The notes under the pieces: model-generated
Database searches by the model: none
What the model was told of the DNA's origin: nothing
Seen by the model: the letters and a program-made list of their open reading frames with translations, nothing else
Assembly (NCBI GenBank): GCA_021815305.1
Contig: JAKAHC010000001.1
Span: 434,001-498,000 of the forward strand
Length of the DNA: 64,000 nucleotides
Source of the DNA: Deltaproteobacteria bacterium
Lineage (GTDB): Bacteria; Desulfobacterota; Deferrimicrobia; Deferrimicrobiales; Deferrimicrobiaceae
Direction of reading: 5' to 3'
Program-made: the position numbers and the translations under genes
Shown: positions 1-64,000 of the stretch, in pieces
Position numbering within the stretch: the first letter of the stretch is position 1
Layout of the letters: each line of letters starts with the position of its first letter

Positions 1-601
1 ATCTCCCGGCGGCCGTGGAGAGGGCGCTGGGGGGCGGGGCGGAAGCAGTCCAGCTTCGGGAGAAGGACCTTCCCGCAAGGCGGCTGTACGACCTGGCGCG
101 GGAGCTGCGGGCGCTCACGTCCCGGTACGGCGCCAAGCTGCTGATCAACGGGCGGGTCGACGTGGCTCTCGCGGCCGGGGCGGACGGCGTGCACCTCGGC
201 GTGGGCTCGATCCCGCCGGGGGAGGCGCGCCGGCTCCTGGGGCCACGGGCGCTGATCGGATGTTCGACGCACTCCGCGGCGGAAGCGGCGGAGGCGGAGT
301 CCGGGGGCGCGGACTTCGTGACGTTCGGACCGGTGTACGCCACCCCGTCGAAGGCGGCCTACGGCCCGCCGGTCGGGGTCGACGCGCTGCGGCGCGTCTG
401 CGCCGCCGCGCGCCTGCCGGTCTTCGCGCTGGGAGGCATCGGGCCCCGGAACGTGGGAGAGGTGGTCGCGGCCGGGGCGTGCGGGGTCGCGGCGATCTCG
501 GCGGTATTCGCCGCGAAGGATCCGGGGGAGGCGACCGGGGATTTCGGGCGCCGCCTCGCGGAAGCGTTCATCGTGCGTACACAAGGACAGGAGGGTTCGT
601 C

Positions 602-605
<4 letters not shown>
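1..605 (+). CDS. thiE: Thiamine-phosphate synthase, 5' end cut by window
   Basis: Couples the pyrimidine and thiazole halves of thiamine in the cytoplasm. The reading frame is already open at base 3 (L-P-A-A-V-E-R-A-L), so the true start lies upstream of the window. The GTG at 15 falls inside the usual 'VERAL-GG-AVQLREKDL' segment and is probably not the start. Visible ThiE signatures are QLREKDL, DGVHLG, the phosphate-binding loop region FGPVYATPSK and ALGGI near the C-terminus. The stop TGA overlaps the ATG of thiC (ATGA), indicating a thiamine operon with translational coupling. Confidence 0.95.
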
Positions 606-1891
<1,286 letters not shown>

Positions 1892-1905
1892 GGAGCGGCT
1901 TTCCG

Positions 1906-2472
1906 CTACTTCGGCGCCCGTTTCCTTTCCGGCGGGCGCGTCTCCCCGGACGGCGCCAGGTAGCGGAAAGGCGCACGCTCGACCGCGCGCGCCTTCTCGC
2001 GGAACGTGCCGGCGATCCCCTCGGGGAAGGCCGCCGCGATCCGGCGTCCCGCGGAGATGGCGACGGGCGCCGCCTTCGACTCGCGCAGCACGCGCGCGTC
2101 CTTCGGCAGCACGACCACGAGCAGGAACACCAGCAGGATCGACAGCAGCGCGCCCTTGAGGATCCCCGCGGCCATCCCCCCCAGGCGGTCGGCCCCCGAC
2201 AGTTTCGAATCCCGGACCTTCCCTTCCAGAAACGCCCCGACCAGACGGACCGCGAGGTAGGCGGCGAGGAACACGGCCAGGTAACCGGCCACGTCGGCGT
2301 ACTCGAACGAGAGACGCAGGAGCGAGACGGCGGAACCGTAGTACCGGGCGCCGGCAAGGTGACCGGCGATCAGTCCCCCGATGGAAACGAGCTGGTTAAC
2401 CAACCCCCGGGCGATCCCCCATACGGCAAACCAGAGGCAGAGGACGGCAACGGCGATGTCGACGGGGTTCAT
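1906..2472 (-). CDS. CvpA family membrane protein
   Basis: A 188-residue integral membrane protein of the CvpA family, whose members are linked to colicin V production and cell-envelope functions. The start chosen is MNPVDIAVAVLCLW, the usual CvpA opening. The frame is open further upstream, but that extension would run into the tRNA-Leu promoter region. Four hydrophobic segments are visible, followed by a charged, arginine-rich tail. It converges on thiC with only 14 bp between the stops. Precise role unknown. Confidence 0.85.
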   Translation of the reverse strand: MNPVDIAVAVLCLWFAVWGIARGLVNQLVSIGGLIAGHLAGARYYGSAVSLLRLSFEYADVAGYLAVFLAAYLAVRLVGAFLEGKVRDSKLSGADRLGGMAAGILKGALLSILLVFLLVVVLPKDARVLRESKAAPVAISAGRRIAAAFPEGIAGTFREKARAVERAPFRYLAPSGETRPPERKRAPK

Positions 2473-2596
2473 CCCGCCATGATCGCATCCGTCCGCCGCC
2501 CGATCAACCCTTTCCGCAGCCTTTCCGCAGCACCATTCCCGCATGCCCGCTTCCGCACGCACGCTTCCGCACGCACGAAACCCGCCCCGGGAACTC

Positions 2597-2626
2597 TTGG
2601 TTTCATCGGGGCAAACGGTGTATAAA
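2597..2626 (+). promoter_or_regulatory. Candidate sigma-70 promoter of tRNA-Leu
   Basis: TTGGTT at 2597-2602 and TATAAA at 2621-2626 are 18 bp apart and sit 30 bp before the tRNA. The -10 fits well; the -35 matches only three bases. Confidence 0.45.
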
Positions 2627-4153
2627 GGGGGACCGGGGCGGACGCCCCGGGACAAGCCGGAGTGGTGGAACTGGCAGACGCGCGGGACTCAAAATCCCGT
2701 GCCCGCAAGGGCGTGAGGGTTCGACCCCCTCCTCCGGCACCACTCCCCTTTCCGTTGCCTGGTGCGCAACGGGAGGGGGTCGAACGGGCGAGGAACGCCG
2801 CCCGGAGGACGGCGAAGGCCCGATCCCCATCCTCTCCAACTCCCCGAGGTTTCCCCGGGCAAACGGATGCCCGGGGTCGATCGCCAGCGCCCGCAGGTAC
2901 TCCTCCCGCGCCTCCGCAAATCGCCCCGCCCGCCGGTAGGCATACCCGAGGTTGTTGTGCGCCCGGGCCTTCCCCGGCGACTTCCGCGCCGTGTCCTCCC
3001 ACAGGGCGACTTCGCTCCGGTACGCGGCGTTGCGCAAGACCGTGAACCCCCCGAACATCGCGGCGAGAAGGAGAGCGCAAACCGCCGCCCGCCGCCGCCA
3101 GGCCCCTTCCGGGATACGGTCCGCGAAGGAGGCGAGGGCGAGGAAGAGCCCCCACGAGGCGAGGTAGAGCTGCCGTTCGTTCGCCACGTCGAGCCGCGGG
3201 ACGATGGAGTTCGTCGGCAGCAGGTGGAGGAAGAACCAGAGGATCCCGAACCCGGCGAGCGACCGCTTCCGGAACGCGTACGCCCCCGCGGCCAGGAGAA
3301 GGAGCAGGAGCAGCGCCGGAGGGAGCAGGGAGGCCGTCCCTTCCCGGACGACCGGGAGGTCGGGATCGATGTTCTGCGCGTTGAGGAGGATCAGCCGCGA
3401 CAGGAGGTACGCGATCCCGCCGACCTGGGTGAGCAGGTTCTCCGACGCGCTCCGTATGCCGAAGCACGATTCGAGAAGGCGCCCGTACCCGGGATGGGCG
3501 AGCAGAAGGAACGCGAGGCAGGCGAGCATCGCCCAGTGGACCGCCTGGGCGGCGAAGGCGTCCTTCCATCCCTTTCCGCCGCCGCGGGCCCCCTCCGCGA
3601 GGGCCAGCGCGAACGGAAGGGTGACCGCCGTCTCCTTCGACAGCACGGCGAGGAGGAAGAGCGAAGGGGACGCGGCGTACAGCAGGAGGGGCCGCCCCTC
3701 CTCCCGGCCCTTCAGCCACGCGAGGAGGGAGCTGAGGTAAAAAAACGCCATCAGGGAGACGGACCGGCCGCTGATGTAGGTGACGGCCTCCGTCTGGACG
3801 GGATGGACGGCGAACCAGAGCGCGGGAACAAAGGCGGCGAAGGCCGAAAGGGACGGCCCGCCGACCCTGCGCGCGATGCGGAACAGGAGCACGGCGTTGG
3901 CCGCGTGGAGCGCCGTGTTGACGAGGTGGAACCCGAAGGGTCCCGGGCCGAAGATCCAGTTCAGCGTATAGGTGAGCTTCAGGAGGGGCCGGATCCCCCG
4001 CGGGAGGTCCGCGAGAAACGCTCCCAGGCCGTGCGCCACCGGGTTGCCGACGATCACGTTGTAGTCGTCGAACTGGAAGACGCCCCGGAAGGAGCCCAGG
4101 TAGACAGCCCCGACCGCCGCGACGAGGGAGAGAAGCGGGAGGTTCCGTCTCAC
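2603..4153 (-). CDS. TMTC-like multi-pass membrane protein with C-terminal TPR
   Basis: The open frame is 516 aa. The N-terminal half has the features of bacterial TMTC/PMT-like glycosyltransferases: an early acidic pair in FQFDDYNVIVGNP, the signature HPVQTEAVTYISGRSV, and about ten membrane spans. The C-terminal part holds one clear tetratricopeptide repeat (RAHNNLGYAYRRAGRFAEAR). A mannosyl- or glycosyl-transfer role is inferred from the family. The GTG start at 4153 overlaps the stop of the carboxypeptidase gene (GTGA). The last 77 codons run antisense through tRNA-Leu and are unlikely to be conserved protein. The true C-terminus may be just after the TPR if a frameshift or assembly error removed a stop. 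Confidence 0.8.
   Translation of the reverse strand: MRRNLPLLSLVAAVGAVYLGSFRGVFQFDDYNVIVGNPVAHGLGAFLADLPRGIRPLLKLTYTLNWIFGPGPFGFHLVNTALHAANAVLLFRIARRVGGPSLSAFAAFVPALWFAVHPVQTEAVTYISGRSVSLMAFFYLSSLLAWLKGREEGRPLLLYAASPSLFLLAVLSKETAVTLPFALALAEGARGGGKGWKDAFAAQAVHWAMLACLAFLLLAHPGYGRLLESCFGIRSASENLLTQVGGIAYLLSRLILLNAQNIDPDLPVVREGTASLLPPALLLLLLLAAGAYAFRKRSLAGFGILWFFLHLLPTNSIVPRLDVANERQLYLASWGLFLALASFADRIPEGAWRRRAAVCALLLAAMFGGFTVLRNAAYRSEVALWEDTARKSPGKARAHNNLGYAYRRAGRFAEAREEYLRALAIDPGHPFARGNLGELERMGIGPSPSSGRRSSPVRPPPVAHQATERGVVPEEGVEPSRPCGHGILSPARLPVPPLRLVPGRPPRSPFIHRLPR
2656..2742 (+). tRNA. tRNA-Leu (anticodon CAA)
   Basis: An 87-nt class II tRNA with CCA encoded at 2740-2742. The acceptor stem is GCCGGAG (2656-2662) paired with CTCCGGC (2732-2738). 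The anticodon loop is CTCAAAA with CAA at 2690-2692, and the long variable arm is GTGCCCGCAAGGGCGT. It reads UUG codons. A hairpin at 2752-2772 just downstream (CCGTTGC/GCAACGG) lacks a T-run and may aid 3'-end formation. The gene is completely overlapped on the other strand by the tail of the TMTC-like reading frame. Confidence 0.98.
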
Positions 4154-4989
4154 GGGGCGCCGGGCGCCGTCGCCGGTGAAGGGAGGGCGAAAGCGGCGTC
4201 GAGCATCTCCTCTGCCTTCCACCACCGGTCGGGGGCGTTCAGGAGCACGAGCAGGACCCTGCGCCCGTCACGTTCCGCCGCCGCGACAAGGCACTTCCCC
4301 GCCCCTTCCGTGAAGCCCGTCTTGACGCCGACCGCCCCGCGGTACCGGCCGATGAGCTCGTTCCTGTTTTCGACGGGGAAGGTCTTCCGCCCGTCCACCG
4401 TGCCCACTTCGCCCCGGACGATGCGGACCATGCGGGCGAACACGGGGTTTCCCATCGCGGTTTCCGCAAGGCGCGCGAGATCGCGGGCCGTGGAGCGGAA
4501 CCCGGGGGCGTCGTGCCCGCAGGCGTTGGCGAACCGCGTCCCGGCAAGGCCCATCCGGCGCGCCCGGGCGTTCATCCGGGCAACGAACCGGTCCTCGCTC
4601 CCCGCGATGTGGTCCGCGAGGGCGTGGCAGGCGTCGTTCGCGGATCCGAGCAGGGTAGCGGCGAGAAGGTCGACGACGAGCAACCGGTCCCCCGGCGCGA
4701 GCCCCAGGCGGGTTCCGGTTTCCCGGCCGGCCGCCCGGGACACCGTCACGGTCTCGCCGAGCCCCGCCCGTTCGAGGACGAGCAGCCCCGTCATCATCTT
4801 CGTGAGACTGGCGGGAGGAAGGCGCAGGTCCGGGGCGCGGGCCCACACCTCGCGGCCGTCGACCTTCACGAGGTACGACGAAGCGACGGCGCCGAACGGA
4901 TCGCCCGGCGCCTGCGTGCCGGCCCCCGCCGCGGGAGCGAGCAGCACGAGGCAAAGTACGAGGAGCGGAGCGGCCCGCAACGGCGGCAA
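4150..4989 (-). CDS. D-alanyl-D-alanine carboxypeptidase (peptidase S11)
   Basis: A periplasmic penicillin-binding protein that trims the terminal D-Ala of peptidoglycan stem peptides. It is 279 aa with an N-terminal signal peptide (APLLVLCLVLLAPAAGA). All three catalytic motifs are visible: SLTK (S61, K64), SAN (S116-N118) and KTG (K223). It lacks the C-terminal amphipathic PBP5 domain, so it resembles short DacF-like enzymes. The start is a TTG at 4989, close to the stop of the upstream DUF3617 gene. It is translationally coupled to the TMTC-like gene. Confidence 0.92.
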   Translation of the reverse strand: MPPLRAAPLLVLCLVLLAPAAGAGTQAPGDPFGAVASSYLVKVDGREVWARAPDLRLPPASLTKMMTGLLVLERAGLGETVTVSRAAGRETGTRLGLAPGDRLLVVDLLAATLLGSANDACHALADHIAGSEDRFVARMNARARRMGLAGTRFANACGHDAPGFRSTARDLARLAETAMGNPVFARMVRIVRGEVGTVDGRKTFPVENRNELIGRYRGAVGVKTGFTEGAGKCLVAAAERDGRRVLLVLLNAPDRWWKAEEMLDAAFALPSPATAPGAP

Positions 4990-4996
4990 ACCGCGC

Positions 4997-6109
4997 TCAG
5001 AAGCCGAACAGATTCCTTATCCCCTTGACCGGGTTGTCGAGGAGCTTCTTGCCCTTCTCGGCAATCCCTTCCCTCTCCTTCGCCGTATATTCCCTGCCGC
5101 TCGAGGTGTACTCCATCCCCTTCGGGCACTGCCCGTCTCCGACCCGCTTCCCCGCGACCTTCGTGACCTGGAGGTGCGCCACGCCGGGGGTCGCGAGGAT
5201 GTTCTTCGTCAGCACGCCTTCGAAGGAGTCGCCCCGGAAGACGACCCCGCCCTTCGTCTCCTCGGAGGAAGAGGCGCCGCTCCAGGTGATCCGGCCCTTT
5301 CCCCACTTCACGTCCCGGGGCTGCGCCCCGGAACGGAGTTCGGAAGGCACCGGGTCGGCCCCGTTCACGCAGGCGGTCCTCCGCTTCTCCCCGGAAAGGG
5401 AGGATGCGCCGGAGGGAATCCGGTACCCTTCCTCCGCGGTGATCTCGTACAGCCCGGGCTGCAGGTCGACCGGACCGACCTCCTTCCGGCACTTCGCGGT
5501 CAGCCGGAAGCCGTCCTGGTCGCAGCCGCCCGGTGCCTCGGCCGGCACGACGGTCCGCCCGAGGAACTCCTCCGCCTTCCGCCGGGCCGCCTCCTGCTCC
5601 GCCTGCGCCTGCTTCGCCCGCGCCATCGCCTGCTCGGCCTGGGCCTGCCGCTCCGCCATCCCGCCCGTCGGTCCCGACTTCTTCCCTTTCGGACAGGGAC
5701 CGAGGTACTTCCCGGAGAGCCTCATCTGCATCGTCATCGTCTCGCCGTTCTCGACCATCTTCATCCGGAGGTTCCCCGCGTAGCTCTTCCCCGTCCCGTC
5801 ATACGTGATCTCCCCCTCCCCATCCCCCTTCGGACAGACGACCGCCCAGGTGACGCGGTTCCCGGAGACCTTGTATTTCACGGCCTTGCAGTCGCCCTCC
5901 TTCTCCTGCTTCGGTACGGCGTTCTCTCGGGTCATGCACTGGGTCACGCGGAAGGTCCGGGGAGGCATCGAAAACCCCTTCATCCGGAAGGACGACTCGG
6001 AGACCGTTTCCCACTCTCCTTCGTTCATGGCGAGATTCGCGGCATGCCCGATCCCCGCGACGAACAGACAGAAGATCGACACCGCAACCCGGAACCCGCT
6101 TCCGATCAT
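4997..6109 (-). CDS. Secreted tandem DUF3617 protein
   Basis: A 370-residue exported protein of unknown function. The start is MIGSGFRVAVSIFCL, preceded by an AAGGAGG ribosome site and followed by a signal peptide ending near GHAA. Two DUF3617-like modules are visible, roughly residues 28-150 and 220-345, each with paired cysteines. They are separated by an Ala/Gln/Glu/Arg-rich coiled-coil linker (MAERQAQAEQAMARAKQAQA). The C-terminus is basic and glycine-poor. Proteins of this type are common in proteobacterial envelopes, but no activity is established. Confidence 0.8.
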   Translation of the reverse strand: MIGSGFRVAVSIFCLFVAGIGHAANLAMNEGEWETVSESSFRMKGFSMPPRTFRVTQCMTRENAVPKQEKEGDCKAVKYKVSGNRVTWAVVCPKGDGEGEITYDGTGKSYAGNLRMKMVENGETMTMQMRLSGKYLGPCPKGKKSGPTGGMAERQAQAEQAMARAKQAQAEQEAARRKAEEFLGRTVVPAEAPGGCDQDGFRLTAKCRKEVGPVDLQPGLYEITAEEGYRIPSGASSLSGEKRRTACVNGADPVPSELRSGAQPRDVKWGKGRITWSGASSSEETKGGVVFRGDSFEGVLTKNILATPGVAHLQVTKVAGKRVGDGQCPKGMEYTSSGREYTAKEREGIAEKGKKLLDNPVKGIRNLFGF

Positions 6110-6237
6110 CCCGGCCCCCTCCTTCCGCCGCCGATCGGAGCGGCCGCTCACGGCCCCTTCCGATGTCGCGCGTTTTCGGAAAAGGGTACCATACCGGACC
6201 CACAAGAGCATTTCCACGCCGCCGCGGATCCCGGAAC

Positions 6238-8875
<2,638 letters not shown>

Positions 8876-9703
8876 TCACGGCCTCAGGGAGCGCACCTGC
8901 CTCGAAACCTTCAAACCCTTCAATCCGTCGAAGAACGCGCTTCTTTCCGGGCACCGCTCCCGGAACCTTTTGGCGTTCATCCTGTAAGCAGCCCACGATC
9001 CCGCGAAATCCTCGAACTCGTCTCCCCCGCCGCACGCGCCTTCTTCCTGCCGGATCCTGTTCCAACCCTTGCGCATCCTCCGGTTCAGGAAGGAGCTGCA
9101 GGGGTTGTGGAGATTCAACCCCCGGGAATACCATTGCAGCCATCTCTTCCTTTCCCCGGCGGATGCCGGCAGGGATCCCGGCTCTTCCGGGGACTTCAAC
9201 GGCATGGCGACCCGGACCTTGTTCCCGGCCAGGAACAGGTACGCCGGATCTTCTCCCCCCTCCGGGATCCACCGGAGGGCGGGACGTTCCCTCAGGCGTT
9301 TCCCTTCGCTTCTCCTGAGAGCCCGGTCCTCCTCCAGCAAGAGCCCGATCAGCCCGATCCTTCCGAATACCAGGAATTTTCGGTAATCCTCCCCGTGATC
9401 GAGGAAATGCCCTTCGATGACGGCATCTTTCCCGATCAACTCCTCCATCAGCTCGGCTCTCTTGGGTTCCTCTTCCTTTCCACATACCCAGACCCACAAC
9501 CTGTTCTTTTCATCCCTGTAGAGGAACCGGTTCCCGACGGGCAGTCCCCGGCCGCAGGACGGACATGCCGCGCGGTTGAACTCTCCGGAAAGGATCGCGT
9601 CTCTCAGGTGAGGGTCGTGCTCGGCGAAAACGTATTCGTAACTGTCCGCGGCGAATGCGGCTCCGCAGACGCACCGGATCTCGTACGCCGCCTTCAACGC
9701 CAT
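8876..9703 (-). CDS. CpXC domain protein
   Basis: A 275-residue cytoplasmic protein. The N-terminal ~80 residues match the CpXC domain: CVC at residues 11-13 and CPSC at 47-50, with the AEHDPHLRDAILSGEFN segment between them, probably binding a metal ion. The remainder is a basic, tryptophan-containing region without recognised motifs. The ATG at 9703 has a good AAGGAG site. CpXC proteins are widespread and functionally uncharacterised. No operon partner is evident; the formamidase-like gene starts upstream on the same strand with a 73-bp gap. Confidence 0.75.
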   Translation of the reverse strand: MALKAAYEIRCVCGAAFAADSYEYVFAEHDPHLRDAILSGEFNRAACPSCGRGLPVGNRFLYRDEKNRLWVWVCGKEEEPKRAELMEELIGKDAVIEGHFLDHGEDYRKFLVFGRIGLIGLLLEEDRALRRSEGKRLRERPALRWIPEGGEDPAYLFLAGNKVRVAMPLKSPEEPGSLPASAGERKRWLQWYSRGLNLHNPCSSFLNRRMRKGWNRIRQEEGACGGGDEFEDFAGSWAAYRMNAKRFRERCPERSAFFDGLKGLKVSRQVRSLRP

Positions 9704-9776
9704 GGGGGTCTCCTTGCGGAAAGGTGCCGGCGGCGCGACCTTTCCTCCGCCGGCATCTCGCGGAATCCGGAATCTT

Positions 9777-10982
9777 TCAGGCCTGCTTCGGCAACAGGAG
9801 CGTGTTTTTCCCTGCGTACTGCTTCCCGACGAAGCAGTCCTTGGGGATCATCGCGTGGATGCCCATGGCATAGTCCACGAGCTGCGTGACGTGGAGGTCG
9901 ACCGCCTGGGAGCAGAAAGCGTACCCTTCCATGTCGGCCATGCCGTAGTGGAGGTTCAGGAACTTGATCGCCTGCTTCACGGCCATCTGGCAGGACTTGT
10001 ACAGATCGGTGTGCATCCCCATCATGACCCAGTGCGTGGGGGTGGATGCCATGGGCCAATCCACCAGTTTCCCGAGGTCCTTCCTCACGGTGAACCGCAA
10101 CGTGATGTTCTTGAAGGCCCCCTCCAATGCGTTGAGATTCACCTCTCCATGCCCCTGGGCGAGATGGGAATCCCCCGTTTTGAACCCCGCCCCCCGGATC
10201 CAGACCGGGAGATACAGCACGGTTCCGGCCACCAGGTCCTTGTTGTCCAGGTTGCCTCCGTGCCTACCGGGAGGAACATTACTCCACATCCCCTTGTCCG
10301 GCAGTTCCACGCCGATGGTCCCGGGGAACGGCCTGACGGGAACCTTGATCCCCGGCTGGAACTCGAACGTCATGTTCCGCCGGTCGACGGAGTACCACCG
10401 GACCTCTCCATTCGGGTAGTCGTCCGCGAGGAGGCCGAGTTTCTGGAACGACGTGATCGGATTCAGGTTGAACCCGTAGGCGCCGGGATCGATGTCGAGG
10501 ATTTCGACCTGAAGGATGTCTCCCGGCTCGGCGCCTTCGATGTGGATCGGCCCGGTCAGATGATGGTGCCCCGCCCCCTTTCGGATCTTCTTCGCCCCGG
10601 TCTTCTCGTCAGGGTAGAAATAGGTTTCGGGGGTCCTTGCCTGGACCTCCTTGTACCACCCCATCCAGTCCTCGATGGTAACGCCGGGCACCATCTTTCC
10701 CATAAGGTGCGTACCGGTCTCCACATGCACGGTATCGCCCGACCGAATCGTCAGGACCGGCTTCGTGGAATTGTCCCAGTACCCGTCCGTGGAGGTCATC
10801 TCGTTGCATCCGAGAATATGGACTTTCCCCGTCTTGTCCAGCCGCTTGAAGTCGACGGCCCTGGCCTCGGGCAGGGCGAGATCGCTCAAGGCGAGGGCTG
10901 CCCCCGTCGCTCCGACATATTGCAGGAATTTCCTCCGATCCATCCCTTCGCCGGATTCTCTCGATCCCTTCCCATCGCTCAC
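9777..10982 (-). CDS. Tat-exported acetamidase/formamidase family protein
   Basis: Belongs to the FmdA/AmdA family that hydrolyses formamide or short amides to ammonia and the acid. It is 401 aa; the family core starts near residue 50 (GKVHILGCNEMTSTDGYWDN) and includes GHHHLTGPIHIEGAEPGD and DSHLAQGHGEVN. Unlike typical cytoplasmic formamidases it begins with a twin-arginine signal, DRRKFLQYVG (R16-R17) followed by a hydrophobic stretch and an Ala-rich cleavage region, so a periplasmic location is likely. The start is GTG at 10982; an ATG at residue 14 (10943) would still keep the Tat motif. Substrate unknown. Confidence 0.85.
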   Translation of the reverse strand: MSDGKGSRESGEGMDRRKFLQYVGATGAALALSDLALPEARAVDFKRLDKTGKVHILGCNEMTSTDGYWDNSTKPVLTIRSGDTVHVETGTHLMGKMVPGVTIEDWMGWYKEVQARTPETYFYPDEKTGAKKIRKGAGHHHLTGPIHIEGAEPGDILQVEILDIDPGAYGFNLNPITSFQKLGLLADDYPNGEVRWYSVDRRNMTFEFQPGIKVPVRPFPGTIGVELPDKGMWSNVPPGRHGGNLDNKDLVAGTVLYLPVWIRGAGFKTGDSHLAQGHGEVNLNALEGAFKNITLRFTVRKDLGKLVDWPMASTPTHWVMMGMHTDLYKSCQMAVKQAIKFLNLHYGMADMEGYAFCSQAVDLHVTQLVDYAMGIHAMIPKDCFVGKQYAGKNTLLLPKQA

Positions 10983-11293
10983 TGGTCACCCCCTGACCCG
11001 GAATTTTCCTGCCGCTTCCACGCACCGGAGAGAATCGCTTCTCGTGGCGACGATTCCCCACCTCCTTTCCCTGCCGCGCCGGGGTTGTTCAGCATGCCGA
11101 ATGGATAAGCAACCACGAATGATGTTCACCACAGAGCGGAAGAGACTGTCAAGGCAATTCTCCGCCGCCATGCCCCGCGGGGAACGGAAACGGGAATCGC
11201 CCGCGGTCTCGCACCGTGCGGCGGTTTGTCACGGCGAGAAACCCGGGCGGAACGATGCGGCATCGGGATGGTCCCGGAAGCGCCGGGCCCCGG
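10983..11293. other. Gene-free 311-bp stretch
   Basis: Lies between the formamidase-like gene start and the FKBP gene stop, both on the minus strand. A TTGACA hexamer occurs on the minus strand at 11152-11147, but no good -10 follows at normal spacing. I see no gene, repeat or hairpin of note. Confidence 0.5.
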
Positions 11294-11989
11294 TCACTTG
11301 ACCGAGAGCAGCGTTACCTCGAAGATCAGCGTGGCGTCCGGCCCGATGTCGCGGCCGGCCCCCCGCTCCCCGTACGCCAGGTTCGGCGGGATGAAGAGCT
11401 CGTACTTCGCCCCTTCCTTCATCAGTTGCAGCCCTTCGGTCCACCCCGCGATCACGCCGGAGACGGGGAAGGTGGCCGGCTGGCCCCTTTTGTAGGAGGA
11501 GTCGAACTCCGTTCCGTCGATCAGGGTCCCCTTGTAGTTCACGGTGACGGTGTCGGTCGCCTTGGGGGTCTTGCCGGTTCCGGGCGTGAGCACCTTGTAC
11601 TGGAGCCCGCTGGGCAGCGTCTTCACGCCCGCCTTCTTCGCGTTCTCCGCCAGGAACTTCTCCCCTTCCCGCTTGTTCTTCTCCGCGATTATTTTCATTT
11701 TCTCCGCCTGTTTCGCCATCATCGCCTGCCGGAACTCGAGGATCGTCCGGTGCGCCTCTTCCTGCGAGAGCGCCGTCTTCGCGCCGCGATAGCTGTCCTT
11801 CAACCCTTTCGCCAGCACGTCCGGATCGATTTCGATCTCCTGCTTCTTCAGGTTGGACCCGAGGTCCATCCCGATGCTGTAGCTGACCCTGTCCTTCTCG
11901 CTCTTCAGTTCCTGCGCGTCCGCCGCGAACGCCGCGCCGGAGAGCGCCAGCGCGACGCACAGCCCTGCCGCAACCGCAGATCGCCTCAT
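11294..11989 (-). CDS. FKBP-type peptidyl-prolyl isomerase, exported (FkpA/Mip-like)
   Basis: Catalyses cis-trans isomerisation of prolyl bonds, assisting folding in the periplasm. It is 231 aa. The signal peptide ends near SGAAFAADA, an N-terminal FKBP dimerisation helical domain (about residues 30-120, KDRVSYSIGMDLGSNLKKQ) follows, and the catalytic FKBP domain is at about 120-231 (VNYKGTLIDGTEFDSSYKRG, GVIAGWTEGLQLMKEG, IPPNLAYG). The start ATG is preceded by GAGAGGAAGGG. It is separated from the divergent ilvE by 250 bp. Confidence 0.95.
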   Translation of the reverse strand: MRRSAVAAGLCVALALSGAAFAADAQELKSEKDRVSYSIGMDLGSNLKKQEIEIDPDVLAKGLKDSYRGAKTALSQEEAHRTILEFRQAMMAKQAEKMKIIAEKNKREGEKFLAENAKKAGVKTLPSGLQYKVLTPGTGKTPKATDTVTVNYKGTLIDGTEFDSSYKRGQPATFPVSGVIAGWTEGLQLMKEGAKYELFIPPNLAYGERGAGRDIGPDATLIFEVTLLSVK

Positions 11990-12139
11990 CCCTTCCTCTC
12001 CTTTCCCTTATCCGGGAAAAACCGGCGTGAAACGCCTCTTGCCTATTTTACACGTTCATGGCGGACGGGGCGTACTTCAAACGCGCGCAACTGCAATCGC
12101 GCGCCCGAAAACGCGTTCCCCGCCGCTTCCGGTTCCACC

Positions 12140-12169
12140 TTAACCCGGGAGGCGGATACGATATATACT
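12140..12169 (+). promoter_or_regulatory. Candidate promoter of ilvE
   Basis: TTAACC (12140-12145) and TATACT (12164-12169) with an 18-bp spacer lie about 70 bp before the ilvE start. They are in a locally AT-rich patch of an otherwise GC-rich gap. Confidence 0.4.
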
Positions 12170-12239
12170 TCAATCTTCGCCGCAAGGGGCCGGGGAGCGC
12201 AACGGTTCACCGGCGCCCGCAAACGATCGGGAGGAGCGA

Positions 12240-13313
12240 ATGGAGATCGTCGTCACGGAGGCTGCGGCGGATCGCCGCAGGAAGAAGCCGGAGAGCGCGG
12301 AAGGGCTGGGTTTCGGCAACCATTTCTCGGACCACATGTTCCTGATGGAGTACGCCGGGGGAAAAGGTTGGCACGACCCGCGCATCGTCCCGTACGGGCC
12401 GATCCCCATCCTCCCCGCCGCGATGGTCCTCCACTACGCCCAGGAGATCTTCGAGGGGCTGAAGGCCTACTACGCGCAGGACGGGAACGTGTGCCTCTTC
12501 CGCCCCGACAGGAACGCGGAGCGGTTCAACCGCTCCGCTGCGCGCATGTGCATGCCGCAGATCCCCGTCGCGGACCAGCTTGCGGCGTTCCGGGAACTGC
12601 TGCGGGTCGACCGGGAATGGATCCCGCGGGCCCGCGGGGCCTCCCTCTACATCCGGCCGGCGATGATCGCCACCGAACCCACCCTGGGAGTCCGCCCGGC
12701 GTCGGAGTACCTCTTCTTCGTCATCACCGGCCCCGTGGGGGCATACTACGCGCGGGGGTTCGAACCCGTCCGCATCCTCGTCGAGGAGAAGTACGTCCGC
12801 GCCGCAAAGGGGGGGCTGGGAGAGGCCAAGGCGGGCGCGAACTACGCGGCGAGTCTCCTTGCCGCGAAAACCGCCAAGGCGGCGGGGTTCGACCAGGTCC
12901 TCTGGCTGGACGCCGAGCGGCGGCAATTCGTGGAGGAGGTCGGGACGATGAACATCCTCTTCGTCCTCCGCGGAGAGCTCGTCACCCCTCCCCTTTCCGG
13001 GTCGATCCTCCCGGGGGTGACGAGGGACTCGGTCCTCGTCCTTGCACGGGAGTGGGGAATCCCGGTCGCGGAGCGGCCGGTCCCGATCGAGGAGATCGTG
13101 GCGGCCGCGGCGGACGGAACCCTTTCGGAGGCGTTCGGCGCGGGAACGGCGGCGGTCATTTCCCCCGTGGGGGCCTTCTCCTACCGCGGCCGGGAGGTCC
13201 GGGTGAACGGGGGCCGGGTGGGCGAACTCTCGCGGAAACTCCACCGGGAGATCACCGGGATCCAGTACGGAGAGATCGAGGACCGGCACCGGTGGGTCTG
13301 CCGGGTGGAGTGA
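12240..13313 (+). CDS. ilvE: Branched-chain amino acid aminotransferase
   Basis: PLP enzyme that interconverts leucine, isoleucine and valine with their 2-oxo acids. It is 357 aa, the length of the eukaryote-like BCAT subgroup (longer than E. coli IlvE). The Schiff-base lysine is K197 in GEAKAGANYAAS, followed by the conserved EVGTMN block; the substrate-side YIRP and EIFEGLKAY segments are also seen. The ATG has a strong GGGAGGAG site. The downstream SDR gene begins 28 bp after the stop, so the two are probably co-transcribed. Confidence 0.95.
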   Translation: MEIVVTEAAADRRRKKPESAEGLGFGNHFSDHMFLMEYAGGKGWHDPRIVPYGPIPILPAAMVLHYAQEIFEGLKAYYAQDGNVCLFRPDRNAERFNRSAARMCMPQIPVADQLAAFRELLRVDREWIPRARGASLYIRPAMIATEPTLGVRPASEYLFFVITGPVGAYYARGFEPVRILVEEKYVRAAKGGLGEAKAGANYAASLLAAKTAKAAGFDQVLWLDAERRQFVEEVGTMNILFVLRGELVTPPLSGSILPGVTRDSVLVLAREWGIPVAERPVPIEEIVAAAADGTLSEAFGAGTAAVISPVGAFSYRGREVRVNGGRVGELSRKLHREITGIQYGEIEDRHRWVCRVE

Positions 13314-13341
13314 CGGAGGCCGTCGGGGAAGGAGGGCCGGC

Positions 13342-14133
13342 ATGGACCTGGGGCTGCGCGGGAAGACCGCCCTCGTGTGCGGCGCGAGCCGGGGGATCGG
13401 GCTCGCGTGCGCGGAAGCGCTGTCGGCGGAAGGGGCGCGGGTCGCCGTGTGCGCGAGGGACCGGGGGGCGCTCCGGGAGGCGGCGGCGCGGATCGAGGGA
13501 AAAACGGGGAACCCCGTCCTCCCCGTCCCCGCGGACCTGGCGGCCGCCGATTCCGTGGACGCGCTCTTCGCGGAGATCGAACGCGCCTTCGGCACGCTGC
13601 ACATCCTCGTGAACAACGCGGGCGGTCCGCCACAGGCGGGCTTCGACGGTTCCTCCGACGAAGACTGGCTGCGCGCCTTCCACCTCAACTTCCTGAGCGG
13701 CGTCCGGTGCATCCGGCGTTGCCTCCCCTGGATGGTGGGCCAGCGCTTCGGACGGATCACGCAGATCGCGTCGTTCGCCGTGAAGCAGCCCATCGACAAC
13801 CTCATCCAGTCCAACGCGGTCCGCAGCGCCGTCATCGGCATGGCGAAGACCCTGTCCCGGGAGGTCGCCGAGCACAACGTGACGGTGAACAACGTCTGCC
13901 CCGGCTATATCCTCACGGACCGGCTCCGTTCCGTGATCGAACGGAGGGCGCGGGAGAACGGGGTCTCGGTGGAAGAGGCGATGGAGACGGGAATCGGAGA
14001 GATCCCCGCGGGACGGTTCGGCCGTCCCGAAGAGATCGCGTCGGTGGTGGCGTTCCTCTCCTCGGAGGCGGCTTCCTACGTGACGGGCGCGACCATCCAG
14101 GTGGACGGCGGGCTGATCCGGGGACTCCTATAG
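13342..14133 (+). CDS. Short-chain dehydrogenase/reductase family protein with altered active site
   Basis: A 263-residue classical SDR fold. The cofactor motif GASRGIG (residues 14-20) and NNAG (91-94) are intact, and the C-terminal VTGATIQVDGG is typical. In the catalytic helix, where the family has Ser-x12-Tyr-x3-Lys, this protein has S144, then S157 and R161 (LIQSNAVRSAVIGMAKTL). The Tyr and Lys are therefore replaced. Such SNAVR variants form a known minority within annotated SDRs, so normal ketoreductase chemistry is doubtful. SD: GGAGG. It converges on the DUF167 gene, with the two stop codons abutting. Confidence 0.85.
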   Translation: MDLGLRGKTALVCGASRGIGLACAEALSAEGARVAVCARDRGALREAAARIEGKTGNPVLPVPADLAAADSVDALFAEIERAFGTLHILVNNAGGPPQAGFDGSSDEDWLRAFHLNFLSGVRCIRRCLPWMVGQRFGRITQIASFAVKQPIDNLIQSNAVRSAVIGMAKTLSREVAEHNVTVNNVCPGYILTDRLRSVIERRARENGVSVEEAMETGIGEIPAGRFGRPEEIASVVAFLSSEAASYVTGATIQVDGGLIRGLL

Positions 14134-14409
14134 CCCGAGCGCGGCCAGGACCGCCTCGCGGGTCATCCCGGCGATGCGGACGATCTTGCTTTTCCCCCTC
14201 TCCCCGGAGAGGAGCGTCACGCTCTTCCTGGGGACGCCGAGAGTCTTCGAGAGAAAGCGGACCAGCGCCTCGTTCGCCTCCCCCTCCACGGGGGGAGCGC
14301 AAAGGCGGATCCTCACCACGCCCCCTTCGTGCCCGGCGACGCCTTCCTTCGAGGAGCGCGGTGCGACGCGGACCGACAGCGTCGCGGACGGGGCTTCTTC
14401 CCGGCTCAC
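14128..14409 (-). CDS. DUF167 (YggU-like) small protein
   Basis: A 93-residue protein of the DUF167/UPF0235 family, with VRVAPRSSKEGV, LCAPPVEGEANEAL, SVTLLSGERGKSKIVRI. Function unknown, but commonly next to yggT and proC as here. The start is a GTG whose GTGA overlaps the yggT stop, so it is translationally coupled. Its stop directly abuts that of the convergent SDR gene. Confidence 0.88.
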   Translation of the reverse strand: MSREEAPSATLSVRVAPRSSKEGVAGHEGGVVRIRLCAPPVEGEANEALVRFLSKTLGVPRKSVTLLSGERGKSKIVRIAGMTREAVLAALGL

Positions 14410-14705
14410 GGCATCCGCATCGCGAGATCGATGAGCGTACGCACGACGAACCGCTGGAGGAACAGGATGATGAGGATGGCGACCATCGGCGAGAAGTCGA
14501 TGGCCCCCGCGAAGAGTGGGAGCTTGCGGCGAAGAAGGGAGAGCACCGGTTCGGTGATCGCGTAGAGCGCGCGGACGATCGGGTTGTACGGGTCGGGGCT
14601 GACCCAGGAAAGGACCGCGCGGATGATGAAGACCCACATGTACGCCCACAGCGCGTAGTCGAGCACGGTCGCCAGCGCCACGATCAGGTTCCTCGCCACG
14701 AACAT
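14406..14705 (-). CDS. YggT family membrane protein
   Basis: About 99 residues with two hydrophobic segments flanking the conserved RAVLSWVSPDPYNPIVRALYAITEPVL-type block, characteristic of YggT proteins implicated in envelope or division-associated membrane functions. I prefer the ATG at 14705 (MFVARNLIVALATVLDY), because family members begin MFV and a GGGGG site is then well spaced. An in-frame ATG at 14714 is the alternative. It sits in a proC-yggT-DUF167 run on the minus strand. Confidence 0.9.
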   Translation of the reverse strand: MFVARNLIVALATVLDYALWAYMWVFIIRAVLSWVSPDPYNPIVRALYAITEPVLSLLRRKLPLFAGAIDFSPMVAILIILFLQRFVVRTLIDLAMRMP

Positions 14706-14721
14706 CTGCCGCATCCCCCTT

Positions 14722-15525
14722 TCAGCCGGATAGCTCGCGGCACCGCTGCCAGGCGGCCAGCACCGCTTCCATCACCGTCGCACGGAACGCTCCGCGTTCC
14801 AGCGCCGCCACCCCGGCGGCGGTCGTCCCCCCCGGGGACATCACCATGTCCTTGAGCTCGGCGGGATGTTTCCCCGTCTCCCGCGCCATCCGCGCCGCGC
14901 CCTCCAGGGTGGACGCGGCGAGAAGGTACGCCTCCCGGCGCCCCATCCCCGCGCGGACCGCGCCGTCGGCGAGCGCTTCGAGGAACAGGAACGCGTAGGC
15001 GGGCCCCGAGCCGGAGAGCGCCGTCACCACGTCGAGCAGCTCCTCGCGGGGCACCTCGGCCACGGTCCCGAAGGAGGAGAACAGCCCCCGGACCTTCTTC
15101 CGGGCCGCCTCGTCCACGGAATCGGGGAAATGGATCCCCGTGCTCCCCATCCCGACCTGCGCGGGCGTGTTGGGCATCGTCCGGACGACCTTCGCTCCTT
15201 CCCCCAGCGCCTTCCCGAAAACCGCGGCCTTCGCTCCGGCCACGATGGAAACGAAGGTCTTCCCGCGCGCCGCGTTCCGGGAGATCTCCCCGAGGACGCC
15301 CGAGAGGACCTGCGGCTTCACCGCGACCACGACCATGTCGCAGGCGCCGACCAGTTCCGCCACGGAACCGGCGGCGAAGACGCCGTACCGCTTCCGGAGC
15401 TCCTCCCCCCGGCCCGGCGCCGGGTCGAAGACCGCGACCTCCCGGGGGGGGTACCGTTTCGCGGAGAGCACCCCGCGGATCATCGCCTCTCCCATGTTCC
15501 CCGCCCCGAGGAATCCCAGCTCCAT
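14722..15525 (-). CDS. proC: Pyrroline-5-carboxylate reductase
   Basis: Reduces pyrroline-5-carboxylate to proline with NAD(P)H. It is 267 aa with the N-terminal Rossmann motif GFLGAGNMGEAMIRG, VVVAVKPQ, MPNTPAQVG, and the C-terminal ProC signature LSGSGPAYAFLFLEALADG and SPGGTTAAGVAALE. It follows yggS with a 3-bp gap, part of the maf-yggS-proC-yggT-DUF167 operon. Confidence 0.97.
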   Translation of the reverse strand: MELGFLGAGNMGEAMIRGVLSAKRYPPREVAVFDPAPGRGEELRKRYGVFAAGSVAELVGACDMVVVAVKPQVLSGVLGEISRNAARGKTFVSIVAGAKAAVFGKALGEGAKVVRTMPNTPAQVGMGSTGIHFPDSVDEAARKKVRGLFSSFGTVAEVPREELLDVVTALSGSGPAYAFLFLEALADGAVRAGMGRREAYLLAASTLEGAARMARETGKHPAELKDMVMSPGGTTAAGVAALERGAFRATVMEAVLAAWQRCRELSG

Positions 15526-15528
15526 GGG

Positions 15529-16251
15529 CTACCCCCTCCCCGTCCGGCTCCCGAAGATCGCGGTCCCGATGCGCACCATCGTCGCCCCCTCCTCGATCGC
15601 CGTCTCGAAATCGTTCGACATCCCCATCGACAGCTCCCGCAGCGAACCCGGCGGCAGCTCCCCCGCGAGACGGTCCCGCAGCTCCCGGAGGCGGGCCATG
15701 TACGGGCGGCTCGCCTCGGGGTCGGGCGAGAACGGCGGGACCGCCATCAGCCCCTCCACCCGCACGCCGGGGAGGCCCGCGGAGGCCGCGAGGATCCCCG
15801 GAAGCCCCTCCGGGCCGGCGCCGGACTTGCTTTCCTCGCCGCCGATGTTGACCTCGATCAGCACCGGCACGGTCCTCCCCGCGGAAACCGCGGCGCGGGA
15901 AATTTCGAGGAGGCGCTTCCCGGAATCCACCGTCTGCAGCCAGGAGAACAGGGAGACCGCCTTGCGCACCTTGTTCCCCTGCAGCTTCCCGATCAGGTGC
16001 CACTCCGCGCCGGGCACGTCCGGGATCTTCTCCGCCGCCTCCTGGACGTAATTCTCCCCGAAGACGGTCAGCCCCGCCGCGTGCGCCTCGAGGACGCGCG
16101 GAAGCGGCTGCGTCTTCGTCACGGCGATCAGCCTCACCGCGCCCCGGGGGCGGCGGGACTTCCGCTCCGCCTCGGCGATCCGGTCGAGGATCCGGCCGGC
16201 GCGCTCCGCGATCCCCGCGCCCTCTCCGAAAGGCCCGGCCACGGAAGTCAT
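15529..16251 (-). CDS. yggS: YggS-type PLP homeostasis protein
   Basis: A 240-residue PLP-binding barrel protein (PLPBP) that carries PLP without known catalysis and maintains vitamin B6 balance. The PLP lysine lies in LIAVTKTQP, and FGENYVQEA, WHLIGKLQGNK and LSMGMSNDFETAIEEGATMVRIG are typical. The start at 16251 has an AGGGAAGGG site and overlaps the maf stop by 4 bp. Neighbourhood to proC is widely conserved. Confidence 0.95.
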   Translation of the reverse strand: MTSVAGPFGEGAGIAERAGRILDRIAEAERKSRRPRGAVRLIAVTKTQPLPRVLEAHAAGLTVFGENYVQEAAEKIPDVPGAEWHLIGKLQGNKVRKAVSLFSWLQTVDSGKRLLEISRAAVSAGRTVPVLIEVNIGGEESKSGAGPEGLPGILAASAGLPGVRVEGLMAVPPFSPDPEASRPYMARLRELRDRLAGELPPGSLRELSMGMSNDFETAIEEGATMVRIGTAIFGSRTGRG

Positions 16252-16877
16252 CCCTTCCCTTCCGCCAGGGAATACCAGCCCGGCCCTCCGTGGGAGACCT
16301 CGATCAGCCGCGCCCGCCAAAGCATCGACACGACCCGGGTCATCGGCAGCCCCACGACGTTGGTGAAGGAGCCGGACACCCGGTCGATGAGGAGCATCCC
16401 CGCCCCCTGCGCCGCGTACGCCCCCGCCTTGTCGTCGCCCTCGCCGGTGCGGACGTACGAAGCGACCTCCGCGGCCGTGAGAGCGCGGAACCGGACGCGG
16501 GTCACTTCCAGCCCGAGATCGCGGTATCCCCTTCCCGCGCACAGGAGGCACACGGCCGTGTACACTCTGTGTTCCCGGCCCGCCAGCAGGGTGAGCATCC
16601 GGCGCGACTCCGCGCGGGACCGCGGCTTGCCGAGGATCCGTCCGTCCGCCACCACGATCGTGTCCGCGGAGAGGACATGGGCCGAAGGATGCCGGCCGCC
16701 CACTTCCCTCCCCTTGTCGATGGCCGCCCTGCGGACGAACCGGACCGCCGACTCTCCCGGACGCGGCGTCTCGTCGACGCCGGACGGGATCACGCGGAAC
16801 GGCACGCCCACGGCGGCGAGAAGCTCCCGGCGGCGGGGGGATTCGGAGGCGAGGATCAGGCGGGCCGTCGGGATCAT
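16248..16877 (-). CDS. maf: Maf family nucleotide pyrophosphatase
   Basis: Hydrolyses non-canonical or pyrimidine nucleoside triphosphates and is linked to septum control. It is 209 aa and begins MIPTARLILASESPRRRELL, the hallmark Maf N-terminus; SADTIVV, GKP and DKAGAYAAQG are present. No Shine-Dalgarno precedes the only sensible ATG. Instead a TATAAT box ends 9 bp upstream, suggesting a leaderless or near-leaderless transcript. First gene of a five-gene minus-strand operon. Confidence 0.93.
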   Translation of the reverse strand: MIPTARLILASESPRRRELLAAVGVPFRVIPSGVDETPRPGESAVRFVRRAAIDKGREVGGRHPSAHVLSADTIVVADGRILGKPRSRAESRRMLTLLAGREHRVYTAVCLLCAGRGYRDLGLEVTRVRFRALTAAEVASYVRTGEGDDKAGAYAAQGAGMLLIDRVSGSFTNVVGLPMTRVVSMLWRARLIEVSHGGPGWYSLAEGKG

Positions 16878-16886
16878 CGGGGATGC

Positions 16887-16914
16887 ATTATAGTGGATTC
16901 GTCGGCGGGGGTAA
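16887..16914 (-). promoter_or_regulatory. Promoter of the maf operon
   Basis: Read on the minus strand: TTTACC (16914-16909), a 16-bp spacer, and a perfect TATAAT (16892-16887). The expected start of transcription is within a few bases of the maf ATG at 16877. Confidence 0.55.
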
Positions 16915-17003
16915 AGAACGCGTCGTTTCGATAGGTTAGCCGCAGGCGGCGCCCGCCCGCTTTCCGCTTTCCCGGCGGTGCGAACCATGTATACTGTATA
17001 CGG

Positions 17004-18599
17004 ATGAAGTGGTACAACCGCATCAGCCTGAAGATCACGCTGTACGTCGTGGGGATGATCCTGCTCGTGAACGGGGCGCTCGCCTACCGCTACCTTTCCA
17101 TCCAGAGAGAGACCCTCAACGCCGCGATCCTGAGAAACGCCATGCAGCTTAGCGAAACCATAAAGAAATCCATACAGAACGACATGATCGAGAACCGGAA
17201 GGATGCCGCCTACAAGATCATGGACACGATCGGGCGGCAGGAAGGGATCGAGCGGGTCCGCATCTACAGCAACGAGGGGAAAATCCTCTTCTCTTCCGAC
17301 AACAGCGAAGCGGGACGGATGGTCGACAAGCGGGCCGAGGCGTGCTACAGGTGCCACGCGGAGGCCCGGCCGATCGAGCGGCTGGCGCGGTCCGAGCGGA
17401 GCCGGATCTTTTTCTCCGACAACAGCACCGGGCACCCGGGGAAAGGGCGCCGCATCCTCGGGACCATCAACCCGCTGTACAACGAGAAGGGGTGCTCCTC
17501 CGCGGAGTGCCACGCGCACCCCGCGTCGAAGAAGGTCCTCGGGGTGATCGACGTCTCGATGGACCTGAGCGAGGTGGACGAACAGCTGGCCGGCGCGCAC
17601 CACCAGGTCCTGTTCGTGAGCATCATCTCGATCTTCGCGATCTGCACGATCTTCACGTTCACGCTCATCCACTTCATCGAGCGGCCGGTGAAGGAACTCG
17701 TCCTCGGCACGAAGAGGATCTCCGGGGGGGACCTGGACCATTTCATCCCCGTTGCGACGAACGATGAACTGGGGCAGCTGGCGTCGTCGTTCAACCAGAT
17801 GACCCGGGACCTGCAGAGGGCCCAGCAGGAGATCCAGGAGGGTATCCGGAACCTGGAGAACAAGGTCGAGGACCGGACGAAGGAGCTCAAGGCGGCGCAG
17901 TCCCAGCTCCTCCACTCCGAGAAGCTGGCGGCGGTCGGCGCGCTGGCAGCCACGGTGGCGCACGAGATCAACAACCCGCTGACCGGCGTCTATACCTACA
18001 TCCGCCTCATGGAACGGAAGATCGAACAGGGGCGGTACGGGGCGGCGGAGGCGGAAAAACACAGGGGGTATCTCGACACGATGCGGCGGGAGGTCGAGCG
18101 GACGACCGCCATCGTCCAGAACCTGCTCGACTTCACCCGCCCGAAGGAGCCGGTCCGGAAGCCGATGTCCCTCTCCAGGGTGATCGGGGAGTCCCTCGCC
18201 CTCATCCGGAACAAGCTGAGTCTCAACAACATCCAGGTCGAGAACCTCCTGCCCCCGCTGCCGGACATCGTGGCGGACCCGGCGCACATGAAGCAGGTGT
18301 TCCTCAACCTGCTGGTCAACGCCTGCGAGGCCATGGAGGGCGGGGGAACGCTGACGATCCGCGGCGGGTGCGACGCGCAGGGGAACACGGTGACGGTGAC
18401 CGTGCGGGACACGGGCATCGGGATCGAGGCGGAGAACCTCGCGCGGATCTTCGACCCCTTCTTCTCCACGAAGAAGAAGGGGACCGGGCTCGGGCTCTCG
18501 GTGGTGAACGGCATCGTCTCCCGCCACAACGGGAAGGTGGGCATCGAAAGCGCTCCGGGGAAAGGAACGCTTCTCCGGGTCACGCTCCCCATTTCGTAG
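17004..18599 (+). CDS. Membrane histidine kinase with c-type heme motifs in its sensor domain
   Basis: A 531-residue sensor kinase. TM1 is at about residues 11-30, a periplasmic sensor domain at 31-200, TM2 at about 202-224, HAMP at about 225-278, a coiled coil, a HisKA with the phosphoacceptor H320 in HEINNPL, and a HATPase domain (NLLVNACEAM, DTGIGI, FDPFFSTKKKGTGLGLS). The sensor domain contains CYRCH (C114-H118), a canonical c-heme attachment motif, and CSSAECH (C164-H170), an atypical CX4CH. Periplasmic heme-based redox or gas sensing is inferred. There is no Shine-Dalgarno; the start is at the last codon compatible with TM1. Its partner regulator is two genes downstream, with a metalloprotease between them. 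Confidence 0.92.
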   Translation: MKWYNRISLKITLYVVGMILLVNGALAYRYLSIQRETLNAAILRNAMQLSETIKKSIQNDMIENRKDAAYKIMDTIGRQEGIERVRIYSNEGKILFSSDNSEAGRMVDKRAEACYRCHAEARPIERLARSERSRIFFSDNSTGHPGKGRRILGTINPLYNEKGCSSAECHAHPASKKVLGVIDVSMDLSEVDEQLAGAHHQVLFVSIISIFAICTIFTFTLIHFIERPVKELVLGTKRISGGDLDHFIPVATNDELGQLASSFNQMTRDLQRAQQEIQEGIRNLENKVEDRTKELKAAQSQLLHSEKLAAVGALAATVAHEINNPLTGVYTYIRLMERKIEQGRYGAAEAEKHRGYLDTMRREVERTTAIVQNLLDFTRPKEPVRKPMSLSRVIGESLALIRNKLSLNNIQVENLLPPLPDIVADPAHMKQVFLNLLVNACEAMEGGGTLTIRGGCDAQGNTVTVTVRDTGIGIEAENLARIFDPFFSTKKKGTGLGLSVVNGIVSRHNGKVGIESAPGKGTLLRVTLPIS

Positions 18600-18650
18600 C
18601 GGAGCGCGGGCGCCATCGGCGGCATCGTCTACATCCGGCCCGTCGGGGAA

Positions 18651-19169
18651 GTGAACCCGGGGATCCTTGCGTGGCTGAGGAAGGAAATGGCCGACTGCCT
18701 GTTGACGACCACAAGGGACATGGCGGCGATGCCGGTCCCACCGGAGAGCCTGCAGGCCGGGCGGAACCAGTACTACTCGACCCGGATCCTCAAGGAGATG
18801 CTCAAGGAGGTCCCGGCGGACGCGCTCAAGCTGCTGGGCGTGACCGAGAAGGACCTCTGCATCCCGATCCTCACGTACGTGTTCGGCGAGGCCCAGCTCG
18901 GGGGAACGGTCGCCGTGGTCTCGCTGGCCAGGCTGCGCCAGGAATTCCACGGCCTTCCTCCGGACCGCCCCCTGTTCCTTTCGCGGCTGCGCAAGGAGAG
19001 CCTCCACGAACTGGGGCACACGTTCGGGCTCGTCCACTGCAGGTCGCGGGAATGCGTGATGTCCCTGTCCAACACGGTATCCGACGTGGACGGGAAGGGT
19101 TCGGACTTCTGCCGCTATTGCCGGGCGATGGTGGCATCCGGTGCGGACGCGGGAAGGAGAGGAGGATGA
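18651..19169 (+). CDS. Archaemetzincin-type zinc metalloprotease
   Basis: A metzincin-clan peptidase of the archaemetzincin family. The active site HELGHTFGLVHC (H119, E120, H123, H129) is followed by C135, the Met-turn-like M137, and CRYC (C154, C157). This is the family's zinc site plus an extra four-cysteine zinc site. Counting starts at the GTG at 18651. However, the reading frame upstream still encodes the expected family N-terminus (GGIVYIRPVGEV) with no ATG, GTG or TTG back to the kinase stop at 18597. An ATC at 18615, 8 bp after GGAGCG, is a possible non-canonical start. The stop overlaps the regulator ATG (ATGA). Substrate unknown. Confidence 0.88.
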   Translation: MNPGILAWLRKEMADCLLTTTRDMAAMPVPPESLQAGRNQYYSTRILKEMLKEVPADALKLLGVTEKDLCIPILTYVFGEAQLGGTVAVVSLARLRQEFHGLPPDRPLFLSRLRKESLHELGHTFGLVHCRSRECVMSLSNTVSDVDGKGSDFCRYCRAMVASGADAGRRGG

Positions 19170-20533
19170 CCATGGAGAAGGAAGTCAACATCCTGGTGGT
19201 GGACGACGAGGAAATCGTCCGGGACTCCCTGGGCGGCTGGCTCGAGGAGGACGGGTACGGCGTGGAAGCGGTGGAAAGCGGGAAGAAGGCGCTGGAGCGC
19301 CTTCCCGAGCGGAGCTGGGACCTGATGCTGGTGGACCTGAAGATGCCCGGGATGGACGGGATCCAGCTGATGGACGAGGTCCGCAAGACGCACCCGGACA
19401 TGCTGATCATCATCATGACCGCCTACGCGACCGTCGACACCGCGGTGAAGGCGATGAAGAAGGGCGCCTACGACTATTTCGTGAAGCCGTTCAATCCCGA
19501 CGATATTTCCCTGACGATCCGCAAGATCGTGGACCACCACCGGCTGGTGAAGGAGAACCTCTTCCTCCGCAAGGAGCTGAAGAAGAAGTACAAGCTCCAC
19601 GACATGATCAGCAAGAACGAGAAGATGCTGGAGATCTTCGAACTGGCGCGGACCGTCGCGAAGAGCGGCTCCACGGTCCTCATCCAGGGCGAAAGCGGAA
19701 CGGGCAAGGAGCTGCTGGCGCGCGCGATCCACGACGAGAGCCCCCGGGCGGATGCGCCGTTCATCTCCGTTTCCTGCGCGTCGCTCACCGAAAGTCTGCT
19801 CGAGAGCGAGCTCTTCGGACACGAGAAGGGCGCGTTCACGGGCGCGACCGCCATCAAGCGGGGAAAGCTCGAGCTGGCCCAGGACGGAACCCTGTTTTTG
19901 GACGAGATTGGGGACATCAGTCTCAAGCTGCAGATGGATCTTCTCCGGGTCCTCGAACAGAAGGAGTTCCGCCGCGTCGGCGGAACGGATCTTCTCCCCA
20001 TCACCTCGCGGATCCTGGCGGCGACGAACCGGGACCTGCAGAAGGCGATCGACGCGGGACTCTTCCGCGCCGACCTCTACTACCGCCTGAACGTCATTTC
20101 GATCCACCTCCCTCCCCTGCGGGAGCGGAGGGAGGATATCCCGTTCCTGGTGGACCATTTCGTCGGGAAATTCAACATCGAGATGGGAAAGGAGATCCAG
20201 GGCGTGAGCGAGGAGGCCGTGCGGGCCCTGATGAACCACGACTGGCCGGGGAACGCAAGGGAACTGCGGAACGTCATCGAGCGGGCCATGGTCGTGGCGA
20301 AGGAGCACATCATCACCGAGGCGGACATCAGCCTGTCCGTCCCGCCGGGAGGCGGGAACCACCGGACGAAATCCCTCGAAGAGATCGAGAAGGCGCACAT
20401 CCGGCTGGTGCTCTCCGAAAACCAGTGGAACGTCGCGCGGTCCGCCCAGGTGCTCGGGATCGACCGGGTCACCCTGTACAACAAGATCAGGAAATTCGAT
20501 CTCAAGCGGGAGACGATCGCGCCGAAGACGTAG
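19166..20533 (+). CDS. Sigma-54-dependent response regulator (NtrC/AtoC type)
   Basis: A 455-residue regulator. The receiver domain (residues 8-120) has phospho-site D57 in LMLVDLKMPG. The AAA+ domain (about 145-380) has Walker A GESGTGKE (175-182), the sigma-54 contact loop GAFTGA (222-227), Walker B LFLDEIGD and the arginine-finger segment. A C-terminal Fis-type HTH (NQWNVARSAQVLGIDRVTLYNKI) completes it. All features needed to activate sigma-54 polymerase are intact. It overlaps the archaemetzincin gene by 4 bp and lies 206 bp before a strong sigma-54 promoter, its probable target. Confidence 0.96.
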   Translation: MTMEKEVNILVVDDEEIVRDSLGGWLEEDGYGVEAVESGKKALERLPERSWDLMLVDLKMPGMDGIQLMDEVRKTHPDMLIIIMTAYATVDTAVKAMKKGAYDYFVKPFNPDDISLTIRKIVDHHRLVKENLFLRKELKKKYKLHDMISKNEKMLEIFELARTVAKSGSTVLIQGESGTGKELLARAIHDESPRADAPFISVSCASLTESLLESELFGHEKGAFTGATAIKRGKLELAQDGTLFLDEIGDISLKLQMDLLRVLEQKEFRRVGGTDLLPITSRILAATNRDLQKAIDAGLFRADLYYRLNVISIHLPPLRERREDIPFLVDHFVGKFNIEMGKEIQGVSEEAVRALMNHDWPGNARELRNVIERAMVVAKEHIITEADISLSVPPGGGNHRTKSLEEIEKAHIRLVLSENQWNVARSAQVLGIDRVTLYNKIRKFDLKRETIAPKT

Positions 20534-20538
20534 CAGTG

Positions 20539-20595
20539 TTGAATTCATTTACCTTCCGTTGAATTACACAACAGTCCTATCCTTCCGTAATTCAA
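20539..20595 (+). promoter_or_regulatory. Candidate enhancer (UAS) repeats for the response regulator
   Basis: TTGAATT occurs at 20539-20545 and 20559-20565 (20-bp period) and inverted (AATTCAA) at 20589-20595. CCTTCCGT is also repeated at 20552-20559 and 20581-20588. The AT-rich block lies about 145-200 bp upstream of the sigma-54 promoter, the usual distance for an NtrC-type enhancer. Binding is inferred. Confidence 0.45.
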
Positions 20596-20614
20596 ACCGT
20601 TTTTATCGTAAATC

Positions 20615-20650
20615 CCAACGTGTAGAAAAAATCAACATGTTGGCGTTTTC
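20615..20650 (+). terminator. Hairpin terminator after the response regulator
   Basis: The 9-bp stem CCAACGTGT (20615-20623) pairs with ACATGTTGG (20635-20643), with one G-T wobble and an 11-nt A-rich loop, followed by CGTTTT. It separates the signalling operon from the sigma-54 promoter. Confidence 0.55.
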
Positions 20651-20738
20651 CCGGACCGGTCTCCTCGGGCTGCGCATTCCGTAGTTTCCCCTTGTTTATC
20701 AACTAGTCCGATCTGATCATCCCCCCCGGATTCCCCCA

Positions 20739-20753
20739 CGGCACGGGCATTGC
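20739..20753 (+). promoter_or_regulatory. Sigma-54 (-24/-12) promoter
   Basis: CGGCAC-GGGCA-TTGC matches the consensus TGGCAC-N5-TTGC at all specified positions except the first T. It lies 49 bp upstream of the small membrane peptide gene and directly downstream of an operon encoding a sigma-54 activator. Confidence 0.8.
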
Positions 20754-20801
20754 GATGGACAGGATCGCGGGACGGATCTTCCGCGAAGGGAGGTGGGAAA
20801 C

Positions 20802-20882
20802 ATGGCGTTCCTGATGTTCGGCGTCATCTACCTCGTTCTCGGCGTCGTTGCGGTGATGAAGCCGCGGGATGGGCACGCGTGA
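20802..20882 (+). CDS. 26-residue single-span membrane peptide
   Basis: ATG with an excellent GGGAGGTGGG ribosome site encodes 26 aa: a hydrophobic helix (FLMFGVIYLVLGVVAVM) and a short charged tail (KPRDGHA), ending TGA. Size and position, as the first gene of a respiratory-type operon behind a sigma-54 promoter, recall the tiny accessory subunits of membrane oxidases. No homologue is recognised. The functional assignment as a complex subunit is inference. Confidence 0.65.
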   Translation: MAFLMFGVIYLVLGVVAVMKPRDGHA

Positions 20883-20940
20883 AAAATTCCCCCGGAGCGC
20901 GCTGCAGCGGGAAAACCTCCGGAGGAGGAGAGGTGCGGCG

Positions 20941-21651
20941 ATGAAAGAGCGGAAGTGCCCCTTTCTGGAGACGAAGACTGTGACGTTCTGCAAGGCGTTC
21001 CCGGTGAAGATGATCCCTCTCGACAAGATGTCTTCCCTGGACTGCCTCTGCGAGACGACCAGCTTCCAGGAATGCTCCCTTTACAACGAAATCAGCCACG
21101 CCGCCGAGGGGAAGGAGAACCTTCGCGGGTTTTCCCTGAAATCGGACTATTACTACCACCCCAAGCACCTCTGGGTCTCCCCGTCGCCCGAAAACGCCGG
21201 AGAGGCCCGGGTCGGCATCGACGATTTCGCGGCGCGGCTGATCGGGAAGATCGACCGGGCATCGATTCCCGGCGCCGACATGCCGGTGAAGGAGAACAGC
21301 GTCTGCTTCCTCCTTCATTCCGGGCGAAGGACCGTCCGCCTCGCTTCTCCCGCGGACGGCGTCATCAGGACCGTCAACCCCAGGTTGGCCGACAATCCCT
21401 CCGTCCTGAACGAGGACCCGTACCTGGAGGGATGGATCTTCTCCATGCAGATCAAGGGGGACGCCCTGAACGGGCTGTACCACGGCACCGTCGCCGGAAA
21501 ATGGTTCGAGTCCGAGATCGAAAGGCTGCAGCGGACGTTCTCCTCCGACCTTGGCATGACGGCTACGGACGGCGGAGAGGCGCTCACGGATATCAGCAGC
21601 CGGTTCAACGACGCCCAGTGGGGAAAAATCGTCAGCCAATTCCTCGGGTAA
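20941..21651 (+). CDS. GcvH-like protein with cysteine-rich N-terminus
   Basis: A 236-residue soluble protein. Residues 1-60 carry five cysteines (C6, C17, C35, C37, C45), possibly a metal or Fe-S site. Residues ~68-160 resemble glycine-cleavage H protein: YYYHPKHLWVS, ARVGIDDFAARLIGKID, SPADGVIRTVNPRL, EDPYLEGWIF. The H-protein lipoylation motif ESVKA is absent; R129-R130 occupy the region, so lipoylation is unlikely. A C-terminal ~70-residue region is shared in outline with the two later paralogues. The ATG at 20941 is chosen for its GGAGGAGAGG site. Function unknown; probably a cytoplasmic component of the complex encoded here. Confidence 0.8.
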   Translation: MKERKCPFLETKTVTFCKAFPVKMIPLDKMSSLDCLCETTSFQECSLYNEISHAAEGKENLRGFSLKSDYYYHPKHLWVSPSPENAGEARVGIDDFAARLIGKIDRASIPGADMPVKENSVCFLLHSGRRTVRLASPADGVIRTVNPRLADNPSVLNEDPYLEGWIFSMQIKGDALNGLYHGTVAGKWFESEIERLQRTFSSDLGMTATDGGEALTDISSRFNDAQWGKIVSQFLG

Positions 21652-21667
21652 CGCAAGGAGGTGCGCC

Positions 21668-22345
21668 ATGGTGGTCCTTCTCGTCCTGCTCACGATTCTT
21701 GGATGCATCGCCGTCGAACTGGCGCTGCGACGAAGGGAAGAGCGCAGGGTCGCAAGATCCCTCGGCAGCGAGGAGACGGCCAGGTTTCTCCCCGGCCTGG
21801 CGGACCCGCCGCTACTCGGGTGCGTCTTCCTCCACAGCGGCCACACCTGGGCCAGGTTCGACCCCTCCGGCGCCGTGAAGGTGGGGCTGGACGGATTCGC
21901 CCAGGGGATCCTCGGAAGGGTCGACCGGTTCGAGCTTCCCGAAGAGGGTGCGGTCGTGCGGCAGGGGGAACCGGCGTTCGCGGCCCTCCAGGCGGGGAAG
22001 AGGATCGAGTTCGTTTCCCCGGTCGACGGCGTCGTCTGCGCGGTGAACACGCCGATCAACGACAACCGGCCGGCCGCGAAGAAAGAGCCCTATGACAAGG
22101 GATGGGCCTTCGCGATCCTCCCGTCCAACCTCACCAGGAACATGAAGAAGCTGCGGTTCGGGTCCGAGGCCTCCGAATGGCTCGCGAAAGAAGTGAAGAG
22201 CTTCTCCGAGTTTCTGGTCCTTCACCGGGCGATCCCGCAGGAGGTGGGCGCCACCCTGCCGGACGGCGGCACGCACGTCGAGGGGATCCTGGAGACGATG
22301 GACGGGGAGATCCTGCAGACCGCGATACGGAAATATTTCCGCTGA
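21668..22345 (+). CDS. Membrane-anchored GcvH-like protein
   Basis: A 225-residue protein with an N-terminal membrane helix (VVLLVLLTILGCIAVELAL) followed by RRREERR, which predicts the rest to be cytoplasmic. The GcvH-like domain is at about residues 50-150 (LHSGHTWARFD, VKVGLDGFAQGILGRVD, SPVDGVVCAVN, EPYDKGWAF). The ESVKA motif is missing. K111 (AGKRIEF) lies within one residue of the lipoyl-lysine position, so modification cannot be fully excluded. The AAGGAGG site lies 6 bp before ATG. It is 16 bp downstream of the first GcvH-like gene. Confidence 0.8.
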   Translation: MVVLLVLLTILGCIAVELALRRREERRVARSLGSEETARFLPGLADPPLLGCVFLHSGHTWARFDPSGAVKVGLDGFAQGILGRVDRFELPEEGAVVRQGEPAFAALQAGKRIEFVSPVDGVVCAVNTPINDNRPAAKKEPYDKGWAFAILPSNLTRNMKKLRFGSEASEWLAKEVKSFSEFLVLHRAIPQEVGATLPDGGTHVEGILETMDGEILQTAIRKYFR

Positions 22346-22371
22346 AGCGGGAATTCACGGAGGGATGAAAA

Positions 22372-23268
22372 ATGGCCATCAACAGAAGGGATTTCCTGAA
22401 GGTCGCCGGAACGGCCGGGGCCCTGCTCGCAGGAGCGAGACCGGCGCAGGCGGCGCACGCCGTCCGGACGGATGTGGAGTTCTACGGGCTCCTCATCGAC
22501 ACGACGAAGTGCATCGGCTGCCGCTCCTGCGAGGAGGCGTGCAACGCCAAGAACGGGCTGCCCAAACCGGAAGTCTCCTTCTCCAGCGAAAGCGTGTTCG
22601 AGAAGAAACGGGACACCACGCCGGAAGCCTTCACGGTCCTGAACCGGTTCCCGAACGAAAAGAGCCCGGACAAGCCGATCTTCGTCCGGAGGCAGTGCAT
22701 GCATTGCACCGAGCCCTCCTGCGCCTCGGCGTGCCTGTGCAAGGCGATGGTGAAGACGCCCGAGGGACCGACCGTCTACCACAAGGACCGCTGCATGGGT
22801 TGCAGGTACTGCATGGTCTCCTGCCCCTTCGACATCCCGAAGTTCGAATACGACAGCCCCTCGCCCTTCGTGCGGAAATGCATCGGCTGTCCCGACCTCG
22901 TGGCGAAGGGGGAGCCGACCGCGTGCGCCCAGGCGTGCCCCGAGGGAGCGACCCTGTTCGGAAAACGGCGGGAGCTGATCGAGGAGGCCAGGAGACGGAT
23001 CTACCAGAGCCAGGACCGGTACTACCCGCACATCTACGGGGAGCACGAGGTCGGAGGGACGGGGTACATGTTCCTCTCCGCGGTCCCCTTCGAGAAGATC
23101 GGGGTCCGGACCGACCTGGGAACAAAGAATTATCCCGAGCTGACCTCCGGGTTCCTGTCCTCCGTGCCGCTCGTGGACATTCTCTGGCCGGCGGTCTTGT
23201 TCGGATTCAACTATCTCGTTTCCGGCAAGGAAAAAGAGGACACGAAGGAGGACGGTCATGGAGAGTAA
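22372..23268 (+). CDS. Tat-exported ferredoxin subunit with four [4Fe-4S] motifs (HybA/DsrO-like)
   Basis: A 298-residue electron-transfer protein. The Tat signal NRRDFLKVAG plus hydrophobic region at residues 4-27 predicts export. Sixteen cysteines form four cluster motifs: C47-C57, C109-C121, C141-C151 and C170-C189. A C-terminal helix (about 265-284, PLVDILWPAVLFGFNYLVSG) would anchor it, as in HybA. Family members pass electrons between a catalytic subunit and an NrfD/HybB-type quinone-reactive protein, encoded next here with an 11-bp overlap. No catalytic partner gene is present in the window. Confidence 0.92.
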   Translation: MAINRRDFLKVAGTAGALLAGARPAQAAHAVRTDVEFYGLLIDTTKCIGCRSCEEACNAKNGLPKPEVSFSSESVFEKKRDTTPEAFTVLNRFPNEKSPDKPIFVRRQCMHCTEPSCASACLCKAMVKTPEGPTVYHKDRCMGCRYCMVSCPFDIPKFEYDSPSPFVRKCIGCPDLVAKGEPTACAQACPEGATLFGKRRELIEEARRRIYQSQDRYYPHIYGEHEVGGTGYMFLSAVPFEKIGVRTDLGTKNYPELTSGFLSSVPLVDILWPAVLFGFNYLVSGKEKEDTKEDGHGE

Positions 23269-24565
23269 CGTCAAGCCGATGCCCGCCGCCGGAAGAATGC
23301 CCGTTCCCGACACGGGCACGCTTTCGGGCTTTCTGCGGTTCTTCCTGCAGGAGCTCAAGCCCAAGGGGAAGGTCCTGACGCCGTTCAACGTCATCACGGG
23401 GATCATCATCCTGGTCGGGATCGGCATCATCGCCGTCCGGTTCGCGAAAGGGCTGGGCGCGGTGACGAACCTGTCCCAGGCGTACCCCTGGGGGATCTGG
23501 ATCGGTTTCGACGTCGTGACGGGCGTGGCCTTCGCCGGAGGCGCGTACATCCTGACCTTCGCCGTCCACATCCTGAAGGTGAAGAAATACGAGCCCATCG
23601 TCCGGGCCACGGTGCTGAACGGGTTCCTGGCGTACGTCTTCTACAGCGGCGCGCTGCTGCTCGACCTGGGCCGCCCCTGGAACGTGATCAACCCGATCGT
23701 CGGGCGCGGGTTCGGCTACGGCTCGGTGCTCTTCCTCGTCGCGTGGCACTTCCTGCTGTACACCCTGTGCCTGTTCGTCGAGACGGCCCCGGCGGCCGCC
23801 GAGTGGCTCCGGTGGGTCAAGGCGCGGCGGATCCTCCGGAAGATGACCACCGCGACCGTCATCCTGGGCGTGACGCTGTCCACGCTGCACCAGGCGGGCC
23901 TGGGAGGGCTGTTCCTGACGGCGCCCGCCAAGATCCACCCGCTGTGGTATTCGTCCAACATCCCGGTCCTGTTCTTCATCTCGAGCATGTTCGCCGGGTT
24001 CTCGATGATCATCATCGAGAGCCGGTTCACGCACAGGATCTTCTCGGACCGGGTCGATGCGGAGCATCACGCGTCCCACGACAGGATCCTCCTCGGCCTC
24101 GGGAAGGGTTCGGCCAGCGTCATGTCCGCCTACCTGTTCCTGAAGGTCATCGACCTGACCCACGGCCACCAATGGGGCATGCTGCTCACCCCGATGGGCT
24201 TCTGGTACCTGGTGGAGGTCCTGGGGTTCACGCTCGTTCCCCTGGTCCTCTACGTCGCCGCCATCCGGAAGCGGAGCGTGGAACTCGTCCGGAACACCGC
24301 TTTCCTCACTGCGGTCGGCGTGATCCTCAACCGGCTGAACATCTCCGTGATCGCCTTCAAGTGGTACGAGGCGGTGCGGTACTACCCCTCCATCGGGGAG
24401 ATCTGGGTCACCCTGGCGGTCATCAGCATGGAGCTTTGGGTGTTCCGGTGGGTCATCAACCGCATGCCGATCCTCGGGGAGCATCCCGACTTCAAGTCGG
24501 GAAAGGAATCCGCGAAAGAAACCAATAACCCGGAGGTAGTGAGATGGACGGTTTCAGCTTCGTAG
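23258..24565 (+). CDS. NrfD/HybB-type integral membrane protein
   Basis: A 435-residue polytopic protein with about eight to ten helices. The segment AYPWGIWIGFDVVTGVAFAGG is the signature of the HybB/DsrP branch of the NrfD family, which exchanges electrons with the quinone pool without its own heme. Further conserved parts are YVFYSGALLLDLGRPWN and TLHQAGLGGLF. It overlaps both neighbours (ferredoxin 11 bp, third GcvH-like 22 bp). Together with the ferredoxin it would form a quinone-linked membrane module. Confidence 0.93.
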   Translation: MESNVKPMPAAGRMPVPDTGTLSGFLRFFLQELKPKGKVLTPFNVITGIIILVGIGIIAVRFAKGLGAVTNLSQAYPWGIWIGFDVVTGVAFAGGAYILTFAVHILKVKKYEPIVRATVLNGFLAYVFYSGALLLDLGRPWNVINPIVGRGFGYGSVLFLVAWHFLLYTLCLFVETAPAAAEWLRWVKARRILRKMTTATVILGVTLSTLHQAGLGGLFLTAPAKIHPLWYSSNIPVLFFISSMFAGFSMIIIESRFTHRIFSDRVDAEHHASHDRILLGLGKGSASVMSAYLFLKVIDLTHGHQWGMLLTPMGFWYLVEVLGFTLVPLVLYVAAIRKRSVELVRNTAFLTAVGVILNRLNISVIAFKWYEAVRYYPSIGEIWVTLAVISMELWVFRWVINRMPILGEHPDFKSGKESAKETNNPEVVRWTVSAS

Positions 24566-25254
24566 ACATCTATTCGACGAAGGGGATCGAGTACATCGTC
24601 GCGGTGGTCTTCTTCTTCGGCTTCCTGGCGCTGCAGTGGTACCTGCTGGCGCCCGCCCCGGGGGAACGGAAGGCGCAGGAGCCGAAGGCGGGCTTCACGG
24701 AATGGTTCCGCGTGCCCGACGGATACAATTTCCACCAGGGGCACAGCTGGATGAAGATGGACCTCCTCCGGTCCGGCAGCCACGGGATCCTGCGCGTCGG
24801 GCTGGACGACTTCGCGCAGAAGCTCGTCGGAAGGGTGGAATCCGTCGAACTGCCGGCCGTGGGCTCCCGACTCGCGCAGGGGGACATGGGGTGGAGCCTC
24901 GTCGTCGATTCCGTCCCCGTCCCGATGCTCTCCCCCGTGGATGGCGAGGTGGTGGAGGTGAACCCGGAGGTTCTCCGGAACCCCGCGGTCCTGAGCGAGG
25001 ATCCGTACGGGAAGGGGTGGCTGCTCAAGGTCCGTTCCGAAAGGATCGGCGCGGACACCCGGAATCTCCTGTCGGGGAAAGTGGCCAGGGCGTGGATGGA
25101 GGACGCTCTGGAGAAACTCCATCCGATCCGGCACGAAACCGTGGGTCCGGTCCTGCAGGACGGTGGTCTCCCCGTCGACGGGCTTGCGAAGGCCCTCGGG
25201 GGGGACCGCTGGAACGAAGTCGCAAGGACGCACCTGCTGACGGACGTAAAGTAG
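24544..25254 (+). CDS. Membrane-anchored GcvH-like protein, last gene of sigma-54 operon
   Basis: A 236-residue protein. A helix at residues 16-35 (EYIVAVVFFFGFLALQWYLL) is followed by basic residues, predicting a cytoplasmic C-terminal domain. The GcvH-like region is at about 58-160: FHQGHSWMKMD, LRVGLDDFAQKLVGRVE, SPVDGEVVEVNPEVL, EDPYGKGWLL. At the lipoyl position DSVPVPM replaces ESVKAAS, so there is no acceptor lysine. The start is preceded by GGAGGT. Third GcvH-like copy in the operon; role unknown, possibly a scaffold for the membrane complex. Confidence 0.8.
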   Translation: MDGFSFVDIYSTKGIEYIVAVVFFFGFLALQWYLLAPAPGERKAQEPKAGFTEWFRVPDGYNFHQGHSWMKMDLLRSGSHGILRVGLDDFAQKLVGRVESVELPAVGSRLAQGDMGWSLVVDSVPVPMLSPVDGEVVEVNPEVLRNPAVLSEDPYGKGWLLKVRSERIGADTRNLLSGKVARAWMEDALEKLHPIRHETVGPVLQDGGLPVDGLAKALGGDRWNEVARTHLLTDVK

Positions 25255-25392
25255 ATCCGGACCCGGGGGCGCCCCGCCCGCGGCAAGGGGGCGCTTCCGG
25301 GACAACGGCGGCATCCCTCCTCTTCCGCTTGCCCTGGCCCGCCATGCCGTGGTAAGAAGGAAGCACTTCAGGCGCGGAGAGAACGAAGCGGC

Positions 25393-25794
25393 ATGGCTTT
25401 CAAGACGATCTCGGTGAAGACCGACGGCACCCAGCAGTTCGTGGACATCACGCAGCAGGTGCGTCACGTGGTGCGCGAAAGCGGGGTGAAGAGCGGCGTC
25501 TGCTGGATCTTCATCCCCCACACGACCGCGGCGGTCACGATCAACGAGAACGCCGACCCGGACGTGCGGCGGGACATCCTCAACCGGCTGGAAGCGGCGG
25601 CGCCCTCCTCGGAAAAGTACCTCCACTCCGAGGGGAACGCCCACGCGCACATCAAGTCGAGCCTGATCGGGGCGAGCGCCGCGGTGTTCGTCGAGGCGGG
25701 CCAGCTCGTCCTGGGAACGTGGCAGTCGATCTTCCTGTGCGAGTTCGACGGCCCCCGGACACGCAACGTGATGGTCCGGATCTCCCCGGGGTAG
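25393..25794 (+). CDS. yjbQ: YjbQ family protein (UPF0047)
   Basis: 133 aa, the usual length for this compact, widely conserved family, some members of which show weak thiamine-phosphate synthase-like activity. The conserved blocks IPHTTAAVTINENADPDVRRD, HSEGNAHAHIKSSLIG and LGTWQSIFLCEFDGPRTR are complete. It converges on the radical SAM gene with 9 bp between stops. It is probably a separate transcription unit from the sigma-54 operon, 138 bp upstream. Confidence 0.93.
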   Translation: MAFKTISVKTDGTQQFVDITQQVRHVVRESGVKSGVCWIFIPHTTAAVTINENADPDVRRDILNRLEAAAPSSEKYLHSEGNAHAHIKSSLIGASAAVFVEAGQLVLGTWQSIFLCEFDGPRTRNVMVRISPG

Positions 25795-25803
25795 GCGCTC
25801 CCC

Positions 25804-27516
25804 TCAACCCCGAAGGTACGCTTCGTACCGGGCCCTCAAGGCCCCCCTCGGAACTCCCCCTTCGATCAGGTCCCACGGAAAGGCCTCTGCGGGGTCCTTC
25901 TCCCGGAATACCACCGGTCCGACCGTCCGTTCGTCCCAGGAGGGGGAGGAAGCACGCCTTCCCGCCGGAAGTCCGCGCAGTCCCTCCTCCACGCGGCGGT
26001 CCGAAAGCCCGAGGTATCCCTGGAGGACCGCGTCGCGGGGGCGCTCGCCGGTCCACCGCAGGTTGGGGATCCCGCGCAGGCGCGCGGCGATCCCGTCCGC
26101 ACGGGCCCGGAGCTCCCCTTCGGACGCCATCGAAGCCCACTGGAGGGGCGTGAACGGCTTCGGGACGAAAGGGGAGAGCACGGCGGTGATCGTCCCCATG
26201 CGCCCCTTTTGCCGCGCCTCCGCAAGGACATGGTCGCGGAAGACCCGCAGGAAACCCGCGATCCCCTCGACCTCCTCTTCCCGCGCCGTTCCCGGCAGCC
26301 CGAGGAGAAAATACAGCTTGAACGAGACGATCCCCGCCCGGACCAGCTCGGCCGCGGCGGAGAGGAACACCTCGTCCGGAACCCGTTTCCCCACCCTCGC
26401 CCGCAACCGCGCGTCGCCGCACTCCGGGGCGAGCGCCACGGTGCGGTGCCCGCTGCGGGCGAGGATCTCCGCGATCCCGGCGTCGACCAGGTCCGCGCGC
26501 ACCGACGCGGGGGAAACGGTCCCGCCGCGGTCCAGGATCTCCCGCGCGAAGGTCCGGAAGGGCCCCCAGTCCAGGACGGCCGCGCCGATCAGACCGATTT
26601 TCTTCCGGTGGGGCCACGCCCGGTCGACCGCCGCGCGCACGCGCTCGATGGGGAAACCGCGGAAAGAGGCGCATGCGTGCGCGGCGGCGCAGAACCCGCA
26701 CATCCGGGGACAACCGCGCGACGTCTCGACGAGCGCCATCCCCCCCAGTTCGGTATCCTCGGCAAGGACGACGGGGGGCGGAGGAGGCAGCGCGGCCGGG
26801 TCGAGGGTTTCCCTGGCAACGCGCGAGGGGAACCCCGGGAGCGGACGGAGGGAGAGCAGCCTGCCGCTCGCGGACGTCCCCGCACCCTTCTCCCCGCCCT
26901 CGTACGCGGGGGAGTAGCCTTCCGGAACATAGACGCCGGGAATCCCGGCCAGGTCCCGCAGGAAAGCGGCGTCCGATGGGTTCCCGCCCGCCAGGTCCAG
27001 AAGGGCTTCCATCGCCCGCTCCCCGTCCCCCACCACAACGGCATCCGCGAATACGCCGGAAGGCTCCGGGTTGAGGGAGGCGGCGAACCCCCCTGCGATC
27101 ACGAGAGGATGCCGTCCCGCCGACGCGGCACGGTCCGCGCGGAACGGGGGGACGCCGCCCGCCGAGAGGATGCCGGGAAGGTTCAGGAGGTCGTTCTCGT
27201 AGGACAGGGAGATGGCGACGACGTCGAAACGGGAAAGCGGCCGCCCGCTTTCCAGCGTCGTCCCCCCGGCGCCTCCCCCGGGGGGCGCCGCCCTCCCCGG
27301 CGGGCGGATCGCCCGGGTCCGCCTTTCCGGACCCGGCAGGAACACCCTTTCGCAGAGGGTGTCCCCCCTGGCGTTTCCCTGCGCGTGGATCAGCAGAAAA
27401 CCGAGGTTCGACATCCCCGCCGCGTACCGGTTGGGGTAGACCAGCGCGACATGGATCTTCCCCCCCCACTCCTTGCGGACCGACCCGATCTCGGCCCCGC
27501 GACGCGGCCCTCCCAA
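25804..27516 (-). CDS. B12-binding-type radical SAM protein
   Basis: 570 aa. An N-terminal cobalamin-binding-like region (residues ~20-190, VALVYPNRYAAGMSNLGFLLIH and the YENDLLNLP segment) precedes a radical SAM core whose cluster motif is CPRMCGFC. The overall architecture matches the TIGR03960-type proteins often encoded beside cell division genes; substrate unknown. The start is a TTG with GGGAGG upstream. It lies 16 bp after ftsZ on the same strand and may be the last gene of that cluster's transcript. Confidence 0.85.
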   Translation of the reverse strand: MGGPRRGAEIGSVRKEWGGKIHVALVYPNRYAAGMSNLGFLLIHAQGNARGDTLCERVFLPGPERRTRAIRPPGRAAPPGGGAGGTTLESGRPLSRFDVVAISLSYENDLLNLPGILSAGGVPPFRADRAASAGRHPLVIAGGFAASLNPEPSGVFADAVVVGDGERAMEALLDLAGGNPSDAAFLRDLAGIPGVYVPEGYSPAYEGGEKGAGTSASGRLLSLRPLPGFPSRVARETLDPAALPPPPPVVLAEDTELGGMALVETSRGCPRMCGFCAAAHACASFRGFPIERVRAAVDRAWPHRKKIGLIGAAVLDWGPFRTFAREILDRGGTVSPASVRADLVDAGIAEILARSGHRTVALAPECGDARLRARVGKRVPDEVFLSAAAELVRAGIVSFKLYFLLGLPGTAREEEVEGIAGFLRVFRDHVLAEARQKGRMGTITAVLSPFVPKPFTPLQWASMASEGELRARADGIAARLRGIPNLRWTGERPRDAVLQGYLGLSDRRVEEGLRGLPAGRRASSPSWDERTVGPVVFREKDPAEAFPWDLIEGGVPRGALRARYEAYLRG

Positions 27517-27531
27517 GACCGCCTCCCCCGG

Positions 27532-28698
27532 CTACTCCCCCCGCCGCCGGAGGAACGTGGGGATCTCGAACTCGTCCAGCGACTCGATCTCGGTCTCCTT
27601 GTCGATCAGCGGCAGGTCCTCCACGCGCTCCTCGACGTGCCCCCGGCCGGATTGCCGCAGGAACGCCGGCGTCTGCAGGTCGTCGGCCCGGCTGACCAGC
27701 TTGATCGCCTTGCGCGGGCTCTTCCAGGGTCCCTCCGCCACGTTCGGCTCGAAGCCCGTCGCCACCACGGTGACCTTCAGCTCCTCCCCGAGGGTTTCGT
27801 CGATCACGGTCCCGAAGATGATGTTCGCCTCGTCGGAGGCCTCCTCCCGGATCAGACTCGCCGCCTCGTTGACCTCGCTCAGGGAAAGCGTGGGACCCGC
27901 GGTGATATTGATGAGCACCCCGCGCGCGCCGCGGATCGATACATCCTCCAGGAGCGGGCTCGAGATCGCCTTCTCGGCGGCCGCCATCGCCCGGTTCTGG
28001 CCGGAGGCCGCCCCCGTGCCCATCAGCGCCACTCCCATCCCGGACATCACCGTCTTCACGTCGGCGAAGTCGAGGTTGATATAGCCGGGCTTGGTGACCA
28101 GCTCGGAGATCCCGCGGACCGCCTGGAAAAGCACGTCGTCCACCTTGCGAAACGCCTCGACGAAACGCATCTCCTTCCCGGCGATCAGGAGCAGTTTCTC
28201 GTTCGGGATGACGATGATCGTGTCGACCAGGCTCCGCAGTTCCTTCGCCCCCATTTCGGACTGCCGCTTCCGCGTGAGCCCCTCGAAGGCGAAAGGCCGC
28301 GTCACGACGGCGACCGTCAACGCTCCCACTTCCCTCGCCACCTCCGCCACGACCGGCCCCGCGCCGGTCCCGGTGCCTCCGCCGAGGCCCGCGGTGATGA
28401 ACACCATGTCCGCCCCCGCCAGGGACTCGCGGAGAAGGTCGCGGTCCTCGAGCGCGGCCTGCCGCCCCACGTCGGGGTTGGCCCCCGCCCCCAGCCCCTT
28501 CGTCAGCCGCGCCCCCAGTTGGATCTTCAACGGCGCCAGATTCCGGGAGAGCGCCTGCGCGTCGGTGTTGGCGGCGATGAACTCCACGCCCTGCAGCCCT
28601 TCCTCGATCATTGTGTTGATGGCGTTTCCGCCCCCGCCCCCCACGCCGAACACCTTGATGACGGCGTGGCAGCGGTTCTCCTCGACGATCGTGAACAT
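27532..28698 (-). CDS. ftsZ: Cell division protein FtsZ
   Basis: Tubulin-like GTPase that forms the Z ring. It is 388 aa with the nucleotide loops [13 protein letters not shown] and [10 protein letters not shown], and the T7 synergy loop [11 protein letters not shown]. The C-terminal peptide [14 protein letters not shown] is the conserved tail that binds FtsA/ZipA-like partners. The start at 28698 has an AAAGGAGGT site. Last division gene of the cluster. Confidence 0.98.
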
Positions 28699-28769
28699 CC
28701 GCGACCTCCTTTCCCCCCGTTCCGTGTCGGACATGCGTCCCTCCGTTCGCCGTGTTCCCCTATCGGACA

Positions 28770-30002
28770 TCAGAAGAATTCGGACAGGTACTTCCTGAAG
28801 CGCCCCAAAATCCCCCGGTCTTCCCCCCCGTCGCCCTTCCCGACCACCGTCTCGGCGGTCTGCGCGCCGTACAGGACCAGCCCCACGGCGGTGGCGCAGG
28901 ACGGGCTGTTGACCACTTCCACCAGCCCGCCGATCCCGATCGGGTTTCCCCTGCGGACGGGGAGCTTGAACACCCGCTCGCCCAGCTCGGGGAGGCCGTC
29001 GAGCAGCGCCCCCCCCCCGGTGAGCACCACGCCGGCCCCGAGGCTCTCCTCGAAGCCGGACCGGAGGATCTCTTTCCGCATCAGGGAGAAGATCTCCTCC
29101 GCCCGCGGTTCGATGATCTCGCTCAGGTACTGGCGCCGGATCGGGCGGGGTTGCCGTCCTCCCACACCCGGAAGCTCCACCAGCTCGTCCCGGCGCACCT
29201 TCTGGATCATGGCGCACCCCGAGGCGTTCTTCAGGGCTTCGGCGTCGGCATGGGGGAGCTTGAGACCGATCGCCACGTCGGAGGTGATGTTGCTCCCCCC
29301 GAGAGGGAGTACGTAGGTGTGGCGCAGGGCACCGTCGTAGAAGATCACCATCTCCACGGTGCCGCCGCCGATGTCCATCAGGGCGACTCCCACCTCGCGT
29401 TCCTCGGGGGTAAGCACGGCCTCCGCGGAGGCAAGGGGGGACAGGACGAGGGATTCCACGCCGAGCTCCGCCTTCTCCACGCACCGCAGGAGGTTCCGTG
29501 CCCCGGGGACGTCGTTGGTCACCACGTGGACGCGCGCATCGAGACGGATGCCGGTCATCCCGCGGGGGTCTTTGATCCCCGCCATGTCGTCGACGATGAA
29601 CTCCTGCGTGAGCACGTGGAGGATCTCCCTGTCGTTGGGCAGCTCCACGGTCCTCGCGATCTCGAGAACACGCCCGAAGTCCGCGTCGGTCACCTCGCGC
29701 TCGTTCCTCACCGAGATGGCGGCGTGGCTGTTGAACGACTTGATGAGCGGGCCGGAGACCCCTGCGTACACGGTCTCCACGGTCAGCCCCGTCATCCGCT
29801 CGGCCTCCGTGACGCTCTGGCGGATCGATTTCACCGTCGCGTCGACGTTCACCACCGCGCCCTTGCGCATCCCCTCCGTGGGGGACTCGCCCATCCCGAG
29901 GATCTCGACCCCGTCCGGCGTCTTTCTCCCGAGGACGGTGGTCACGTTGCTCGATCCGACGTCCAGCCCCGCGATCACCTGGTCATGCTCCGTGGGTTCC
30001 AT
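28770..30002 (-). CDS. ftsA: Cell division protein FtsA
   Basis: Actin-like membrane tether of the Z ring, 410 aa. Phosphate-binding motifs [15 protein letters not shown] and [13 protein letters not shown] are present, with [13 protein letters not shown] in the second half. The C-terminal [10 protein letters not shown] is the amphipathic membrane-targeting helix. The ATG directly abuts the ftsQ stop. Confidence 0.97.
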
Positions 30003-30857
30003 TCACTCCCCCGACCGCACGAAGATGCGGCCTTCCGTCTTGAGATCGACGATGGCGGGGGACTTGCCCAGGCCCGCAATCCGTGGCATGGCCTCCTCGA
30101 CCCGTCGCATCGCCTTTTGGGAATCCATCGTCCCGATCCTGATCTGGAGACCCGTGTCGCGGGTCACCAGCGTGTATCCTTCCTGCGGGTCGAAGTGGAC
30201 TTCCGAGATGTTCTGCCGCAGCGCCCCCGCATCGGCCGCCCGCAGCAGGTCCAGCGACCTCCGGAAGTTCCGCGCCGAAACCGCGTCCCGGGAAAGGAGG
30301 TCGGCCCGGGAAAACCCCGTGAGGATCGGGTAGTTCTTCGAGTCGTACGCCGTCAACCGCTTGAAGACGGTGCCTTGATCGTCCACATAGTACAGTGCGT
30401 CCAGGTTCACCATCGCCACGGGGTGCCGCTCCTCGATCCGCACCACGAGCCGGTCGGGGAACGCCTTGCGGACGGACGCGGAACGGATCCACGGGTGCTC
30501 CGCGAGCCGCTTCGCGACCTCCCGGGAGGGGATCGACCAGATGCTCCCCTTCCCCCGGTCCCGGACGACCGCCCAGACCTCCTCCTGGGTCACGTTCTCG
30601 CAACGGTTCATGTCGATCTCGCGCACCGCGAAGAGGGGCGAGCGGGAGAGCCAGGAATACGCGGACGCGCACGCCGCCCCCACCAGGACCACGGCCAGCA
30701 GGCCGGCGGCGATCCACGCGGCCAGGCGCAGCCTCGCGACCAGGGGCGTTCCTCCTTCCCCCCGGCCCTTCCGTCCCTTCTCCTTCTTCCGCACGGAGCG
30801 GCGATCGCCGCCGCGCTTCCCGTGTCCCGTCTTGTGGTAGACCTTGTACTCGATCAT
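30003..30857 (-). CDS. ftsQ: Cell division protein FtsQ
   Basis: 284 aa. A basic cytoplasmic N-terminus (~40 residues) precedes a single membrane helix (about 43-65) and a periplasmic POTRA domain (SPLFAVREIDMNRCENVTQEEV) followed by the FtsQ beta domain (VRKAFPDRLVVRIEERHPVA, DDQGTVF). It recruits the FtsBL pair to the divisome. It abuts ddl and ftsA without gaps. Confidence 0.94.
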   Translation of the reverse strand: MIEYKVYHKTGHGKRGGDRRSVRKKEKGRKGRGEGGTPLVARLRLAAWIAAGLLAVVLVGAACASAYSWLSRSPLFAVREIDMNRCENVTQEEVWAVVRDRGKGSIWSIPSREVAKRLAEHPWIRSASVRKAFPDRLVVRIEERHPVAMVNLDALYYVDDQGTVFKRLTAYDSKNYPILTGFSRADLLSRDAVSARNFRRSLDLLRAADAGALRQNISEVHFDPQEGYTLVTRDTGLQIRIGTMDSQKAMRRVEEAMPRIAGLGKSPAIVDLKTEGRIFVRSGE

Positions 30858-31784
30858 CTATTTCGACAGCCCCGCATCGGAAAGGATCTCCTCGACCAGA
30901 TCGTCGAAGGCGAGCCCGTCGAACCTTGCCGCCTTGGGGAGAAGGCTCGTCTCCGTCATCCCCGGGATCGTGTTCGCCTCGAGGAAGAAGACGTTCCCCG
31001 CCGTGTCCACCCTGTAGTCGAGCCGGGCCGCCCCGCGCAACCGCATCGACTGCGCAGCGCGGCGCGTGTATTCCGCGGCGCGCAGGAGAACGTCCCGGTC
31101 CATCGGGACGGGGATCACGTACTCCGTCTCCCCGGCGGTGTACTTGGACCGGTAGTCGTAGAAGCCGGACCGGGGAACGATCTCGATCGCCGGAAGTACC
31201 CGCCCGTTGAGGACCCCCACGGTGATCTCCCGCCCCGCCACGTACCCCTCCGCCAGCACCCGGCTGTCGTGCCGCGCCGCTTCGGCCAGGGCCGGCTCCC
31301 ACTGTTCCGGGGACCTGACGATCGTGACGCCCACGGTGGACCCCTCGCGGTCGGGTTTGACCACGAGGGGGAAGCCGAAGGGGGGCGGTTTTTCCCCCGA
31401 AGCGGGTCCCTCGTAGATTGCGTCCGGCGGGCAGGGGACCCCCGCAGCCGCGGCCACGCGCTTTCCGAGGGACTTGCTCATCGCGATGGCGGAAGCGGCC
31501 ACGCCGGAACCCGTGTAGGGGAGCGCCGCGAGCTCGCACGCCGCCTGGATGCACCCGTCTTCCCCGAACCTGCCGTGGAGGGCGAGGAACGCGACGTCTA
31601 CCTCCGCTCCGCGCACCGTGCCCAGCCAGTCTTCCCGGATATCGATCTCCTTGACGTCGTATCCTTTCCTCCGCAACGCACCCGCGGCGGCCGCTCCCGT
31701 GCGGAGGGAGATCTCCCGCTCCGCGGAGATCCCCCCGAAGAACACCCCCACTCTCTTCCCCGCGAACGGAGGCCGATCAGGCAT
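30858..31784 (-). CDS. ddl: D-alanine--D-alanine ligase
   Basis: ATP-grasp ligase making the D-Ala-D-Ala dipeptide, 308 aa (DdlB size). VGVFFGGISAEREISLRTG opens the protein; ATP-grasp segments GFPLVVKPDREGSTVGV and FFLEANTIPGMTETSLLPKAA are complete. Overlaps murB by 8 bp. Confidence 0.97.
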   Translation of the reverse strand: MPDRPPFAGKRVGVFFGGISAEREISLRTGAAAAGALRRKGYDVKEIDIREDWLGTVRGAEVDVAFLALHGRFGEDGCIQAACELAALPYTGSGVAASAIAMSKSLGKRVAAAAGVPCPPDAIYEGPASGEKPPPFGFPLVVKPDREGSTVGVTIVRSPEQWEPALAEAARHDSRVLAEGYVAGREITVGVLNGRVLPAIEIVPRSGFYDYRSKYTAGETEYVIPVPMDRDVLLRAAEYTRRAAQSMRLRGAARLDYRVDTAGNVFFLEANTIPGMTETSLLPKAARFDGLAFDDLVEEILSDAGLSK

Positions 31785-32733
31785 CGAATTCCCCCCACAG
31801 CTTGACCTCGGGAACGAGAAGGACCCCGCACCGTTCCCTGACCGCCCTTTGTCCGCGGTCCATCAACCGCCGGACATCGGCCGCCGTGGCGCGCCCGAGG
31901 TTCACCAGGAAATTGGCGTGCTTCTCCGAGAAACAGGCGTCCCCCTCGCGCGCCCCCTTCATTCCGGCCCGCTCCAGAAGGATCCCGGCGCCTTCCGGCG
32001 CCCGGGGCGGATTGCGGAAGGTGGACCCGAAGCTTTTTTCACCCCACGGCTGGTTGCCGCGGCGTTTCTCGTTCAGTTGCCGCATCAGGGAGAACACCCC
32101 TTCGCGGGTCCCGTCCGCGAAACGGAACCCCGCGCGGACCACGACCCCCTGCACGGGGAACTCCGTTTCCCGGTAACCGAATCGCAGGCTCCGGGCATCG
32201 ATCCGGCGGATCTCCCCCTCCCCGTCGGCCAGTTCCACCCACTCCGTCACCTCCCCGATGGAATGCCCGTAGGCGCCCGCGTTCATGGTCATCGCTCCGC
32301 CGACCGTCCCTGGGATGCCGGAAAGCGATTCCATCCCCGAAAGCCCCGAGAGCGCGCACAGCACCGCGAGCCGGGGGAGCATCACCCCGGCCTCCGCGAC
32401 CACGGACCCGTCGGCGAGAAACACCACCTTGGAGAGGTGTTTCTTGGTGCAAAGGACCGTCGCCGCCACGCCCGCGTCCGCGACGAGGAGGTTGCTGCCC
32501 GCGCCCAGCACGCGGACCGGGCGGCCGGACCGCCGCTCCGTGACGAGGATCTCGCGCACGTCCGCCGGCGACCTGGGAAACGCCACGCGGTCGGCCGCAC
32601 CGCCGATCCCCACGGTGGTGTAGTCCCGCATCTTCAGGTGGAACGAAACCTCGATGTTTCTCACGCAGGCAGCCGCCCCCCTGCCGCCGTCCCCGCTACG
32701 CCGGGGATAGACTTTCTCCCAGTTTCCAGACAT
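31777..32733 (-). CDS. murB: UDP-N-acetylenolpyruvoylglucosamine reductase
   Basis: FAD enzyme completing UDP-MurNAc synthesis, 318 aa. FAD-binding [14 protein letters not shown] and [19 protein letters not shown], the catalytic Ser region [10 protein letters not shown] and C-terminal EVKLWGEF show a type I-like MurB. The start at 32733 lies 38 bp inside murC; a shorter N-terminus starting near residue 24 (GTG) is possible, since the conserved fold begins at about residue 36. Confidence 0.95.
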
Positions 32734-34063
32734 CGCCCGCCCCCATCGTCAGAAAGATGTCGCCCGGCCGCAGGAAAGACCGGACCGCGTCCCCCGCCTC
32801 GGTCGCCTTTCCCCCGTAGTGCGCGTCCTTGTGCCCGTGTTCCCGGATCGCCTCGCAAAGCCGTTCGCCCGTTGCCCCCTCGATCGGCTCCTCCCCCGCC
32901 GGGTACACATCGAACACGAGGAGAACATCCGCGTCGTGGAAGGCCGAGAGGAACTCCCGGAACAGGGCCTGCGTGCGGGAGTACCGGTGCGGCTGGAACC
33001 CCACGACGATCCGGCGGCCCGCCCAAACCTCCCGCGCCGCGGCGAGGGTCGCCCGGATCTCCGCGGGGTGGTGGCCGTAGTCGTCCACCACGACGATTCC
33101 CCCCGTCTCCCCCTTCACCTGGAACCTGCGGACGACGCCGCCGTAGTCCGCCAGACCTTCGCGGACCCTGTCGAAGGGGATCCCCAGCTCCAGGGCCACC
33201 GTCGCCGCTGCGAGCGCGTTGCTCACGTTGTGGCGGCCCGGCGCCAGCATCGAAACCTCCCCCAGCCGCTCCCCGCGCGCGAAGATGGTGAAGCGGTTCG
33301 TCATCCCGGAGGAGATCACGTCTTCGGCCCGATAGTCCGCATGGCGCGAGAAACCGTACGTGACGCGGGTTTTCTCGACGGCAGGAAGAAGCTCCTGGAC
33401 GTTGGGGTGATCGATGCACAGCACGGCGAACCCGTAAAAGGGAATCTTGTTGATGAAGTGGAGGAAGGTTTCCTTGATCTGGCCGATCCCGGAATAGTAG
33501 TCCAGGTGCTCCGGATCGATGTTCGTGACCACCGCCACCGTCGGGGAGAGACGGAGAAAGGAGCCGTCGCTTTCATCCGCTTCCGCCACGAGGAATTCCC
33601 CCTGGCCGAGCTTCGCGTTGGAGCCGAGGCTGTTCAGTTTCCCCCCCACCACCGCCGTGGGGTCCCACCCCGCCGAGGCCAGCACCGTCGCCACCATCGA
33701 GGTGGTCGTCGTCTTGCCGTGCGTCCCCGCGATGGCGATCCCGTACTTCATCCGCATCAGCTCCGCGAGCATCTCCGCGCGGGGGACCACGGGGATCTTC
33801 CTGCGATGCGCCTCGAGGACCTCGGGGTTGTCGGAACGGACCGCGGAGGAGATCACCACGACGTGGCCGTCTGCCGGAACGTTTCCGGCCGAGTGACCCA
33901 CCCGGACCGCGGCCCCCAGACGCTCCAGCCGCTCGGTCGTGTCGGAGCGGCGCAGGTCCGATCCCGAAATCCGGTACCCCAGGTTCAGCAGGAGCTCCGC
34001 GATCCCGCTCATTCCGCTTCCGCCGATCCCCACGAAGTGAATGGGCAACCCCTTCCTATACAT
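32696..34063 (-). CDS. murC: UDP-N-acetylmuramate--L-alanine ligase
   Basis: Adds L-Ala to UDP-MurNAc; 455 aa. [18 protein letters not shown] begins the Rossmann domain, the P-loop is [11 protein letters not shown], and DYGHHPAEI and FQPHRYSRT are the MurC-specific blocks. The start at 34063 ([12 protein letters not shown]) overlaps the murG end by 8 bp. Confidence 0.97.
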
Positions 34064-35192
34064 CGCCGTCTCTCCCCTGTCGGGGGACGGCCCCCTCCTT
34101 CCCCGCCAGCGAGAGCGCACGCCGCACGATCCGCAGGGACGCGTCGGGCCGGGAGAAGGAACCCGCCGCCGCCGCCGCCTTGTCCCTGGCCTGCCGGTCC
34201 TCTCCGTAAGACCAGAGGGCCGACCAGAGGGCCTCTTCCGACGCATTTCCCTCGCGCAGCCACACCCCTGCGCCGCGGGAGCAGAACTCCTGCGCGTTCC
34301 TCGCCTGGTGGTCGTCCGCGGAGTGCGGGTACGGCACGAGGACGCACGGGCGGCGGAACAGCGCGGCCTCCGCGATCGACAGTGCGCCCGCGCGCATCAG
34401 GACGACATGGCACCTCCGGAAGAAATCCCCGATCCTTCCGGTGAACGGGAACGCCTCCACGGGAAGCCCCTCCTCCATCGCCGCCCTCTCCACGCCCTCG
34501 TACTCTCCCCCCCCCGTCTGCAGCAGAAAGCGGATCTCCTTCCCTTCGCGCTTTCCCTTCCTTGCCATCCCGAGCACCCGCCGGTTGATCGTCCGCGCCC
34601 CCTGCGACCCGCCCAGCGCCAGCACCGTGAAAGGCGTTTCGGGCGGCCAGTTTCCCGCCGCCCCGCGCGCGGCGGCGACGACCTCCGACCGCACGGGGTT
34701 CCCCGTGACTTCCGCCCGCCCCGGGGGGAAGAAAGGCACCGCCCCAGGGAACCCCGCGAACACCCGGCACGCCCGCTTCGCCAGGAGCCGGTTGGAGCGC
34801 CCCGGCACGCTGTTCTGCTCCTGCAGGAACAGGGGCACTCGAAGGAGCCAAGCCGCCGCCGACACGGGGACCGAGGCGTATCCGCCGACTCCGAACACGA
34901 GATCCGGGCGCCGCCGCCTCATGACCGCCACCGCGGCAGGGAACCCCCCGGCCATCCGAAGCAGGCCGGGAAGCGCGCGCCACCCCTTCCCCCGCACCTG
35001 GCCGGAAGGGACGAAGTCGATTTCGAACCCGCGGGCAGGAACCGCGTGCGCCTCGAGCCCCCCCTCGGTCCCGACGAAAGAGACCTCGCCGCCGGGGCAG
35101 AGGGAGAGGAACGCCTCAGCAAGGGCGATCCCCGGAAAAACGTGCCCGCCGGTCCCACCCCCGGCGATGACCATCCGAAGCGACAAGGACAT
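34056..35192 (-). CDS. murG: Lipid II synthase (N-acetylglucosaminyltransferase)
   Basis: GT28 peripheral membrane enzyme converting lipid I to lipid II; 378 aa. Glycine loop [28 protein letters not shown] and the acceptor/donor site [30 protein letters not shown]-type region are seen. The start at 35192 lies 77 bp inside ftsW; an internal ATG at 35174 ([10 protein letters not shown]) is the alternative. Confidence 0.96.
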
Positions 35193-36297
35193 CCGCTCCC
35201 TTCAACGAGATGTTCATCAACACGCCGATCGCCGCCAGGTGAAGAATCAGGGAGCTGCCGCCGTAGCTCAGGAGCGGCAGGACCATTCCCTTCGGCGGCA
35301 GCATCTTGAGCCCCACCATCATGTTCATCAACGCCTGGATGCCGATCGTGGAGGAGATCCCCATGGCGAGGTACTTCCCGAAGGGGTCCCGCGCGCGGCG
35401 GGCGATCCGGTAGCCCACCCATACCATGGTAACAAAACACGCGCCCACCAATACGACCCCGGCGAACCCGAGCTCCTCCCCGATGACCGAGAAGATATAG
35501 TCGGTGTGGATCTCCGGCAGGTAGAAGAGCTTCTGCCTCCCGCTGCCCACCCCGGTCCCCAGGAGCCCTCCGTTCGAGAAGGCGATCAGGGACTGGACCA
35601 CCTGGTATCCCGCCGCCTGCGCCTGCGAGAACGGGTCGAGAAAGGCCTGCAGGCGCGCCACGCGGTACGGCTTCGCGGCGATCAGGGCCGCCGCGCCGAG
35701 TGCGCCCGCGCCGGCGAAGGCCGCAAGGAGCTTCCAGGGGAAACCGGCGATGAAGACGATGGCGAGAAAGGAGGCAAGGATCACGATCGCCATCCCGAAG
35801 TCGGGCTCCTTGAGGATCGCCGCGACGAAGACGGCCATCACCGCCAGCATCGGGAGAAACGCCCTGTAGCCCTCCTTCGGGTTCTCCCCCTTGCGGTCGA
35901 TGGCGTACGCCGCGTACGCGATGAGGACGAACTTCGCCAGCTCGGAGGGCTGGAAGGTGAACAGGCGCAGGTTGATCCAGCGGGAGGCCCCGTTCGCGGT
36001 ATGCCGGACCCCGGGAACGTAGACCAGCGCCAGGAGCGCGAAGGTCGCGACGAGAATCCACAGGATCCGGCGGCGGTAGAAGTCGTGATCGACGCGGGAC
36101 AGAAACACCGAGAGAGACGCTCCGATGGCCAGGAAGAGGACCTGCCGCTTGAAGAAGTAGGCCGGGTCGTACCCGTACCTGGGGGACGATCCCGCCATGA
36201 CGTTGGTCGCGCTGTAGATCATCAGCAGGCCCAGCACCGTCAGCGCCGCCGCGCACAGCGCGAGGATCATGTTCTCGTGGCGCTTCCCGATCCTCAT
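35116..36297 (-). CDS. ftsW: Lipid II polymerase FtsW (SEDS family)
   Basis: Septal peptidoglycan glycosyltransferase, 393 aa with about ten membrane helices. Conserved SEDS parts include NGASRWINL, FQPSELAKF, KEPDFGMAIV, SNGGLLGTGVGSG, FSVIGEELGFAG and LPLLSYGGSS. The final ~25 residues ([20 protein letters not shown]) are a hydrophilic extension produced by the unusually long overlap with murG. Confidence 0.96.
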   Translation of the reverse strand: MRIGKRHENMILALCAAALTVLGLLMIYSATNVMAGSSPRYGYDPAYFFKRQVLFLAIGASLSVFLSRVDHDFYRRRILWILVATFALLALVYVPGVRHTANGASRWINLRLFTFQPSELAKFVLIAYAAYAIDRKGENPKEGYRAFLPMLAVMAVFVAAILKEPDFGMAIVILASFLAIVFIAGFPWKLLAAFAGAGALGAAALIAAKPYRVARLQAFLDPFSQAQAAGYQVVQSLIAFSNGGLLGTGVGSGRQKLFYLPEIHTDYIFSVIGEELGFAGVVLVGACFVTMVWVGYRIARRARDPFGKYLAMGISSTIGIQALMNMMVGLKMLPPKGMVLPLLSYGGSSLILHLAAIGVLMNISLKGADVLVASDGHRRGWDRRARFSGDRPC

Positions 36298-36300
36298 CCC

Positions 36301-37641
36301 CTACAGCTCCATCACCGCGGTGCGGAACGCTTCGCCGCGCTCCTCGAAGTCGCGGAACATGTCGAAACTCGAGCAGGCGGGGGAGAAGACGACCACGTCG
36401 CCCGCGCGCGCGGTCCCCGCCGCGGCGCGCACCGCCCCGGGCACGGTCCCGGCGACCTCTATCGGCGCGGTCCCGGCCAGTTCCCTGCGCATCCTCGCGG
36501 CGGCCTCGCCGAGGAGAATCACCGCGCGCCCCTTCCGTGCGAGGGGCTCCCGCAGGGGGCGGAAATCCACGCCCTTGTCCTTTCCCCCCGCGATCAGCAC
36601 CACCGGCTCCGGAAACCCTTCGAGGGCCGCGAGCACCGCGCCGACGTTGGTCCCCTTCGAATCGTTGAAGTACGACACTCCCCGGACTTCCCGGACGAAC
36701 TCCACCCTGTGCGGAAGCCCGGGGAACGAGGAGAGCTCCGCGAGCACGTCGGAAGGGGGGACTCCCATCCCGCGAGCCACGGCGATCGCCGCGAGGGCGT
36801 TCTCCACGTTCTGCAGCCCCCGGATTTTCAACGCTTCCCGGGGGTATCGCTCCTCGGAGCCGGAAAACCGGTGCACCAGTTCCTTCCCGTCGAGGAACGC
36901 GCCTTCCGCCATCGGCCGCGTAAGCGAGAACGGAACGATCCGCGCGCGGATCGACACCGCGCGCGCGGAGACCTGCGGGTCGTCCGCGTTGACTACCGCC
37001 GCGTCCTCCGGCTCCTGGTTGCGGAAGATCGCCATCTTCGCCTCCGCGTACTCCCCGAACCCCGCGTACCGGTCGCTGTGGTCCTCCGTGAGATTCAGGA
37101 GAGCCGCGATGCGCGGGTGGAACGTTTCCACCGATTCCAGCTGGAAGCTGCTCGCCTCCAGCACGCACCAGTCCCATCGCGCGCCCGAGGCGGCGACGAA
37201 CGGCGTCCCCAGGTTCCCGCCGACGAAAACCTTGCGGAAAGCGCGGGATGCCATCCTCCCGACGAGCGTGGTGACGGTGGACTTCCCGTTGGTCCCCGTG
37301 ATCGCCGCCACTCTCCCGTCGAACCTGCGGAAACCCAGCTCGATCTCCCCCCACACCGGCACTCCCGCCGCGGCGAGGGCGACGAGCGGCAGCTTCCCGC
37401 GGGGAACGCCGGGCGACAGCACGACAAGCGCCGTGACCGGAACCTCCCGCTCCTCCACCATCCCCTGCCGGAAGGCGATCCCGCCCGGAACCCGCTCCCC
37501 GAGAGTGCGTTCCACGGACTCCCGGGAGCGGTCGTCCCACAGCGTCACCCGCGCGCCTTCGCCGGCGAGCAGGCGGGCGGAGAGGAGCCCGGATCGCCCC
37601 GCCCCCACCACCGCAACGTTTTTCCCCTCGAGGTGCCCCAT
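36301..37641 (-). CDS. murD: UDP-N-acetylmuramoylalanine--D-glutamate ligase
   Basis: Adds D-Glu to the nucleotide precursor, 446 aa. The start MGHLEGKNVAVVGAGRSGL opens the Rossmann domain; the P-loop is GTNGKSTVTTL; the carbamylated-lysine region is near FGEYAEAKMAIFRNQ; the C-terminal DSKGTNVGAVLAAL and IAGGKDKGVDF are MurD hallmarks. Three bp before ftsW, 2 bp after mraY. Confidence 0.97.
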   Translation of the reverse strand: MGHLEGKNVAVVGAGRSGLLSARLLAGEGARVTLWDDRSRESVERTLGERVPGGIAFRQGMVEEREVPVTALVVLSPGVPRGKLPLVALAAAGVPVWGEIELGFRRFDGRVAAITGTNGKSTVTTLVGRMASRAFRKVFVGGNLGTPFVAASGARWDWCVLEASSFQLESVETFHPRIAALLNLTEDHSDRYAGFGEYAEAKMAIFRNQEPEDAAVVNADDPQVSARAVSIRARIVPFSLTRPMAEGAFLDGKELVHRFSGSEERYPREALKIRGLQNVENALAAIAVARGMGVPPSDVLAELSSFPGLPHRVEFVREVRGVSYFNDSKGTNVGAVLAALEGFPEPVVLIAGGKDKGVDFRPLREPLARKGRAVILLGEAAARMRRELAGTAPIEVAGTVPGAVRAAAGTARAGDVVVFSPACSSFDMFRDFEERGEAFRTAVMEL

Positions 37642-37643
37642 GT

Positions 37644-38720
37644 TCACCGGATTTTCAGCGTGCTGATCCCCAGCAACGCGAGGATGATCGATACGATCCA
37701 GAACCGCACGATGATCTTGGGCTCCGCCCATCCCTTCAATTCGAAGTGATGATGGAGCGGCGCCATCCGGAAGATCCGTTTCCTGCGGGTCTTGTAGGAG
37801 GTCACCTGGAAGATCACCGAGAGCGCTTCCACGACGAAGATCCCGCCCACCAGCACGAGAACGATCTCCTGCTTCACCATCACCGCCACGACGCCCAGCG
37901 CGCCGCCCAGGGAGAGCGCTCCGGTGTCCCCCATGAACACCTGCGCCGGATAGGCGTTGTACCAGAGGAACCCGAGCCCCGCGCCCGCCAGCGCGCCGCA
38001 GAAGATGGTCAGCTCCCCGACGCCGGGAACGTACTGGATCTGCAGGTAATTGGCGATCTTGACGTTCCCCGCCAGGTACGCGAACAGCATGTAGGTCCCG
38101 GCGGAAATGATGGAGGGACCGATCGCCAGTCCGTCGAGGCCGTCGGTGAGGTTCACCGCGTTGGAGGCTCCAACGATCACGAGCACGATGAAGGGAATGT
38201 AGAGCGCCCCGAGGCTGGGCTGGAGGTTCTTGAAGAAGGGGATGGTCACCGTGCTCTTGATGCCGATGTCCAGATGGATCAGCGCGGCGGCCAGCGTCGC
38301 GAGCGCGAACTGGGCCACCAGCTTCTTCCTCGGGCTCAAACCCTTCGTGTCTTTCCGGATGACCTTCTTGTAGTCGTCCAGGAAGCCGATCGCCCCGTAG
38401 CCCACCGTCACCAGGACGGCGATCCAGATGTAGGGGCTCCAGAGGTTCGCCCACAGCAGCGTGGGGATGACCGACGAAAGGACGATGAGCAGACCTCCCA
38501 TCGTCGGCGTCCCCTCCTTGGCGATGTGGCTCTCGGGACCGTCCCTCCGTATGGTCTGCCCGATCTGCCGCGCGCCCAGAGTGCGGATCAGCCAGGGGCC
38601 GATGAGAAAACACATCAGCAGGGCCGTGATCGCCGCGTAGATCGTCCGGAACGTGATGTACCGGAATATGTTGAAGAACGAGTAGCTCGCGTGGAGCGGG
38701 AAGAGTAGGTGGTAGAGCAT
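37644..38720 (-). CDS. mraY: Phospho-N-acetylmuramoyl-pentapeptide transferase
   Basis: Forms lipid I on undecaprenyl phosphate at the membrane; 358 aa, ten predicted helices. Catalytic aspartates occur in FLDDYKK and [10 protein letters not shown]; the metal/uridine loop [15 protein letters not shown] is complete. Slightly lower GC than its neighbours, as expected for hydrophobic helices. Confidence 0.98.
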
Positions 38721-38724
38721 CCGG

Positions 38725-40122
38725 CTAGGCCCACGTCTCCTTGATGTCCGCGGTCACCTCGTCCAACCGCATCCCCCTCGACCCCTTCACGAGGACCACG
38801 TCTCCCTCCGACAGGAGACCGAGCACCGCCGTCCGCAGCGCTTCCCTGTCCGTCGCATGATCGATCGCGGCGGGATCCATCCCGCCTTCGAGCGCTCCGC
38901 GGGCCGTCTGCGCCGCGTCTTCCCCGAAGGAGAAGAGGCGGGAGACCCCCAGGGAGGCCATCAGGTGCCCGATCCGGAAGTGGGAGGCCGGGGAGCCCTC
39001 CCCCAGTTCCAGCATGTCGGCGAACACCACGACTGTGCGGCGGCCGCGGGCCAGGGACGCGAGGGACCGCAGGGCCGCCTCGGTGGAGGCGGGGTTGGCG
39101 TTGTAGCTGTCGTCCAGCAGCAGGCCCCCACCCCGGAGCGGAACCGGCTGGAACCGGCCGGGGGCGGGGGAGAACGCCGCGAACCCCTCTTCCATCTCCG
39201 AGGGCGCGACCCCCAGCGCGAAGGCTGCGGCCGCCGCCGCAAGCGCGTTCATCAGGTGATGCTCTCCCGCCACGCGCAGGTGCGAAGTGAACTCCCCGGC
39301 GGGCGTCCGCACGGCGATCCGCATCCCCTCGTCCGTCATCGAGAGGATCCTGCCGGAGAAATCGTTCAGCGCCACGCCGAAGAACAGCTTCCCGGCGCGA
39401 CACCTGCCCGCCTCGCGGACCACGCGCAGATCCGTGGCGTTGACCACCGCGGTGCCGGACTCCGGGAGCGAGCGGAAGAGGTCCCCCTTCTCGCGGGCCA
39501 CCCCCTCCATCGTCCCCAGGCCGGCAAGGTGGGCGGGTGCGATGTTGGTGACCAGCCCGATATCGGGGGCGGCGATGCCCGCAAGCCGCGCCACCTCGCC
39601 GGGGGCGTTGGTGCCCATCTCCAGGATCGCCACGTCGTGCTCCCCGGAGAGGGTGAGCAGCGTCAGGGGCATGCCGATCAGGTTGTTCCGGTTCCCGGGA
39701 TTGCGGAGCGCCTTGCGGGTGGGGGAGAGAAGGCGGAAGAGCATCTCCTTGGTGGTCGTCTTCCCGGAGCTGCCCGTGATCCCCACAAGGGGGATGCCCC
39801 GGTGGCGCAGCCTGTGGACGCGGGCCAGATCTCCCAAGGCTTCCACCGGGTCGCGCACGACGAAGACCGGCCTGGTGCGGGCCACGGAGGGGGGAACCTT
39901 CCTTGCGCCCTCCTCGGAGACGATCGCCGCGAGCGCGCCCTTCTCGAAGACCTCCCTCACGAAATCCGCGCCGTCCGCGCGCTCCCCGGGGAGGGCGACG
40001 AATACGCCGCCCGGCGGGAGGTCCCTGCTGTCGGTGGTGACGCCTCCGATCGGTTCTCCGGGAGAGATCCCACACGCCTCGCGAAGGGGGTGGATCGCCC
40101 CGATCACTTCCGGAAGGGTCAT
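38725..40122 (-). CDS. murF: UDP-MurNAc-tripeptide--D-alanyl-D-alanine ligase
   Basis: Adds the Ddl dipeptide, 465 aa. Begins [19 protein letters not shown]-loop [25 protein letters not shown] and [17 protein letters not shown] are MurF-specific. The start at 40122 is chosen by homology; the frame continues upstream inside murE without a better start. One bp separates it from the murE stop. Confidence 0.97.
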
Positions 40123-40123
40123 C

Positions 40124-41623
40124 CTACCCCCCTGCGGCAAGCACGTCCCGGACGGTCTTCCGGTCATCGAACGGCAGGCGCCGCTCCCCGATGATCTGGA
40201 CATCCTCGTGTCCTTTCCCGATGATCGCCACCGTGTCCCCGGCTTCCGCCAGGGAAAGGGCCGATGCGATCGCCGCTTTCCTGTCCTGCAACGTCGTGAA
40301 GAACCCGCCTCTCCAGGATACAGGCCCACGAGCCTCCACGAATCCCTCCGCCGTCAATCCGGGGACGATCTCTCCGAGGATCGCCGCAGGGTCCTCTCCG
40401 CGCGGGTTGTCGGAGGTCAGGACGACGATGTCCGAGCGCAACCCCGCGATCCTGCCCATCTCCGGCCGCTTTCCGCGGTCGCGGTTCCCCCCGCACCCGA
40501 ACACCGTGATGAGGCGCCCCTCGGAGAGTCCCCGGAGCGTCGTGAGCACCCGGTCCATCCCGTCCGGAGTGTGCGCGTAGTCCACGAAGATGTGCAGGCC
40601 CCGGTCGTTGGCGATCGCCTCCAGCCTGCCGGGAACCGCCTCGACGGCTCCGATCCCCGCCGCGATCGCCCCGGGCGGCGCGTCGAGCAGGAGCGCGGCG
40701 GCGGCGGCGGCCATGATGTTGGAGACGTTGTGCGCTCCGATCAGGCGGGACCGCAGCGGGAGGGGGCCCCCCGGGGTGGCGAGGACCATGCGTGTCCCCT
40801 CCCATGTCATTTCCATCTCCAACGGGTGCACGTTCCACGCGCGGGAGAAACCGAAGCTCATCGCGGAGGAAAACTCCTGCGCGAGCCGCTCGATGTACGG
40901 GTCGTCGCCGTTCATCGCGATCGAGGTGCGCTTCCCCCCGGCAGGAAGGTATTCGCGGAAGAATCTCGCCTTCGCGGAGAAGTACGACTCCATGTCCCCA
41001 TGGTAGTCCAGGTGGTCCCGCGTGAGGTTCGTGAATACCCCGAGATCGAACCGGACGCCTTCGATCCGGCCCTGGGCGGCGCTGTGGGACGACACTTCCA
41101 TCACGACGTCGGTCGCCCCCCTCGCCGCGGACTCCGCCATCACTTCCTGGAGTTCCTGGGGAAACGGGGTAGTCAGCCCCCTTCGGAGGACCGTTCCCGC
41201 CACCCGGTAATCGATCGTTCCGATGACGGCGGGGACCCTGCCGGCCGCGATGAGGATGCCCTCCAGAAGATATGTGACCGTGGTCTTGCCGTTGGTCCCG
41301 GTGATCCCCGTAACCCGCAATTTCGCAGACGGGTCGCCGTGAAACGACACGGCGACCCGGGTCAGCGCGGACACCGTGGAAGAAACCCTCACGACGGGAA
41401 GGGGAGGAGACGGAATTTCCCGTGTGACGAGGGCGGCGGCCGCCCCGGCCCGGGCCGCCGCCTCGAGGAAATCGTGCCCGTCCGCCTTCGCGCCCGGAAG
41501 GGCGACGAACAGGTCCCCCGGACGGACGGCGCGGGAGTCCGCGGCGATCCCCCGGATCTCGATCTCCCCGGGGGATCCGGAGTCCCCGAGCGACGCCGCG
41601 AAGAGAAGGTCGGCCAATCTCAC
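40124..41623 (-). CDS. murE: UDP-MurNAc-dipeptide--meso-diaminopimelate ligase
   Basis: Adds the third stem residue; 499 aa. P-loop GTNGKTTVTYL, EVSSHSAAQGR, FTNLTRDHLDYHG and the substrate-selecting motif DNPRGEDP, which marks meso-diaminopimelate (not lysine) enzymes. The start is a GTG at 41623 overlapping the ftsI stop as GTGA, giving VRLADLLFAAS as N-terminus. Confidence 0.97.
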   Translation of the reverse strand: MRLADLLFAASLGDSGSPGEIEIRGIAADSRAVRPGDLFVALPGAKADGHDFLEAAARAGAAAALVTREIPSPPLPVVRVSSTVSALTRVAVSFHGDPSAKLRVTGITGTNGKTTVTYLLEGILIAAGRVPAVIGTIDYRVAGTVLRRGLTTPFPQELQEVMAESAARGATDVVMEVSSHSAAQGRIEGVRFDLGVFTNLTRDHLDYHGDMESYFSAKARFFREYLPAGGKRTSIAMNGDDPYIERLAQEFSSAMSFGFSRAWNVHPLEMEMTWEGTRMVLATPGGPLPLRSRLIGAHNVSNIMAAAAAALLLDAPPGAIAAGIGAVEAVPGRLEAIANDRGLHIFVDYAHTPDGMDRVLTTLRGLSEGRLITVFGCGGNRDRGKRPEMGRIAGLRSDIVVLTSDNPRGEDPAAILGEIVPGLTAEGFVEARGPVSWRGGFFTTLQDRKAAIASALSLAEAGDTVAIIGKGHEDVQIIGERRLPFDDRKTVRDVLAAGG

Positions 41624-43647
41624 CGCTTCTCCTTGTTCGCGGAAAGCCGAAGCTGCGGCTCCGCCGCGAAAACCACCGAGCATTCCTCCCCGGGGACAAG
41701 GACGGCTCCGGGGGCGGGGGTCTGCGCACAGGCGACTCCGCTCCCCTTGAGGGAAAGCTTGACCGAATACCGCCCCATGATGTCGACGGCCCGGCCCATG
41801 GAAAGCCCCGCCAGGTCGGGCATGATCATGACGCCCGCGGGCGACGCCGTGGAAACCGGGGTCACGCGTACGGCGGCGGGAGCGACCGCCTCGATCCGGT
41901 GGGACAAAGCGGAGGCGACCGCCTCGGTGGGCTGGATCCCCAGGTAGTACGCCGTCTTGACGGCGATCTGGTTGAACGCCGGAGCGGCGACCACGCCTCC
42001 GTAGACCTGGCCCCTCGGTTCGTCGACCACGACGAGGATGAGCAATTCCGGGTCCTCCAGGGGGAGGAACCCGATGAAGGATGCGGTCCTCCGCGTCGGG
42101 GAGTATTTCCCCGTTCCCGGCTCCACCTTCTGGGCCGTCCCCGTCTTGCCTCCGACGAGGAACCCCCGGATGCGCGCCTGGGTTCCCGTCCCATCCTCCT
42201 CGACCACCTTTCCGAGGATCTCCCGCATCCGGGCGGAGGTCTTCGGGGAAAGCACGCGGCGCAGCTCCTTCGGCTGGCCGCTGTACACCGTCTTCCCCTT
42301 CGGGTCGCGGATCTCCCGCACGACGTACGGCTTCATCACCCTGCCGCCGTTGACGATGGCGCCCATCGCAGCGGCCAGTTGCAGCGCGGTCACGGAGATC
42401 CCCTGTCCGAAGGAGACCGTCGCGCGCCGGATGTGCTTCCCGAAGGCGTCCCGGGACGGCACGATCCCGGATATCTCTCCGGGGAGCTCGACGCCCTCCC
42501 TGGAGCCGAACCCGAAGGCCCGGATCATGTCGTAGTACCGGTTGCCGTCCATTTTCTCGTTGATCTTCGTGATGCCGATGTTGCTCGAGTACTTGAGGAT
42601 CTCCGGAGCGGTGAGCCACCCGTACTTGTGGGTGTCGTGGATCACCCTGCCCGCGTAGCGGTACGCCCCGTTTTCGCAGAAGAACCGGTCCGACGCCCCC
42701 ACGGCGCCCATCTCGAGCGCCGAGGCCATGGTGAACACCTTGAAGGTGGAGCCGGGCTCGAAGCAGTCCGTGATGGCCCGGTCCCGTCTTGCCCCGACGG
42801 GCGCGTCGCCAGGCGCGTTCGGGTTGAAGGAGGGGGAGTTCGCCATCGCCAGGATCTCCCCGGACTTCGGCGCGAGCACCAGCGCGGCCCCGCCGCGGGC
42901 GTGGTACTTCTCCACGGCGGCATCGAGCTCGCTCTCCGCGATGTGCTGGATGTTCCGGTCGATCGTCAGCGTAACCGCGTGCCCGTTGGAATTGAACTCC
43001 ACGGGGCTGCTCGCCGGCACGATGAGGCGGCCATGGGCGTCCCGCTCGCACATGAGGACCGCCCGCTCCCCGTGCAGATACTTGTTCAGCGAGAGCTCGA
43101 TCCCTTCCATCCCCTCGGAGTCGAGGTTCGTGAAACCGATGAGCGAGGAGGCGAGCTCACGGTTGGGGTAGAACCGCTTCGGCTCTTCCACGGTTCCGAT
43201 CCCGTCGATGGCCGACGCCTTCCCCCGGGTTTCCGGATCGAGCTCCGCAAGCGCCTCCTTCACCTCCCGCACCGCCTCGTCGGCGGCGGTGGAGGGCATC
43301 TGCCGGCGGACCCACACGAAACCCTTGTCCGCGGCGAACCGCTTCGACAGTTCCTTCGCGGAGCGGGAAACCCGCGGCGCGAGCAGGGCGGCGGCCTTGT
43401 CGGGGAACTTGAGCTTCCCGGGCTGAACGAAGATGGATTTCGTGGCGATGCTCACCGCGAGCTCGCTCCCCGTCCGGTCGAGGATCACTCCGCGTTTCGG
43501 AAGGAGGGGTATGGAAGTGCAGTACTGCTTCGCGCCCCGCTCGCGGATCCCCTTCACCCCGAGGACCTGGATATGGAACGCCCGGAGGACGATCAGGAGG
43601 TAGAGAGAGAGGAGTCCGTAGAGGACAAGGCGCGCGCGGGAGGTCAT
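41620..43647 (-). CDS. ftsI: Septal transpeptidase FtsI (PBP3) with PASTA domain
   Basis: Class B penicillin-binding protein, 675 aa. A membrane anchor at residues 7-27, a dimerisation domain (RGVILDRTGSELAVS), then the transpeptidase domain with STFK (S300-K303), SSN (S354-N356) and KTG (K501-G503). Residues ~610-668 form one PASTA domain (MPDLAGLSMGRAVDIM, CAQTPAPGAVLVPGEECSV), as in Spo/PBP2x-like and many delta-proteobacterial FtsI proteins but absent from E. coli FtsI. One bp after ftsL. Confidence 0.96.
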   Translation of the reverse strand: MTSRARLVLYGLLSLYLLIVLRAFHIQVLGVKGIRERGAKQYCTSIPLLPKRGVILDRTGSELAVSIATKSIFVQPGKLKFPDKAAALLAPRVSRSAKELSKRFAADKGFVWVRRQMPSTAADEAVREVKEALAELDPETRGKASAIDGIGTVEEPKRFYPNRELASSLIGFTNLDSEGMEGIELSLNKYLHGERAVLMCERDAHGRLIVPASSPVEFNSNGHAVTLTIDRNIQHIAESELDAAVEKYHARGGAALVLAPKSGEILAMANSPSFNPNAPGDAPVGARRDRAITDCFEPGSTFKVFTMASALEMGAVGASDRFFCENGAYRYAGRVIHDTHKYGWLTAPEILKYSSNIGITKINEKMDGNRYYDMIRAFGFGSREGVELPGEISGIVPSRDAFGKHIRRATVSFGQGISVTALQLAAAMGAIVNGGRVMKPYVVREIRDPKGKTVYSGQPKELRRVLSPKTSARMREILGKVVEEDGTGTQARIRGFLVGGKTGTAQKVEPGTGKYSPTRRTASFIGFLPLEDPELLILVVVDEPRGQVYGGVVAAPAFNQIAVKTAYYLGIQPTEAVASALSHRIEAVAPAAVRVTPVSTASPAGVMIMPDLAGLSMGRAVDIMGRYSVKLSLKGSGVACAQTPAPGAVLVPGEECSVVFAAEPQLRLSANKEKR

Positions 43648-43648
43648 C

Positions 43649-43996
43649 TCACCGGATTACGCGGTCCATCTGCGCCGGGACCATCCGCAGTTCCGTCCGC
43701 GCGATGGCGTCGATGCGGGCCGGGCTCTTCAGCGCCAGGACCTCCAGTTGGAGCACTTCCCGTTCCTTCTGGAGGGTCCTCTTCTCCTCCAGCGTCGAGG
43801 AAACCCGGTATCCGGTGCGGATGTACTGGCCGGAGAGCCAGACGTTGAACAGGCCGATGCCCAGCATGGCAAGGGATATGGCGACGAACCCCCGCCTCCG
43901 GGGAACCGCCGGGATCGGAGGGGATTCCCTCCGGATTTCGGTGATGATGTACACGCCGTTGCCGACCGTCATCTTCGTCATCTCCGTCCTCCTCAT
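43649..43996 (-). CDS. ftsL: Cell division protein FtsL-like
   Basis: 115 aa: a basic N-terminal cytoplasmic tail, one membrane helix (about 37-55), then a leucine-rich coiled coil (LEEKRTLQKEREVLQLEVLA) and a C-terminal RIDAIARTELRM segment. Sequence is poorly conserved across FtsL; position between rsmH and ftsI and topology support the call. ATGA overlap with rsmH. Confidence 0.85.
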   Translation of the reverse strand: MRRTEMTKMTVGNGVYIITEIRRESPPIPAVPRRRGFVAISLAMLGIGLFNVWLSGQYIRTGYRVSSTLEEKRTLQKEREVLQLEVLALKSPARIDAIARTELRMVPAQMDRVIR

Positions 43997-44901
43997 CCTG
44001 TCCTTCGTGCCGCCCGGAGCTTCGCGCTGCGCGCCCTCGGGTTTTCGCCGACTTCCCGCTCCGACGGGACGACCGGCTTGCGGGTAAGAAGCTCGAGGGT
44101 CGCCGGGCCGCCCCCCGCTCTCCCTGCGTGCCGCCGGAACTCCGTCTTCACCAGCCGGTCCTCGAGGGAGTGGAAACTGATCACCGCCACCCGCCCCCCG
44201 GGGGAAAGATGCTCCGGGACGCTTTCAAGGAACGACGCGAGGGAGTCCAGTTCGCGGTTCACGGCGATCCGCAGGGCCTGGAACACCCGCGTGGCCGGAT
44301 GGATGTCCCTGGGCCACGCTTTCCGCGGGATCGCCCCGGCGACGATCCCGGAAAGATCGGCGGTCGTCCGGATCGGCGCCTTCCGCCTGCGCTCCACCAC
44401 CGCCCGGGCGATGCGGCGGGAGAACCGCTCCTCTCCGAAACGGTAGAAGAGGTCCGCCAGTTCCCTCTCCCGGGCGTCCCGTAGGATCTCCCCTGCGGTC
44501 GGCCCGCCGCCTTCCGGGTCGCGCCTCATGTCGAGGGGCCCCTCCTCGCGGAACGAGAAGCCGCGCGCGGGGTCTTCGAGCTGGAGGGAGGAGATTCCGA
44601 GGTCCAGGAGGATCCCGTCGAATCCCCTTCCCCCGGCGGCCTCCCGCAGCGCCGGCAGTTCCGCGAAGTCCGACCGGACCAGCCGCGCCCAGGGGAACGC
44701 CGAGAGTCTCCCGGCGGCGACTTCGAGCATCGCCGGATCCGCGTCGGCGCAGATCAGTTGGCCCTCCGCACCGATCCTCGCGGCGATCTCCGCGGCGTGC
44801 CCTCCGGCGCCGGTCGTCCCGTCGAGGAAGACCTCCCCGGGGGCGGGGGCAAGCAATCCCAACGTCTCCTGGAAAAGAACGGGAATGTGGCCGGACGCCA
44901 C
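43993..44901 (-). CDS. rsmH: 16S rRNA (cytosine-1402-N4)-methyltransferase
   Basis: SAM-dependent methyltransferase (formerly MraW), 302 aa. HIPVLFQETLGLL, SAM motif DGTTGAGGHAAEI, LLDLGISSLQLEDPARGFSF and VISFHSLEDRLVK are family signatures; the C-terminal NPRARSAKLRAARR is complete. Confidence 0.97.
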   Translation of the reverse strand: MASGHIPVLFQETLGLLAPAPGEVFLDGTTGAGGHAAEIAARIGAEGQLICADADPAMLEVAAGRLSAFPWARLVRSDFAELPALREAAGGRGFDGILLDLGISSLQLEDPARGFSFREEGPLDMRRDPEGGGPTAGEILRDARERELADLFYRFGEERFSRRIARAVVERRRKAPIRTTADLSGIVAGAIPRKAWPRDIHPATRVFQALRIAVNRELDSLASFLESVPEHLSPGGRVAVISFHSLEDRLVKTEFRRHAGRAGGGPATLELLTRKPVVPSEREVGENPRARSAKLRAARRTG

Positions 44902-44904
44902 CTT

Positions 44905-45357
44905 TCAGATCCCGAGGTCGCTGATCTCCCGCACCAGCTCGCGGTCCTCGAGCACCTCCTTCTCGAACCTGCCGATCTCCTGCTGCCAGCGGTCGAGCGA
45001 CCAGATCTCGAACCGGTTGGGCATCCCCAGGATGACGACTTCCTTCTCCAGCCCCGCGTACGATCGCAGGGACGGGGGAACCAGGATCCGCCCCTGCTTG
45101 TCCGGGACCGCCTCCACCGCGCCTCCCAGGAAGAACCGGACGAAGGCGTTTTTCTTCCGGTCGGTGCTGGGAACCCGGGAGAGTCTCTCCTCGATGCCCG
45201 CCCAGTCGTCCGCCGCGAATCCGTAAAGACAATCGGAAAAATTGGTTAGGAAAAAAGAGTCCTGGCCGGATTCGAGGAGGCGCTCGCGGAAGGGGGCCGG
45301 GATGTTGACCCTTCCCTTGGGGTCGATGGTATATTCGAAGCGTCCCCGGAAGATCAC
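44905..45357 (-). CDS. mraZ: Transcriptional regulator MraZ
   Basis: AbrB-like DNA-binding protein that represses its own dcw cluster. 150 aa from a GTG at 45357: IFRGRFEYTIDPKGRVNIPAPFR and the second repeat DKQGRILVPPSLR each hold the DxKGR / DxxGR motif. An upstream in-frame GTG at 45393 is rejected, because the operator repeats lie between the two and the family begins at F-R-G. Confidence 0.93.
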   Translation of the reverse strand: MIFRGRFEYTIDPKGRVNIPAPFRERLLESGQDSFFLTNFSDCLYGFAADDWAGIEERLSRVPSTDRKKNAFVRFFLGGAVEAVPDKQGRILVPPSLRSYAGLEKEVVILGMPNRFEIWSLDRWQQEIGRFEKEVLEDRELVREISDLGI

Positions 45358-45367
45358 GGCGGCTCTT

Positions 45368-45392
45368 ACCCACCTTTCCCCACAATTACCCA
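45368..45392 (-). promoter_or_regulatory. MraZ operator, three TGGGN repeats
   Basis: On the minus strand TGGGT-aattg-TGGGG-aaagg-TGGGT, i.e. three TGGGN boxes with a strict 10-bp period (45392-45388, 45382-45378, 45372-45368). This is the layout known for MraZ binding sites, and it lies between the promoter and mraZ. Confidence 0.85.
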
Positions 45393-45402
45393 CTTGCAGG
45401 GT

Positions 45403-45430
45403 ATTCTACCGGGGCCGCCGGAAGTGTCAA
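45403..45430 (-). promoter_or_regulatory. Promoter of the division and cell wall cluster
   Basis: Minus strand: consensus TTGACA (45430-45425), 16-bp spacer, TAGAAT (45408-45403). The transcript would begin at about 45396, just upstream of the MraZ boxes. Confidence 0.75.
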
Positions 45431-45527
45431 GGCATTTCCATCGGATCTATGGAAAAAATTGCAGCAACGGCGGGGAAACGCGGAAACACCGTTTTAAGGA
45501 GACCGGTTGCCGGGGGAAAAGAACGCC

Positions 45528-45920
45528 TGAGGAGACCGTAAGCCGGGTTCTGTGCGCGCCGCGAATGGCGGCGCGGGGCGGCCATTTCTCTACGGCGGAC
45601 GTTGCCGACCGCCTTGAGCGACCTTTACCCGAGGGCTCCGGGCGGGCCGCCCTTCCCCCGCCGGCGAAACCGCCGCGGGGTCGCCCTCCTATTCGGTCTT
45701 GCTCCGGGTGGGGTTTGCCATGCCGCGACGGTCGCCCGCCGCGCGGTGAGCTCTTACCTCACCATTTCACCCTTACCGCCCGCCGAAGCGGGAGGCGGTG
45801 TGTTTTCTGTGGCACTGTCCTCGGGGTCGCCCCCACCGGGCGTTACCCGGCACCCTGCCCTGCGGAGCCCGGACTTTCATCCCGTCCCCGTCGGGGACCG
45901 GCGGCCGCCTGGCCTCCTCA
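45528..45920 (-). ncRNA. rnpB: RNase P RNA (class A)
   Basis: About 393 nt. Universally conserved blocks are seen on the minus strand: AGTCCGGGCTCC (45875-45864), GGACAGTGCCACAGAAAACA (45820-45801) and, near the 3' end, ACAGAACCCGGCTTAC (45553-45538). Terminal helix P1 is TGAGGAG (45920-45914) paired with CTCCTCA (45534-45528). The first three bases coincide with the rnhA stop codon, so the RNA is probably processed from the same transcript. Exact ends may differ by a few bases. Confidence 0.95.
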
Positions 45921-46328
45921 GACGCTTCCGGAATGCTGATCGATCGCGAGGTTCGCCAGGAGATCGGCTCTCCGGTTTTCCTCGCGCCCGACATGAAGTA
46001 TACGCACCCCGGGGAATGCGCGCAACCTGCCGCACGCCTCGAGGTAGAGCGGCCGGAGGTGCTCCGCCTTGACCTTGTACCGCCCGTTGAGCTGGCGGAC
46101 GAGAAGTTCCGAATCGGAGTACACCGTGAGGGGGCCGGAAGCGTGCCGCCCGGCCTCTTCGAGGGCCATCAGCAGGGCCCGGTATTCGGCGACGTTGTTC
46201 GTGGTTTCCCCTATGTACGAGGAAAGCTCTATCGACGCCCGCCCGTCCGCGAACTCGACGACCGCCCCGATCCCGGCCGGGCCGGGGTTCCCCCGGCTGG
46301 CGCCGTCGACGCGCACCATGACGGCCAC
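45918..46328 (-). CDS. rnhA: Ribonuclease HI family protein
   Basis: 136 aa from a GTG at 46328 with a GGGAGG site; ATG at 46319 is an alternative. The catalytic acidic set is visible: D in VRVDGASRGNPG, E in NNVAEYRALLMAL, D in YSDSELLVRQL and D in ENRRADLLAN. The sequence is closer to the compact archaeal/Bacillus-like RNase HI group (DGASRGNPGPAG) than to E. coli RnhA. It degrades RNA in RNA-DNA hybrids. The stop overlaps the 5' end of rnpB. Confidence 0.93.
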   Translation of the reverse strand: MAVMVRVDGASRGNPGPAGIGAVVEFADGRASIELSSYIGETTNNVAEYRALLMALEEAGRHASGPLTVYSDSELLVRQLNGRYKVKAEHLRPLYLEACGRLRAFPGVRILHVGREENRRADLLANLAIDQHSGSV

Positions 46329-46333
46329 GGGGC

Positions 46334-47059
46334 TCAACCTCCCGCCGCCTCGCTTTCCACCGCCTCGTAATAGAGGATCCGGTTGCAGTTCGGGCACGTG
46401 TGGATCCCGTCCTCCCGCTGCAGCAGGTTGAACAGCTGCGGCGAGATGTTCATGTGGCACCCCGTGCACGAATAGTTCCGCGCGGGGACGATCGCCAGGC
46501 TGTCCCTGCGGCCGAAGATCAGTTCGAACCGGCGCACCAGCCCCGCCTCCAGGCGTGACGCCACCTGCCGCTTGCGGGCCAGGATCCGCTCGATGTCCGC
46601 GTCGAAGGTTCCCATCCGCGCCTCGATGTCGACCATCCTCTCCCTGTAGTTGCCCTCCACCTCCTCGAGATCGCTTTTCCGCTCCGCGAGCCGTTTCTCC
46701 TCCTCCTCGTACCGCGACAGGAGGGCCAGCAGCTCCTCTTCCCTCGAAGCGTTGGTCCGGCGGGTCCCCTCGATCTCCTTGAGCATGGCGTAATATTCCT
46801 TGTTGGTCTTGATCGACATGAGTTTGGCCTTCGCCCGCTCGACCTTGTCGCGCTCTTCCTCGATCTCCCGTTCCTTCTCGCGGCGCTGCTGCCGCAGCGT
46901 TTCGAACTCCTTTTCCGCCGCCAGGAACTTCGCTTCCCGTTCCTCGAAAAGGCTCTTTAGGTCCGCCACCTCGAGGGGGACCTTCCGCTTCTCCTCCTCC
47001 AGACGGTGCACCTGGACCATTACCTCCTGCAGATCGATCAGGGTTTTTACCTGCTCCAT
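46334..47059 (-). CDS. Coiled-coil zinc-ribbon protein (CT398-like)
   Basis: 241 aa. Residues ~1-180 form a long charged coiled coil (EEEKRKVPLEVADLKSLFEE; REKEREIEEERDKVERAKAK). The C-terminal ~40 residues are a zinc ribbon with CTGC and CPNC pairs (YSCTGCHMNISPQLFNLL). Members are often encoded with nif3, as here (ATGA overlap). A nucleic-acid or trafficking role has been proposed for relatives; function is not established. Confidence 0.88.
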   Translation of the reverse strand: MEQVKTLIDLQEVMVQVHRLEEEKRKVPLEVADLKSLFEEREAKFLAAEKEFETLRQQRREKEREIEEERDKVERAKAKLMSIKTNKEYYAMLKEIEGTRRTNASREEELLALLSRYEEEEKRLAERKSDLEEVEGNYRERMVDIEARMGTFDADIERILARKRQVASRLEAGLVRRFELIFGRRDSLAIVPARNYSCTGCHMNISPQLFNLLQREDGIHTCPNCNRILYYEAVESEAAGG

Positions 47060-48213
47060 CAAGGCTTTTTCCTCCCTCGTGTCCGTCTCTGCGGCACCAT
47101 CCGCAAAGGCTCCTCTTCCATGATAACCCGCGCCGCAACGGCACCGCGAAACCGCTCCTGAAGAACACGCCGGAATGCCGGCAGGACCCACCGTTCGCCC
47201 GAGGCGTGCCCGATGTCGGCGACGGGCATGCCGCCGGCGGCCGCCTCGAGCGCCTGGTGGTATTTCACGTCTCCCGTGACGTAGAGGTCCGCACCTGCCT
47301 CCCGCGCCGCGCCGGCGAACTCCGCGCCGCTGCCCCCCACGATCGCGACCCGGCGCACCATTTTCCTGCGGGGCCCCGCCACCTTGATCCACGAGGGGCG
47401 GAAGGCGCGCCGCACCGCGTCGAGGACTTCCGGAAGGGGAACGGTCCCCGGGAGATCCCCCACGGCGCCGACCCCGCCTCCCAGCGCTCCCCCGCGCAGG
47501 GGGATGACGTCGACGGCCGGCTCCTCGTACGGGTGCGCCCTCCGGACCGCCCGCAGAACCGACGGGACGAGGGACCCCGCAACGACCGTCTCCACCCGCG
47601 CCTCCTCGACGCGTTCCTCCCTGCCGGGCTTCCCCAGGAACGGCGTGGACTTCCCGCTTCCGAGGAACGTCCCGGTACCCGGGGTACGGAACGCGCACCG
47701 CGCGTATTCCCCGATCCTCCCCCCCCCGGCGTCCGCAGCGGCGGACAGGACGGCGTCCGCATGCGACGGCGGCACGAAGACGACCAGCTTGCAGGCGTCG
47801 GAGCCCGGCTCGCCGGGGATGAGGGGCCGGATGGAGCGGAGCCCGAGCCTGCGCGCCATGACGTCCGACACGCCGCGCGTGGCGACGTCGGCGTTGGTGT
47901 GCGCCGAGATCACGGAAACTCCCAGCCGCAGCAACGCGTACGCCGCTGCGGAGGAACCCTGGTCGGGCCGGATGGACGAAAGCGGGGTGAACACGACGGG
48001 GTGGTGCGTGAGCAACAGATCGGCGGGCCGTCTCCGCAGGGAGGAAAGCACGGCCGGGGTCGCGTCCAGGGCGATGACGACCGTTCGGACGACGGAGTCG
48101 GGGTCGCCCAGGAGGATCCCGACGTTGTCCCAATCCGCGCGGTGGGCGAACGGGAACCGCTCGTCGAGGGCGCGCCAAACGTCCCTCACGGTGGCGGGAG
48201 CGGGCCGGCTCAC
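47059..48213 (-). CDS. Nif3-like dinuclear metal protein (DUF34)
   Basis: 384 aa, the long Nif3 form with the inserted PII-like domain (about residues 130-240, CKLVVFVPPSHADAVLSAA) between two metal-binding halves. Metal ligands are in LLLTHHPVVF, SAHTNADVA and the C-terminal DIGHASGER. Often annotated GTP cyclohydrolase I type 2, but the enzymatic role is unsettled. First gene of a nif3 / zinc-ribbon / rnhA / rnpB run. Confidence 0.93.
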   Translation of the reverse strand: MSRPAPATVRDVWRALDERFPFAHRADWDNVGILLGDPDSVVRTVVIALDATPAVLSSLRRRPADLLLTHHPVVFTPLSSIRPDQGSSAAAYALLRLGVSVISAHTNADVATRGVSDVMARRLGLRSIRPLIPGEPGSDACKLVVFVPPSHADAVLSAAADAGGGRIGEYARCAFRTPGTGTFLGSGKSTPFLGKPGREERVEEARVETVVAGSLVPSVLRAVRRAHPYEEPAVDVIPLRGGALGGGVGAVGDLPGTVPLPEVLDAVRRAFRPSWIKVAGPRRKMVRRVAIVGGSGAEFAGAAREAGADLYVTGDVKYHQALEAAAGGMPVADIGHASGERWVLPAFRRVLQERFRGAVAARVIMEEEPLRMVPQRRTRGRKKP

Positions 48214-48234
48214 GGTCCCGCCGTTCCACGAAAC

Positions 48235-48263
48235 AAAAATGCACCGGGGCCCGGTGCATTTTT
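48235..48263 (-). terminator. Bidirectional hairpin terminator after the CAT tRNA
   Basis: A perfect 14-bp inverted repeat around one central base: AAAAATGCACCGGG and CCCGGTGCATTTTT. The T-run on the minus strand follows the tRNA, whose 3' end is 51 bp upstream. Confidence 0.85.
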
Positions 48264-48313
48264 CCCTGTCCTCGACGACTTCTTTACCTGCCGCTGCATG
48301 GCGACTTCTTTGC

Positions 48314-48390
48314 TGGTGGGCCCACCTGGCCTCGAACCAGGGACCGACCGGTTATGAGCCGGTGGCTCTGACCAACTGAGCTATGGGCCC
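48314..48390 (-). tRNA. tRNA with CAT anticodon (Met or Ile2)
   Basis: 77 nt with encoded CCA (48316-48314). The acceptor stem GGGCCCA/TGGGCCC and the D arm AGCTCAGTTGGTCAGAGC are normal; the anticodon loop CTCATAA has CAT at 48356-48354; the T arm is CCTGGTTCGAGGCCAGG. It is an elongator type (no initiator C1 mismatch or GGG/CCC anticodon-stem run). Whether it is elongator Met or lysidine-modified Ile(AUA) cannot be decided by the anticodon alone. Confidence 0.95.
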
Positions 48391-48418
48391 GACTCGGATC
48401 ATTGGAAATAAGTTGCAT

Positions 48419-48447
48419 ATATTCACATATTTCCGATGCCATGTCAA
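48419..48447 (-). promoter_or_regulatory. Promoter of the CAT tRNA
   Basis: Minus strand: TTGACA (48447-48442), 17-bp spacer, GAATAT (48424-48419) preceded by an extended TGT, 28 bp upstream of the tRNA in an AT-rich patch. Confidence 0.55.
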
Positions 48448-48464
48448 CGCCGCCGGCGCACCGC

Positions 48465-50255
<1,791 letters not shown>

Positions 50256-50270
50256 CTGCCCCTCACCTCG

Positions 50271-52043
50271 TCATCGGGATCTGCGTTCCGATTCCATACG
50301 TTCCTTTTCCATACGTTCCTTCCGCCGCTTCGCGGAAATCAGGCGACCGACAAGGAGGGATTTCTCCTCTTCTTCCGTCGCCTCCCTCATCTTCGCCTGG
50401 AGTTCTTCGATCTCCCTCTGCGCTCCGCGGATGCGAAGCGCAAGGACCGCACCGGGGTACATCCTGCGCGCCTCTTCCGCCGGGAAATCCGCGCGCACCA
50501 ATTCCGCGGAGAGGCGTTTCCGCACGGTGTCCGGGAGTTCCTCCGAGAGAAGAGAAGCCCCTGCGCCCGCCGGGCCGCGACCGGCCGACTCCTCGAGGTA
50601 TGCAACCGCTTCCCGGGCGTCTTCTCCCTCGAGCAGTTCGAGGACCCCGTCCCGGCGCGCCTCCGGCACAAGACCCGGGTCGACCGCAAACAGTTGCAAC
50701 ATGAGGCTCTCCTCGGATCGGGGGACCTTCGCCGCGGGGTCCGGGCCTGCCGGGGACGCCGACGGGCGCTCCGAGGCGCCCAACTGCCGGTGAATCGTGT
50801 CGACCGGCAGTCCCGCCGTTTGTGCGACGCGTTGCACGTACAGTTCCCGCTCCGCGGGGTCGACGATCCATCGCAAATACTTTTCCATCATCCGCACGTA
50901 GGAGAGTTTTCCGGAAATGGTTCCCAGATCGTGCTTCCGGGAAACCCCCCGCTCGATAGATTCCATCAGGGGAACCGCACCGTCGATGCGACCGGAAAGC
51001 TCGTCCCTCGACGCGGCTTTCGCCCAATCGTCGGGATCCATCCCCTTCGGAGGAAAAAGGACTTTCGGACTGACGCCCGCGGCGTACAAAGGACCCCCCG
51101 CCCGCACGGCGGCCATCTTCCCGGCAACATCGCCGTCGTAGAATAGGATGACGTTCCCGGACAACCGCTTCAGGTTCCTTGCGTGGGTCTCCGTGAGCGA
51201 AGTGCCGCACGTCGCCACGACGGCCCGCACCCCCAACTGCCACAGGCCGATCAGGTCCATGTACCCCTCGACCACGATCACCCGCCCTTCACCCCTTATC
51301 GCGGGGAGTGCCTGATGGAGACCGTAAAGGAGTTGGCTCTTCCGGTACAGCTCCGACTCGGGAGAATTGAGGTATTTCGGCACGGCATCGTCGACCGCCC
51401 GCCCGCCGAAGCCGCAGATGCGTCCCCTCGCGTCGGCGATCGGGAACACCACGCGCCCGCGGAACCGGTCCCGGTGTCCGGCCCCCGAGGAGAGCAGGAG
51501 CCCGGCCGCCTCGGCCCGTGCGGGTTCGACCCCCTCCCGCTTCAGGGCCGCCGGCAATTCCCCCGCCCGCCCGCCCCAGCCGAGGGAGAATTCCTGCTCC
51601 GCCTCCGGGCTCACCCCGCGCCGCCGCAGGAACTCGCGGCCCGCTTTCCCTGCGGGGGAACGGAGCGACTCGCGGTATGCCTGCGCGGCGAGCCGGAGAA
51701 TGGCGTAGAGGTCCTCCTTCGGACGCGCGTGGCGCCCTCCCCCCTCGTAACGGACAACCACCCCGTACCGTTCGGCCAGATCCTCGACGGCATCCGCGAA
51801 GGCGAGGTTTCGCGCCTTCATCAGGAAGTGGAAGACCGATCCTCCTTCCCCGCAACCGAAGCACTTGAACGCCTGCCGGGTGGGATGGACGAAAAAGGAC
51901 GGGGTCTTCTCCCGGTGGAACGGGCACAACCCCCGGTAGTTCGCCCCCGCGCGGGTCAGCGGCACCGTCTCGGAGATCACCTCGACGATGTCCGACCGGT
52001 CCCGGACCTCCCGGATCGTGCTCTCGGAGATACGACCTCCCAA
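50271..52043 (-). CDS. dnaG: DNA primase
   Basis: 590 aa. CHC2 zinc finger (C40, H43, C61, C64 in GLCPFHREKTPSF and KCFGCG), TOPRIM domain with VIVVEGYMD and FYDGDVAG, then a helicase-binding C-terminal region rich in charged helices. The start is a TTG at 52043, with no better alternative, after GGGGAGACC. A strong terminator hairpin precedes the gene. Confidence 0.97.
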   Translation of the reverse strand: MGGRISESTIREVRDRSDIVEVISETVPLTRAGANYRGLCPFHREKTPSFFVHPTRQAFKCFGCGEGGSVFHFLMKARNLAFADAVEDLAERYGVVVRYEGGGRHARPKEDLYAILRLAAQAYRESLRSPAGKAGREFLRRRGVSPEAEQEFSLGWGGRAGELPAALKREGVEPARAEAAGLLLSSGAGHRDRFRGRVVFPIADARGRICGFGGRAVDDAVPKYLNSPESELYRKSQLLYGLHQALPAIRGEGRVIVVEGYMDLIGLWQLGVRAVVATCGTSLTETHARNLKRLSGNVILFYDGDVAGKMAAVRAGGPLYAAGVSPKVLFPPKGMDPDDWAKAASRDELSGRIDGAVPLMESIERGVSRKHDLGTISGKLSYVRMMEKYLRWIVDPAERELYVQRVAQTAGLPVDTIHRQLGASERPSASPAGPDPAAKVPRSEESLMLQLFAVDPGLVPEARRDGVLELLEGEDAREAVAYLEESAGRGPAGAGASLLSEELPDTVRKRLSAELVRADFPAEEARRMYPGAVLALRIRGAQREIEELQAKMREATEEEEKSLLVGRLISAKRRKERMEKERMESERRSR

Positions 52044-52100
52044 AGGTCTCCCCGGGGCGGCTCTTCCGCCCCTTGCGCCCCCTCGGGCAAGGGGATGCCG

Positions 52101-52130
52101 AAAAAAAACCCGGGCGACTCCGTCGCCGGG
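52101..52130 (-). terminator. Intrinsic terminator between yqeY and dnaG
   Basis: On the minus strand the hairpin CCCGGCGAC / GTCGCCCGGG (one bulge, GGA loop) is directly followed by eight T residues. It sits inside the rpsU-yqeY-dnaG-rpoD unit and would reduce transcription of dnaG and rpoD, as the rpsU-dnaG terminator does in E. coli. Confidence 0.85.
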
Positions 52131-52153
52131 AAAATCGCTCCCCCGGTCGCCCG

Positions 52154-52624
52154 TTATCCCGCCAACAGCCGCCGGACCGTCTCGTTCACCGCCTTGCCGT
52201 CGGCGCGGCCCGCAACCTTCGGCATGAGGGCCTTCATGACGCGTCCCATGTCGGCCGGGGATTTCGCCCCCGTTTCCGCAATCGCTTCGCGGACAACGGC
52301 CTCGATCTCCAGGGACGAGAGGGCTTTGGGGAGATACCGCTCCAGTGTGGCGATCTCCCCCTCCTCCTTCGCCGCCAGTTCCGGGCGGTTCCCCTTCACG
52401 TACAGCTCGATCGCCTCCCGCCGCTGCTTGACCATCGTGGCGATCACCTTGAGGACCGCCTCGTCCGGAAGACCGGCGCCCGGCGAAAGCTCTTTCCTTG
52501 TGACCGCATCGATTTCGCGGTACTGCACGGCGGCCACGGCCATCCGCAAAGCAGAAAGGGCCAAGGAGTCGCGCTCCTTGGCCGCCTTCTGCATGTCCCC
52601 GTGCAGCTGATCCTTGAGGCTCAA
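52154..52624 (-). CDS. yqeY: YqeY/GatB-like protein
   Basis: 156 aa from a TTG at 52624, 2 bp after the rpsU stop. SLKDQLHGDMQKAAKERDSLALSALRM opens the family domain; EIDAVTRKEL, LERYLPKALS and MGRVMKALMPKVAGRADGKAVNETVRRLL complete it. It resembles the C-terminal tRNA-binding domain of GatB; a role in tRNA-dependent amidation or its fidelity is proposed for relatives. Commonly sits between rpsU and dnaG. Confidence 0.92.
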   Translation of the reverse strand: MSLKDQLHGDMQKAAKERDSLALSALRMAVAAVQYREIDAVTRKELSPGAGLPDEAVLKVIATMVKQRREAIELYVKGNRPELAAKEEGEIATLERYLPKALSSLEIEAVVREAIAETGAKSPADMGRVMKALMPKVAGRADGKAVNETVRRLLAG

Positions 52625-52626
52625 CG

Positions 52627-52824
52627 CTACCGGCTCATTTTCTTCAGTTTCTTCAACGCGCGCTTCCTGGCCGCCAGCGTCTTCTTCTTCTTCTTCACGC
52701 TGGGCTTTTCGTAATGCTCCCGCTTGCGGATCTCCGAAAGGATCCCGGCTTTCTCGCACTGTTTCTTGAACCGTTTGAGTACGCTTTCGAAGGGCTCCTC
52801 TTCCTTCACACGGACGCCCGGCAT
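52627..52824 (-). CDS. rpsU: 30S ribosomal protein S21
   Basis: 65 aa, highly basic: [20 protein letters not shown] is the typical S21 start and the tail [20 protein letters not shown] the typical lysine-rich end. First gene of the macromolecular-synthesis operon. The start at 52824 is chosen by homology. Confidence 0.97.
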
Positions 52825-52871
52825 CTGCAGATCACCCCTTCCCGCACCGAATACCAACCGAAAATTACAAC

Positions 52872-52899
52872 ATATTACGCCTTTTTCAACTCTCGTCAA
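52872..52899 (-). promoter_or_regulatory. Promoter of the rpsU-yqeY-dnaG-rpoD operon
   Basis: Minus strand: TTGACG (52899-52894), 16-bp spacer, TAATAT (52877-52872), 48 bp before rpsU. The -35 lies within the last codons of the upstream trehalose-phosphate synthase gene. Confidence 0.65.
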
Positions 52900-55171
52900 G
52901 AAATTCCGCGGGGTTGGTTCCGCCTCCCGAAGGTACCGGCAATCGCAGCCGCGCCAGCTCCGCGATCAGGCTCCCGGCCCACCGGTAGATGTTGTGTTCC
53001 TTGATGACCGTGCGCATCCGCCGCATCCTCGCGGTGCGCTCCGCGGGCTCCATGCGGAGCGCCAGACGGATCGCTTCGGCCATTTCCTCGATGTCGTAAG
53101 GGTTGACGATCAAGGCGTCGGTCAGTTCGCGGGACGCGCCCGTGAACTGGCTGAGGATCAGCACGCCGTCTTCGTCGTCCCGGGAGGCCACGAATTCCTT
53201 CGCGACCAGGTTCATTCCGTCGTGCAGGGATGTGACCATGCAGACGTCGGAGGCCCGGTAGAACGGATCGATCGCCTCGTGACTGTGGTGCGCCTTGAGA
53301 AACACGATGGGCTTCCAGTTCTTCGTCTGAAACCGCCAGTTGACCTTTTCGACCGTCTCCTCGATTTCCGCCGCGAGGTCGCGGTACCGCTTGATGTGCG
53401 TCCGGCTGGGGGCCCCCAGCTCCACGAACGTGAATTTCTCGATGAATTCCGGGTGCTTTTCGAAAAATCGCTCGATGGCGCGGAATCGCTCGGGAATCCC
53501 TTTGGTGTAGTCGATCCGGTCGACACCCACTCCAAGGGATTCCACCCGGAACCCGATCTCCCGGGTCACGCGGACCTTCGGAAGGTCCTCCTCCGTGACG
53601 GCCTTGTAGAGGCTCTCCAGGCTGACGCTGATGGGAAACGGTTTCACGATCGTCGTGTGCCCGCCCCGGGTCACCGAAAATTGCTCCCAGTCGATCTGCG
53701 ATTCGAGGAACCGGTCCACCGTTTCGAGAAAATTGTTGCAGTGGAACTGGATGTGGAAACCGATGAGATCCGCGCCGAGCATCCCGAGGAGGATCTCCTG
53801 GCGCCACGGGCAGATGCCGTAGGCCTCGGGGTTCGGCCACGGGATGTGCCAGAAGAGGGCCACCTTGGCGTCGGGTCGCTTCTCCTTTACCAGCCGCGGC
53901 AGCAGGGCGAAATGGTAATCCTGGATCAGGATCAGCGGAGAGTCCTCTCGCTCCACCTCCTTCAGCAGCGCTTCCGCGAACTTCTCGTTCACCTCCCGGT
54001 AGCGCGTGAAGTCCTCCAGCCGGAAGACGGGACGGGTGTGCGTGATGTGGCAGAGGGGCCAGATGCCCTCGTTCGAAAATCCGTAGTAGTACCCGTCCTC
54101 CTCCTCCTTCGTAAGCCAGACGCGCTTCAGGGTATAGGCAGGCTCCTCCGGAGGGACGCGGAGCGTGTCGTTCCCGTCGACCGCTTCGCGGTCCGCGTCC
54201 CCGCTCCCGTGCGCGATCCAGACGCCGTCGCACGCCCGCAGGACGGGATCCAGCGCGGTGACCAGCCCCCCCGCGGGCATGATGCACCGGATCTTCCCGC
54301 CTTCCTTCGCGTGCAGGTACGGTTCCCGGTTCGAAACGAGGAACAGCCTCCCCCCCCCGAGTTCCACACGCATGTGCTCCTTCAGCCGGCTCGCCGTCCA
54401 CAGGGATTCCGCGTGGAGACGAAGCTGGGCCTCCTCCTCGACCCTGGCACGGGCGATGGCCAGGCTCCGGGCCATGTGGCTCACTTCCGAGATCAGGGGA
54501 TCCAGAATCACGTCCTTGTGCGGGAGGATGTCGGGCTTGGCGCCCTTCGTTTTTCCGGTGCGCAGGTCCCGCATCCATACCGCGATCTGCGCGATGGGCC
54601 CGGTGATGCTCCACCGCACCACCAGCACGGTGATCGCGACGACGAACAGCGACAGGATCACGAAGCGGATGATGTTGTTTCGCCAGATGTCGGCGAGCCG
54701 GACGTCGATGTAGGAGGCGTCGTCGAAGAGCGCCAGGACCCCGATCGTCTGCCCCTTGTGCACGAGGGGATAGGCGTACAAGTAGATTTTCCTCTCGCCC
54801 ACGTGGATGACGTCGCTCTCCGGCTGGCCTTCCGTCGCGGCGCGGACGACCTGGGGCAGCAGCCCGGGGATGCGGCGATCGAGGTCGGCGGTCGACGCCA
54901 TGGGCTTGCCCTGGCTGTCGTACACGGCGATCCCCTGGAGCCTTTCCCGGTTTCCGAACCGCTTGACGAGGCGATTCAGCCTTTCGAGGGAACCCGACTC
55001 GACCAGGGGGATCACGGATTCCTGCAGGCTTTCGGCAAGCAGGATCGCCCGCCGTTCCAGTTCGGACGTCAGGCGGATCCTTTCCTCCCGTACCTGGTAG
55101 AAGGAGAAGACCGTCGCGACGAGCGCGACCACGAGCGTCAGGGACACGATGAGGCGGAGGGTGATCTTCAT
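52886..55171 (-). CDS. otsA: Membrane sensor-trehalose-6-phosphate synthase fusion
   Basis: 761 aa. Residues ~5-25 and ~167-187 are membrane helices bracketing a periplasmic sensor-like domain ([34 protein letters not shown]). A HAMP-like linker and coiled coil follow (~188-270), then a complete GT20 domain from ~275 ([72 protein letters not shown]). It would make trehalose-6-phosphate from UDP-glucose and glucose-6-phosphate at the inner membrane, perhaps modulated by an external signal. No OtsB phosphatase domain or gene is present in the window. Confidence 0.93.
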
Positions 55172-55217
55172 GCGATTTCCCCGTCACGCCCTCCCGTATT
55201 TTTTCTCCCGCCCCGCT

Positions 55218-55565
55218 TCAGCCCATCCTGGGATCGAGGGCGCGCCCGCCGATCAGGTGGAAGTGCAGGTGAGGAACGACCTGCCCCCCCTGCTCGCCGT
55301 TGTTGATCACGACCCGGTACCCCGTCTCGGCGATCCCCCGGTCGTTGGCGATCTTCGCCGCGAGGCGCATCGCCTTCCCCAGCGTCGGGACGTCGTTCTT
55401 GCCCGCCTCGTTCAGGTTCACCATGTGCTCCTTGGGGACGATGAGAACATGCACCGGCGCCACCGGGTGGAGGTCGGCGAAGGCGATCAGGTCGTGGTCC
55501 TCGTAGACGGGATCGGTCGGCACCTCTTTCCGTGCGATCTTGCAGAAGACACACTCCTCGCTCAT
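55218..55565 (-). CDS. HIT family hydrolase (HINT-like)
   Basis: 115 aa purine nucleotide-binding protein of the HINT branch. ECVFCKIARKEVPTDPVYEDHDLIAFADLHPVAPVHVLIVPK-type N-terminus with a zinc-type CxxC, and the histidine triad HLHFHLIGG near the C-terminus. It hydrolyses adenosine phosphoramidates in characterised relatives. ATGA overlap with hisI places it at the end of the his operon. Confidence 0.94.
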   Translation of the reverse strand: MSEECVFCKIARKEVPTDPVYEDHDLIAFADLHPVAPVHVLIVPKEHMVNLNEAGKNDVPTLGKAMRLAAKIANDRGIAETGYRVVINNGEQGGQVVPHLHFHLIGGRALDPRMG

Positions 55566-55912
55566 GCGGTTTCCCCCCCTCGCCGGTATGCACTGCGGTA
55601 AAAGCACGTCCGCTCCCCCGTGTGGCACGCAGGTCCCTTCTGGCGGACGCGGTACAGTATCGTGTCGACGTCGCAGTCGAAGAGGACCTCCTCCACTTCC
55701 TGGAAGTGGCCCGAAGTCTCGCCCTTCACCCAGAGCGATTTCCTCGAACGGCTCCAGTACGTGCCGTGCCCCGAGGAAAACGTGTTGCGGATCGCCTCGG
55801 CGTTCGCCCAGGCGACCATGAGCACCGCGTTGTCGGTCACGTCCTGCGTGACGACGGGAACCAGTCCCCGCTCGTCGAATTTCACCATCCCGATCAGTTC
55901 CTCCGCCGTCAT
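55562..55912 (-). CDS. hisI: Phosphoribosyl-AMP cyclohydrolase
   Basis: 116 aa, HisI only, with no fused His[10 protein letters not shown], the segment [22 protein letters not shown] and the zinc-site cysteines in LFDCDVDT and [15 protein letters not shown] are complete. The start at 55912 overlaps the hisF stop and has GGGAGG. Confidence 0.96.
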
Positions 55913-56697
55913 CGGACCTCCCATCCTCCCGTCCCGGGCCGCACGGGAACCCCGTGGCGCCGCAGGTACTCCTTCGCCTCTCCCACGGTGTGTTCCCCGT
56001 AATGGAAGATCGACGCCGCCAGCACCGCGTCCGCACCTCCCGCCGTCAACCCTTCCAGGAGGTGAGGCAGTCCTCCCACTCCGCCGGAGGCGATCACGGG
56101 TATCCGCACCGCATCGGCGACGGCCCGCGTCAGCGGGACGTCGTATCCGTCGCGGGTCCCGTCGCGGTCCATGCTGGTCAGCAGAATCTCGCCCGCTCCG
56201 TACTCCTCCATCCGGCGGGCCCACGACACCGCGGGGATTCCCGTGGGACGTCGCCCCCCGTGGGTGTACACCTCCCACTCGCCGGGACGCCCCGCGACCG
56301 ATCGCGCGTCGACCGCCACGACCGTGCACTGGCTGCCGAACCTCTCCGCGGCCCTGCGGACGAACTCCGGCTCCGCGACCGCCGCGGTGTTGATCGACAC
56401 CTTGTCCGCCCCCGCCAGCAAGAGCGCACGGATATCCCCGATCCCGCGGACGCCCCCCCCGACGGTGAGCGGCATGAAGACCTGCTCCGCCGTCTTCCGA
56501 ACCACGTCGATCAGGATGTCCCGCGTCTCGTGGGACGCCGTGATGTCGAGGAAGACGAGCTCGTCCGCCTCTTCGGCGTCGTAGCGCCTGGCGATCTCCA
56601 CGGGGTCGCCCGCGTCCCGCAAGTCGACAAACCGGACGCCCTTGACGACGCGGCCGTCCTTTACGTCGAGGCAGGGGATGATGCGCTTGGCGAGCAT
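55909..56697 (-). CDS. hisF: Imidazole glycerol phosphate synthase subunit HisF
   Basis: 262 aa (beta-alpha)8 barrel cyclase. Catalytic aspartates are in [13 protein letters not shown] and [24 protein letters not shown] and [12 protein letters not shown] are phosphate-binding loops. Works with HisH. Confidence 0.98.
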
Positions 56698-56706
56698 CCC
56701 GGCCGC

Positions 56707-57438
56707 CTATCCGTTTTCCAGCTTCAGCGCCTCTGCCAGGTCGATCGAGCCGTCGTAGAGCGCCCGGCCGATGATCGCCCCGGACACCCCTTCCTCCTCC
56801 ATCGCCTTGAGCCGGCGCACGTCGTCGAGGGTCGTCACCCCCCCCGAAGCGATCACCGGCTGCGACACTCCCCTGGCGAACTCCCGGATGGCGTCGAAGT
56901 TGGGACCCACCATCATGCCGTCGCGGGCGATGTCGGTGTAGATGAAGCAGGAAACCCCCCCCTGTCCGATCTGCCGGGCGAGCTCCACGGCGATCACCCC
57001 CGTCACTTCCACCCACCCCCGGATCGCCACGCGGCCGTCGCGGGCGTCGATCCCCGCAGCCACCTTGCCGGGATAGGCCCGGGTGATGCGGGTGACCTCT
57101 TCGGGATTCCGAACGATGGAGGTTCCGAGGATCACGCGGGAGACCCCCGCGGCGAAATACCGGGACGCCGTGTCGTAATTCCTGACCCCTCCGCCGATCT
57201 GCACCGGCACGCCCGCCGCGGACGCGATGCGGCAGATGATGTCCGTGTTCACGGGCCTCCCCAGGAACGCGCCGTCCAGGTCCACGACGTGGAGCCGAGA
57301 CGCCCCGGCGGCGACGAACCGGCGGGCCACGTCCAGCGGCGAGTCCGAGAAGACGGTCGCGTCGTCGGCGCGCCCCTGGCGCAGGCGCACCGCCTTCCCG
57401 CCCTGTATGTCGATCGCCGGTATGACCTGGAACGGCAT
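56707..57438 (-). CDS. hisA: ProFAR isomerase
   Basis: 243 aa barrel isomerase. FQVIPAIDIQGGKAVRLRQG, LHVVDLDGAFLG, QIGGGVRN and YTDIARDGMMVGPN are the expected motifs, including both catalytic aspartates. The start at 57438 is chosen by homology. Confidence 0.97.
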   Translation of the reverse strand: MPFQVIPAIDIQGGKAVRLRQGRADDATVFSDSPLDVARRFVAAGASRLHVVDLDGAFLGRPVNTDIICRIASAAGVPVQIGGGVRNYDTASRYFAAGVSRVILGTSIVRNPEEVTRITRAYPGKVAAGIDARDGRVAIRGWVEVTGVIAVELARQIGQGGVSCFIYTDIARDGMMVGPNFDAIREFARGVSQPVIASGGVTTLDDVRRLKAMEEEGVSGAIIGRALYDGSIDLAEALKLENG

Positions 57439-57454
57439 CTTCCTCACGCTCCCC

Positions 57455-58108
57455 TCACGCCGCCTCGGCGCACAGGCGGCCGAAATTCCCCAGGAGACGT
57501 AGTCCCGCCGCCTGGCTCTTCTCCGGGTGGAACTGGACGGCGAACCGGTTCCCCCGGCACACCGCCGCCGCGAACGGCACCCCGTACGTCGACCGGCAGG
57601 CGACGGATCCGGCGTCCTCCGGCGCCGCATGGTAGGAGTGCACGAAATAGAAGTACGTCCCCGAGGAAATCCCGCGGAGCGCCGGGTGGTCCGCCGTCAC
57701 CTCCACGTCGTTCCACCCCATGTGCGGCACCTTCAGGACCCCCCCGCCGGCCGCCGGCATGTCGGGGGCGAACCGCACGACCTTGCCGGGGAAGAAACCG
57801 ATCCCCTCGTGCCGTCCGAACTCCTCGCTCTCGGCGAACAGCAGCTGCATCCCCACGCAGATCCCGAGGAAAGGGCGGTCCGACGCAAGGTATTCGCGCA
57901 GGAACGGCAGCAGCCCCTGTCGCACCACGTTTCCCATGCAGTCGCGGAACGCCCCCACCCCGGGGAGGACGATCCCCCGGCAGGCGGAGAGTTCCGAGGC
58001 GTCCCCGCTGACCACGACGGGGAAACCGAGCGATTCTAGCGCCTTGCCGACGCTGCGCAGGTTGCCCATCCCGTAGTCCACCACCCCGATCGCGTCGTTG
58101 CGCGTCAC
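57455..58108 (-). CDS. hisH: Imidazole glycerol phosphate synthase glutaminase HisH
   Basis: 217 aa class I glutamine amidotransferase. IGVVDYGMGNLRSV, nucleophile Cys in FLGICVGMQLLF, and the His-Glu pair in VQFHPEKSQAAG. The start is a GTG at 58108 after a GAGGTGG site. Confidence 0.97.
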   Translation of the reverse strand: MTRNDAIGVVDYGMGNLRSVGKALESLGFPVVVSGDASELSACRGIVLPGVGAFRDCMGNVVRQGLLPFLREYLASDRPFLGICVGMQLLFAESEEFGRHEGIGFFPGKVVRFAPDMPAAGGGVLKVPHMGWNDVEVTADHPALRGISSGTYFYFVHSYHAAPEDAGSVACRSTYGVPFAAAVCRGNRFAVQFHPEKSQAAGLRLLGNFGRLCAEAA

Positions 58109-58118
58109 GCATTCCACC

Positions 58119-58712
58119 TCAACCGAGAACGCCCTTCGTCGACGGGACACCCTTGACCCTCGGGTCGAACCGCACGGCGTCGGACAGGGACCGCCCCAGC
58201 GCCTTGAAGACCGCCTCCACGGTGTGGTGCGCGTTGCTCCCGTAGGCGACATTGACGTGCAGGCACACCCCCGACGCCTGGGCGAAGGCGCGCAGGAACT
58301 CCTCCACCAGCTCCACGTCGAAAGTCCCCACCTTCTCGTTCCGGAGCGGGGAGTTGTAGACAAGGTGCGGCCGCGCGGAAACGTCGACCGTCACCGCCGC
58401 CAGCGCCTCGATCATGGGCACCGCGGCATGTCCGAACCGGGCGATCCCCTTCATCTCTCCGAGGGACCTGCGGAACGCCTCGCCGAGGCAGATCCCCACG
58501 TCCTCCACCAGGTGGTGGAAGTCCACCTCGATGTCCCCTTTCGCGACCACCGTAAGGTCGAACAGGCCGTGGCGCGAAAAAAGGGTCAGCATGTGGTCGA
58601 GGAACGGGACGCCCGTTTCGATCCTCCCGGCGCCTTCGCCCTCCAGCCGGAGGGAGATCCGGATGCTCGTCTCTTTCGTGGTCCGCTCGACCTGCCCTTC
58701 CCTGGCCATCAT
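58119..58712 (-). CDS. hisB: Imidazoleglycerol-phosphate dehydratase
   Basis: 197 aa monofunctional HisB (no phosphatase domain). Metal-binding motifs GVPFLDHML, DFHHLVEDVGI and SNAHHTVEAVFKALGR are present. Overlaps hisD by 4 bp. Confidence 0.98.
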   Translation of the reverse strand: MMAREGQVERTTKETSIRISLRLEGEGAGRIETGVPFLDHMLTLFSRHGLFDLTVVAKGDIEVDFHHLVEDVGICLGEAFRRSLGEMKGIARFGHAAVPMIEALAAVTVDVSARPHLVYNSPLRNEKVGTFDVELVEEFLRAFAQASGVCLHVNVAYGSNAHHTVEAVFKALGRSLSDAVRFDPRVKGVPSTKGVLG

Positions 58713-60004
58713 CGTCTCCCCTTCCCCCCGGTGCGCACCAGCACCGACTGCGCGTGCGCCGCGAGCCCCTCCTTGCGAGCCAGCCGCACCACGTGGGGGG
58801 CGTCGGACCGTAGTGCGGAAAATTCATATGATACCACGTTGGTTTTCTTGAGGAAATCAGCGATTCCCAGGGGGGAGGAAAACCGTGCCGCGCCGCCCGT
58901 GGGAAGCGTGTGGTTGATCCCCGCGATGTAATCGCCCACCGCCACGGGGCTGTAGGGTCCCAGGAACGCCGTCCCCGCGTTCCGGATGCCTTCGAGCGTC
59001 TTCCAGGGGTCCCGCGTGACGACGCTCAGGTGCTCCGGCGCGATCCGGTTGATCGCCCCGATCCCTTCCCTAGGGGAACGGACGAGAAACCCGTCGGCGC
59101 GGGAGAGGGAGGCCGCGAGAATCTCCTTCCGCGGCAGAAGACGGACCTGCCGCGCGAGCTCCCGCTCCACTTTTTCGGCCAGATCCGCGGCGTCGGTCAC
59201 GAGGCACACGTAGGCGTCCTCGTCGTGCTCCGCCTGCGAGAGCAGGTCCGCGGCGACGAAGGCGGGGATCGCCGTCCGGTCGGCCAGCACCGCCAGTTCG
59301 CTCGGCCCCGCCAGCATGTCGATCCCTACGGCGCCGTACACCTGGCGCTTGGCCTCGGTGACGTAGGCGTTCCCGGGACCCGCGATCACCTCCACGCGGG
59401 GGATCGATTCCGTCCCGAAGGCGAGCGCGGCGATCGCCTGCGCCCCTCCCACCCGGAACACCGCGGAAACCCCGGCGATCCTCGCCGCCGCCAGCACGAT
59501 GTCCGGCACCGCTCCCCCGGGGGCGGAGCACGCCGCCGCCACCTCGGGGACGCCCGCCACGCGGGCCGGGATGGAGTTCATCAGGAGAGTGGACGGGTAT
59601 GCCGCCTTCCCGCCGGGGACGTAAACCCCGGCGGAGGCCACCGGCAGGACGCGCTGCCCCAAGGTGGCGCCGGGCAGGGAGACGGCGAACCCCCCGTCGG
59701 CCTGGTTCCGGTGGAAATCTCCGATCCGGTCCCCCGCCAGTTCGAGGGATTTCCGCAGCGCCGCCGGGACTCGGCGCCACGCCGCGTCGATCTCCCTCCC
59801 GGGAACGGCGAACCCCTTCCTCCCGGGGTCGAACCGGTCGAACCGCCGCGTGTAGTCCGCCAACGCCGCGTCCCCCTCCTCGCGGACCCGTGCGATGACT
59901 TTCGCGACGACGGCGGAAACCTTCGCCGCGCCGGCGGTCCCGCGATCCGAGGCCCGCAGGAGCGCCCCTTCGTATCCCGCCGTTCCGGACCGGACCCACC
60001 GCAT
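58709..60004 (-). CDS. hisD: Histidinol dehydrogenase
   Basis: 431 aa. Catalyses the two terminal oxidations of histidine synthesis. GVYVPGGKAAYPSTLLMN, GGAQAIAALAFGT, VIAGPGNAYVTEAKRQ, DMLAGPSE and the catalytic Glu-His in RIAPEHLSV are complete. The start at 60004 follows AGGGGAAAA. It lies only 14 bp after murA; hisG, often found at this joint, is not here. Confidence 0.97.
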   Translation of the reverse strand: MRWVRSGTAGYEGALLRASDRGTAGAAKVSAVVAKVIARVREEGDAALADYTRRFDRFDPGRKGFAVPGREIDAAWRRVPAALRKSLELAGDRIGDFHRNQADGGFAVSLPGATLGQRVLPVASAGVYVPGGKAAYPSTLLMNSIPARVAGVPEVAAACSAPGGAVPDIVLAAARIAGVSAVFRVGGAQAIAALAFGTESIPRVEVIAGPGNAYVTEAKRQVYGAVGIDMLAGPSELAVLADRTAIPAFVAADLLSQAEHDEDAYVCLVTDAADLAEKVERELARQVRLLPRKEILAASLSRADGFLVRSPREGIGAINRIAPEHLSVVTRDPWKTLEGIRNAGTAFLGPYSPVAVGDYIAGINHTLPTGGAARFSSPLGIADFLKKTNVVSYEFSALRSDAPHVVRLARKEGLAAHAQSVLVRTGGKGRR

Positions 60005-60018
60005 ACGCTTTTCCCCTC

Positions 60019-61287
<1,269 letters not shown>

Positions 61288-61289
61288 CG

Positions 61290-62147
61290 TCAACGCTCCC
61301 TTTCCGGTTTGGCCCACCCCGCGTACCGGTCCCGCCCCGCGAGGTCCGGATAGACCCCCTGGAACCGCAACGGGCCGGAGGGAAGCGAGGCGGCGGCCTC
61401 CCCCTGGGAGACCCCGATCTCGCACCAGAGCTCGCCGCCGGGAACGAGGAGATCGCCCGCCCCCGCGACCAGCCGCCGCAGGGCGGAAAGACCGTCGGGT
61501 CCCGCCAGAAGCGCGGCCGGCGGTTCGTAGTTTCGGACCGCAGGGGGCAATCCGGCCCATTCCCCGTCGGCCACGTACGGAGGGTTGGAAACCACTACAT
61601 CAAAACGTTCCCCGCATTTCAAGGCGGAATACAGGTCGCAGCACGCGAAACGGAGGCGTGCGGCCACCCCGTGCCGGGAAGCGTTCCCGCGCGCGATCCG
61701 AAGCGCCCCGATCGCGATGTCTGTGGCAACGATCGTCGCGGAGGGGACTTCCGCGGCCAGGGTCACCGCGATCGCGCCGCTTCCGGTCCCCACCTCCACC
61801 GCGAGGGGCGAGGGCGCTCCCCCGGCGCGCAACGCCTCCACGGCTCTCATGGCGAGCCCCTCGGTTTCCGGGCGCGGTATGAGGGTGTCCCTCGAGAGGA
61901 GGAACTCCCGCCCGCAGAAATCCCACGCGCCGAGGACATACTGCAGCGGTTCGCCCGCCGCCCGGCGCGCGATCATCGCGAGAAGACGCTCCGACGCGTT
62001 TCCCGTCTCCTGTTCCATCGACAGGAAGAGGCGCGGCCGGGGAACGCCGGAGACCGAGGAGACCAGGATTTCCGGCTCGCCGGGGGCGGGGTCCGCCACC
62101 GAGGCCATCTCCCGGCGGCAGAGGGCGAGAAGCCGTGAGAGAAGCAT
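61290..62147 (-). CDS. prmC: Release factor glutamine methyltransferase
   Basis: Methylates the GGQ glutamine of RF1/RF2; 285 aa. N-terminal helical domain with [20 protein letters not shown] motif [15 protein letters not shown], and catalytic [10 protein letters not shown]. It lies directly downstream of its substrate gene prfA, a near-universal pairing. Confidence 0.96.
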
Positions 62148-62157
62148 GCCCCGGCGG

Positions 62158-63219
62158 TTACTTCCGGAGGGCTTCGACCTGGGCCTGGGCCGTCAGGGCG
62201 TCGATGAAGGGGTCGAATCCCCCTGAAAGCACGGAGGCGAGCTGGTGCGTGGTCATGCCGATGCGGTGGTCCGTGACGCGGCTCTGCGGAAAGTTGTACG
62301 TGCGGATCCGCTCGCTGCGATCCCCCGTCCCGACCTGGGAGCGGCGAAGGTCGGCCCGCTCGGCCTGGCGTTTCTCCATCTCCGCCTCGTACAGGCGGGA
62401 TCGCAGGATCTTCAGTGCCTTGGACTTGTTCTTCAGCTGGGATTTCTCGTCCTGGCACTGGACCACAAGCCCGGTGGGGATGTGCGTGATGCGCACCGCG
62501 GAGTCGGTGGTGTTGACGCTCTGGCCCCCGGGACCGGAGGAACGGAACACGTCCACCCGCAGGTCGTCCGGGTGGATCTGGATATCGACTTCCTCCGCCT
62601 CGGGCATCACCGCCACCGTCACGGTGGAGGTGTGGATCCGCCCTCCCGCCTCGGTCGCCGGGACCCGCTGGACGCGGTGGACGCCCTTTTCGAACTTGAG
62701 GCGGCTGTAGGCTCCCCTCCCCTCGATCATGGCGATCACTTCCCTGGTCCCGCCCAGGCCCGTCTCGCTTCGGGAGAGAACCTCGACCTTCCACCCCTTC
62801 CCTTCGGCGTACATCGTGTAGGCGCGGAACAGCTCGGTCGCGAAGAGGGAGGCCTCCTCTCCGCCGGCGCCGGCGCGGATCTCGATCAGGATATCCTTGT
62901 CGTCGTTGATGTCCTTCGGGACGAGGAGGAGCCGGATCTCCTTTTCGATACCTTCCATCTCCTCCGTGAGCCGCTGGATCTCCTCCCGCGCCATCGCCTT
63001 CATCTCGGGCTCCGTCTCGGAATCCAGCAGCGCTCGGTTCTCCTCGATCTCCCGCTCGGTCCTGCGGTATCGGGCGTGCGCCTCCGCGACGGGACGCAGC
63101 TCCGCAAGTTCCCTCCCCACCCGCTGCATCTCCCGCGCGTTTCCCGTGATCGAGGGGTCCGAAAGGAGTCTCTCGAGCTCGGGCACCTTCGCCGAGAGCG
63201 CCTCGAGCTTATCCCACAA
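62158..63219 (-). CDS. prfA: Peptide chain release factor 1
   Basis: 353 aa; recognises UAA and UAG. The codon-recognition motif is PAT within RVPATEAGGR, which distinguishes RF1 from RF2 (SPF); the catalytic GGQ lies in SSGPGGQSVNTTDSAVR. The start is a TTG at 63219 with GGAGG 6 bp upstream. Overlaps the DUF1385 gene by 11 bp. Confidence 0.98.
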   Translation of the reverse strand: MWDKLEALSAKVPELERLLSDPSITGNAREMQRVGRELAELRPVAEAHARYRRTEREIEENRALLDSETEPEMKAMAREEIQRLTEEMEGIEKEIRLLLVPKDINDDKDILIEIRAGAGGEEASLFATELFRAYTMYAEGKGWKVEVLSRSETGLGGTREVIAMIEGRGAYSRLKFEKGVHRVQRVPATEAGGRIHTSTVTVAVMPEAEEVDIQIHPDDLRVDVFRSSGPGGQSVNTTDSAVRITHIPTGLVVQCQDEKSQLKNKSKALKILRSRLYEAEMEKRQAERADLRRSQVGTGDRSERIRTYNFPQSRVTDHRIGMTTHQLASVLSGGFDPFIDALTAQAQVEALRK

Positions 63220-64000
63220 GGCAGGCCTCCCCGGCAGGCTCCCCGGAGACGCGCCGGAAGGAAGCGATGGCGACCTCGATCTGGGAGAGGTCCGGCTCGC
63301 GCGTGGTCAGCCGCTGGAGCCACAGCCCCGGCGCGACCAGGATGCGGAACAGGGGGGATCCCGCATTGCGGGCCGTAAGCCGGAGCGCTTCGTAGGAGAT
63401 CCCCGCGATCGCCGGGATCAGGGGGAGGCGCAGGAGCGCCTTCGTCAACAGGGAGCTCTCCCTCGGGATGAGGGAGAATACGAGGATGCTTGCGACCATG
63501 ACGAAGAGGAGAAAACTGGTCCCGCAGCGCGGGTGGAGCCGGGAATACCCCTGCACCGTCGCGGGGAGAAGCTGCGCCCTCCCCTCGTAGGCGTTGATCA
63601 CCTTGTGCTCCGCCCCGTGGTATTCGAAGATCCGCCGTATGTCCTTCATGAGGGTGATCCCCCCGATGTAGAGCACGAAGACCAGGACCCGGATCCCCCC
63701 GTCCGTCAGGTTGAAGGCCAGGGACCCTTTCAGCGAGGGGAGCATCCCGGACAGGAGGTGCGTCGCGTACAGGGGGAGCAGGAAAAACAGGCCGATCCCC
63801 ATGAAGAGGGCCAGCGCCAGCGCGCCGGCCATCGCCGGTCCGCCGCCCCCCCCGGAGGGGGCGGCCGCCGCCTTCGACGCGCCTTCCGCGTCGCCTGCGT
63901 CCGCCATCGCCTCGTCGGCCGAATACTGCAGGGCGCGGTAGCCGATCCCGAGCATCACCGCCATCGTGACCACCCCCCGCACCAGGGGGATCTTCGCGAT
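63209..64000 (-). CDS. DUF1385 membrane protein, 5' end cut by window
   Basis: The frame is open to the window edge (I-A-K-I-P-L before V-R-G-V-V), so the N-terminus is missing. The visible ~263 residues contain several membrane helices and the conserved family core IFEYHGAEHKVINAYEG, GYSRLHPRCGTSFLLFVM and GISYEALRL. DUF1385 proteins are commonly encoded next to prfA (and rpmE), as here; the function is unresolved. A glycine/alanine-rich loop with low complexity follows the first helix. Confidence 0.93.
   Translation of the reverse strand: MAKIPLVRGVVTMAVMLGIGYRALQYSADEAMADAGDAEGASKAAAAPSGGGGGPAMAGALALALFMGIGLFFLLPLYATHLLSGMLPSLKGSLAFNLTDGGIRVLVFVLYIGGITLMKDIRRIFEYHGAEHKVINAYEGRAQLLPATVQGYSRLHPRCGTSFLLFVMVASILVFSLIPRESSLLTKALLRLPLIPAIAGISYEALRLTARNAGSPLFRILVAPGLWLQRLTTREPDLSQIEVAIASFRRVSGEPAGEACLVG

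Follow-up and report, generated by a model that had tools for sequence, protein, structure and literature searches.

A family of H-protein-fold proteins without the lipoyl lysine is encoded in a conserved redox gene cassette

A 64-kb stretch of DNA from a deltaproteobacterial genome (hereafter referred to as the window) was analyzed; positions are given on it, and all features described below lie on its forward strand. The genes and elements of interest follow one another in the order sensor kinase, archaemetzincin, NtrC-type regulator, sigma-54 promoter element, micro-ORF, two GcvH-like genes (g1 and g2), a HmcB/HybA-like gene, a HmcC/HybB-like gene and a third GcvH-like gene (g3). The sensor histidine kinase (17004..18599; Pfam HAMP, HisKA and HATPase) has a periplasmic sensor with the motifs C114-YRCH and C164-SSAECH. 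A CxxCH motif was found in the sensor region of 58/58 full-length kinase relatives checked, and the second motif, CX4-5CH with its longer spacing, in all of those listed; both would fit c-type haem attached on the periplasmic side. The archaemetzincin (M54; 18651..19169; NCBIfam NF033823, 154.8 bits, cut-off 145) contains an intact HExxHxxGxxHC zinc motif, HELGHTFGLVHC, which is kept in 57 of 61 relatives. The next gene (19163..20533; Pfam Response_reg, Sigma54_activat and HTH_8) codes for an NtrC-type, sigma-54-dependent response regulator.

A −24/−12 sigma-54 promoter element, GGCACGGGCATTGC (20740..20753), is the single match to GGYAC-N5-TTGC in the window, where 0.36 are expected. It stands at the same place in most relatives of the same family and was found in just 11 of 56 other operons, and is thus well supported in the family only. 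The micro-ORF (20802..20882; 26 codons, one membrane segment, MAFLMFGVIYLVLGVVAVMKPRDGHA) has similar counterparts in relatives, in peptide, position and ribosome-binding site alike: a membrane ORF of ~22–30 codons with a strong ribosome-binding site is conserved 3′ of the sigma-54 element in most family members. Since a hydrophobic upstream ORF was seen in only 6/56 other operons, two of which are closely related to that of the window, the micro-ORF was rejected as part of the wider cassette.

The three GcvH-like genes, located at 20941..21651 (g1, 236 amino acids), 21668..22345 (g2, 225 amino acids) and 24544..25254 (g3, 236 amino acids), are open reading frames where they had originally been predicted, and their products match the Pfam GCV_H model at 62–71 bits (cut-off 22.2). 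Scores against models of genuine GcvH are below cut-off, at 57–67 bits for the TIGR00527 equivalog (115.85) and 58–77 bits for PRK01202 (117). The H-protein landmarks claimed to be shared by all three are generally present, except that 'VG-DDFA' reads VGLDGFA in g2. When g1–g3 were aligned with the canonical GcvH of the same genome, which contains ESVKA, the lysine column was occupied by R129 in g1, G110 in g2 and S123 in g3, followed by R130, K111 and V124, respectively. All three proteins therefore lack the hairpin-tip lysine of ES(V)KA to which lipoate is attached, as had been claimed. The equivalent residues had been correctly named for g1 (R129-R130) and g2 (G110-K111, the hairpin tip); P125, named for g3, lies two residues too far, the tip of this protein being S123-V124. 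The statement that a nearby lysine is kept by the second copy alone is true of the window and fails for the family, in which lysine occupies the +1 position in 47/91 g3-type sequences (a count that takes in L057, a sequence of a lysine-keeping class).

No membrane segment was detected in g1, a soluble protein with a cysteine-rich N-terminus (C6, C17, C35, C37 and C45); g2 and g3 have one N-terminal segment each. Among relatives with a clear membrane segment, 52/63 of g3 type and 37/42 of g2 type follow the positive-inside pattern, with positive charge mostly after the segment, and the H-fold domain of g2 and g3 is therefore predicted to be cytoplasmic. Segment count and charge pattern agree with the topology initially proposed, one soluble and two anchored copies. 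All three proteins end in an extension with a D-G-G motif (residues 210–212 in g1, 199–201 in g2 and 206–208 in g3).

The H-protein fold was assigned to g1 and g3 from Pfam, alignment and AlphaFold models (mean pLDDT 83.4 and 86.7, respectively) and to g2 from its sequence profile only. A Foldseek comparison of the g1 and g3 models with H-protein 3a8j_E gave TM scores (target) of 0.92–0.93 and rmsd of 1.2–1.4 Å. The hairpin turn is formed by residues 128–129 in the g1 model and 122–123 in that of g3; a conserved lysine at this tip in all three proteins, the observation named in advance as speaking against the original prediction, was looked for and is absent. In the g3 model the D-G-G region comes after a low-confidence linker (pLDDT ~62), which is probably flexible.

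Between g2 and g3 lie two genes of a membrane redox module. The HmcB/HybA-like protein (22372..23268) is TAT-exported and has four [4Fe-4S] cysteine motifs (17 cysteines) and a hydrophobic C-terminal segment. The HmcC/HybB-like protein (23258..24565) is an NrfD membrane subunit, in which R116, Y126, E175 and H211 correspond to residues that are functionally important in E. coli HybB. The HybB residues, R89, Y99, E148 and H184, are described in PMC8076601 as needed for H2 oxidation, which is impaired by their replacement. These positions are conserved in 75–78 of 78 HmcC/HybB-like relatives, and from this we infer that the protein is likely a working quinone-reactive, ion-coupled subunit. In the window, g3 starts 22 nt before the HmcC-like gene ends; across loci the overlap is 22 nt in 19 cases and 4 nt in five, which suggests translationally coupled partners.

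A family alignment of 203 relatives of g1–g3 from ~100 loci was prepared, with L057 left out of lysine-column counts. The canonical lysine position is lysine in 15 members and lost in the other 188, and the preceding E-S is mostly lost too. Lipoylation at the canonical site was therefore rejected. The +1 position is lysine in 69 and arginine in 65 members (134 together). Each residue of the C-terminal D-G-G, which is absent from canonical GcvH, is 83–100% conserved in each of the three types (L057 included). In a maximum-likelihood tree the family branched apart from canonical H-proteins and from a lysine-keeping 'S-G-K-W-V-G' class with support of 100/99; the tree has few columns, so its inner forks are weak, and one row labelled as a family member, L057, belongs to the lysine-keeping class. 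The g1, g2 and g3 labels of distant members are best-profile assignments and orthology is putative; up to four copies of these types are found in one locus. The membrane-entry segment of g3 is strongly conserved, with T12, K13, E16 and Y17 each at ≥90%. Thus, g1–g3 belong to a distinct, probably non-lipoylated clade of H-protein-fold proteins marked by the C-terminal D-G-G extension.

The genome has a canonical gcvH with ESVKA on another contig (C3:24007-24357), adjoining gcvP (C3:22692-23987). This is the sole gcvP of the genome and none lies beside g1–g3, which are therefore not decayed GcvH. Two more GcvH-like genes were found, one with ESQK on contig C5 and one without the lysine on C7. 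The original idea that the H-protein fold is reused without lipoylation is supported by the fold match, the loss of lysine across ~200 relatives, the separate clade and the intact gcvH-gcvP pair elsewhere. The D-G-G extension, the partner genes of the cassette and the link to HdrA flavoproteins had not been noticed at that stage.

When species genomes were scanned, 145 g3 relatives were found, the best 80 of which come from metagenome-assembled genomes labelled Deltaproteobacteria, Gemmatimonadota, Bacteroidetes, Chlorobiota, Calditrichota, Planctomycetota, Acidobacteria, Nitrospirae, Nitrospinae, Rokubacteria, Krumholzibacteriia, Eisenbacteria, Schekmanbacteria and Zixibacteria. The same partner genes surround most of these 80; the cassette spans more than 10 phyla. 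Because the cross-phylum loci had been chosen by g3, 247 genomes of the same phylum served as an independent sample. At least 65 of them contain full-length family members, in at least 85 clusters, and of 97 M54 genes in these genomes at least 50 are no more than 10 kb away from a member of the GcvH-like family. In one single-contig genome, a member adjoins an M54 gene and has an NtrC-type gene nearby. An HmcC-like gene is located within 8 kb of at least 27 clusters; among the matches listed, none was found at this distance for 58/85 clusters. The quinone module is thus not a universal partner. The cassette contains no gene for a catalytic subunit.

Where HmcBC is missing from a locus, the H-fold domain is usually soluble, has a cysteine-rich N-terminus and is accompanied by the kinase, the NtrC-type regulator and often M54; giant HdrA2/GltD flavoproteins are often nearby. 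The domain is fused to an HdrA-type protein in one member (L142), and in others (L138–L141) to a protein that combines ferredoxin, FlpD and HdrA-like parts. The partner may therefore be a redox complex of either kind, the quinone module not being the sole one. No Hdr genes lie beside the window operon; HdrA2-like genes of this genome are ~195 kb away on the same contig. The lysine-keeping H-like class is present in the same phylum, and two of three such genes whose surroundings were inspected (L057 and L163) adjoin an HdrC-like and an HdrB-like gene, the scored proteins being those of L163.

We propose, as the most economical reading, that H-fold domains with D-G-G are docking subunits at the cytoplasmic face of quinone or flavin redox complexes, induced by periplasmic redox sensing, a reading to which we give about half of our confidence. 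The kinase with haem-c motifs would sense a haem ligand or the redox state of the periplasm, and would induce the operon by way of the NtrC-type regulator acting at the sigma-54 promoter. In the quinone-reactive module, the periplasmic four-cluster ferredoxin (HmcB/HybA-like) would sit on the ion-coupled NrfD subunit (HmcC/HybB-like), with g2 and g3 tethered in the membrane beside the latter in a physical complex. Soluble, cysteine-rich g1 could form a bridge to a partner in the cytoplasm, as its relatives that are fused to HdrA flavoproteins or encoded beside them suggest by analogy. The docking domain would be membrane-tethered for a membrane complex, and soluble or fused for a cytoplasmic one. 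A wider version, which we regard as tentative and rather doubtful, is that the family is a general cytoplasmic adaptor for interchangeable NrfD quinone and HdrA flavin modules, works with no lipoyl group, binds a new ligand or redox partner through the basic hairpin tip and the old lipoyl cleft, and forms a new class of respiratory subunit under haem-c/sigma-54 control.

The genes that recur in both quinone-type and HdrA-type loci, i.e., those of the kinase, the NtrC-type regulator and M54, are partly regulatory, so a signalling role also fits: the H-fold proteins may report redox or quinone state to the kinase and regulator, or be substrates of the archaemetzincin, rather than be structural subunits. 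The proximity of M54 genes to the family in the phylum sample and the probably flexible linker ahead of the D-G-G region of g3 agree with such a role. However, a kinase and a regulator would normally accompany any inducible operon, it is the HmcC-like gene and not the kinase gene that g3 overlaps, and the observed fusions join the domain to flavoproteins, not to kinases. We consider a signalling function possible, if on the whole improbable. A chaperone function in assembling or maturing the Fe-S/NrfD complex or HdrA proteins would suit small accessory proteins encoded alongside a complex, one of them cysteine-rich, but membrane anchoring and multiplicity (up to four copies per locus) are unusual for maturation factors and the HdrA-type fusion suggests a standing subunit; we think this quite unlikely.

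Slightly less remote, though still unlikely, is retention of a swinging group, either lipoate on a lysine shifted to the +1 position or a different cofactor or ligand bound by the basic hairpin tip or in the old lipoyl cleft. The frequency of basic residues at +1, the lysine-keeping class next to Hdr-type genes in the same phylum and the example of LbpA, an H-fold protein at work in an Hdr-like system (PMC6067878), point in this direction. Yet arginine is about as frequent as lysine at +1, which speaks against an obligatory amide bond to lysine and makes this position an unlikely lipoyl site. In addition, neither position is a lysine in g1 or g3 of the window, the E-S ahead of the canonical site is mostly gone from the family, and no lipoyl ligase gene was recognized in the window operon. 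Finally, loss of the catalytic lysine is what functionless, decaying gcvH duplicates would show, but this explanation, to which we attach next to no probability, is refuted by conservation: the frames are open, residues are near-invariant over many phyla, the extension is new and conserved and the gene order is recurrent.

The H-protein fold and the NrfD and Hdr modules are known; their combination and the lysine-less subfamily are new. A literature search, with subscription journals mostly outside its coverage, found no publications on lysine-less H-fold proteins combined with a redox cassette, and GcvH-like partners are not mentioned in the NrfD family review (PMC8076601). Matches to a 'glycine cleavage H-protein' model are easily taken as a sign of glycine metabolism or lipoate use; this phylum-spanning family indicates neither and is instead the mark of a redox cassette not described before. 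Its members seem to put an old carrier fold to new use in anaerobic respiration, and the family offers a direct test of whether a swinging-arm carrier can become a docking subunit. It also suggests a context for bacterial archaemetzincins, that of redox sensing, sigma-54 control and quinone or flavin complexes; no paper placing them in such a system was found in the search.

Compared with known systems, g1–g3 share with GcvH the whole-domain fold and the HxW, VGxxDFA, SPxxGxVxxVN and DPYxxGW landmarks, and differ from it by the absence of the lipoyl lysine and ES(V)KA, by an added N-terminal membrane or cysteine-rich segment and by the C-terminal D-G-G extension. The families TIGR03077 ('not_gcvH') and NF045810 ('GcvH_rel_desulf') are likewise named as GcvH-like and distinct from GcvH; their matches to g1–g3 are weak (29–45 bits; cut-offs 144 and 150). 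LbpA is a lipoylated GcvH-fold protein of the sHdr sulfur-oxidation system, essential together with sHdr (PMC6067878, PMC10332631). Here, too, a GcvH-fold protein belongs to a redox system that is not glycine cleavage, and relatives of g1–g3 occur beside HdrA-type proteins; unlike LbpA, the family is without the lysine and the window is without an adjoining Hdr cluster. It is the lysine-keeping genes L057 and L163, beside Hdr-type genes, that resemble the LbpA setting (PMC6067878, PMC10332631).

The best family matches of the membrane-module proteins are to the Hmc complex, HmcB (NF045715; 345 bits, cut-off 420) and HmcC (NF045714; 415 bits, cut-off 550). Both scores are below cut-off, as are those of the pair against the HybA and HybB models of hydrogenase-2, and identity with canonical Hmc or hydrogenase-2 was rejected on these grounds. 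Among the ORFs from 17004 to 25794 there is no adjacent HmcA multihaem cytochrome and no hydrogenase subunit HybO or HybC. The H-fold proteins are an addition to the Hmc plan on the window side, and the window pair has the A-B gene order of E. coli HybA/HybB, with an 11-nt overlap, and keeps the functional HybB residues.

The sigma-54 element is separated from g1, the first of the three lysine-less GcvH-fold genes, by a 26-codon membrane micro-ORF (window 20802-20882). Its peptide, spacing and ribosome-binding site are alike across most members of the host's family; when operons were compared across phyla, the micro-ORF was not found in most other phyla.

Soluble members of the D-G-G H-fold family (lysine-less, with a C-terminal D-G-G extension) conserve a Cys-rich N-terminal segment, CPFLE...TFC or C-[IV]-W-M-x-A-G...C...DC..C. 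At the N-terminus of g1 (window 20941-21100) and in the relatives' loci L044:4767-5690, L045:6194-8196 and L046:5744-6691, this segment gave no above-threshold family matches. It may bind metal or Fe-S.

Four D-G-G H-fold genes form a tandem array within a single locus (L038:6153-9112). Fusions of the domain with FlpD/ferredoxin/HdrA-like or HdrA-type proteins were observed in L138-L142, the L138 protein additionally matching Molydop_binding. In a 596-aa protein (L153:4188-5978), the ~400 residues preceding the domain matched no Pfam family.

Another GcvH-like protein without the lysine (L158:6014-6400, corresponding to positions 116025-116378 of contig C7 in source genome G000) has the hairpin ESSST and no D-G-G extension; the 5′ start of its gene overlaps the 3′ end of a folD-like gene. 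A relative in L176 carries ESSWS instead. Lysine-keeping GcvH-like genes (hairpin S-G-K-W-V-G; L057:5569-5997 and L163:6075-6503) neighbour HdrC-like and HdrB-like genes. This class possibly represents LbpA-like proteins in the source genome's phylum.
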